Source of the DNA: Acidobacteriota bacterium
Lineage (GTDB): Bacteria; Acidobacteriota; Vicinamibacteria; Vicinamibacterales; 2-12-FULL-66-21
Length of the DNA: 34,080 bases
NCBI GenBank assembly: GCA_013362195.1
Contig: JABFWM010000098.1
Coordinates: forward strand, 1-34,080
Direction: 5' to 3'
A model generated the notes under the pieces. It was not told the origin of the DNA and did no database searches. It saw nothing but the letters and a program-made list of their open reading frames with translations. How positions within the stretch are numbered: the first letter of the stretch is position 1; every line of letters starts with the position of its first letter. This document shows positions 1-34,080 of this stretch, piece after piece. A program made the position numbers and the translations under genes.

Positions 1-429
1 GGCGCGCTCTACAACATGGCCGCGCGGCAGCGGCCGTTGGCCGAGGCGATGGCACGGGCCATCGCCGCGTTCGATCGGTCGTTGATCATGTTCGGCCTCC
101 CGAACTCGCCGATGATCGACGCGGCGCGCGAGGCCGGACTGTTCGTCGCCGCGGAAGGCTTTGCCGATCGCGCCTATCGGCCGGACGGGTCGTTGCTGCC
201 GCGAACGGAGGCCGGCGCGGTGATCCACGACCCTGACGTCGTCGTCCAGCGTGCGTTGCGAATGGTGCGCGACGGGGTCGTGCTGACGGCGGACGGACGC
301 GAGGTGTCGCTGAAGATCGACACGATCTGCGTACACGGCGACACGCCGGGCGCCGCCGACCTCACCGCACGGATCCGCGCGGCGCTCGTCCGCGCCGGTG
401 TCCACGTGCAGCCGGTGGGCGCGCGCTGA
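1..429 (+). CDS. pxpA: 5-oxoprolinase subunit A / LamB-YcsF family protein, C-terminal part (truncated by window edge)
   Basis: Frame open from base 1 (GALYNMAARQRPLAEAM...); motifs FVAAEGFADRAYRPDGSLLPR and ICVHGDTPGA typical of LamB/YcsF proteins. Confidence 0.85.
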   Translation, partial: GALYNMAARQRPLAEAMARAIAAFDRSLIMFGLPNSPMIDAAREAGLFVAAEGFADRAYRPDGSLLPRTEAGAVIHDPDVVVQRALRMVRDGVVLTADGREVSLKIDTICVHGDTPGAADLTARIRAALVRAGVHVQPVGAR

Positions 430-1646
430 TGCAGTGGTGGCGCGGCGCCGATCGCGAGGCGCGGCGCGCGCTCGTCGCGGGCACGGTGGGGTGGATGCTC
501 GATGCGTTCGACGTCATGTTGTTCGCGCTCGTGCTCCCCGCAGTCATCGTCGATCTTGGGTTGAGCAGAGCGCAGGGCGGATTGCTCGGCTCGATCACCC
601 TGGTCGCCGCGGCCGCCGGCGGGATTGCGTTCGGCTGGATCGCCGATCGCTTCGGACGGACCCGCGCGATGATGCTGAGCGTCGCGCTCTATTCGATCTT
701 CACCGCCGCGTGCGGTCTTGCCGGATCGTTCAGCGCGTTCGCCTGGTGCCGGATCGGGCTCGGCATCGGCATGGGCGGCGAGTGGGCGAGCGGCGCCGCG
801 CTCGTCAGCGAGTCGTGGCCGGCGGAGCATCGCGGCAAGGCGCTCGGGCTCATGCAGAGCGGCTGGGCGATCGGCTACGCGCTCGCCGCGATCGTCAGCG
901 GCGTGGTGCAGCCCCGCTTCGGATGGCGGGCGGTGTTCTTCGTCGGCATCCTGCCCGGCTTCTTCGCCATCTGGATCCGCCGTCGTGTCAAGGAGCCGGA
1001 GATCTGGCGTACGCGCGGCGCAGCCGCGCACGCGCGCGGGCGGATCCCCGCCGTGTTTCAGCGGCGCCTCGCGCCGCTGACGATCGTGCTCACGCTCATG
1101 AACGCCTGCACGCTGTTTGCGTGGTGGGGATTCAACCTGTGGCTGCCAAGCTACCTCAAAGCTGCGCCTTCGCAGGGCGGCATCGGGCTTGGCGGCGGCG
1201 CCGCATCGGCGTTCGTCGCGATCATGCAGGTCGGGATGTGGATCGGCTACGTGACGTTCGGGTTCGTCTCCGATCGGTTCGGACGCAAGCGTGCGTACGT
1301 GGCGTATCTGATCGCCGCCGCCGCGCTGCTGGCGATCTACGTCACGATTCGCGTGCCGGCGGTCCTCTTGATGCTGGGTCCGGCGGTGGCGTTCGCCGCC
1401 ACCGGCTACTTCAGCGGCTTCGGCGCGGTCACCGCGGAGATCTACCCGACCGCGATCCGCGCCACCGCGCAGGGGTTCACCTACAACACGGGACGGCTGG
1501 TCAGCGCGTTCGCGCCGTATACGGTCGGAACGCTCGCGCAGACGCACGGCTTCGGCGCCGCGCTCCTCGTCTGTTCCGCCGCGTTCCTGCTGGCGGCCGT
1601 GTTCTGGATCTGGATTCCGGAGACGCGCGGTCGAGCGCTGACGTGA
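429..1646 (+). CDS. MFS transporter
   Basis: 405 aa, multiple TM segments, MFS loop motifs (GWIADRFGRTRAMM, GFVSDRFGRKRAY); start overlaps the previous stop (TGATG). Confidence 0.88.
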   Translation: MQWWRGADREARRALVAGTVGWMLDAFDVMLFALVLPAVIVDLGLSRAQGGLLGSITLVAAAAGGIAFGWIADRFGRTRAMMLSVALYSIFTAACGLAGSFSAFAWCRIGLGIGMGGEWASGAALVSESWPAEHRGKALGLMQSGWAIGYALAAIVSGVVQPRFGWRAVFFVGILPGFFAIWIRRRVKEPEIWRTRGAAAHARGRIPAVFQRRLAPLTIVLTLMNACTLFAWWGFNLWLPSYLKAAPSQGGIGLGGGAASAFVAIMQVGMWIGYVTFGFVSDRFGRKRAYVAYLIAAAALLAIYVTIRVPAVLLMLGPAVAFAATGYFSGFGAVTAEIYPTAIRATAQGFTYNTGRLVSAFAPYTVGTLAQTHGFGAALLVCSAAFLLAAVFWIWIPETRGRALT

Positions 1647-1712
1647 GTGCCGGGCCTGAAGACGCGGCCTGCCTGCGCCCGCGATCGCCGCGTCACATAC
1701 AATACGCCTCGC

Positions 1713-2273
1713 ATGCGCCGGGTCCTGACCGCACTGCTCGCGACGCTCGCGCTCGCGACGTCATCCGGGTGCCTCGTCATCTCCCTCCAGCCCGCGTACG
1801 AGGACGACTGGCTCGCGTGGGATCCCGACCTGCTCGGCGCGTGGCGCGATGCGGACGACAATGCCTCGATGAGGATCGACGCAGCGGAATGGCGCTCGTA
1901 CCGCGTCCATTACGAGCATCCGAGCGAGAAGGGTGACGTCTCGGGCTTCCTGACGATCGTCGGCGACGAGCACTACCTCGACCTGATGCCGGCGCGCGGC
2001 GCGGATCGCGGCTCGTTCCTGCTGCCGGCGCACGTCATCCTGCGCGTCGGCCTGAATGGGGATCAACTGGCGCTCACGCCGCTGTCCTACGACTCGTTCG
2101 CGGATCGGTTGCGGGCGCGCCGGGCGCTGCCGGGCGCGCTCTCGACGGTGTTCGATCAGAAGCAGAACGCCCTCATCGTCGCGCCGACCGCGCGGTTGCG
2201 CGCCTGGCTGCGCGCGCAGCCGAGAGACGCCGCCGTCTGGGGCGCGCCGGTCACGTTCACGCGGATGAAATGA
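1713..2273 (+). CDS. putative lipoprotein of unknown function
   Basis: Lipobox-like N-terminus MRRVLTALLATLALATSSGCLV when started at the internal ATG 1713 rather than at 1647. Confidence 0.7.
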   Translation: MRRVLTALLATLALATSSGCLVISLQPAYEDDWLAWDPDLLGAWRDADDNASMRIDAAEWRSYRVHYEHPSEKGDVSGFLTIVGDEHYLDLMPARGADRGSFLLPAHVILRVGLNGDQLALTPLSYDSFADRLRARRALPGALSTVFDQKQNALIVAPTARLRAWLRAQPRDAAVWGAPVTFTRMK

Positions 2274-2497
2274 ACATGCTCAAAGGCTCGAAGACGGCCG
2301 TCGTCAAGAAGGTTCAGCCGGTCAGTATCCACGGCCAGCTGTCGCTCGATGTCTACTTCTACGATCCGGACGACCCGCAAGGACAAGTGAGCCTCGCGCG
2401 AGTCGGACAGGAATCAGTACCGCGGCGGCTCGAGCCGGGCGATCGCGTGGAGCTGCACTATGTGCTTGGGGTGGTCACGCACATCACGAAAGCGTGA
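2270..2497 (+). CDS. conserved small hypothetical protein (75 aa)
   Basis: ORF overlapping the upstream stop by 4 nt; compact globular-looking sequence. Confidence 0.55.
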   Translation: MNMLKGSKTAVVKKVQPVSIHGQLSLDVYFYDPDDPQGQVSLARVGQESVPRRLEPGDRVELHYVLGVVTHITKA

Positions 2498-2603
2498 ACA
2501 GCCTCCGTGAATCCGCGGCGGGCAGGGCCGGGCCGCAGCGCGGGGACCGAGAAGAATTGAGGTACACTTGACGTGTTTCCCGCCTGCTTCAGGAGTTCCT
2601 TCG

Positions 2604-3473
2604 ATGTGTTTCACGGGTTTCAGGGACGGCCGGCCCGTCTCCGTGGTTGCCGTTGTCCTGATCGCGGTCATGGCTGGCGCCGTCGGCATCGGCGCGCAGG
2701 CCGCGGCGCCGGCGCCTTTGCCGAAAGTCGAAACGCCGAAGGGCGCGCCGGCGAATCCTGAGACGTCGAAGAGTGAAGCCGGCAAGCAGGATGGCGAGCT
2801 GCCCGCCGCGCGTTCCATCATCGACCGCCACGTCAAGGCGGTAGGCGGACGCGACGCCATCCTGTCGCACACCTCGCAGCACGCGACCGGTACGTTCTCG
2901 GTGCCCGCGCAGGGGCTCACCGGTAGTGTCGAGATTTTCGGCGCCGCGAATCCGAACCGGACCGCGCTTCGCGTGCAGGTGCCGGGCCTTGGCGAGATCG
3001 CCAGCGGCTACGACGGATCGCACGGCTGGTCGATCTCGCCGCTGCTCGGACCGATGCTGCAGGTCGGCAAGGAGCTGGAGCAGGCGAAGTTCGACGCCGA
3101 TTTCTACGGCGACCTGCGCGATCCCAAACGCTACCGCAGCATGAAGACGGTGGAGAAGACGACCTTCGACAACCGGCCCTGCTACAAGGTCAGCCTCGTT
3201 CGTGAGGACGGCTCCGAAGATTTCGACTTCTACGACGCTTCGACGGGGCTGCGCGCCGGCAGCATGAACACCCGCGAAACCCCAATGGGCTCGGTGAAGA
3301 CGACGAGCATCGAAGGGGACTACAAGAAGTTCGGCAACCTGCTGCTGGCGACCACCGTGGTGCAGCAGATCATGGGCATCGAACAGAAGATCACGCTGGC
3401 GTCCATCGAGTTCGACAAGGTCCCGTCGTCCGCGTTCGACTTGCCCGCGCCGATCAAGGCCCTCATCAAGTGA
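2604..3473 (+). CDS. exported protein, LolA/outer-membrane lipoprotein-sorting-like
   Basis: Signal-like N-terminus from ATG 2604 with AGGAG upstream; ARSIIDRHVKAVGGRDAIL and KTTSIEGDYKKFGNLLLATTVV typical of this exported family. Confidence 0.65.
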   Translation: MCFTGFRDGRPVSVVAVVLIAVMAGAVGIGAQAAAPAPLPKVETPKGAPANPETSKSEAGKQDGELPAARSIIDRHVKAVGGRDAILSHTSQHATGTFSVPAQGLTGSVEIFGAANPNRTALRVQVPGLGEIASGYDGSHGWSISPLLGPMLQVGKELEQAKFDADFYGDLRDPKRYRSMKTVEKTTFDNRPCYKVSLVREDGSEDFDFYDASTGLRAGSMNTRETPMGSVKTTSIEGDYKKFGNLLLATTVVQQIMGIEQKITLASIEFDKVPSSAFDLPAPIKALIK

Positions 3474-4786
3474 GGCGGCGGTGTGCGGCCCTCGTCGCCG
3501 CGGCGGGGCTCACCGGCGCGATGCTGTGCGCCGCGCAGCCGCCGGAAGCGGAAGCGACCTTCGACAAGGTCTGGACCATCGTCCGCAATACGCACTTCGA
3601 TCCATCGTTCGACGTCGCCACGTGGGATCGCGCGCGCGCGGAGCTGCGTCCTAAGGCCATCGGCGCGAAGACGCCCGGCGAGTTGCGGGCCGTCCTTCGC
3701 GAACTGCTCGGCCGGCTCGGGCTCTCGCACTTCGCCGTCATCCCGGCCTCGCCCGATGGTCCCGACGATCACGTGAACCTCGGCGGTCAGCCGGGATTCG
3801 ACGTCCGCCTGATCGACCGGCAGCTCATCGTCAGCGCAGTGGATCCGGATGGCCCTGCCGTCTCAGCGGGTGTGAAGCCGGGATGGGCCGTTGAGCGCGT
3901 CGACGGCGTGCCGCTCCCGGATCGGCTCGCCGCGGTGCTGGACGGCGCGCCCGCGCGCATCGCCCAGCTCGAAGCCTGGCGACTCTCGCTCGGCGAGCTG
4001 CGCGGCGCTCCGGGCTCGACGCTCGAGGCGACGTTCGTCGACGGCAGCGGCGCGTCCATGAGGAAATCGATCCAGCGCATCGCCGAATCCGGCGAGCCCG
4101 TCACGGTCGGCAGTCTTCCGACGATGCACGTGCGCGTGCGTTCGTCGCTGATGCGCACCCCGGAGGGCGGCCGCGCGGGCGTGATTGCGTTCAACGTGTG
4201 GATGGCGGCCGTAGACGTGAAATTCCAGCAGGCCATCGATCGTTTCCGCGACGCGGACGGCGTGGTGATCGATCTGCGCGGCAACCCTGGCGGGCTCGCG
4301 GCGATGATCATGGGACTGGCCGGTCACTTCGTTTCCGAACCGCTGACGCTCGGCGTGATGAACGCACGCGGCGATCACGAACTTCGGTTCCGCGCGAATC
4401 CGCGCCTCGTGAGCGGGTCCGGCGACCGGGTGCAGCCGTTCCGCGGCCCGCTCGCGATCGTCGTGGATGGGCTGTCGGCGAGCGCGTCGGAGTGCTTCAC
4501 CGGCGGCTTGCAGTCGCTCGGCCGCGCGCGCGTGTTCGGCGAGACGACGATGGGGCAGGCCCTGCCGGCGTTGTTCGACACGCTTCCGAACGGCGACGTG
4601 TTCATTCACGCGTGGGGCGATTTCGTCACCGGCACGGGCGTGCGGATCGAAGGACGAGGCGTGGTGCCTGACGAAATCGTGCCCGCGACGCGCGCCGATT
4701 TACTCGCCGGACGCGATCGTCCGCTCGAGGCGGCGCTCGCCTGGATCGATCGCGAGCGGCGGAAAGGCCCGCAATCGGCAGACTAG
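3470..4786 (+). CDS. S41 family peptidase with PDZ-like domain
   Basis: PDZ-like VDPDGPAVSAGVKPGWAVERVDG; VIDLRGNPGG; SASASECFTGGLQSLGRARVFGETTMGQ; GTGA overlap with upstream gene. Confidence 0.82.
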   Translation: MRRRCAALVAAAGLTGAMLCAAQPPEAEATFDKVWTIVRNTHFDPSFDVATWDRARAELRPKAIGAKTPGELRAVLRELLGRLGLSHFAVIPASPDGPDDHVNLGGQPGFDVRLIDRQLIVSAVDPDGPAVSAGVKPGWAVERVDGVPLPDRLAAVLDGAPARIAQLEAWRLSLGELRGAPGSTLEATFVDGSGASMRKSIQRIAESGEPVTVGSLPTMHVRVRSSLMRTPEGGRAGVIAFNVWMAAVDVKFQQAIDRFRDADGVVIDLRGNPGGLAAMIMGLAGHFVSEPLTLGVMNARGDHELRFRANPRLVSGSGDRVQPFRGPLAIVVDGLSASASECFTGGLQSLGRARVFGETTMGQALPALFDTLPNGDVFIHAWGDFVTGTGVRIEGRGVVPDEIVPATRADLLAGRDRPLEAALAWIDRERRKGPQSAD

Positions 4787-4890
4787 AGTAACTATTGTTG
4801 CGCTTGGGTCGAGGCGTCTGTTAGACTGGACGTGCCTACTAACGCGGTCTTTTCCCAGCCTATCTTTCAGGACAATTCGGGGGAAATTTG

Positions 4891-5517
4891 ATGGAGCAGC
4901 GCCGGCTGCGTCTCGGTGACATTCTGGACGACTATTGTCCGCGCGAGCGCCGTGTGACCAATCACGCGGTGGTCGCGATGATCGACGAAGACGTCAAGCA
5001 GACGCGGTGTACGACGTGCGACGCCGAGCACGTGTACAAGGGCGGACAAGCGCCGCGCCGCCGCAAGACGACGGCGCCCGCACTGACAGTTCCGGGAACA
5101 CCGATGACCGCACAGAACGAACCGCATCCTCATCACGATCCGGACGTCGCCGACGAACCGGTGGTCGCAGCCGCGGCGCCTGTCGAACCGGCGATGGCGG
5201 AGGCGCCGGAGTCCGAACAGGAACCCGACGCGCAGCCGATCACCTCCGACGAAGGCCCCGTTCATCGTCCGCTGATCCGCGCGACCCTGCCCCGTCCCGA
5301 GGGCATCAAGGTCGAACGCCCGGTGCCGGAATTCACGATCCGGCAGAACATCGGCGGACGCGGCAACGGCAGCTTCCGTGCGCGCGGCGGTCAGGGCAAC
5401 GGCGGCCGTCCCGGCGGCGGCGCGCGGTTCGGCCGCGGCCAGCACGGACAGGGCCGTGGCACGGGACAGGGCTTCGGACGCGGCGCGAGCGGACAGCAGA
5501 AGAAGCGCTCGCGCTGA
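4891..5517 (+). CDS. hypothetical protein with Cys/His zinc-ribbon-like N-terminus and RG/GQ-rich C-terminal tail
   Basis: MEQRRLRLGDILDDYCPRERRVTNH...TRCTTCDAEHVYKGG; tail RARGGQGNGGRPGGGARFGRGQHGQGRGTGQGFGRG. Confidence 0.65.
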   Translation: MEQRRLRLGDILDDYCPRERRVTNHAVVAMIDEDVKQTRCTTCDAEHVYKGGQAPRRRKTTAPALTVPGTPMTAQNEPHPHHDPDVADEPVVAAAAPVEPAMAEAPESEQEPDAQPITSDEGPVHRPLIRATLPRPEGIKVERPVPEFTIRQNIGGRGNGSFRARGGQGNGGRPGGGARFGRGQHGQGRGTGQGFGRGASGQQKKRSR

Positions 5518-5737
5518 TCGGTTCGCTCGCGCGGCATCCCGCATCCTCATCGCTCATCCGGGATTCTCCGATCGTCAATCCCGCGTCCCGACATCCCGAA
5601 TCCTCATCGTGCATCACCGATCACGGCGCGCGCGTCTGATTCGGGATTGACGATCACGGATTGAGGATCAAGGATGAAGGATCCCCGATGAGGGATCCTC
5701 GATGTGGGGGTCCCGAATCAGGGACAAGGGATGAGGG
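5518..5737. repeat. intergenic cluster of degenerate short repeats (GGGATnn/GGATGAnn family) containing a perfect 14-bp inverted repeat
   Basis: GATCGTCAATCCCG (5570-5583) vs CGGGATTGACGATC (5642-5655); many ATCC/GGAT-rich short words in pyrimidine-rich then purine-rich halves. Confidence 0.65.
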
Positions 5738-6517
5738 ATGGCAGCGGCAGCATTCGCAAACAAGACGGGGTTGATCGTCGGCGTCGCGAACAAGCGATCG
5801 ATCGCGTGGGCCATCGCGCAGGCGGTGGCCGGCGAAGGTGCGCGCCTGGCGCTGACGTATCAGGGGGAACGGCTCGAGGAGAACGTCCGCGAGCTGGCCG
5901 CGGGCCTCACCGGGGCGCTGGTGCTGCCGTGCGACGTGAGCGACGATGCGCAGGTCGCACGGGTGTTCGAGGAAATCGAGCGCTCGTTCGGCGGCCTCGA
6001 CTTCGTCGTGCATGGTGCGGCGTACGCGCCGCGCGACGAGTTGTCGAACCCCTTCGTGCACACGACGCGCGAGGGATTTCGTCTCGCCCTCGACGTCAGC
6101 GCCTACTCGCTGATCGCGCTCTCGCGCGGGGCGCTGCCCCTGATGGAACGGCGGGGCGGCGGAACGATTCTCACGCTGACCTATCTCGGCAGCGAGCGCG
6201 TCTTTCAGAACTACAACGTCATGGGCGTCGCGAAGGCGGCGCTCGAATCAACGGTGCGCTATCTCGCCGCGGATCTCGGTCCGAAGAACATCCGCGTCAA
6301 TGCGATCTCCGCCGGACCGATCAAGACGCTGGCCGCCGCCGGCATTTCCGGCTTCTCGTCGATCCTGCAGGTGTATCGCGATCGCGCGCCGCTGCGCCGG
6401 ACGGTGGAGACGTCGGAAGTGGCCGACGCCGCGGTGTTTCTGTTGAGCGACGCGGGACGCGCCGTCACCGCCGAAGTGCTGATGGTGGATGCGGGCTATC
6501 ACGCGACGGGCATGTAG
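5738..6517 (+). CDS. fabI: enoyl-[acyl-carrier-protein] reductase (NADH), FabI type
   Basis: KTGLIVGVANKRSIAWAIAQAVAGEGARLALTYQGE; Y-x6-K active site YNVMGVAK; IRVNAISAGPIKTLAA. Confidence 0.92.
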   Translation: MAAAAFANKTGLIVGVANKRSIAWAIAQAVAGEGARLALTYQGERLEENVRELAAGLTGALVLPCDVSDDAQVARVFEEIERSFGGLDFVVHGAAYAPRDELSNPFVHTTREGFRLALDVSAYSLIALSRGALPLMERRGGGTILTLTYLGSERVFQNYNVMGVAKAALESTVRYLAADLGPKNIRVNAISAGPIKTLAAAGISGFSSILQVYRDRAPLRRTVETSEVADAAVFLLSDAGRAVTAEVLMVDAGYHATGM

Positions 6518-6545
6518 GCCGGCCGGTTGGAGTACCGTGGCTTCG

Positions 6546-6848
6546 ATGACGCCTGCCAGATCGCTTCTCTTCCTGATCCTGCTCACACCCGCCATTTTCG
6601 CCGCCGGCTGCGGCGCCGGCGCCGCGATCAATCGCACGATCGACGACGCGACGCTGACCACCCAGGTCAAGACGGCGCTCCTGAACGCCCCTGACATCGA
6701 TGCCACGCAGATCGACGTCGAGACCTCCGCCGCGGTCGTGACGCTCAGGGGCCTCGTCCGGAACAAGGACGACGAAGCGAAGGCCATCGACGCCACGCGC
6801 CGCGTCAAGGGCGTTCGCGACGTGCGGTCGGAGTTGAAGGTTCAGTAG
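6546..6848 (+). CDS. BON domain-containing lipoprotein
   Basis: Lipobox-like ATG 6546 start (FAAGCG), then LTTQVKTALLNAPDIDATQIDVETSAAVVTLRGLVRNKDDEAKAIDATRRVKGVRDVRSEL. Confidence 0.82.
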   Translation: MTPARSLLFLILLTPAIFAAGCGAGAAINRTIDDATLTTQVKTALLNAPDIDATQIDVETSAAVVTLRGLVRNKDDEAKAIDATRRVKGVRDVRSELKVQ

Positions 6849-6871
6849 GGGCGGGCCGCGGGAGGCGCGCG

Positions 6872-7564
6872 TCAGTATTCCTCGCTGCGAATCCGTGCCG
6901 CGGGCACGCCCAGCGCGCCCAGGATCGTCCGCACTTCGCCGATCATCGACGGCGGTCCACACACGAACGACAGCGTCTCCTCGTCGGCGAGCGGCGTCAG
7001 GATGTCGCTGCCGGCGCGCCCGCGCGAGTGCCGCCACCGATCGGCCATGCCGGTCAGGGTCAGCTTCAGCCTGATGGCGCCGCTCCGCGCCATCGCCCGC
7101 AGCTCCGCCAGGTACGCGAACTCGGACGGCGTTCGCGCCGAGTAGACGAGCGTCTTCTCTCCGGGCACGTTCGCGTCCAGCGCGTGGCGCAGCATCGAGC
7201 GCAGCGGCGCGATGCCGGTGCCGCCGGCGATGAACAGGAACCGTCGCTCCGCTGGCGCATCGGGAAACACGAACGACCCCATCGGACCGAGCAGCAGGAC
7301 CGTCGAACCACGCCGCAGCTCGCGGACGTGGGAGCCGAAGCGGCTCGCCTGATCCGTCTTGACCAGGAACTCGAGCCAGCCGTGACGTGCGGTCTCTGAC
7401 GGAGACGAGGCGATCGAGTACGGCGTCCGCTCGCGCTCGGGAGTGACGCGAAGAAAGGCCGCCTGTCCTGCACGGTAAGTGAAAGGGACGTCGCCGAGGG
7501 CCAGCCGGAGGACACGCGTCGTCGGCGTCGCGCGTCGATTCGACGCGACCTTCACGGGGAGCAC
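6872..7564 (-). CDS. ferredoxin-NADP reductase-type FAD-binding oxidoreductase
   Basis: RTPYSIASSP (FAD), FIAGGTGIAPLRSML and FVCGPPSMI (NAD(P)) motifs. Confidence 0.85.
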   Translation of the reverse strand: MLPVKVASNRRATPTTRVLRLALGDVPFTYRAGQAAFLRVTPERERTPYSIASSPSETARHGWLEFLVKTDQASRFGSHVRELRRGSTVLLLGPMGSFVFPDAPAERRFLFIAGGTGIAPLRSMLRHALDANVPGEKTLVYSARTPSEFAYLAELRAMARSGAIRLKLTLTGMADRWRHSRGRAGSDILTPLADEETLSFVCGPPSMIGEVRTILGALGVPAARIRSEEY

Positions 7565-7674
7565 ACTGCGAGTGTAACCGCTTGCGGATTTGCGACCGTG
7601 GCGGCGGCGGACCTGAAGACCTGCGCCGCGGCGGGCACTGGTGAGGCCGGACCGTCGGCCCGGCGCTCGCCGCG

Positions 7675-10170
7675 CTACAGAATGCCGGCCGCCGCGCGCT
7701 GGATGTCGAGGTCGGTGAGCTCGGGATGCGCCGGCGGCACCAGCGTCAACCCGCGCGGACCCTTGTCGCGGCCGGTCAGCCGCTTGCGGCGGGCCTTGTC
7801 CTGATACATGCGGTTGTCCGCCGTCGCGAGCAGCGCCTCGTACGACTCGCCGTCCTGCGGGAACACCGCCGCGCCGATGCTGATTCCGAGCTGCAGGCGC
7901 TTGCCCGGCCGCGCCTCGAAGTAGACGGCGTCGACGCCCTGCTGCAGCTCCTGGCGCTTGTGTTCGGCTTCGTCGGCGCTGCAGCCGGACAGCACGATGA
8001 TGAACTCGTCGCCCGCGTAGCGCACGCAGATGTCATAGGGGCGGATCGCGGCGCGCAGCACCCGCGCGACTTCGCACAGCGCCCGGTCGCCGACGTGGTG
8101 GCCGTGGCTGTCGTTGATGTCCTTGAAGTGGTCGAGGTCCATGACCATGAGCGAGACCTCGCCCTTCAGGCGCTCGGCGCGCGCGAGCTCGCGTGTCAGG
8201 TGCATGAACAGGAAGCGCGTGTTCGGGAGGCCCGTCAGCGGGTCCGTCAGCGAATCCTCCTGCGTCTGCTCGAACAGCATCGAGTTGTTGATGACCGCCG
8301 CCGCCTGCTCCGACACGCGATCGAGCAGACGGCGGTGATCGTCGCGATAGAAGGCGGCGTCGGTGTGATAGACCGACAGCGTGCCGATGAACCGTTCGGC
8401 AAACATCAGCGGGCACACCAGCGCCGACTGCAGCGTCGTCGAGAGACTGGTCAGGCCGGCCGCTTCGAGATCGGCGCTGGGCCGGGCGTTGACGAGCGGA
8501 CGGCGGTTGCGCGCGACCCACCCCGTCAGCCCGTCGCCGCTGTGCACCGAGACCTGCTGAATGACGTCGGCATCCGTCCCGGTCGCGAACCGGCAGCGCA
8601 GCGTTTCGGTCTCCTCGTCATAGAGGAACAGCGCGGCGCACGAGAACGGCACCAGGTTGCTCAACTTCGCCGAGATGAGCGCCATCGTGTCGGACACGCC
8701 GAGGCTGGTGCCCATGGCCTGCGCAATCTCGTAGAGCGCGTAAATCTCGCGGTGCGCCAGCGCGATGTCCTCGAAGACGTTCTTCTTCGACGGTTCGGGC
8801 TGGAGGCCGGTCGCCGGACGCCCCGTCTGCGGCTGGTCCTCCGCGGCGGGACGCCGTACCGCCTGCTCGAGGTGAATCGCTTCCGCCTGCATCCCCGGAA
8901 TCAGCTCGATGAACTTCCCGACGACGGCGGGGTCGAGCCCTTTGCCGGCTTCCTGCTGCAGCAGTCCGATCGCCGCCTCGAAGCTCATCGCCTTGTGGTA
9001 CGGGCGCTCCGCCATCAGCGCGTCGAAGTAATCGACGACCGACAGGATCCGCGCGCCGAGCGGGATGTCTTCTCCCTTCAATCCGGCGGGGTACCCCTTG
9101 CCGTCCCACCGCTCGTGATGGCTGAGGATCAGCGGCGCCACCGGATACGGGAACGGCACCGAGCTGACGATGTCGGCGCCGACCTTCGGATGGGCGCGGA
9201 TTTTCTGGAACTCCTCGGGCGTGAGCGGGCCCGGCTTGGACAGGATGTGCTCGGGCACCGCGAGCTTGCCGATGTCGTGCAGCAGCGCCGCGGTCTTGAC
9301 GCCCTGAATGTCGTTCTCGCTCATGCCGAGCGCGCGCGCGACCGCCGCCGCATACAGCTGCACGCGCCGGATGTGCGACTGCGACGTCTGATCCTTCGCG
9401 TCGATGGCGAGGGCGAGCGCCTCGATGGTGGCGAGGTGCAGGTCGGCCATCTCGCGCACGTGGCGCTGTTCGTCTTCGATGCGTCCCAGATAGACCTTGT
9501 AGGTGCGGTACGTCAGGTAGAGCGGCGCTGCGGCGAGCGGCGCGAGCCAGTGGCCCGAGATGCCGACGATCCAGGTGGCGGCCGCGGCGGCGCCGGCGCC
9601 GACGAAATAGCTCGGCGCGCTCCACAGGAAGTTCTCGTTCCAGACCTTGATGACCGCTTGCCGGGTCGACAGCGCAATCGCGGTGGCGATCGTCAGCGTG
9701 TTGATCATGAAGTACGTCGTCGCGGCGCCGACGAGCGGCTTCGCGAGCGTACCGACGTCCATCACCCCGGGAACGCCGCCGAGCCAGCCGTAGACCGCGC
9801 CGGCCGCCTGCACCGTCAGCACCAGGCACGCCATGCTGAAGAGCGTGCGATGCGTCGGATTGCGTTCCTTGATGCGGAAGGTGCACTGGCTGAACGCGCT
9901 GGCCGCGGCGACGACCATCGTCTCGTTCGGGCCGAGCAGCAGCAGCGCCGCGAAATCGACCGCGTACGACACGGACATCGTCGAGGAGCGCCGCGCCAGC
10001 GGCAGGTTCACCTTGAAGACGGACGTGATCGACGAGAGCAGGAGCAGCACGAAAAAGAGCTCCAGCTCCTTGGCGCTGAACCGCGTCGGGAAAAACAGGA
10101 CGAGCAGCGCCGCGCCAGCCGCGATGACCGAGGTCACGAACAGCCGCGCGGGCAGCGGAAGTCTCTTCAT
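7675..10170 (-). CDS. membrane-anchored HD-GYP + GAF + GGDEF (AGDEF) signalling protein
   Basis: N-terminal TM segments; HDIGK and HHERWDGKGYPAGL (HD-GYP); GAF-like region; LTDPLTGLPNTRF...RYAGDEFIIVL (GGDEF). Confidence 0.92.
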   Translation of the reverse strand: MKRLPLPARLFVTSVIAAGAALLVLFFPTRFSAKELELFFVLLLLSSITSVFKVNLPLARRSSTMSVSYAVDFAALLLLGPNETMVVAAASAFSQCTFRIKERNPTHRTLFSMACLVLTVQAAGAVYGWLGGVPGVMDVGTLAKPLVGAATTYFMINTLTIATAIALSTRQAVIKVWNENFLWSAPSYFVGAGAAAAATWIVGISGHWLAPLAAAPLYLTYRTYKVYLGRIEDEQRHVREMADLHLATIEALALAIDAKDQTSQSHIRRVQLYAAAVARALGMSENDIQGVKTAALLHDIGKLAVPEHILSKPGPLTPEEFQKIRAHPKVGADIVSSVPFPYPVAPLILSHHERWDGKGYPAGLKGEDIPLGARILSVVDYFDALMAERPYHKAMSFEAAIGLLQQEAGKGLDPAVVGKFIELIPGMQAEAIHLEQAVRRPAAEDQPQTGRPATGLQPEPSKKNVFEDIALAHREIYALYEIAQAMGTSLGVSDTMALISAKLSNLVPFSCAALFLYDEETETLRCRFATGTDADVIQQVSVHSGDGLTGWVARNRRPLVNARPSADLEAAGLTSLSTTLQSALVCPLMFAERFIGTLSVYHTDAAFYRDDHRRLLDRVSEQAAAVINNSMLFEQTQEDSLTDPLTGLPNTRFLFMHLTRELARAERLKGEVSLMVMDLDHFKDINDSHGHHVGDRALCEVARVLRAAIRPYDICVRYAGDEFIIVLSGCSADEAEHKRQELQQGVDAVYFEARPGKRLQLGISIGAAVFPQDGESYEALLATADNRMYQDKARRKRLTGRDKGPRGLTLVPPAHPELTDLDIQRAAAGIL

Positions 10171-10208
10171 CAGGCGCCCCAGACGGCCTTGTGACGAATC
10201 CTCACGCG

Positions 10209-12107
10209 CTACCTCCGTTGCGCCGGCGCTGCGGTATGCGCGCGCCGCCGGGGCGAGGCCCAGATCACGTTGTCGGATGCCTCGAGGACGCTGGCGCCCG
10301 AAGCGATGCCCGGTACGTCACTGGCGGCGGACGTGCCCCAGACCGTGTTCACCGCCGCGTCGGCCGTGCCCCAGACGAGGTCCTCGCCGTCCACGAGCGT
10401 GCCCCACACGACGTTGCGGCAATCCGCGCCGCCGCAGTCGCTGCCCCAGACGACGTTCTCGACGTCGCGGGTCGATCCCCACACCACCCGCTCGCCGTCG
10501 ACCTTCGTGCCCCAGGCGAGGCTCGCCGCGTCGAGCGTGGTTTCTCCCGTGGCGGGTGATTCCGCGGCGGTCCCCCAGACGTAGGTGGCGCAGTTGGCAG
10601 CGGTGCACGCGGCGCCCCAGGCGATGCTGCGGCCGTCGGCCGTGCGCGCGCTGCCCCAGGAAATGTCGGTGCGCCATCCGTTCGCCGCCGGGAGCAGCTG
10701 TCCGTGCGCGAGGCGCTGGTTGCCCCAGATGATCGTCCCGCTCCACGGCGTGGGATCGCCGAGCCGCGATCGCGAGAGGCTGCGGCCCGCGGCCAGCGAT
10801 CGTGCGAGTTCGACCGCGCCGCGCGCGTTGAGGAAGCCGGCGCCCTGCGCGAGCGGCCTCACGTGCTTGTCCTCCGCGGTGTACTGCAGGATCGCCTTGA
10901 CCAGGTTCGGGGTCAGATCGGGATTCGCCTGCAGCATCAACGCAATCGTGCCGGTGACGACCGGCGACGCCATGCTCGTGCCGCTCAACGCGAGGTAGGG
11001 TTCCGCGGCGGTCGCGACGGTGCCCCACAGCCGCGCCGACGGTTTCGTGAGATAGAGCGTGCTGGCCGCGTCGGTCAGCGATTCGATGCCGACGCCCGGC
11101 GCGATGAGATCCGGCTTCGCGGCGAAATCAATGGCGCCCGGTCCGCGCGAGCTGAACGCCGCGACGCTGTCGTCGCGCCGATCGCTCGTGCCCATGTGCG
11201 TCGAGGCGCCCACGGTGATGACCCACGGCGCGTTGCCGGGCGCGCCAATCCCGCCGTATTGCGTCTGACCGGCGGCATTTCGCCCGAGATTGCCCGCGGC
11301 GGTCACGACGGCGATGCCGGCTTCGACCGCGCGCTTTGCCGCAAGGGTCAGCGGATCGGTGGTGTACGACTCGTAGACGCCGGCGGCGACCGACAGGTTG
11401 ATGACCCGGATGTTCAGCGCGTCCTTGTTCGCGATCGCGTAGTCGATCGCCGCGATGACGTTGCTGATGTAGCCCTGCCCCGTCGAGTCGAGCACCTTTT
11501 CGACGAGCAGCGACGCCCCGGGTGCGATGCCGCGGCGGCGCCCGCCCGAGTCGTAGCCGCTGCCCGCGACGATGCCGGCGACGTGCGTGCCGTGCCCGTA
11601 ATCGTCGTACGCGCCCGACTGGAAGTTCACGAAATCCACGAAGCGGACGACGCGGTTGGAGCCGAGATCGTCGTGCCACGAGGCGACGCCCGAATCGATG
11701 AGAGCGATGCCGACGCCCGTGCCATCGAGGCCGAGAGTCTCGCGGACCCAGGTCGCGCCGACCGTGGCGCCGGTCCGCTCGATGGTGCCCTGAACGCCGC
11801 GGTCGAGGCTGATGCCGGCGACCTCCGGGCGCGCCGCCAACGCCTCGAGCGCGGTGTCAGGCACCTCGGCCACCTGCGCGCCCAGCAGGGCGAGACTGCG
11901 GCTGACGATGCCGTGCAGCGCCGTGACCAGCCCGTCTGCGTTGACGCCGGCGGCCAGGCGGACGATGACGCGCGACCGGCCGCGCGGCGCGTGGGCGCGC
12001 GCGCGCAATGCCGCGTCGAGCTTTGCATCGCCGGCGTGCGGCGCACCGAACGCGGGCAGGCCGGCAGCAGCGATCAGCGCGGCGACGAGCAGAAGGCGTC
12101 TGACCAT
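10209..12107 (-). CDS. S8 family subtilisin-like serine peptidase with C-terminal VWG(T/S) repeat tail
   Basis: Triad motifs IDSG, GHGTHVAGIVAG, GTSMASPVVTG; signal-like start MVRRLLLVAALIAAAGLPAFGA at 12107; about 10 WG(T/S/A/N) repeats at the C-terminus. Confidence 0.9.
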   Translation of the reverse strand: MVRRLLLVAALIAAAGLPAFGAPHAGDAKLDAALRARAHAPRGRSRVIVRLAAGVNADGLVTALHGIVSRSLALLGAQVAEVPDTALEALAARPEVAGISLDRGVQGTIERTGATVGATWVRETLGLDGTGVGIALIDSGVASWHDDLGSNRVVRFVDFVNFQSGAYDDYGHGTHVAGIVAGSGYDSGGRRRGIAPGASLLVEKVLDSTGQGYISNVIAAIDYAIANKDALNIRVINLSVAAGVYESYTTDPLTLAAKRAVEAGIAVVTAAGNLGRNAAGQTQYGGIGAPGNAPWVITVGASTHMGTSDRRDDSVAAFSSRGPGAIDFAAKPDLIAPGVGIESLTDAASTLYLTKPSARLWGTVATAAEPYLALSGTSMASPVVTGTIALMLQANPDLTPNLVKAILQYTAEDKHVRPLAQGAGFLNARGAVELARSLAAGRSLSRSRLGDPTPWSGTIIWGNQRLAHGQLLPAANGWRTDISWGSARTADGRSIAWGAACTAANCATYVWGTAAESPATGETTLDAASLAWGTKVDGERVVWGSTRDVENVVWGSDCGGADCRNVVWGTLVDGEDLVWGTADAAVNTVWGTSAASDVPGIASGASVLEASDNVIWASPRRRAHTAAPAQRR

Positions 12108-12140
12108 GGTCGCAAGGTGTCGGGGTAACGGCCGAAGACT

Positions 12141-12156
12141 TGCAATCCGCTTGCCC
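12141..12156 (-). promoter_or_regulatory. candidate sigma-54 (-24/-12) promoter for the subtilase gene
   Basis: Minus strand reads GGGCAAGCGGATTGCA: GG-N10-GC spacing, TTGCA perfect at the -12 element; about 34 nt upstream of the start codon. Confidence 0.5.
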
Positions 12157-12214
12157 TCCACCGTGTGGCTCATCGCAGCACGCAACCCGCTTGTTTGACG
12201 CCTGTTATTGCCGA

Positions 12215-12227
12215 TTTGCCGGGCAAA
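12215..12227. promoter_or_regulatory. inverted repeat TTTGCC-G-GGCAAA, possible upstream activator site
   Basis: Perfect 6-bp arms with 1-nt spacer, about 60 bp upstream of the -24 element. Confidence 0.3.
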
Positions 12228-12394
12228 CGCCGGCGCGTCGTCCGCCGCTTTCGGTAATACCTGTCCCGTTTCGTAACAGCAGGCCCCAAACCTCGCGCTA
12301 ACTCCTTCCGCGCCTGCACGATGGCGGAAAGGCCGCGTGGTCAGCAACCGCACAGACTAAAGTCGCTGAAACGCGCGATTTTGCGCGGATTTCA

Positions 12395-13744
12395 CTACGT
12401 GTTGGAAGGGCGTGTCTTGTTGCGGGACGGGCGCGGCTCCGCCTCGAGCCCGTACTCGACGATTTTCCGGTACAGCGTGCCGCGGCTGATCTCGAGGACC
12501 GCCGCCGCCTGCTTCTTGTTCCAGTTCACGCTTTCGAGCACCCGCACGATGTGCGCGCGTTCGGCGTCGGCGAGCGACGGCATCCGCTCGCGCGCCGCTT
12601 CCACGGGCGTTTCGTTCGCGTGAAGAAATTCGATGTCGGTCGGGCGGATGACCCGGCCGGGCGAGGACAACGCGGCGCGGGAGACCGTGCTTTCGAGCTC
12701 GCGGATGTTGCCCGGCCAGTGATACTGCATCAGGAGATCGGCGGCTTCCTTCGCGAAGCTCTTGCCGTCGAGCGGCAGGCCGTTGGCCGCGCAGTAGCGA
12801 GCCAGGAAACGCTGCGCCAGCACCGGAATGTCGCTCGCGCGCTCGCGCAGCGACGGCAGCCGGATGGCGAAGGCGTTGACGCGATAGTAGAGATCCTCGC
12901 GGAAGCGGCTGTCGCGGACGAACTGATCCAGCGGACGATTGGTCGCGGAGATCAGCCGGAAGTTGACTTCGATCGACGTGTTGCCGCCGAGGCGTTCGAA
13001 GCGCCGATCCTCGAGCACGCGCAGCAGCTTCGCCTGCGCGACAATCGAGAGGTCGCCGATCTCGTCGAGGAAGAGCGTGCCGTTGTTGGCCAGCTCGAGG
13101 CGGCCCGGTTTGCGATCGTGCGCGCCGGTGAACGCGCCTTTCTCGTAGCCGAAGATTTCCGATTCGAACAGCGTGTCGGGCAGCGCCGCGCAGTTGACGG
13201 CCTGGAACTTGTGGGTCGCGCGCCGGCTCAGCTCGTGGATCATCCGCGCGACGACTTCCTTGCCCGATCCGGTCGGCCCGAGGATCAGCACCGAGATGTC
13301 GGACTTGGCCGCCGTCCGGATCCACTCGAAGACGACCAGCATCTTCTCGTCACGGCCGATCATCTCGCGGAAGCGCTGGACCGCCGGCGAGCGGTCCTCG
13401 TGGCTCACCGTGGCGCGGCGTTCGAGGAACTGATCGAGCAGCTCGCGGATGACGTCGCTTTCCGGCTGGGTGAAGCCGTACTTGGGCGCGCCCGGCCCGT
13501 TCAACTTGCGGACGACGCCGAACCCGGCCAGTTCGCGCACGCAGTTCTCGACGTCGAGGCGCATGCGCCCGAACGTCGACATCAGCGCTTCGACGTCGAA
13601 CGACTCCTCGGGACGCGCGCACAGGAAGCGCAGAATCGCCGCGCGCAGCGGCGATTGCACGAGCGCCTGGAACCGGACCTCCGTTTCGGTCGGTTCGACG
13701 CGTCGTGTCGCCACGGGAAGATCGTTCATGGGGATGCCAGCCAT
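12395..13744 (-). CDS. sigma-54-dependent Fis-family transcriptional regulator with N-terminal winged-helix-like region
   Basis: GPTGSGKE Walker A, GAFTGA loop, LFLDEIGDL Walker B, C-terminal Fis HTH ([21 protein letters not shown]). Confidence 0.92.
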
Positions 13745-13747
13745 CTG

Positions 13748-14188
13748 TTACCTGGGTTCCGGCCCCGCGGGTTTCGTTCGCGGGGCGCCGTAGTACGCGG
13801 TCTGAAACTGCTCGATCAACTCTTTCATGCGAATCGCGTCGCGCTTGCGGTGCCCGTGGCACCGCACCGGGCTTGCGCCGCCGCTCGACTCGATCAGCAC
13901 GTTCGAGAAGAACAGGTTCGTTTCGATCAGCACGGACGCGACGTGCGCCATGTGAATCGACTGCTCACGCCGGCCGAACCACTCCGGCGTGTAATGCACG
14001 ACGCTCGTGGGCGTCACCGCGACCTGGGTCGGAAACAGGTGATTACCGCGGCTCCAGCGGCTCGCCCGGAAGACCTGATCTCCGGGTACACGCCGGCCGC
14101 GCACCGCGACCATCGCGATCAGCAACGCACCGACGACTGCGACCCCCGCGCCGGCAATCCACAGTACCAGCGAGTTCGTGTCGCTCAT
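13748..14188 (-). CDS. single-TM hypothetical membrane protein
   Basis: MSDTNSLVLWIAGAGVAVVGALLIAMVAV TM helix then soluble domain; start ATG at 14188. Confidence 0.6.
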   Translation of the reverse strand: MSDTNSLVLWIAGAGVAVVGALLIAMVAVRGRRVPGDQVFRASRWSRGNHLFPTQVAVTPTSVVHYTPEWFGRREQSIHMAHVASVLIETNLFFSNVLIESSGGASPVRCHGHRKRDAIRMKELIEQFQTAYYGAPRTKPAGPEPR

Positions 14189-14365
14189 CGTGTCCAAATT
14201 GGCTGGGGCAAAATACGTTCGCTCTGATGAGGCAGGTTTGTCAAGGAAAAACGCTCGTGCTGGAGCGCCGCGCGGCGGAATTGTACGCGCCCGCGACTCG
14301 CCTGCGGGCCCGGATCGCGGCGCACACGGCCGCTCACTCGGGTCGCAGTCGACGGTGCATCTGCT

Positions 14366-15535
14366 ATGCTCGCCGGTATGCCGCATCGAGCACCGGGCTC
14401 GCCGGGCCAGGGCCCTTCGCAGTACCTCCAAGGCAAACAGATTCGCTACTACCGGCCGCGCGGCAGCGCCGAAGTGCGCGAGCTCATCGACGGCGGCTTT
14501 CAGGCCTTCAATGCGGGGCGGCTCGCCGAGGCCTGCCACATCTTCAGCGACAAGATGCTGGCGCCCGACAACGACACCACGATCGGCCTGACCGTGGCCG
14601 GCGCGCTCACGCCCGCCGGACTGGGCGGCTGCGTGATCGAGCTCATGGACCGCGGCCTCGTCGACTTCGTCATCAGCACCGGCGCGAACCTCTATCACGA
14701 TCTGCATTACGCGCTGAATTTCTCGCTGCACCGCGGTTCGCCGTTCCTCGACGACGTGGAGCTCTACGAGCAGGGCGTCATCCGCATCTATGACGTGCTG
14801 TTCCCGGCGACCGTGCTGCTCGAGACCGACGCCTACATCCGCGACTTCCTCGTGCGCGCGCGTCTGGCCGGGCCCATGTCGACGGCGGAGTTCCACTTCC
14901 GCCTCGGCCAGGATCTGATCGAGCGGCAGCCTGGCTGCGTCGAGCACTCCGTGGTCGCCAAGGCCGCGCAGTGCGGCGTGCCCATCTACACCTCGTCGCC
15001 GGGCGACAGCTCGATCGGGATGAACATCGCGTACCACGAATTGATGAACGCCGGCACGCTGATGATCGATCCCAACAAGGACGTCAACGAGGTGTGCGCG
15101 ATCATCCTCGCCGGCACGCACAACGGCTGCGTCATTCTCGGCGGCGGCTCGCCGAAGAACTTCTACCTGCAGGGGCAGCCGACGTTGTGGGAGGTCTACG
15201 GCATCCCCAAAGGCGGCAACGATTTCTTCATTCAGATCACGACCGATCAGGTGGTGTGGGGCGGCTTGTCCGGCGCGACGCCGGCCGAAGCGGTGAGCTG
15301 GGGCAAGGTGAATCCCGGCGTGCTGCCCGACACCGTCGTCGCCTACTGCGATTCGACGATTGCCTTTCCGCTCTTCTGCGAGTACGCCGTCGGATCGCCG
15401 AACGGCCGCCGTACGCGGCGCGAGCTGGTACACACGCGCGACGCGCTGGTCGCGGATCTCCTGCGGCAGGCGAAGGCGGCGCAGGACACCAGGCAGATCA
15501 CCGCGGAACCGGCGGAGATCGATCGTCACCGTTAG
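14366..15535 (+). CDS. deoxyhypusine synthase family protein (bacterial homolog)
   Basis: VISTGANLYHDLHYALN, IYTSSPGDSSIGMNIAYHEL, VILGGGSPKNFYLQGQPTLWE characteristic of the DHS fold family. Confidence 0.88.
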   Translation: MLAGMPHRAPGSPGQGPSQYLQGKQIRYYRPRGSAEVRELIDGGFQAFNAGRLAEACHIFSDKMLAPDNDTTIGLTVAGALTPAGLGGCVIELMDRGLVDFVISTGANLYHDLHYALNFSLHRGSPFLDDVELYEQGVIRIYDVLFPATVLLETDAYIRDFLVRARLAGPMSTAEFHFRLGQDLIERQPGCVEHSVVAKAAQCGVPIYTSSPGDSSIGMNIAYHELMNAGTLMIDPNKDVNEVCAIILAGTHNGCVILGGGSPKNFYLQGQPTLWEVYGIPKGGNDFFIQITTDQVVWGGLSGATPAEAVSWGKVNPGVLPDTVVAYCDSTIAFPLFCEYAVGSPNGRRTRRELVHTRDALVADLLRQAKAAQDTRQITAEPAEIDRHR

Positions 15536-15541
15536 ACGAGC

Positions 15542-15982
15542 GTGGGCACACTGTCATCGGAGCTCGGACCGCTGGTCGAGCGCACGAACGGCCAGCCGCG
15601 CGTGTATGCCGACGCCAACATCCCGACCGGCGTCGTCGCCTACATGCGCGCGACGCTCGGGTGGGACGTGCTGTTCGTCCTGGAGCACGACGATCTGCGC
15701 CGCGCCCGCGACATCGAGCACTATCGCCTGGCGAGGCAGTTGGGCCGCACGCTCGTGACGCTGGATCACGACTACCTCGACGATCGCGGTTTTCCGCCGG
15801 ACGAAGGCGCGGGGGTGATGGTGCTCTCCGCTCCGGACGAGCGCTGGCTGCGCCGCCTGCTGAAGAAGATGGACCGCGATCTGTTCCGCGCGGAGGGCGC
15901 GCGCCCGCTGCCGCTCGAACGGCGCAAGGTGGAATGGCACATCGGAGGCATGCACGACAACGATGTTGACGCTGGGTGTTGA
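15542..15982 (+). CDS. PIN-like (DUF5615-type) domain protein
   Basis: VYADANIPTGVVAYMRATLGWDV...LVTLDHDYLDD acidic motifs. Confidence 0.65.
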   Translation: MGTLSSELGPLVERTNGQPRVYADANIPTGVVAYMRATLGWDVLFVLEHDDLRRARDIEHYRLARQLGRTLVTLDHDYLDDRGFPPDEGAGVMVLSAPDERWLRRLLKKMDRDLFRAEGARPLPLERRKVEWHIGGMHDNDVDAGC

Positions 15983-16787
15983 TCTGAGCGGCCCGCCGCG
16001 CGCCGTGTTCGTGGACGATGCCGGCGTGGTGACGTTCCGCGAGCCGAGCGGAACCGGGCAAGCCATTCAGCAGGCGGCGCAGGACGCGCGTGTCGGCGCC
16101 GTGGGTGTCGCGATTCCAGAAGACGCGACGCCTGCGGTCGCGATCGCCGGCGCGAAGGTGACGCGTTCGGCGCCCGGACCCGCCGCCGTTGCCGCCGAAG
16201 CGTGGGTCGGCTCGGCCCGCGGCGTCCGGCATGCCGTCTGCTTCAGCATCGGCGAGCACGTCTATGCCGGGTTGCTCCTCGACGGCCGCGTCTGGACCGG
16301 CGCGCACAACCGCGCCGGCGCCGCCGCGTGGCTCGCGCTGAATCCCGTCGAGCGTCAGGACTACCGCAAGCTCGGAGGCCTCGCCGCGGAAGTCGGTTTC
16401 AAGGGGATCGCGCGCCGGCTCTCATGGCGCATCCAGGCCGGCGATCAGTCGGCGGTGCTCGAGCGCGCCGGCGATCTCGAGGCGATCACGGCGGCGCACG
16501 TGTTCGACGGCGCGCGCAGCGGTGACGGCGTCGCCATCTCCGTGGTCCGGGACACCGCACGATACATCGGCATGGCGATCGCGAACTTCGTCGCGACGAT
16601 CGATCCGGAAGTGGTCGTCATCGCCGGCGCGATCGCCGCCGCGCACGACGTCCTGCACGATGCCGTGCGCCAGGAATGCACGCGCCGGCTTCCGCTCCAG
16701 GCCATGGACTCCCTGCGCGTCGAATTCTCCACGCTCGGCGACGATGCCGTGGCGATCGGCGCGGCGCGGCTCGCGATGCCCGCATGA
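15963..16787 (+). CDS. ROK-family-like sugar kinase homolog, catalytically degenerate
   Basis: MLTLGVDLSGP N-terminus, AAVAAEAWVGSARG and LLLDGRVWTGAHNRAGAAAW align with ROK blocks, but NDAN, GEIGH and CxCG motifs are absent; overlaps the PIN-like gene by 20 bp. Confidence 0.6.
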   Translation: MLTLGVDLSGPPRAVFVDDAGVVTFREPSGTGQAIQQAAQDARVGAVGVAIPEDATPAVAIAGAKVTRSAPGPAAVAAEAWVGSARGVRHAVCFSIGEHVYAGLLLDGRVWTGAHNRAGAAAWLALNPVERQDYRKLGGLAAEVGFKGIARRLSWRIQAGDQSAVLERAGDLEAITAAHVFDGARSGDGVAISVVRDTARYIGMAIANFVATIDPEVVVIAGAIAAAHDVLHDAVRQECTRRLPLQAMDSLRVEFSTLGDDAVAIGAARLAMPA

Positions 16788-18028
16788 TCGTCCTGTCGGG
16801 TGCCGACCTCGTGCTGCCCGATCGCGTGCTGGCCGGCGGCACCCTCGTCCTCGACGGCGATCGCATCGCGGAGATCGTGCCGGGGCCGCGTCAGGCCTCC
16901 GCTTCGTCATCCGGTCCCGCATCGGCCGTGGCGTTCGATCTCACGGGCCACTACGTCGTGCCCGGCTTCATCGACGTGCACGTGCACGGCGTCGAAGGCC
17001 TCGACACGCTGGAAAGCCGCGGCGCGATTCGCGAGATCGCGGGACGGCTCACCAAGTACGGCGTGACGGGGTTCTGCCCGACCTCGCTCGCGTGCGCCCC
17101 CGACGTCCTGCGCATGATGCTCGAAGCGGTGCGGGACGCGCGTACGACCCGCGCACCCGGCGGCGCCCGCGTCCTGCCGGCGCACCTCGAGAGCAACTTC
17201 ATCAATCCCGAGTTCAAGGGCGCGCAGCCGCTCGAGTGCCTGCGGCTGCCGCCCGGATCGCACCGTGTGCATGCCGGGTCGCCGCAGACCGGCCGGGCCG
17301 ATGGCGAATGGAGCGGCGAGGACATCCTGCGCGAGATTGAAAACGCGCGTCCCGACGTCGGTATCATCACGGTCGCGCCGGAACTCGACGCCGGGATCCC
17401 GCTCATCGAGTCGTTCGTCTCGCACGGGCATCACGTGTCGCTCGGGCACTCGGGCGCGACCTACGAACAAGGCATGCTGGGCATCCGGGCCGGCGCCACA
17501 CAGGCGACGCATCTGTTCAATCGCATGCCGCCCGTCGCGCACCGCGCGCCCGGCCTCGCGGGCGCGGTGCTCGAGTCGGACGACATCATCGCGGAGCTCG
17601 TCTGCGACGGCGTGCACGTGCACCCGGGCATGATGCGCGTCGCGCTCGCCGCCAAGCGCCCGGACCGCATCATGGCGATCACCGACGGCACGGCCGGGTC
17701 CGGCCTCGCGTCCGGGTCCCGGGCCGCGATCGGTGGCCGCGCGATTCGGATCGCCGACGCCGCGTACCTCGACGACGGCACGCTCGCGGGCAGCGTCCTG
17801 ACGATGGATCGGGCCTTTGCGAAATTGACCGCCGAGGTGGGGCTGAGCCTCAGTGACGCGGCCACCGTGTGTTCGACGACGCCGGCGCGGGCGCTCGGGC
17901 TGCAGGGCTTTGGCGTCATTTCGCCCGGCGCGATCGCCGACTTCGCCGTCCTCGACCGCGACCTGCGCGTCGTCCAGACGTGGATCGCGGGAACGCTCGC
18001 GTGGGGCGGCCCGTCTACTTCCGTATGA
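16784..18028 (+). CDS. nagA: N-acetylglucosamine-6-phosphate deacetylase
   Basis: VVPGFIDVHVHGVEGLDT, LPAHLESNFINPEFKGAQ, LGHSGATYEQ, ATHLFNRMPP, ITDGTAGSG; ATGA overlap with upstream gene. Confidence 0.93.
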   Translation: MIVLSGADLVLPDRVLAGGTLVLDGDRIAEIVPGPRQASASSSGPASAVAFDLTGHYVVPGFIDVHVHGVEGLDTLESRGAIREIAGRLTKYGVTGFCPTSLACAPDVLRMMLEAVRDARTTRAPGGARVLPAHLESNFINPEFKGAQPLECLRLPPGSHRVHAGSPQTGRADGEWSGEDILREIENARPDVGIITVAPELDAGIPLIESFVSHGHHVSLGHSGATYEQGMLGIRAGATQATHLFNRMPPVAHRAPGLAGAVLESDDIIAELVCDGVHVHPGMMRVALAAKRPDRIMAITDGTAGSGLASGSRAAIGGRAIRIADAAYLDDGTLAGSVLTMDRAFAKLTAEVGLSLSDAATVCSTTPARALGLQGFGVISPGAIADFAVLDRDLRVVQTWIAGTLAWGGPSTSV

Positions 18029-18915
18029 GATCCGTCCTCCCGGCGATTGTGTGCGTGTCCGCCGCGTCGCTCTGCAGCGCCTGCGTCGTCGTCGATTCGC
18101 AGGGGCACATCAGCCGCGAAGAAAAGCGCTTCCAGGTCACCGGCACGCCGGACCTGCGCCTGACGACATTCGACGGCGCGATCGACGTTCGCGCCGGCGA
18201 AGGCCGCGACGTCGTGGTGGAAATCGAGAAGCGCGGCGCCTCGAAGGAGACCGTGGAACGGCTCCAGGTGGACGCGACGCAGGACGGCAATCGCATTCAG
18301 GTCGACGTGAAGCGCCCGGCCGGCGATGCCCCGTTCTTCGGGATCGGCCATCACATCTCGCCGACGGCCCGGCTGATCGTCACGATGCCGAGGCGCGGCA
18401 ACATCGTGGCGCGCAGCGGCGACGGATCCATCCGCATCGATGCGGTGCACGGACGCGTCGAGCTCCGCACCGGCGACGGCAGCATCCGTGCGCACGAAAT
18501 CGGCGGGCAGGTGGTGCTCGACACCAACGATGGCTCCGTGGTGCTCGACGGCGTGGACGGCGACGTCGATCTCACGACCGGCGACGGCAGCGTGACCGTG
18601 TCGGGGAAACCCGGCGCGTTGCGCGTGAAAACGGGTGACGGATCGATCACGCTTCGGGCCGACGCCGGGACGGTGATGAAGGACGACTGGTCGGTCACCA
18701 GCGGCGATGGCGGCGTGACGGTGTACCTGCCGCCCGACTTCGCGGCGGATCTCGATGCGCACACCGGCGACGGCGCCATTCGGAGCGACCTCGACGTCAC
18801 CGGCGGCACCAGCGACGATCGCGAACGCCGCTCGCTGCGCGGGCGCCTGGGCGCCGGCGGCAAGGTGCTGAAGATTCGTACGTCGGATGGCTCGATTCGA
18901 CTGAAGAGCGGCTAG
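18025..18915 (+). CDS. DUF4097-type beta-strand repeat lipoprotein
   Basis: Lipobox-like SLCSACVVV; about eight TGDGSI/SDGSI repeats; ATGA overlap with nagA. Confidence 0.82.
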   Translation: MRSVLPAIVCVSAASLCSACVVVDSQGHISREEKRFQVTGTPDLRLTTFDGAIDVRAGEGRDVVVEIEKRGASKETVERLQVDATQDGNRIQVDVKRPAGDAPFFGIGHHISPTARLIVTMPRRGNIVARSGDGSIRIDAVHGRVELRTGDGSIRAHEIGGQVVLDTNDGSVVLDGVDGDVDLTTGDGSVTVSGKPGALRVKTGDGSITLRADAGTVMKDDWSVTSGDGGVTVYLPPDFAADLDAHTGDGAIRSDLDVTGGTSDDRERRSLRGRLGAGGKVLKIRTSDGSIRLKSG

Positions 18916-18927
18916 CATTTCAAGAAC

Positions 18928-18940
18928 GGGGCTCCGCCCC
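18928..18940. terminator. GC-rich hairpin between convergent genes (GGGGC-TCC-GCCCC), possible bidirectional terminator
   Basis: 5-bp stem, 3-nt loop in the 50-bp gap between convergent DUF4097 and queC genes; no clear U-tract. Confidence 0.3.
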
Positions 18941-18965
18941 CGAACCCCGGCTGCGCGCCCTGGGA

Positions 18966-19700
18966 TTAACGCGGCGGCGCCTCCCGGTACGGCGTTGGAT
19001 CCTCCACGCCGGCTTCCCTGAACGCGTCGCGGCGCTCGCGGCACTTGCTGCAGCGGCCGCAATGCTGCCCGCCCGACGGCTGCATACACGACAGCGTCAG
19101 CTCCAGCGGGACGCGGAGCGCGACCGCTTTCCGAATCACGTCGGCCTTGTGCAGGGACGCGAACGGCGCCTCGATGCCGATCGGATGCGCGAGTCCGAGC
19201 GACAGCGCCCGCGCCATCGCGGCGAAGAACTCCGGCGTCGCGTCGGGAAAGGGATTGCCGGCCAGCGGACCGATGGCGACCCGCGAGATGCCGGCGCGCG
19301 CCATGTACACGGCGGCCTTCGAGAGCAGGATGACGTTGCGCCCGTCGATGAACACGTCCTCGTCGGGGGTGTCGAAGGCGGGCGGCTCACCGCGCACCGC
19401 CCAGTGATGGGAGGGGAACACGTCGCGCATGTCGAAGTGCAGGTGCACGAGCGGCGCGACGCGGTCGCGCATCGGCAGCGCGTCGAGGAACCGGGCCGCC
19501 ATCGCCTGCTCTTCCTTCTCCCACGCGAAGCCGACGCCGACGTAGATCGGCGCGACCTTGCTCGTCCGCGCCGGCGGGCGCTCGGGTGGATCGCCATCCG
19601 TGACGGCGTCGCCGCCGGCAGCGGCGACTGCGACGAGGACGGCGCTGTCGAGCCCACCCGAGAAAAGCACCGCGGTATAATCCGCAGGATCGACGGTCAC
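18966..19700 (-). CDS. queC: 7-cyano-7-deazaguanine synthase (QueC) family protein
   Basis: PP-loop LFSGGLDSAV; C-terminal zinc site LSCMQPSGGQHCGRCSKCRERRDAF. Confidence 0.85.
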   Translation of the reverse strand: MTVDPADYTAVLFSGGLDSAVLVAVAAAGGDAVTDGDPPERPPARTSKVAPIYVGVGFAWEKEEQAMAARFLDALPMRDRVAPLVHLHFDMRDVFPSHHWAVRGEPPAFDTPDEDVFIDGRNVILLSKAAVYMARAGISRVAIGPLAGNPFPDATPEFFAAMARALSLGLAHPIGIEAPFASLHKADVIRKAVALRVPLELTLSCMQPSGGQHCGRCSKCRERRDAFREAGVEDPTPYREAPPR

Positions 19701-19724
19701 ACGTTCACCACATCACGAGCATCC

Positions 19725-20129
19725 ATGTACCTCGTCACGAAACGCATCGAGTTCTGCTACGGCCACCGCCTGCTCGACTACGACGGCGTCTGCAAGCACC
19801 CGCACGGCCACAACGCTTCGGTCGAAGTGGAGGTCCGGACGGATCGCCTGGACAACCGGAACATGGTGGCGGATTTCAGCGACATCAAGCGCGTCGTCAA
19901 AGGGTGGATCGATCGCGAGCTGGATCACAAGATGATCCTGCGGCAGGACGATCCGCTGGTGAAGCCGATGAAGGAGCTCGGCGAGCCGATGTACCTGCTC
20001 GAAAGCAACCCCACGGTCGAGCGGCTCGCGAAACTCATTTACGACAAGGGCCGCGAACTCGGCGTCGACATCGTCGCCGTGCGCATCTGGGAGACACCGA
20101 CATCGTTCGCGTCATACTCCGAGAACTGA
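19725..20129 (+). CDS. queD: 6-carboxytetrahydropterin synthase (QueD) family protein
   Basis: FCYGHRL, KHPHGHNASVEVEV and IWETPTSFASY motifs; divergent partner of queC. Confidence 0.87.
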   Translation: MYLVTKRIEFCYGHRLLDYDGVCKHPHGHNASVEVEVRTDRLDNRNMVADFSDIKRVVKGWIDRELDHKMILRQDDPLVKPMKELGEPMYLLESNPTVERLAKLIYDKGRELGVDIVAVRIWETPTSFASYSEN

Positions 20130-20257
20130 CGCGACGGCGGGCCTGAAGTCCGGCCCGGCGTGGACACGATGACCCGGACACGACATGTATCGCGGGGCCG
20201 GGGCTTCCAATCCGGCATCGCCGGCCGCTACCGCCTGCTGCTTACCACCGACTCTGC

Positions 20258-21694
20258 CTACTTCTTGAAAGGCGCCTCGTACGAGAAGTAGGCGAGGATG
20301 CCGGCACTCGACGATCCTGCCGTCCACGAGATCGGGACCGCCGCCCCGATGATGATTTGGGTGTCGGCCGCGAGGTTCCACCCGCCGCGCACGCCGGGTG
20401 CGAGGACGAACGTGCGGTCGCGCTCCGTCGCGCGGCGTCCGTCGCGCACGACTTCCTGCTGATCGAACGTCAACACCGACTCCAGCATCACGTGCAGCAT
20501 CGGCGCGGCGCGATAGATCGCGCTTCCGGCAAGCTGCGGCACGACCAGGTTCGGGCGGTTCGACCGGTGCGTCCACGTCATGCCGCCGTTCCAGTGGAAA
20601 TAGAGGTCGTCGCGCTGTTTGCTGAACGGCAGATTGAACTGCAGGCCGGTCGAGCGATCCGTCCGGGCGGTCGGGACAATGGCGCTGAGGCGCGGTGAGA
20701 ACGCCGGCCGTCCGGGCCCTTCTTCCAGCAGCTGCAGGCGGTAGTTGACCAGCGTGTCGCCAAGACCTTCGGCGCCGCCCATCGACGAAAACGGAATCGT
20801 GTAGGACACCTGGTGACGCACACCCGTGACCGGCCATTCCTGCGTGAAGGTCAGGAACCAGTCGCCGTCCTGATGCATCCAGTTGACGATGTTCTGGAAG
20901 GTGCCGGGTTCCTGGTTGAACGCTTCTTCGACCAGGAACGAGTTGTCGGTAATGTCGAATGGCTCCTCGACCGGCGGCGTCTGCGCGCTGGCGCCGACCG
21001 CACTCGCGATCCACAGGCACACCACCCCGATGGCCTGCACGAGCACCTTCGAGGCCGCGCGCGCACCAATCGTGATCTCGCGCCTGCCGCGGCCGCGCAG
21101 CCGGACGCTGTCGGCGGCGGCGTCTCGCTCCTCGACGCTGACGCGCTGCCCCGGCTTGAGATCGTGGCGCTCCACGAAACGCAGGAACTCGCTGTCCTGA
21201 TCGGTGACGCGCCGGATGGTGACCGGCTCGTGCAGCGGGCACGTCATCAACGTGTCGTACTCGGGCCGGGTCACGGTGCCGTCTGCATCGGGAATCGGAT
21301 CGCCATGCGGATCGGCCGACGGCCGCCCGAGCATCTCGTCCATCAGTTCGATCAGCCGATCCGAGACCGCGTGCTCGAGGTGCTCCGCTTCGTCGTGCAC
21401 CTCCGCCCAGCTCATGCCCATCACGTTGACGAGGAAGAGCTCGATGAGCCGATGGCGCCTGAGCACCAGCGCCGCGAGCTTCTCGCCGGCCTTGGTCAGG
21501 CGCACGCCCACGTACGGCTCGTAGCGCACCAGGCCTGACTCGGCCAGGGTCTTGACCATCGTCGTCGCGGTGCCCGGCGTCACGCCCAGCGCGGCGGCGA
21601 GCTGTCCCATCGGCACGAGCGCGGGCGTATCGCCCGCCGTCTGCGCCTGGAGAATGGCCTTCAGGTAGTTCTCGACGGTTGGACTGGCAGCCAT
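20258..21694 (-). CDS. MntR/DtxR-family metalloregulator fused to a signal-like hydrophobic segment and outer-membrane beta-barrel-like domain
   Basis: One uninterrupted ORF: HTH GQLAAALGVTPGTATTMVKTL, metal/dimerization VHDEAEHLEHAVSDRL, FeoA-like SH3 domain, then QAIGVVCLWIASAVGASAQTPP and ~230 aa of amphipathic strand-rich sequence. Confidence 0.82.
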   Translation of the reverse strand: MAASPTVENYLKAILQAQTAGDTPALVPMGQLAAALGVTPGTATTMVKTLAESGLVRYEPYVGVRLTKAGEKLAALVLRRHRLIELFLVNVMGMSWAEVHDEAEHLEHAVSDRLIELMDEMLGRPSADPHGDPIPDADGTVTRPEYDTLMTCPLHEPVTIRRVTDQDSEFLRFVERHDLKPGQRVSVEERDAAADSVRLRGRGRREITIGARAASKVLVQAIGVVCLWIASAVGASAQTPPVEEPFDITDNSFLVEEAFNQEPGTFQNIVNWMHQDGDWFLTFTQEWPVTGVRHQVSYTIPFSSMGGAEGLGDTLVNYRLQLLEEGPGRPAFSPRLSAIVPTARTDRSTGLQFNLPFSKQRDDLYFHWNGGMTWTHRSNRPNLVVPQLAGSAIYRAAPMLHVMLESVLTFDQQEVVRDGRRATERDRTFVLAPGVRGGWNLAADTQIIIGAAVPISWTAGSSSAGILAYFSYEAPFKK

Positions 21695-21719
21695 TTGAAT
21701 TCGATGATAGTCTAAGATT

Positions 21720-21741
21720 TGATTTTGAGTCGTCAAAATCA
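21720..21741. promoter_or_regulatory. candidate operator: perfect 9-bp-arm inverted repeat TGATTTTGA-GTCG-TCAAAATCA
   Basis: In the 68-bp divergent intergenic region between the MntR-like fusion (start 21694) and the multicopper oxidase (start 21763). Confidence 0.62.
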
Positions 21742-21762
21742 GCTTGGCACCAGGGAGCGTGT

Positions 21763-22827
21763 ATGGCCCCGACAGTTGGTCTCACCCGCCGTGCATGGAT
21801 GCGGCTCGTCGGCGCCGGCGCGGCCGCCGCGGCACCGCTGGCGCGGTCGCCCCACGGCGCCGCCGCGCAGGGGAGCGGTCCCGGCGCGCCGCCGCCGCTG
21901 CCGCACGCCGCCCACGCGATGGGCCCGGTCGGGCGCGTGACATCCGACGCCATCAACCCGACGGCCTTTCTCCGGACCTGGAACTTCGCCGATCTGCCGC
22001 CCGAGAAGCGTGCCGAGTACTACCGCGAAACGCGCCGGCCCGACGGGTCGTTGCTGCGCGAGTACCGGCTCGTGGCCGTCGACCGCGAGATCGAGATCGC
22101 GCCCGGCGTGTTCTTCCCGGCCTGGACGTTCAACGGTCAGGTGCCCGGACCCACGCTGCGCGCGACGGAAGGCGATCGCGTCCGGGTGACGTTCGTGAAC
22201 GAAGCATCGCATCCGCACACCATCCACTTCCACGGCTGGCACCCTCCCGAGATGGACGGCTCGCTGCCGGAGCATCAGGTGGTGCCGGGCGGGCAGTTCG
22301 TCTACGAGTTCGACGCGGACCCGTTCGGGCTGCACTTGTATCACTGCCACGCGGCGCCGCTGAAGCGTCACATTCACAAGGGCCTTTACGGCGCGTTCAT
22401 CGTCGATCCGCGCGGCGGGCGCCCGCCCGCCGATGAACTCGTCATGGTGATGAACGGCTTCGACACGAACTTCGACGCCGATAACGAGGTCTACGCGGTC
22501 AACACCATCGCGCATCACTACACGCACGAGCCCATCGTTGTCGGCGTCGGCGCGCTCGTCCGCCTCTACGTCGTCAACGTCACGGAGTTCGATCTCGTCA
22601 ACAGCCTGCATCTCCACGGGATGTTCTTCACCGTGAACCGCACCGGCACGACCCTGACGGGCGGCGAAGTCACCGACACGGTGATGCTCTGCCAGGGCGA
22701 GCGCGCGATCCTCGAGACGCGTTTTCGATTTCCCGGCCTCTTCATGTTCCACGCCCATCAGAGCGAGTTCGCGGAACTCGGCTGGATGGGCCTGTTCGAA
22801 GCCGTGGGGGTGCGTCGTGATACCTGA
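21763..22827 (+). CDS. two-domain multicopper oxidase-type protein with TAT signal
   Basis: TAT-like LTRRAWMRLVGAGAAAAAP; copper motifs HTIHFHGWH, LHLYHCHAAPLKRHIHKG, LHLHGMFF, FMFHAHQSEFAELGWMG. Confidence 0.88.
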   Translation: MAPTVGLTRRAWMRLVGAGAAAAAPLARSPHGAAAQGSGPGAPPPLPHAAHAMGPVGRVTSDAINPTAFLRTWNFADLPPEKRAEYYRETRRPDGSLLREYRLVAVDREIEIAPGVFFPAWTFNGQVPGPTLRATEGDRVRVTFVNEASHPHTIHFHGWHPPEMDGSLPEHQVVPGGQFVYEFDADPFGLHLYHCHAAPLKRHIHKGLYGAFIVDPRGGRPPADELVMVMNGFDTNFDADNEVYAVNTIAHHYTHEPIVVGVGALVRLYVVNVTEFDLVNSLHLHGMFFTVNRTGTTLTGGEVTDTVMLCQGERAILETRFRFPGLFMFHAHQSEFAELGWMGLFEAVGVRRDT

Positions 22828-24028
22828 AACGACTCGTGACGCGCCGTCGCCGCGCCAGCGACTGTGGGTTGCCGCGGTGATTCCGCTCGCCGCGCTTGCC
22901 GTGCTGCTCGCCGCCCTCGTGTTCGTCCGCCCCGCGGATCGACTGCGCGGCGTCGGTGTGCCGCCGGTCGAACGGCTCACGGTCGAGCGCACCGTCCTCC
23001 GCCCCGGCGGCATCCTGCTGTCGATCCTGAACGATGGGCCGGATCCCGTCACGATCGCTCAGGTTAGCGTAGATGACGCCTACTGGTCGTTCACTGCGGA
23101 TCGGGGCACGACGCTGAAGCATCTCGGGCGTACGCAGCTGACCATTCCTTACCCGTGGGTCGACGGGGAAGCGCACACCATCAAGCTCCTCACCTCCACT
23201 GGCACCGCGTTCGAACACGAGGTAGCGGTTGCGACGCCGACCCCGCAGCCCGACGCGCAGTATTTCGTGACGTTCACCCTCATCGGCCTCTACGTCGGCG
23301 TACTTCCGGTTGCGGCGGGTCTTCTCTGGTTTCCGTTCATGCGACGCCTCGGCCGAACGGGTCTCGACGTGCTGCTCGCGCTGACCGTCGGACTGCTCGT
23401 CTTTCTGCTCGTCGACACGACGCACGAAGGCCTCGATGCCGCCGCTCGCCTGCCCGACTCGTACCAGGGCGTCGCGCTGTTCGCCTCCGGCGCCGCGGCC
23501 GCGTATCTGGTGCTCGAATGGGTCGGAGCCGTGCTTCGCACGCGACGCACGCACGAGCGGACGGCCGGCGCACCGGGCGCGATCCTCGCGCTGCTCGTCG
23601 CCATCGGCATCGGCCTGCACAACCTTGGCGAAGGGCTGGCGATTGGCGCGGCGTTCACGCTGGGCGAGGCGGCACTCGGCACGCTTTTGATTGTCGGCTT
23701 CACACTGCACAACACGACCGAGGGGCTGGCCATCGTCGCGCCGCTCGCACGGGAGCGGCCGCCCTTGGCGATGCTGCTGCGGCTCGGGCTGATTGGCGGC
23801 GTGCCCACGATCGCCGGCGCATGGATTGGAGGGTTGTTCTATTCTGCGGTCCTCGGCGTGCTGTTCCTCGGCCTCGGCGCCGGGGCCATCGCCCAGGTCG
23901 TCCTGCAGATCTCGCGACAGATCGCCGGACCACAGACCATCGGCGAGCGGCTGACGTCCGTCCCGGTCCTCTCCGGCCTCGCAGCGGGGTTCGCGGTGAT
24001 GTATGTCACCGGGATGCTGGTCGGGTAA
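22817..24028 (+). CDS. ZIP-family metal transporter with N-terminal extracytoplasmic domain
   Basis: ZIP motifs IGLHNLGEGLAIG and FTLHNTTEGLAIV; TM anchor plus ~100-aa beta-rich segment before the ZIP helices; overlaps the oxidase gene by 11 bp. Confidence 0.85.
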   Translation: MIPETTRDAPSPRQRLWVAAVIPLAALAVLLAALVFVRPADRLRGVGVPPVERLTVERTVLRPGGILLSILNDGPDPVTIAQVSVDDAYWSFTADRGTTLKHLGRTQLTIPYPWVDGEAHTIKLLTSTGTAFEHEVAVATPTPQPDAQYFVTFTLIGLYVGVLPVAAGLLWFPFMRRLGRTGLDVLLALTVGLLVFLLVDTTHEGLDAAARLPDSYQGVALFASGAAAAYLVLEWVGAVLRTRRTHERTAGAPGAILALLVAIGIGLHNLGEGLAIGAAFTLGEAALGTLLIVGFTLHNTTEGLAIVAPLARERPPLAMLLRLGLIGGVPTIAGAWIGGLFYSAVLGVLFLGLGAGAIAQVVLQISRQIAGPQTIGERLTSVPVLSGLAAGFAVMYVTGMLVG

Positions 24029-24032
24029 CACG

Positions 24033-24425
24033 ATGACGATGGTGAGCAGATCCGTTCGCGGTCTGGCCATTGGCGCTGCCGCCCTCGCCATCGCGGCGAT
24101 GATTCCGATCATGGGGCTGAGCCGCGAAAGCGAACGTGAGCTTCGGATCGCAGTGATCGATCGCGCGTTCTATGTCGATGGACGGAGCGACGCGAACCCG
24201 ACGCTGACCTTGCGCGCCGGCGAGCGGGTGCGTCTGGTGCTCCGCAACAACGACGGCGGGATGAAGCACGACTTCACCATCCGCGCGTGGGGCGTTGCCG
24301 TGCCGCCGATTGACGGGCGCGGCGAGCGCGCGATGACGTTCCGCGTTCCCGAGACACGCGGCGCGGCGGTCTATAACTGCACGCCACATCCGGTCTCGAT
24401 GCGGGGGACGATCATCGTCGAATGA
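24033..24425 (+). CDS. membrane-anchored cupredoxin-like protein
   Basis: N-terminal TM; copper ligand pattern MKHDFTI...YNCTPHPVSMRG (H...C-x2-H-x3-M). Confidence 0.78.
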   Translation: MTMVSRSVRGLAIGAAALAIAAMIPIMGLSRESERELRIAVIDRAFYVDGRSDANPTLTLRAGERVRLVLRNNDGGMKHDFTIRAWGVAVPPIDGRGERAMTFRVPETRGAAVYNCTPHPVSMRGTIIVE

Positions 24426-25150
24426 TGCGGCCGCGCCTCAGCGCCTCCCTGGCGACACCCGAAGGCAAGGCGCGGTACGTTCGCGGCCTCTTCGCGACGA
24501 TCGCCGATCGCTACGATCTCATCACCCGCGTCCTGTCGTACGGCCTCGACGGTTCGTGGAAGCGGCGGCTTGCGGCGATGACCGATCCCGCGCCGCAGCG
24601 CGCGCTCGACCTGGCGTGCGGGACCGGGGACATCGCGTTCGCGCTTCGCGATCGCGGGCATGCCGTCGTCGCACTCGACATCACGGCCCGCATGATCGAG
24701 CTGGCCGCCGCCCGCGCCCGCCGATTGCAATCCTGTCAGTCGCTGACGTTTCTGATCGGTGACATGACAGCCTTGCCGTTCGCGGGCGCGAGCTTCGATC
24801 TCGTGACCACCGGCTACGGACTGCGCAACGTGCCGCGGCTGCAGCCCGCCATCGACGAGATCCGCCGCGTGCTGCGGCCTGGCGGACTGCTGCTGTCGCT
24901 CGACTTCGATCGGCCGGTGTTTGCGCCCGTCCGCTGGATCTACCTCGCGTATTTGACGCTGGTCGGCAGTGCGCTCGGCGCGCTGTTCCATGCCGATCCC
25001 GATACCTATCGCTATATTCCTGAATCGATCAAGCGCTACCCCGGCGCATCGGAAGTGTCGCGCCTGCTGGAGGACAGCGGGTTCACGTCCTGTGAGGTGG
25101 TGCCCGTGCTGGGCGGTCTGCTGGCGATCAACACCGCACGACGCATTTGA
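24422..25150 (+). CDS. UbiE/MenG-type quinone methyltransferase
   Basis: ADRYDLITRVLSYGLDGSWKRR, ALDLACGTGDIA, TTGYGLRNVPRL; ATGA overlap with the cupredoxin gene. Confidence 0.87.
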   Translation: MMRPRLSASLATPEGKARYVRGLFATIADRYDLITRVLSYGLDGSWKRRLAAMTDPAPQRALDLACGTGDIAFALRDRGHAVVALDITARMIELAAARARRLQSCQSLTFLIGDMTALPFAGASFDLVTTGYGLRNVPRLQPAIDEIRRVLRPGGLLLSLDFDRPVFAPVRWIYLAYLTLVGSALGALFHADPDTYRYIPESIKRYPGASEVSRLLEDSGFTSCEVVPVLGGLLAINTARRI

Positions 25151-25424
25151 GTTCGGGCGCACGACCGATCAGACGAGTCGAGCGCGCACGCAGGCGGCAC
25201 ACTTGCATGACCTGTTAGGATCATGGAAGCGCTGCGGGCCGACCCGGGTGGCGCCCTTCACACAACTGCTCATCCATGCCCATGCACGACAGGGGCGGCG
25301 CGGCGGCCGTTCATGTCCGAGGACCGCGTGCGCGCACGAGAGCAGGCGCGCCGTGCGCTCCGATGGCCGCGCGGCTCGAATAAAGGTGGCAACAGTGCGC
25401 AGTTCCGGCGCGGGCAGCTAAAGC

Positions 25425-28334
25425 GTGAATGTAGCGGATCCGACAGTCTGGTGGGATAACGGCGTGAATTTGCTCGATTCATTGCTGGACGCGATCGTCC
25501 GCCTCGATGGCGACGCGCTGGTGATGCACGTCGGCGAGAAGCCGTACGTCGTCACCACGTCCGCGGCCATGAACGAGTTCCGCGGGCCGCTCGCATGGGG
25601 ACAGGTCGAACTGTCGTCGCGTGTGCTGACGTCCGAAGCCGTGCTCGGGATGCTCGGGCAGATCCTGCCGCTCCAACTGCGCCAGACGCTCGAGGAATAC
25701 GGCGCGGTCGAACACGAGGTTGCGGCGTACAACACGGCCGATCGCTTCACCGCCATCGCCGCGCGCGGCGGCGACGACGTGTGGCTCGAGTTGAGCAGGC
25801 ATCGTCCCGAGCCGGTGCAGCCCGCCGTCGAGGAAGGGCCTGCACCGCCGGCGGAGGAGGACGCAGCGGTTGCGGCAGACTCGCCGGGCGCCCCCGCGGT
25901 TCCAGCTGCTGCCGCCGAGGGCCCCGCACTCATCGAGGTCGCGGCTGGCGGTCACGTCCCCGCAGCGATGGACGTTCCAACCGTGCATGTTCCCGAGCCC
26001 GCGGCGATCGAAGTGCCGCCCGTTGCGGAGCCTGCACCGATCGAGAACGCGGCAGACGACGATGCCGCAGCGGTGGAGGGCGAGGTTCCCGCCTTCGCTG
26101 AAGCGCCCGCAACGCTTGACGTTTCGCAAGCGAACGCTCAGGCATCCCCGCCGATGGACGTTGCGCCGTCTCACATCGAGAAACCGGTGGACGTGGCGCC
26201 GGTGCCAAGTGAGCAACCGGTATTCGCTGATATTGCGGTGGAGATCGAGGAGCCCGCCGCCGAGCACGCCCGCGCGGACGCCGAGGAGCCCGTCGCTCGG
26301 CCGCCCGAGCGCCTCGAAGAGCGCGCAGTAATCGAGACCGGTCCAGCACACGGCTTCGAGTCCGAATCCGTCGAGCCCGTCCAGGTACCTCCTCAAGAAC
26401 TGGTGGCCGTTGCCGACGCGTTCTTCCCGGCCACGCCCGCCGCGGCAGATGCCGTCGCGGCGGAGGAAGACGAAGTCGAACTGGCGTTCGGTCAGGTAGT
26501 GCCCGCCGTGCCGCCCTCTGCTGCCGCGGCGGCGGAGCCGGAGGCGCCGTTCGAAATCGTTCAGGAGGTTCGCCAGGACGCGCCGACCGATGACGATGTA
26601 GATGCGCTGCTCGCGGCGAGCGCTGCCGCGTTGCTGCAGAGCGCGCCGGTCTCGCACGCGCCAATCGACTTTGACCATTTGCCGCTGCCTCCCGTCGAGG
26701 AAGCACCCGAAATCGCCCGGGCGTTCGATGTCGAGGCGGCGCTCGCGCCCGCGCCGTTCGTCGCGCCAGCCGACGCGGCGCCGATTGCGCCGCACGAAGC
26801 GCCTGGCCGCGCGGTCACGCAGCCGCACGAAGCCAGGCCGGCGCAGGCGCCCATTCCATCGAGCCCGCTCGGTGATCTAGAATCGCCTGCGATCGCGCAC
26901 GAGGCGATCGATCTCATCCCGCCTCCACAGCCGGAACCCAGGCCGGCCGCCGCTGAAACCGAACCGCAACCGGTTGCGCTCGCCGCCGAGTCCCCGTCGG
27001 CCGCGGTACCGCCGGAAGTCGTTCACGTTGTCGAAAGAGAGACGCACGCCATTCCAGCCGTCACGTTCGATACGCGTGCGCCACAACACGAGCCTGCCCC
27101 CGTTGTGGCGGAAGCCGAACCCCAGCCCGTCACCCTCGCTCAGCAGCCCACGGCCGAGCGCGCGGTGATCCTGCCGCTTTCGCGGCGCCAGATCCGTCAG
27201 GAGCCGTCGATCCCCGCGGCGCCGCATGCGACGCCCGTGCTGTCGATCGACGAGCTGCTCCGTGTGGCCGCGGCCCGCGGCGCGTCCACCGTCTATCTCG
27301 TCGCGCAGTCGCGTCCGATGGTGCGGGCCGACGGCGAGATCAACGTGCTCGAGATCGGCCGCGGCACGCCGCTGGCGGAAGCCGACCTCGATCGGCTGAT
27401 GCTCGACATGGCGCCAGCCGGCGCGCGTGAAGCCTGGCAGCGCGGCCTGACCGCCGAGTGGATGTGCGACGTCGCCGATGTCGGACGCGTCCGCTGCATG
27501 ACGTTCCGCGATCACCGCGGCCCGGGACTCATCTTCCGGATGCTCCCGCCGCAGGCGATCTCGGCGGACCAGCTCGGGCTCACCGCCGAAGTGCAGGCGC
27601 TCTGCGCCCAGTCGGATGGCCTCGTGCTGATCACCGGCCCGCGCGCGAGCGGCAAATCGACGCTGATGGCGTCGTTCGTCGATCTGATCAACCGCACGCG
27701 CAGCGATCACGTGGTCACGATCGAGTCGCAGATCGGGTTCGTGCACGAGAGCCGGCGCTCGTTCATCAGCCAGCGCGAAGTGCGCGAAGGCGAATCCGTC
27801 GCCGCCGGCGTGCGATCGGCGCTCCGCGAGGATCCGGACGTCCTGTTCATCAGCGATCTGCGGTCGCCGGAAACTGCCTCCGCGGCGGTTGACGCGGCCG
27901 AATCCGGGCGGCTCGTCGTCGCGTCGCTGCCGGCCGCATCGACCGTGGCCGCGGTCGATCGCATGCTGGAGCTGCTGCCGGGCGGCCGCCGGGCGCAGGC
28001 GCAGGCGGCGCTCGCCGCTTCCTTGCGCGGCGTTGTCGCACAGGTGCTCGTCCGCCGCGTCCGGGGCGGCCGCGTCGCGGCGCGCGAAGTGCTGCTGAAT
28101 ACCGCGGCGGTGGCCAGCCTGATTCAGGAAGCGAAGACCGCGCAGCTGCCGCTCGCGATCGAGAGCGGACGCCGGCACGGCATGATGCCGCTCAACGATG
28201 CGCTCGCCGGGTTCGTGCGCGACGGCACGGTGCACGTCATCGAGGCGTACCGCAAGGCGTTCGACAAGCAGGCGCTGCTGACGGCGCTTCGCCGCGACGG
28301 CATCGACACGTCGTTCGCCGAGAAGCTCGCCTGA
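25425..28334 (+). CDS. PilT/GspE-like secretion ATPase family protein with duplicated N-terminal-type domain and long Pro/Ala/Glu-rich linker
   Basis: GTG start; C-terminal GPRASGKST Walker A, TIESQIGFVHESRRSFISQREV, EDPDVLFISDLRSPET; ~450-aa low-complexity linker. Confidence 0.8.
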   Translation: MNVADPTVWWDNGVNLLDSLLDAIVRLDGDALVMHVGEKPYVVTTSAAMNEFRGPLAWGQVELSSRVLTSEAVLGMLGQILPLQLRQTLEEYGAVEHEVAAYNTADRFTAIAARGGDDVWLELSRHRPEPVQPAVEEGPAPPAEEDAAVAADSPGAPAVPAAAAEGPALIEVAAGGHVPAAMDVPTVHVPEPAAIEVPPVAEPAPIENAADDDAAAVEGEVPAFAEAPATLDVSQANAQASPPMDVAPSHIEKPVDVAPVPSEQPVFADIAVEIEEPAAEHARADAEEPVARPPERLEERAVIETGPAHGFESESVEPVQVPPQELVAVADAFFPATPAAADAVAAEEDEVELAFGQVVPAVPPSAAAAAEPEAPFEIVQEVRQDAPTDDDVDALLAASAAALLQSAPVSHAPIDFDHLPLPPVEEAPEIARAFDVEAALAPAPFVAPADAAPIAPHEAPGRAVTQPHEARPAQAPIPSSPLGDLESPAIAHEAIDLIPPPQPEPRPAAAETEPQPVALAAESPSAAVPPEVVHVVERETHAIPAVTFDTRAPQHEPAPVVAEAEPQPVTLAQQPTAERAVILPLSRRQIRQEPSIPAAPHATPVLSIDELLRVAAARGASTVYLVAQSRPMVRADGEINVLEIGRGTPLAEADLDRLMLDMAPAGAREAWQRGLTAEWMCDVADVGRVRCMTFRDHRGPGLIFRMLPPQAISADQLGLTAEVQALCAQSDGLVLITGPRASGKSTLMASFVDLINRTRSDHVVTIESQIGFVHESRRSFISQREVREGESVAAGVRSALREDPDVLFISDLRSPETASAAVDAAESGRLVVASLPAASTVAAVDRMLELLPGGRRAQAQAALAASLRGVVAQVLVRRVRGGRVAAREVLLNTAAVASLIQEAKTAQLPLAIESGRRHGMMPLNDALAGFVRDGTVHVIEAYRKAFDKQALLTALRRDGIDTSFAEKLA

Positions 28335-28756
28335 TGGAAGTGTCCGATGTCCGGCGGCGCCTGCGCGGCGCCATCGAGCAGGCCAAGCGCCGCGCCGTCG
28401 AGCGCCGGACGCGCGCCGATCAGGCGTCGCGCGACTACGAGCCGTTCCTGACCCACATCGCCGTGCCCACGCTGCAAGCGCTGGCTCAGGCGCTCATCGC
28501 CGAAGGCCACCGCTTCAGGATGACGACACCAGGGCAGACGGTGCGCCTCGGCGCGGAGTTCGCGCCAGACGACTACCTGGAGCTGTCGCTGGACACCGAG
28601 CGCGAGGCGCCCGCGGTGCTCTTGCGCACGAGCCGCGGCCGCGGCCGTCGCAACGTCGGAACGGAGCGCGTGCTCGGCGGTCCGATCGGCGACATCACCG
28701 ACGAGCAGCTCCTGTCGGCCGTGCTCGAGGAGCTCATTCCCTTCGTCGAACGCTGA
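28334..28756 (+). CDS. conserved hypothetical protein (140 aa)
   Basis: ORF overlapping the upstream stop (TGATG); co-directional with the PilT-like gene. Confidence 0.65.
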   Translation: MEVSDVRRRLRGAIEQAKRRAVERRTRADQASRDYEPFLTHIAVPTLQALAQALIAEGHRFRMTTPGQTVRLGAEFAPDDYLELSLDTEREAPAVLLRTSRGRGRRNVGTERVLGGPIGDITDEQLLSAVLEELIPFVER

Positions 28757-28837
28757 ACACGGCTCTGTCGCTTGCGCGGCCCGTGAACGTACGGGCACGG
28801 GGGCGTGGTCCGTCAACGCACTGACGTCGGTGCGCGA

Positions 28838-30034
28838 TTACAGGTGGATGGCCGCCGCCTCGAACAGCGACTGGATCTCCTGGTCGTTCAACCCGACATC
28901 GTCGCGCAGGATCGATCGCGTGTGCTGACCGAGGGTCGGCGGCGCCTGCGTGACATGCGGCGGCGTCGCGGACATCTTGATTGGATTGCCGAGGACGCGA
29001 ACGTTGCCGGCGGTGGCGTGGGGCAGCTCGACGATCATGTCGCGCGCGGCCAGCTGCGGGTCGGCGAGCGCCTCGGAGACGCTGCGGACCGCGCCGCACG
29101 GGATGCCCGCATCGGTGAGCGCGCGCAGCAGCGCGTCGCGCCGCCACCGCCCGAAGGCGTCGAGCAGCACCGGCCGCAGCGCGTCGTAGTTGCTGACGCG
29201 GGCGGCATTGCTTGAAAAGCGCGCCTCGGCGGCCAGCGCGGAGCGCCCCAGCACGTCGCACAGGCGGCGAAACTGCTCGTCGTTGCCCACCGACAGCACG
29301 AACTCGCCGTCCGCGGACGAGAAGGTGTCGTACGGCGCGATCGACGGATGCCTGTTCCCCATCCGCGACGGCGTGCCGCCGGTCGCGAACGCACTTGCCG
29401 CTTGATACGTGAGCAGCGCCGCGACCGAGTCGAGCATGCCGACGTCGACGTATTGGCCGCAGCCGGTGCGCTCGCGCGCGTGGATCGCAGCGAGCACGCC
29501 CTGGGCCGCGAAGAGACCGGTGGCGATATCGGCGATGGCGACGCCGAGACGGAATGGCGGTCCGTCCGCCGCGCCGGTGATGCTCATCAATCCGCCCTCG
29601 GCCTGCATCATCGCGTCGTAGCCCGCTTCCGCGCGGCGCGGGCCGGTCTGACCGAACCCCGAGATCGAGCAGTACACCAGGCGCGGATGACGCCGCGCCA
29701 CGGTCGCGTAATCGAGGCCGAATCGCGCCATCGTGCCGGGACGAAAATTCTCGACCAGGACGTCGGCGCGATCGAGCAGGGCGCTGACGATCCGCTGCGC
29801 CCCGGCGTGCTTCAAGTCGAGCGCCAGGCTTTCCTTGTTGCGGTTGATGCTGAGGAAGTACGCGCTCTCGCCGTCGACGAACGGGGGGCCCCACGCGCGC
29901 GTGTCGTCGCCGCGGCCCGGCTGCTCGATCTTGATCACGCGGGCGCCGAGGTCGGCGAGCTGCATCGTGCAGTAGGGGCCGGACAGCACCCGGGTGAAGT
30001 CGAGCACCAGCACGCCGTCGAGCGGTTGCGCCAT
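28838..30034 (-). CDS. CaiB/BaiF family (class III) CoA transferase
   Basis: MAQPLDGVLVLDFTRVLSGPYCTMQLADLGARVIKIEQPGRGDDTR; NRNKESLALDLK; VLVENFRPGTMARFGLDY. Confidence 0.92.
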   Translation of the reverse strand: MAQPLDGVLVLDFTRVLSGPYCTMQLADLGARVIKIEQPGRGDDTRAWGPPFVDGESAYFLSINRNKESLALDLKHAGAQRIVSALLDRADVLVENFRPGTMARFGLDYATVARRHPRLVYCSISGFGQTGPRRAEAGYDAMMQAEGGLMSITGAADGPPFRLGVAIADIATGLFAAQGVLAAIHARERTGCGQYVDVGMLDSVAALLTYQAASAFATGGTPSRMGNRHPSIAPYDTFSSADGEFVLSVGNDEQFRRLCDVLGRSALAAEARFSSNAARVSNYDALRPVLLDAFGRWRRDALLRALTDAGIPCGAVRSVSEALADPQLAARDMIVELPHATAGNVRVLGNPIKMSATPPHVTQAPPTLGQHTRSILRDDVGLNDQEIQSLFEAAAIHL

Positions 30035-30046
30035 AATCGGAGGAGG

Positions 30047-30301
30047 ATGAAGATTACCGTCTACTCCGGCGCGCATTGACGCGCCTGCGACGAGGTGAAG
30101 GAGTTTCTTTCACGCGCAGGCCACAGCTTCGAGACGAAGAACATCGAGGAGGACGACGACGCCTACCGCGAGCTGATCGCGCTCGGCGCCCGCTCGGTGC
30201 CGGTGACCGTCATCGGCGAGCGCATGATTACCGGCTTCGACCAGGCGCAGCTCCGCTCGGCGCTCGCCGATGCCGGCGACCGACCGTCACGAGATCGCTG
30301 A
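30047..30301 (+). CDS. glutaredoxin-family protein with in-frame TGA at 30077-30079; candidate selenoprotein (MKITVYSGAH-U-RACDEVKEFLSRAGHSFETKN...)
   Basis: GGAGGAGG upstream of ATG 30047; ten codons, TGA, then the same frame continues to TGA 30299-30301 with glutaredoxin motifs (ARSVPVTVIGERMITGFD); TGA replaces the first Cys of CxxC. Confidence 0.75.
30083..30121 (+). promoter_or_regulatory. candidate bacterial SECIS element
   Basis: Lower stem GCCTGCG (30083-89)/CGCAGGC (30115-121), upper stem GTGAAGG (30095-101)/CTTTCAC (30107-113) with one G-U pair, loop AGTTT (30102-106); loop begins 22 nt after the TGA. Confidence 0.6.
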
Positions 30302-31301
30302 GCAGCGCGTAGGCGGTCTGGGTCAGGCTGCCGCCCAGCTGCGTGATCGCGATCTCGCCGAGGAGATCGGTCTGCAGGATCAGCGCGTTCGCCATCCCGC
30401 GCAGCCCCGCCAGCATGTCACTCTCGGGCAGTTCGACGGGGCGCACCGACGTCAGGACACCGGTCGGCGTGCGCGCCGCCGACGCGACCAGCCGCACCCG
30501 CGCGCCGCGGCCCTTGGCGGCCATGGCGAGCCGCGCGGTGGCCTGGCCGATCCCTTCGCGGTCGACCCCGAGCGGGGTGATTTGCGCGCGCATCAGCACG
30601 TTTGCCAGCGCCGCCGCCTTGGCCGCGGCGTCCCACCCGTCGACGTCGAGCGACGGATCCGATTCCGCGATCCCCTCCGCCTGCATCCGCGCGAGCGCCG
30701 TGTCGAAGCTCTCGCCGTCCTCGATCGCGCTGAGGATGTGGTTCGTCGTGCTGTTGATGACGCCGCGAAACCCGAAGATGTCGACCGCCGGCAGGGTTTC
30801 GCGAACCAGATTGAACACCGGCACGCCGTCCATCACCGCGCCTTCGAACAGAAACGACACGCCGCGGTCGGCGGCCAGGGCGCTCAGTTCCTCGTAGGCG
30901 AAGGCGGCGGGACCCTTGTTCGCCGTCACGACATGGCAGCCCGCCTGCAGCGCCGCGCGCACGTGATCGATCGCCGGCTGCCCCGCGCCGATGTCGAGCG
31001 TGGTCGTCTCGACGAGCACGCGGAGCGAACCGTCGCTCCGGGCGAGATGCCGAATGACCTCGAAGCTGTCGTGCGCCGGCACCGCGCCGTTCACCTGGAG
31101 GTCCCCGTTCTCCCGCTGCGCCGCCGCGATGGCATCGAGGCCATGCCCGGCGACGACGCAGCCGTGGCGCGCGGTCGCGATGCCCACGATCCGGCAGTCG
31201 AGGTCGTAATCGAGAGAGAGCCAGTCCCGCCGCTCTTCCAGCAGCGTCGCGAAGCGTCGGCCGACGTGGCCGAATCCGACCAGCGCGAGATCAGCGCGCA
31301 T
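30228..31301 (-). CDS. hom: homoserine dehydrogenase
   Basis: ALVGFGHVGRRFA, VVTANKGPAAFAYEEL, FEGAVMDGVPVFNL, GVINSTTNHILSAIEDG, AEGIAESDPSLDVDGWDAAAKAA. Confidence 0.93.
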   Translation of the reverse strand: MRADLALVGFGHVGRRFATLLEERRDWLSLDYDLDCRIVGIATARHGCVVAGHGLDAIAAAQRENGDLQVNGAVPAHDSFEVIRHLARSDGSLRVLVETTTLDIGAGQPAIDHVRAALQAGCHVVTANKGPAAFAYEELSALAADRGVSFLFEGAVMDGVPVFNLVRETLPAVDIFGFRGVINSTTNHILSAIEDGESFDTALARMQAEGIAESDPSLDVDGWDAAAKAAALANVLMRAQITPLGVDREGIGQATARLAMAAKGRGARVRLVASAARTPTGVLTSVRPVELPESDMLAGLRGMANALILQTDLLGEIAITQLGGSLTQTAYALLSDLVTVGRRHRRAPSGAAPGRSR

Positions 31302-32430
31302 TCATCATGACGCTGTCGAGGAATGCGCCGGTCACCTCGAGTGCCCGCGACAGGTAGGTCGGTTCGGATCCAAACCCGATGCGCACGTAGCCGTCCATCT
31401 CGAAATGATCGCCGGGCACGATGAGCACACCGGCTTCATCGCGGAGCCTCGTCGTCAGCGTCGTCGAAGAGATCGGATGCGGGTACTTGATGAAGGCGAT
31501 CGCCCCGGCTTCGGGCGGAACGTGCGTCAAGCCGTCGCGCTGATCGATCCATCGCTTCAGGACCGGGTAGTTCGCGCGGATGATGCCGCGGGTCCGCGCG
31601 AGCAGGGTGGCGCGGCGCGACGGCTGCAGCGCCATGCCCGCGAGGCAGTCGTTGATCGCGCCCGGCGCGATGGTGGTGTAGTCGTGAATGCCCCACAGAT
31701 CCGCGATGAGATCCGGCGGTCCGACGACCCATCCGATGCGCAGGCCGGGCAGTCCATAGGCCTTCGACAAGCCGCTGGTCACGACCGCGCGCTCGTAGCG
31801 GCCCCACACGCTCGGGGTCTCGTCCGCCTCGCGTTCGGCGCCGCGATAGATTTCGTCGCTCACCACCCACGCGCCGGCGGTCGCGGCAATCCGGCAGACC
31901 TCGTCGAGCACCGCCGCGTCGAGCCTGGCGCCGGTGGGGTTGTTCGGATTGCACAGAAGGATCGCGCGGGTCCGGCGCGACACCATCCCGCGGAGCGCCT
32001 CGAGGTCGCCAATCCAGCGGATCGAGGAGCCGTCACGCTGTTGCCGGAGCGGCCACTCGCGCACGTTTGCGCCGAGCGCGCGCGCCACTCCCCGCGCCTG
32101 CAGGTAGTTCGGCGTCATGAACACGATCTCGTCCCCGGCCTGGACGAGCCGCGTCAGCAGCACGAAATTGGCTTCCGAGCCGCCGTTCGTGACTTCGACG
32201 TGATCGACGCCGGCGCCTGGATACATCGCCGCGACGAGCGAGCGCAGCTCGATGGTGCCGTTGGTCTGCGGATACCCGAGCTCCCGCTCGAACATCGCCA
32301 CCTGCAGTTCGGGCGTGTCGACCAGATCGGCGACGCGCAGCGGATGGACCCCGCTTTCCGACAGGTTCCACGCGACGCGGTGCTCCCAGATCGACTGGTA
32401 GCGCTCGAGCGCAAACGGTTCGAGCTTCAT
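31291..32430 (-). CDS. PLP-dependent class I/II aminotransferase
   Basis: LLCNPNNPTGARL, VVSDEIYRGAE, TSGLSKAYGLPGLRIGW; overlaps hom by 11 bp. Confidence 0.92.
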   Translation of the reverse strand: MKLEPFALERYQSIWEHRVAWNLSESGVHPLRVADLVDTPELQVAMFERELGYPQTNGTIELRSLVAAMYPGAGVDHVEVTNGGSEANFVLLTRLVQAGDEIVFMTPNYLQARGVARALGANVREWPLRQQRDGSSIRWIGDLEALRGMVSRRTRAILLCNPNNPTGARLDAAVLDEVCRIAATAGAWVVSDEIYRGAEREADETPSVWGRYERAVVTSGLSKAYGLPGLRIGWVVGPPDLIADLWGIHDYTTIAPGAINDCLAGMALQPSRRATLLARTRGIIRANYPVLKRWIDQRDGLTHVPPEAGAIAFIKYPHPISSTTLTTRLRDEAGVLIVPGDHFEMDGYVRIGFGSEPTYLSRALEVTGAFLDSVMMNAR

Positions 32431-32456
32431 GCTGGCAGTGTAGTCGAAATCCCCGC

Positions 32457-33278
32457 ATGCGCTATCCTTTGGATGACTTGATGTCGACCGATCTCCTGCC
32501 GGAAATGGCGTTGATTCCGGGCGGCGAGTTCCTGATGGGCTCTGAAGATGCGGAAGGAGACGAGCGGCCGGTGCACCGCGTGCACCTCGACGACTTCCTC
32601 ATCGCGGTGCAGCCTGTCACGAACGCCGAGTACGCACGCTTCGTGCGCGACACGGGGCATCGTCCGCCAGCGGTGTACGAACTCCCGCTCGTCGTCACTG
32701 CCGGCGGCGCCGAACGCGAGAACGCGTTCCGCCAGACCGGGGCGGCGTACGTGTGGGACGACGTGTCGCCGCCCGACGGACGCGCCGACCATCCGGTCAC
32801 GCTCGTCCGCTATGACGACGCGGTGGCGTATTGCGCGTGGCTCTCGGCATCGACCGGGCGCCTCTGTCGTTTGCCGACCGAAGCAGAGTGGGAGAAGGCC
32901 TCGCGCGGCGGCGTGGAGTCTAAACGGTATCCATGGGGCGATCGCCTCGACCGCAACCTGTCGAACTTCCTCGCCGATCCGGCGCTGAAGGCAAGCCACG
33001 GCACCACGCCGTGCCGCCTCTATCCGCCGAACCCGTACGGCCTGTTCGACATGGCCGGCAACGTCTGGGAGTGGGTCCACGATTGGTACGATCCGGCGTA
33101 TTACGCCACCTCTCCCACCCGCAATCCGAGCGGACCGTCGTCAGGTCACCTGCGCGTCCTGCGCGGCGGGGGCTGGCTCGTCGCCGACGTCCGGATGCTC
33201 TCGTGCAGCCACCGGCACAAGGTGCCGCCCGACACGTACTCGTACGCGATTGGCTTCAGGATCGCGTGCACGCCCTGA
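32457..33278 (+). CDS. SUMF1 / formylglycine-generating-enzyme-like domain protein
   Basis: IPGGEFLMGSEDAEGDERPVHRVHLDDF, CRLPTEAEWEKASRGG, PNPYGLFDMAGNVWEWVHDWYD, RVLRGGGW. Confidence 0.9.
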   Translation: MRYPLDDLMSTDLLPEMALIPGGEFLMGSEDAEGDERPVHRVHLDDFLIAVQPVTNAEYARFVRDTGHRPPAVYELPLVVTAGGAERENAFRQTGAAYVWDDVSPPDGRADHPVTLVRYDDAVAYCAWLSASTGRLCRLPTEAEWEKASRGGVESKRYPWGDRLDRNLSNFLADPALKASHGTTPCRLYPPNPYGLFDMAGNVWEWVHDWYDPAYYATSPTRNPSGPSSGHLRVLRGGGWLVADVRMLSCSHRHKVPPDTYSYAIGFRIACTP

Positions 33279-33294
33279 CGAAAGGAGGCTTCGC

Positions 33295-34023
33295 ATGGCT
33301 CGCGTCGCCGTGTCCGTGCTCCTGATGGCGGTGGCCGCAGCGCCGCTTCGCGCGCAGCAGCCGCTCACGCCGCCGCCGGTGCAGCAGCGCACCGACGACT
33401 CCGTCGTGGTGAGCACGGGGGAGGGCGTGGTGCGCCGTGCGCCGGATCGCGCGTGGGTCATGCTTGCCGCCGAAAGCCGCGCGCGGACACCGCAGGACGC
33501 CCAGCGCCAGAACGCCGAGGCCATGGAGGCCGTCACGAACCGCCTCAAATCCGCCGGCGTCGCCGCCGACGCGATCCAGACGACGATGTTCGACCTGCAG
33601 CCGGAGTTCGATTACGCCAACGGGAAGCAGACGCTGCGCGGATACGTCGCGCGCAACCAGCTGCAGGTGCGCGTCGATGCGTTGCCGAGGCTGGGCGAGA
33701 TCATCGCGTCGGCGGTGGGCAGCGGCGCGACGAACGTCAGCGGCGTCCGGTTCGATCTGAAGGACCGCGAGGCCGCGGAGCGGGAGGCGCTGCGGCTGGC
33801 CGTCGCCGACGCGCGGAGCCGCGCCGAAGCGGCCGCCCGCGGCGCGAACATGAGCGTCGATCGTGTGGTCCGGATCGAAGAACAGCGCGAATTCGTCCCG
33901 CCGCCGCGTCCGATGATGACCGCCATGCGTGCGGACGTGGCCGATCGCGCGGTGGCCGTGCCGATCGAGGCGGGCGAGATCGACATCCGCATCCACGTGT
34001 CGATGACGTCCGCGATCAAGTAG
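33295..34023 (+). CDS. SIMPL (DUF541) domain exported protein
   Basis: Signal peptide from ATG 33295 (AAAGGAGG upstream); VSTGEGVVRRAPDRAWVMLAAESRARTPQDAQRQNAEAMEAVTNRLKSAGV. Confidence 0.85.
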   Translation: MARVAVSVLLMAVAAAPLRAQQPLTPPPVQQRTDDSVVVSTGEGVVRRAPDRAWVMLAAESRARTPQDAQRQNAEAMEAVTNRLKSAGVAADAIQTTMFDLQPEFDYANGKQTLRGYVARNQLQVRVDALPRLGEIIASAVGSGATNVSGVRFDLKDREAAEREALRLAVADARSRAEAAARGANMSVDRVVRIEEQREFVPPPRPMMTAMRADVADRAVAVPIEAGEIDIRIHVSMTSAIK

Positions 34024-34080
34024 GGCTCAGGGCTCAGGGCTCAGGGCTCAGGGCTCAGGGCTCAGGGCTCAGGGCTCAGG
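34023..34080. repeat. tandem heptanucleotide repeat (GGGCTCA)n, 8 full units, continuing past the window
   Basis: Perfect GGGCTCA units from the last base of the stop codon to the window end. Confidence 0.97.

Follow-up and report, generated by a model that had tools for sequence, protein, structure and literature searches.

We found that a gene of a Vicinamibacterales bacterium encodes, in one uninterrupted frame, a metal-dependent regulator of the MntR/DtxR type, an internal segment resembling a Sec signal peptide and a predicted outer-membrane beta-barrel. The fusion is real, conserved and unusual, and undescribed as far as our literature search reached, no MntR-outer-membrane-barrel fusion having been found in it; the sequences suggest a plausible mechanism. 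Presumably, a protein that controls genes and one of the cell surface begin here as one chain, to be cut in two. To our knowledge, a single chain that crosses compartments in this way, joining a DNA-binding repressor of the cytosol to an outer-membrane barrel, has no precedent. The gene lies in a contig stretch of 34,080 nucleotides, hereafter called the window. As a preliminary description of this DNA had claimed without giving a strand, regulator and barrel form a single ORF; it encodes 478 amino acids and runs on the minus strand from an ATG at 21694-21692 to a stop at 20260-20258 (Table 1). The domains proposed there, an MntR-like regulator, a Sec signal and an outer-membrane barrel, agree with the Pfam matches, with hydropathy and motif, and with the fold model, respectively.

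Table 1. Features of the fused gene and of the adjoining divergent genes in the window
Feature	Position	Strand	Basis
Fused CDS, 478 aa: MntR/DtxR regulator, internal signal peptide, predicted outer-membrane barrel	20258..21694	-	
Winged-helix DNA-binding domain, PF01325, residues 5-64	21503..21682	-	Pfam
Metal-binding/dimerisation domain, PF02742, residues 67-136	21287..21496	-	Pfam and residue alignment
FeoA/SH3-like domain, PF04023, residues 148-220	21035..21253	-	Pfam and fold model
Putative internal Sec-type signal peptide RAASKVLVQAIGVVCLWIASAVGASA, cut before Q, residues 212-237	20984..21061	-	Sequence inspection, hydropathy, relatives
Predicted mature barrel, residues 238-478, FapF/COG4313-like fold, PF13557-like, C-terminus EAPFKK	20261..20983	-	Pfam and AF2
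Palindrome TGATTTTGA-GTCG-TCAAAATCA, candidate MntR operator, divergent promoter region	21720..21741	.	Pattern search and relatives
Multicopper oxidase, Tat-like signal, Cu-oxidase_3/Cu-oxidase_2	21763..22827	+, divergent	Pfam; start ATG 21763 is our reading
ZIP-family metal transporter, ZupT-like	22817..24028	+	Profile match below cut-off
Cupredoxin-like protein	24003..24425	+	Weak profile match

Judged by its domains, the segment from residue 1 to 220 is a complete MntR/DtxR-type regulator of the long DtxR type. All three Pfam matches exceed their cut-offs (Fe_dep_repress, E 5.5e-12, 46.1 bits against 26; Fe_dep_repr_C, E 2.7e-29, 101.4 bits against 27; FeoA, E 7.4e-11, 42.4 bits against 23). 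When the AF2 model of the whole fusion (mean pLDDT 89.7) was used in a structure search, the top PDB matches of the regulator fold were the Mn-dependent repressors 5zr6, SloR, ScaR and DR2539. Like these MntR/Mn-dependent DtxR repressors, the regulator combines a winged helix-turn-helix, a metal-binding/dimerisation domain and a FeoA/SH3 domain, and has Glu in place of DtxR Cys102; as with MntR repressors, ZIP or NRAMP genes with a palindromic candidate operator lie nearby. Unlike them, its C-terminus goes on into a signal peptide and a barrel. The glutamate replacing the cysteine of DtxR and IdeR, already pointed out in the preliminary description, is Glu104, and the alignment showed it, together with His81, Glu107 and His108, in every one of the 16 fused and 48 stand-alone regulators aligned. 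The positions of Asp8 and Glu11 in Bacillus MntR are occupied by Asn9 and Lys12 in this regulator, a state common to all relatives aligned. The NCBIfam MntR equivalog NF047407 gave 164 bits, below its cut-off of 350, and was still the best of four DtxR-type models. Mn would be the effector of the regulator half, to which the palindrome and the ZIP and NRAMP neighbour genes are circumstantial pointers.

The window is rich in GC and its ORF listing contains spurious frames of about 600 amino acids, so that an open frame alone is no evidence for a fusion. The fusion is real because both halves have homologues in one and the same frame and because this arrangement is common to at least 17 genomes. 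The homolog search that had been proposed for it yielded one full-length match, joined at the same residue and with no stop within the frame, in 16 of the 162 genomes of Vicinamibacterales (the TAG reported for G020 is its terminal stop), and a 17th stop-free fusion in the GTDB record L150. The carriers range from 68% down to 56% identity to the window protein and fall into four family groups (f1, f2, f10 and f13). Their records stem from many MAG projects, the named members being uncultured MAGs, and the group consists of soil and groundwater Acidobacteria in which the fused protein is usually the sole close MntR of its genome. No fusion was found outside the order among 396 genomes sampled across the phylum, where regulator and barrel matches were separate. 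In one carrier (G110, L095:3271-4521), the fusion is in frame despite a FeoA-domain deletion of about 35 residues. An assembly error or a single-base loss is ruled out by the 17 genomes with the same fusion. Relatives with two genes, from which the preliminary description would have concluded such an error, do exist (G061, G062, G065 and G085), but with 16 other genomes fused they do not indicate a local base loss.

The call of a signal peptide at the junction is based on motif and hydropathy. The segment has an n-region with R212 and K216, a hydrophobic core and the sequence ASA followed by Q, a pattern that recurs in 16 of 16 fusions. In the window protein the core reaches a 12-residue hydropathy mean of 2.45, the highest anywhere in the chain, and in all 16 fusions no 12-mer of the protein is more hydrophobic than that in the segment beyond residue 216. 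In each of them, the signal segment starts after the equivalent of K216 and leads, about 20-22 residues on, to a small residue and then Q; a site of the type small residue-x-small residue before Q is retained in nearly all. Stand-alone regulators terminate in RAASKVLVQ plus a few residues, and 87 of the 88 in the order have, at the exact fusion point, a short non-signal tail of 2-34 amino acids; the remaining one (G121) has a relic hydrophobic, signal-peptide-like tail. Since the fused chains pass from the regulator's usual end straight into the hydrophobic core, and since the AF2 model places the last SH3 strand at residues 217-221 and a helix at 224-235, the model indicates that this strand also serves as the signal peptide's n-region. 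Across eight pairs, dN/dS was 0.04-0.19 in the regulator, 0.12-0.34 in the barrel and 0.13-0.92 in the short signal segment; these values are rough, synonymous sites having come close to saturation in several of the pairs. These ratios argue for purifying selection on the regulator and barrel halves alike, the higher ratio of the signal segment being expected if only its properties are kept.

We considered the possibility that one frame yields two proteins, translation of the barrel mainly starting internally, close to the junction, at a GTG, TTG or near-cognate codon, with the fused chain as a by-product. The window gene has GTG codons at K+1, K+3, K+8 and K+9, one of them with a weak AGGT upstream, so that the window by itself cannot decide on an internal start; furthermore, in f6 relatives the GTG start of the barrel either overlaps with the stop of the regulator or almost adjoins it. 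Yet, no position at the junction has an in-frame ATG, GTG or TTG conserved across the 16 fusions, and G002 has none of these codons from 45 codons before the junction to 18 after it. G117 and G125 offer only starts that lack a good Shine-Dalgarno sequence at the junction or that lie within the hydrophobic core, and a start at K+1 or later in the window would strip the n-region of its positive charges. With no conserved junction start and one member devoid of any, internal initiation was rejected as a mechanism common to the family, and we regard it as an unlikely explanation overall. Of the three alternatives raised in the preliminary description, a processed polyprotein or membrane-tethered regulator has come out best, whereas the internal GTG start is not conserved in the family; a separate barrel product is possible for the window gene alone.

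The explanation that we favour, and hold to be probable by a modest measure, is that the gene belongs to the MntR regulon and encodes a polyprotein processed by signal peptidase, which would release an outer-membrane metal channel and leave MntR transiently tethered to the inner membrane. From one mRNA and one frame, a Mn-type DtxR repressor would be made first, followed by the signal peptide and the channel. The hydrophobic segment at about residues 222-233 would be recognized by SRP or SecA and delivered N-in to SecYEG, signal peptidase I would cleave after ASA237, and the barrel would reach the outer membrane via BAM. MntR would stay cytoplasmic, its C-terminus keeping the signal peptide as a membrane tail, from which a site-2 protease of the RseP kind might later release it. 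With sufficient metal, the repressor would bind TTTTGA-N4-TCAAAA and shut off both the gene that encodes it and the divergent multicopper oxidase/ZIP operon. A more tentative corollary, which we would not put beyond a possibility, is that each exported channel leaves one MntR membrane-tethered, so that regulator amount, regulator location and channel output would be stoichiometrically coupled, possibly with a reset by the site-2 protease. A long folded cytoplasmic domain ahead of a cleaved signal peptide is unusual. In the model, the last SH3 strand and the membrane helix are two residues apart, so that insertion of the helix might be in competition with FeoA-domain folding. This closeness, the long folded domain ahead of the signal, the GTG codons of the window gene and the relatives without a fusion speak against a polyprotein.

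The signal segment might alternatively be an uncleaved or slowly cleaved anchor that permanently holds a one-component regulator at the inner membrane, the barrel part serving outside as a feedback partner in a manner resembling FecR/FecA. The N-in/C-out geometry is compatible with this, as is the MntR of G121, with its signal-peptide-like tail and no barrel. However, the cleavage-type site is retained in nearly all fusions, and an uncleaved barrel would be unable to leave the inner membrane, which makes a permanent tether decidedly improbable.

The C-terminal half is predicted to be an outer-membrane beta-barrel. The match to PF13557 (Phenol_MetA_deg, residues 277-448, E 0.003) has 18 bits, below the gathering cut-off of 22, which is passed by the fused relative G006 (24.1 bits) and by L211 (32 bits). 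In the AF2 models of the whole fusion and of signal peptide plus barrel (mean pLDDT 82 for the latter), the barrel matched the solved structures of FapF (E 4e-8 to 2e-7) and of the COG4313 channel 4rl8 (E 1e-5). In its predicted fold, the barrel resembles the PF13557/COG4313/FapF channels. It differs from them in that a signal peptide running on from a transcription factor stands in for its own, in a conserved N-terminal DNSFLVEEAFNQE segment and in its Pfam score below cut-off. Several relatives end in ELPF, as compared with EAPFKK in the window barrel. The family is also found alone, in Geothrix, Aromatoleum, Verrucomicrobia and Gemmatimonadaceae.

A palindrome located between the fused gene and the multicopper oxidase operon connects the barrel to the regulator by another route. 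Its core (21723-21738) occurs once in the genome of the window, and TTTTGA-N4-TCAAAA lies upstream of all 16 fusions, exact in 15 and with one mismatch in G020. Genome-wide counts were obtained by pattern searches with the reversed pattern as control: among 14 further genomes, 13 had 1-3 copies and the control had no match; the only genome with zero palindromes was G001, which has lost the regulator. The palindrome also precedes stand-alone or tandem barrels, exactly in G161 and G085 and with one mismatch in G046 and G061, though not all of them, which suggests that the barrel is tied to the Mn-type MntR regulon independently of the fusion. Other genes preceded by it are those of NRAMP in G119 (divergent from the fusion, with the palindrome between), a Porin_O_P porin (L230) and a multicopper oxidase (G046). 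Presumably, MntR binds TTTTGA-N4-TCAAAA. In G009 and G002 (L277, L288), a second exact palindrome precedes an ICMT/PEMT-like methyltransferase gene.

The divergent multicopper oxidase is likely to be under the same candidate operator as the fused gene. The operon of multicopper oxidase, ZIP and cupredoxin genes (21763-24425, plus strand) adjoins MntR in most fused genomes and may serve in Mn oxidation or periplasmic metal handling. The synteny is stable, ubiE, cupredoxin, ZIP and multicopper oxidase being divergent from the MntR-barrel gene, which is followed by QueD/QueC. In the window, QueC (minus strand) and a QueD-like gene (plus strand) at 18966-20129 adjoin the barrel, and they are syntenic in most fused relatives.

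Relatives without the fusion are many, indicating that it is dispensable. Regulator and barrel are tandem genes in G061 (f6) and G085 (f11), nearly abut as two genes in G065 (f6), and overlap by GTGA in G062 (f6), the barrel being in another frame. In G008, the barrel stays at the QueD/ubiE site and MntR-MCO-ZIP is located elsewhere. G001 has lost the regulator, and ahead of its barrel 33 nt are left, in frame, of regulator codons 154-164, identical at 26 of 33 nt, a value reached by none of 2000 codon shuffles. In G121, MntR ends in KVLVHTPAAAAILLELVTSA with no barrel, an ungapped alignment giving 13/20 with the signal peptide of the fused G116. MntR of G004 adjoins QueD, the barrel being absent; a search for barrel relics 3' of the regulators of G004, G108, G012 and G011 found none. 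In G011 (L114:2583-5180, L290), the barrel's place is taken by an ORF of 865 aa that contains a CarboxypepD_reg domain like those of TonB-receptor-like proteins and has an MntR-type palindrome of its own. In G119 (L115:3807-5585), the same MntR and signal peptide are in frame with a different barrel, PF07396 Porin_O_P, whose stand-alone relatives are often near MntR; this suggests that outer-membrane proteins of different kinds can be joined to the regulator-signal-peptide part. One neighbourhood recurs in G012, G045 and G034 (L226, L227, L229): a stand-alone MntR, then a di-haem oxidoreductase (DHOR) in convergent orientation and a porin of the Porin_O_P type.

The branching of the barrel tree largely reflects the family groups, stand-alone barrels being nested within the fused ones, and a single clade of fused barrels was rejected (AU p = 1e-4). 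Together with the regulator tree, on which the fusion label has to change at least 10 times, this means that losses and splits, or repeated fusions, took place; the fusion may be old and have been lost repeatedly, or neighbour genes may have fused more than once. These label changes, the patchy distribution and the losses or splits in G001, G004, G008, G011 and G121 would also fit a tolerated accident, in which a stop between two operon genes was lost with neutral effect and the fusion, exporting its barrel poorly, is being lost again. Yet, four family groups at about 56-68% identity retain the fusion, with purifying selection on both halves and with the signal properties preserved, and we consider an accident very improbable, more so than any other reading discussed here.

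Known systems share single aspects with the fusion. In FbcH (cytochrome b/c1) of Bradyrhizobium, an internal signal sequence is cut and two inner-membrane subunits of one complex result; the internal signal dividing one chain into two proteins is common to both cases, but here the products would be a DNA-binding protein and an outer-membrane barrel. A Verrucomicrobia ORF (L190:6014-7921) likewise unites a DtxR-type metal-binding domain with a metal transporter. Unlike in the window protein, the regulator part there follows an inner-membrane ABC-3 permease, with no export signal and no outer-membrane part. This ABC-3/DtxR fusion is located near a relative of the barrel. The Mn-dependent regulator of the Bradyrhizobium channel MnoP is Mur, of the Fur family, unlike the DtxR type found here. 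MnoP is an outer-membrane Mn channel for Mn uptake (PMC9334652); as such channels exist elsewhere, the barrel is likely, by analogy, to be a metal-repressed uptake channel. The functional idea is the same, but MnoP is encoded separately from its regulator and is a different channel. RseP clears remnant signal peptides and cuts FecR (PMC8144685), and FecA-FecR-FecI resembles the proposed arrangement in that an outer-membrane metal transporter is linked to a type-II inner-membrane regulator cut by RseP (PMC8144685), in contrast being a sigma-factor system of separate genes with no fusion.

If the chain is processed as proposed, signal peptidase is able to sever a regulator from the very protein that it controls, and an internal signal functions behind a 215-residue folded domain. 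The findings connect a barrel family that is widespread and poorly understood with Mn-type regulation in uncultured soil Acidobacteria, in which the tandem, overlapping, fused and split states form a natural series and a ready test system.

Follow-up and report, generated by a model that had tools for sequence, protein, structure and literature searches.

The characterised regulator most similar in kind to the one described here is DR2539 of Deinococcus radiodurans, which binds an inverted repeat ahead of the Nramp gene mntH and represses that gene with both Mn(II) and Fe(II) (PMC3327659). The most similar arrangement of transport genes comes from ammonia-oxidising archaea, in which the multicopper oxidase MCO1 (NVIE_000600) adjoins a ZIP permease (NVIE_000590); an analogy with Fet3/Ftr1 has been published for this pair, and the roles proposed for MCO1 are copper uptake or hydroxylamine oxidation (PMC7785015, PMC5767755). 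Nitrosotalea lacks MCO1 and carries an Nramp transporter (PMC5767755). Manganese is known to cross the outer membrane through the MnoP channel and the TonB-dependent transporter MnoT, and TmpA and ZupT are ZIP importers of manganese (reviewed in PMC9334652).

The locus considered here belongs to an uncultured Vicinamibacterales bacterium (Acidobacteriota) and lies within a window of 34,080 nucleotides, by which we mean the whole stretch of DNA analysed. All five of its open reading frames were confirmed, and the locus probably serves to acquire Mn(II), and possibly Fe(II) as well, under the control of MntR. The features are as follows.

20258-21694, minus strand: mntR-barrel fusion gene, 478 aa (ORF call; Pfam; open frame at full length in 16 genomes; alignment; AlphaFold2)
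21032-21694, minus strand: MntR/DtxR-type regulator part, aa 1-221 (winged helix, metal/dimerisation domain, FeoA-like SH3 domain)
20984-21046, minus strand: internal signal-peptide-like stretch, RAASKVLV-QAIGVVCLWIASAVGASA/Q (slash, predicted cut), directly after the last strand of MntR
20258-20983, minus strand: predicted outer-membrane beta-barrel part (about 12 predicted strands; Phenol_MetA_deg-like)
21723-21738, no strand: putative operator TTTTGA-GTCG-TCAAAA, a perfect palindrome in the 68-bp divergent promoter
21763-22827, plus strand: two-domain multicopper oxidase, predicted to be twin-arginine-exported (profile search; matches to 7rab/7rac and 3gdc; invariant ligands)
22817-24028, plus strand: ZIP-fold transporter (profile search, alignment, predicted structure, Foldseek)
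24033-24425, plus strand: cupredoxin, membrane-anchored or exported (type-1 copper ligands; amicyanin/NirK-like)
24422-25150, plus strand: UbiE/MenG paralogue, an accessory neighbour and not part of the core (TIGR01934 match)

The gene junctions and the divergent orientation of the fusion are those given in the preliminary description. The oxidase and ZIP genes overlap by 11 bp (22817-22827) and the cupredoxin and UbiE-like genes by 4 bp (24422-24425), while a gap of 4 bp separates ZIP and cupredoxin provided that the latter starts at ATG 24033; the alternative upstream ATG at 24003 would create an overlap. The start of the fusion is most likely ATG 21694 on the minus strand, rather than TTG 21736, and that of the oxidase is most likely ATG 21763, rather than TTG 21679; ATG 21763 stands immediately 5' of the twin-arginine motif TRRAWMRLVG. 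With these corrected starts, the fusion and oxidase genes do not overlap, and a 68-bp divergent promoter (21695-21762) lies between them.

The regulator part of the fusion matches the Pfam families Fe_dep_repress, Fe_dep_repr_C and FeoA, with scores for PF01325 (46.1 bits) and PF02742 (101.6 bits) that both exceed the cut-off. Its closest solved structures are the Mn-dependent repressors 5zr6 (40% identity; TM 0.88-0.92 by target), SloR, ScaR and DR2539, with the IdeR/DtxR structures ranking lower. Over the two N-terminal domains it is about 50% identical to DR2539, which differs in being unfused and in having no described oxidase-ZIP-cupredoxin cassette. In the alignment, all fused copies carry the motif H-D/E-E-A-E-x-L-E-H, with the MntR-type Glu at the position of Cys102 of DtxR. 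The regulator also has Asn at the position of Asp8 in Bacillus subtilis MntR (the Asp8/Met10 position) and Lys at that of Glu11; DR2539 likewise possesses Lys at the Glu11 position, and it responds to Fe(II) as well (PMC3327659). In view of these substitutions and of the response of DR2539, the metal of the regulator cannot be read from its sequence.

The palindrome in the divergent promoter, TTTTGA-N4-TCAAAA, has no other perfect copy in the organism's own genome (4.73 Mb), and that genome contains no second palindrome near its (fragmentary) Nramp genes. The pattern was first spotted in the window, and the operator statistics ignore kinship among the genomes. It occurs in 33 of 37 divergent MntR-oxidase loci and in 45 of the 48 oxidase genomes, and it tracks MntR of this type (101/134 versus 4/28 genomes, p = 2e-9, kinship ignored), while a reversed-pattern control is nearly empty. 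Beyond this order, the palindrome is not clearly above its control. At other loci it lies upstream of MntH genes unlinked to mntR (family f6), adjoins DtxR/FeoA-FeoB loci, and precedes a stand-alone barrel (L165), TonB-dependent receptors (L039, L216, L231, L239) and a porin-cupredoxin operon (L219).

The genes under this putative operator had been proposed to form a co-conserved metal module, and a comparison of synteny bears this out. Among 80 named genome loci, the oxidase is followed directly by a ZIP-like transporter in all 78 that have sufficient contig, a consistency beyond chance. In Acidobacteriota the cupredoxin follows ZIP and an MntR-type regulator is divergent, and the oxidase-ZIP pair is found in some Woesearchaeota and Patescibacteria too. 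At the same site in seven relatives (G106, G119, G123, G111, G110, G036, G098), Nramp/MntH-Usp is divergent from MntR with the same palindrome, which has one mismatch in G123; Usp was not called in G036 and G098. In four more (G085, G087, G088, G089) MntH lies downstream of MntR with the palindrome between them, and in G107 the oxidase and MntH cassettes are both present, in tandem. At the level of whole genomes, the oxidase is under-represented in the company of MntH-type Nramp (7/48 versus 47/114 genomes, Fisher p = 0.0009, uncorrected for kinship). Several oxidase genomes also carry MntH, and the exchange is therefore a tendency. The presence of Nramp and lack of MCO1 in Nitrosotalea are reminiscent of it. 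Since in relatives this switch governs the usual importer of manganese, the set of genes most likely serves as an alternative means of Mn (or Fe) uptake.

Gene content beside MntR is variable, and includes for example haem oxidoreductase-cupredoxin-porin genes. This variability would be expected if the exchange with MntH were a positional coincidence at an insertion-prone site, with the oxidase cassette serving some other purpose. Yet whichever layout is present, the operator accompanies the cassettes; in the tandem layout it is located between MntR and MntH, it also precedes MntH elsewhere in the genome, and we regard coincidence as improbable.

The exchange for MntH likewise bears on whether the locus performs ferroxidase-coupled iron uptake in the manner of Fet3/Ftr1, with the oxidase producing Fe(III) from Fe(II) and passing it to the permease. 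The adjacency of an exported copper oxidase and a permease in every testable locus suggests such a hand-over, repressors of the DR2539 type respond to Fe(II) (PMC3327659), and in G101 and G058 FeoB has a copy of this operator next to it. By this last observation, feoB would belong to the regulon of some relatives, which weighs against a purely manganese reading. Conversely, the importer that is exchanged is an Nramp protein, a carrier of divalent ions; the closest solved regulators are of the manganese type; and the permease has a ZIP fold with divalent-site motifs and is not Ftr1. Fet3/Ftr1-style iron uptake thus appears unlikely. The manganese or iron reading has a difficulty of its own, in that the sequence offers no explanation for O2-dependent oxidation in the uptake of divalent ions, and this counts against it, as does the occurrence of the oxidase-ZIP pair in some Woesearchaeota and Patescibacteria.

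That an exported multicopper oxidase is paired with a ZIP permease, as first described, is supported at the level of both proteins. The oxidase is built like the two-domain class: it has two cupredoxin domains, the first of which supplies the type-1 Cys-His ligands (with Leu as the axial residue), and all four HxH pairs that form the trinuclear site are preserved; its ligands HFH, HCH with C194, HLH and HAH are invariant in 11 of 11 aligned rows. The two-domain multicopper oxidases 7rab/7rac and 3gdc are highly similar to it and have the same copper motifs, and their PDB records give no physiological function. A copper nitrite reductase was rejected as an identity for the protein, which scores 101.9 bits with TIGR02376 (cut-off 296.3) and keeps the trinuclear ligands, and so was CopA/CueO (TIGR01480, 69.2 of 478.95 bits; PRK10965, 40 of 525).

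The permease has an N-terminal transmembrane helix, an extracytoplasmic beta-sandwich (aa 54-137) and then eight transmembrane helices. Its motifs are HNxGEG and HNTTEG, and in the alignment HN..EG is invariant twice, in TM4 and TM5. BbZIP is the best Foldseek match. While the score with Pfam Zip falls below the cut-off (23.7 versus 35.1 bits; relatives reach 27.4 and 34.7), the permease is a ZIP-fold protein, albeit a divergent one, as judged from sequence and predicted structure. It shares the fold with TmpA and ZupT, manganese import being a feature of those two, and it differs from them in its extra N-terminal periplasmic beta-domain and in lying under the Pfam Zip cut-off. The ZIP fold also sets it apart from Fet3/Ftr1, which employs an Ftr1-type permease. 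The third protein was rightly called a cupredoxin: its type-1 copper ligands H89, C126, H129 and M133 (His, Cys-x2-His-x3-Met) are invariant in 18 rows, with a Pfam score under the cut-off in the window and over it in loci L033 and L034.

The presence of two copper proteins in one operon raises the question of copper acquisition or detoxification, in which the oxidase would make Cu(II) from Cu(I), to be imported by ZIP or rendered harmless. The mild rise of MCO1 and its permease under copper limitation in N. viennensis (PMC7785015) is in line with such a role. Against it, the regulator is MntR-like, the operator is common to mntH and feoB, control of MntH would be surprising for a copper regulator, and the scores with CopA (69 of 479 bits) and CueO (40 of 525) lie beneath the cut-offs of these characterised copper-resistance oxidases. 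We therefore consider a copper system quite unlikely. The transport or detoxification of Mn, Fe or Cu had been suggested at the outset; the shared operator and the exchange with MntH favour uptake of Mn(II) or Fe(II), and the suggestions of copper handling and detoxification are not upheld.

A zinc uptake module, with ZIP importing Zn(II) and the rest being incidental, is less probable still. The best-matching ZIP structures, those of BbZIP, are described as zinc transporters, and QueC and QueD, encoded by neighbours of the locus, are zinc enzymes. Zinc uptake is, however, usually controlled by Zur and not by an MntR/DtxR regulator, and the same operator appears to control Nramp genes.

A quinone link through the UbiE-like enzyme, also suggested earlier, was rejected as part of the core. 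The gene scores 190 bits with TIGR01934 (cut-off 158.35) and stays below the equivalog-level models. It is a second paralogue, a better-scoring MenG being encoded elsewhere in the same genome (G000:C644); many oxidase loci lack it, and at loci with neither oxidase nor operator it is found next to mntR.

The fusion of regulator and barrel had already been noticed; the signal-peptide-like stretch, its conservation, the operator and the exchange with MntH are added here. The fusion occurs in 17 genomes, and in one further genome with an unrelated barrel. Its reading frame is open at full length in 16 genomes of the order, from four families, and one more has an in-frame deletion. The same frame in 16 independent contigs, together with that deletion, rules out an assembly artefact; the regulator-barrel frame is a genuine conserved fusion. 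In all 18 fusions the last strand of MntR leads into the signal-peptide-like stretch, which ends in AxA-Q or a close variant, and then into the barrel, whereas unfused MntRs end 5-13 aa beyond the same Lys (26 in one). A signal peptidase site is predicted after aa 237. The AlphaFold2 model of the fusion has a mean pLDDT of 81.5 and shows some 12 long strands between residues 265 and 475, and among the matches listed by Foldseek all were to the MntR part. PF13557 scores 20.4 bits in the window (cut-off 22), 24.1 in L033 and 28.0 in L040. These results support, as a prediction, the proposal that the barrel is an outer-membrane component. The likeness to MnoP and MnoT, which are separate proteins, lies in the outer-membrane step of manganese uptake.

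It might still be supposed that the fusion does not function as such, either through an assembly error or with the barrel made separately from an internal start. Most copies do have GTG or ATG codons near the junction, and some barrels stand alone and have a start of their own; the lack of a Shine-Dalgarno sequence at the internal start is uninformative, as true starts in these genomes mostly lack one. Yet no start codon is conserved at the junction, with none at all in G002, and beyond it most copies depend on RAASK of MntR for positive charge, having none themselves. Furthermore, the stand-alone barrel of G016 retains RTASTVLIQ, which resembles RAASKVLV of MntR, and the 16 open, in-frame copies from four families are joined by a second barrel type. 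A non-functional fusion is accordingly doubtful. Its sequence features make it probable that the fusion is a polyprotein and that signal peptidase cleaves it.

Its history requires at least seven changes on well-supported branches of the tree. One ancient fusion with repeated fission and repeated fusion fit the tree equally. The N-termini of the G016 barrel (RTASTVLIQ) and of that in G001 (MHAPVTIKRVS) resemble MntR remnants and would favour fission, though the matches span 11 residues. In Gemmatimonadota the barrel is a separate gene after ZIP. With the terms used, a literature search returned no repressor-barrel fusion of this kind, and the viral collection searched contained no relatives. 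FbcH of Bradyrhizobium is a cytochrome b/c1 polyprotein whose internal signal sequence is the site of cleavage by signal peptidase. The core-E1 junction of hepatitis C virus is likewise an internal signal sequence cut by signal peptidase (PMC5402940). Both resemble the fusion in joining a cytosolic or membrane part to an exported part in one chain, and differ from it in having neither a transcription factor nor an outer-membrane barrel.

Taken together, these features suggest the following mechanism for Mn(II) or Fe(II) acquisition. When metal is replete, metal-loaded MntR would bind TTTTGA-N4-TCAAAA and silence both directions, and under metal shortage both would be expressed. Leftward, a single frame would yield MntR joined to the barrel. 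The MntR part would fold in the cytoplasm, and the hydrophobic stretch behind it would act as a signal sequence inside the chain. Cleavage by signal peptidase between AxA and Q would free the barrel, which would serve as a metal channel in the outer membrane, and would perhaps leave MntR with a membrane tail. Rightward, an inner-membrane ZIP-type importer would be made with the exported two-domain oxidase and the cupredoxin. The latter two may dock on the extra periplasmic domain of ZIP and set the redox state of metal at the mouth of the transporter, for example by oxidising competing Cu(I) or Fe(II).

More tentatively, repressor and channel might be made 1:1 as a polyprotein cut by signal peptidase, with the repressor membrane-tethered, and might constitute with the oxidase, ZIP and cupredoxin an unrecognised class of manganese importer that replaces MntH, occurs in several phyla and may include archaeal MCO1-ZIP; this broader proposal is possible, though we hold it at less than even confidence. 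The archaeal pair resembles the locus in its two-domain oxidase, T1-T3 sites, axial Leu and adjacent ZIP-type permease, a likeness of features, and it has no described MntR operator, barrel or fusion. The locus had initially been called undescribed, which is correct in part: the oxidase-ZIP linkage and the Fet3/Ftr1 analogy had both been published for ammonia-oxidising archaea (PMC7785015, PMC5767755).

The locus thus provides a testable function for a widespread, uncharacterised pair of two-domain oxidase and ZIP protein, and the operator and the exchange with MntH would point to Mn or Fe acquisition for the archaeal pair too, if that pair is related. The fusion of a repressor to a barrel, recurring with two unrelated barrels, would represent an unusual coupling of gene control to the cell surface, and the operator motif enables the listing of a regulon in the poorly cultivated order Vicinamibacterales.

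All five genes of the preliminary description, together with their junctions, were confirmed by ORF calls in the window. The features are as follows.

18966-20129: queC and queD, queuosine precursor genes
20258-21694, minus strand: regulator-barrel (MntR-barrel) fusion
21723-21738: operator, TTTTGA-GTCG-TCAAAA
21763-22827, plus strand: multicopper oxidase
22817-24028, plus strand: ZIP permease
about 22976-23227: ZIP residues 54-137, N-terminal extracytoplasmic beta-sandwich
24033-24425, plus strand: cupredoxin
24422-25150, plus strand: UbiE/MenG paralogue
25425-28334: type II/IV secretion ATPase whose N-terminal part is very long and of low complexity

Pfam matches in the window identify a DtxR/MntR regulator, a two-domain multicopper oxidase and a UbiE-type methyltransferase; the ZIP match is weak, and the cupredoxin falls under the cut-offs here and above them in relatives. 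The fusion likely starts at ATG 21694 (minus strand) and the oxidase, likewise, at ATG 21763, immediately ahead of TRRAWMRLVG, which would leave a divergent promoter of 68 bp. The assembly is 88.9% complete in 699 contigs; its relatives are Acidobacteriota of the order Vicinamibacterales, the genomes compared are mostly MAGs, and the relatives' gene calls are the output of our own simple script.

The oxidase occurs at 74-84% identity in 16 of 60 relatives and is present in 48 of the 162 genomes of the order. Co-conservation, on which the proposed module depended, is borne out by 80 named genome loci from Acidobacteriota, Gemmatimonadota, Planctomycetota, Chloroflexota, Woesearchaeota, Patescibacteria and others: in each of the 78 loci where the contig extends far enough, the gene directly after the oxidase is ZIP. 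A similar regulator lies nearby in 56 of the 80. Within Acidobacteriota the cupredoxin is a regular member of the locus, in other phyla it occurs sporadically, and the barrel is a separate gene after ZIP in five Gemmatimonadota loci. All copper ligands of the oxidase (nearest PDB entries 7rab/7rac and 3gdc; axial Leu) are invariant, as are the His/Cys/His/Met ligands of the cupredoxin and both HNxxEG motifs of the ZIP. The latter comprises a TM helix, the beta-sandwich and eight TM helices, with BbZIP as its best fold match; the sandwich lies outside the BbZIP matches, and its fold weakly resembles the FlaG/FlaF domains of the archaellum stator.

The UbiE-like gene, previously counted in the module as a hint of a quinone link, is found in about a third of Acidobacteriota loci and is a second paralogue, a better MenG being encoded in the same genome. 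It remains beside MntR at loci lacking both the oxidase and the operator, which marks it as a neighbour outside the core of the module. Among other neighbours, QueC and QueD flank the regulator's side of most Acidobacteriota MntR loci (L079-L116), and the secretion ATPase adjoins the module in several relatives.

Sixteen of 162 genomes, belonging to four families, contain a full-length match to the regulator-barrel ORF in a single open frame (in one, G020, a stop codon lies within the match and the ORF is called from a later start); a seventeenth fusion genome, G110, carries an in-frame deletion. Fusions co-occur with the oxidase cassette in 15 of 17 cases (p=1.7e-7, kinship ignored). The join always lies right behind MntR's last conserved strand, ITIGxRAASKLLV. 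A run of 15-20 hydrophobic residues comes next, and then AxA-Q or a motif close to it; unfused MntRs end 5-13 residues past the same Lys (26 in one). MntR's own RAASK supplies part of the positive charge that a signal sequence requires. No start codon at the junction is conserved across copies, and G002 has none there; a Shine-Dalgarno test for an internal barrel start carries no weight, since its control failed. The AlphaFold2 model places MntR at residues 1-221, a low-confidence junction at 223-242 and about 12 strands at 265-475. The most economical reading is a polyprotein cut by signal peptidase, a processing step that we infer. FbcH is a polyprotein cleaved in this way, and the fusion can be likened to it. 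Viral core-E1 junctions, likewise cut by signal peptidase within a polyprotein, offer a second parallel (PMC5402940).

In one genome, G119, the same MntR and junction are joined to an unrelated porin-like barrel, for which G012 and G045 have a gene of its own. Because G119 nests in a clade of fused copies, its fusion may represent a barrel exchange within an existing fusion. The same-genus relative G001, which lacks the operator and any detectable mntR orthologue, retains the barrel beside UbiE (L163:6163-6999); the N-terminal sequence of this barrel, MHAPVTIKRVS, is similar to a segment from inside MntR.

The best PDB matches to the modelled regulator (AlphaFold2) are the Mn-dependent repressors 5zr6, SloR, ScaR and DR2539, with IdeR/DtxR ranking lower, and sequence searches agree. 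DR2539 represses mntH upon Mn(II) and Fe(II), and it shares with the window regulator a Lys at the MntR Glu11 position (PMC3327659); the regulator's metal is therefore worded as Mn(II), possibly Fe(II). In L173, L176, L178, L191 and L201 the mntR ATG is preceded, at a distance of about 10-20 nt, by a TAxACT-like -10 box, a position that suggests leaderless or nearly leaderless transcripts.

The operator lies inside the divergent promoter and is the single perfect TTTTGA-N4-TCAAAA match in the 4.73 Mb genome. Across relatives its arms are invariant and its spacer is free to vary. It occurs in 33 of 37 distinct divergent MntR/oxidase loci, and one to four sites are present in 105 of the 162 genomes of the order, compared with only three for a reversed-pattern control. 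Ignoring kinship, it is found in 45 of 48 oxidase genomes, and in 101 of 134 genomes with window-type MntR (scored by hand from the fusion-ORF search) versus 4 of 28 without. Beyond Vicinamibacterales, the motif showed no clear enrichment over control.

The operator also separates MntR from a divergent Nramp/MntH gene (G106, G119, G111, G110, G036, G098; with one mismatch in G123) or lies between co-directional MntR and MntH (G085, G087, G088, G089), in G085 preceding a barrel-MntH-Usp operon. G107 carries oxidase-ZIP-cupredoxin and MntH-Usp in tandem, and in family f6, where MntH is unlinked, the palindrome travels with MntH (L221-L225, L227, L229, L230, L232). Further sites lie between MntR and a DtxR/FeoA-FeoB pair (L205, L208) and ahead of a stand-alone barrel (L165), a porin-cupredoxin operon (L219) and TonB-dependent receptors, named by eye (L039, L216, L231, L239). 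At the level of whole genomes, presence of the oxidase is negatively correlated with presence of an MntH-type Nramp, though the two are not mutually exclusive (7/48 versus 47/114, p=0.0009, kinship ignored).

Other genes near these sites, assigned by eye, include a SUF-type iron-sulfur cluster operon just downstream of an operator (L240:1553-3014; Rrf2-like regulator, HesB-like, SufB-like) and small membrane proteins resembling isoprenylcysteine-type methyltransferases (L215, L233, L237). A di-haem oxidoreductase/cupredoxin/porin set occurs near MntR or under its operator (L203:4302-6891, L204, L219, L193:184-3447); in L193 its porin-like barrel is fused to MntR.

The module had been put forward as a candidate undescribed one. 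This stands for the repressor-barrel fusion, of which no description was found in the literature searched, but not for the oxidase-ZIP linkage or the Fet3/Ftr1 analogy, both already published for ammonia-oxidising archaea as a copper-uptake idea (PMC7785015). Their MCO1, a possible orthologue of this oxidase, is also a candidate for hydroxylamine oxidation, and its absence from Nitrosotalea, which has Nramp (PMC5767755), fits the oxidase/MntH exchange. MnoP, MnoT and Mn-carrying ZIPs provide precedents for each transport step (PMC9334652). For the module as a whole, synteny, the operator, the exchange with MntH, the conserved ligands and the in-frame fusion are established from sequence, whereas the metal, the direction of uptake and the role of the oxidase are inferred. 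With its operator at MntH, FeoB, barrel and receptor genes, the regulon is read as serving the import of Mn(II)/Fe(II), and in it the oxidase cassette occupies the place that MntH holds in relatives.
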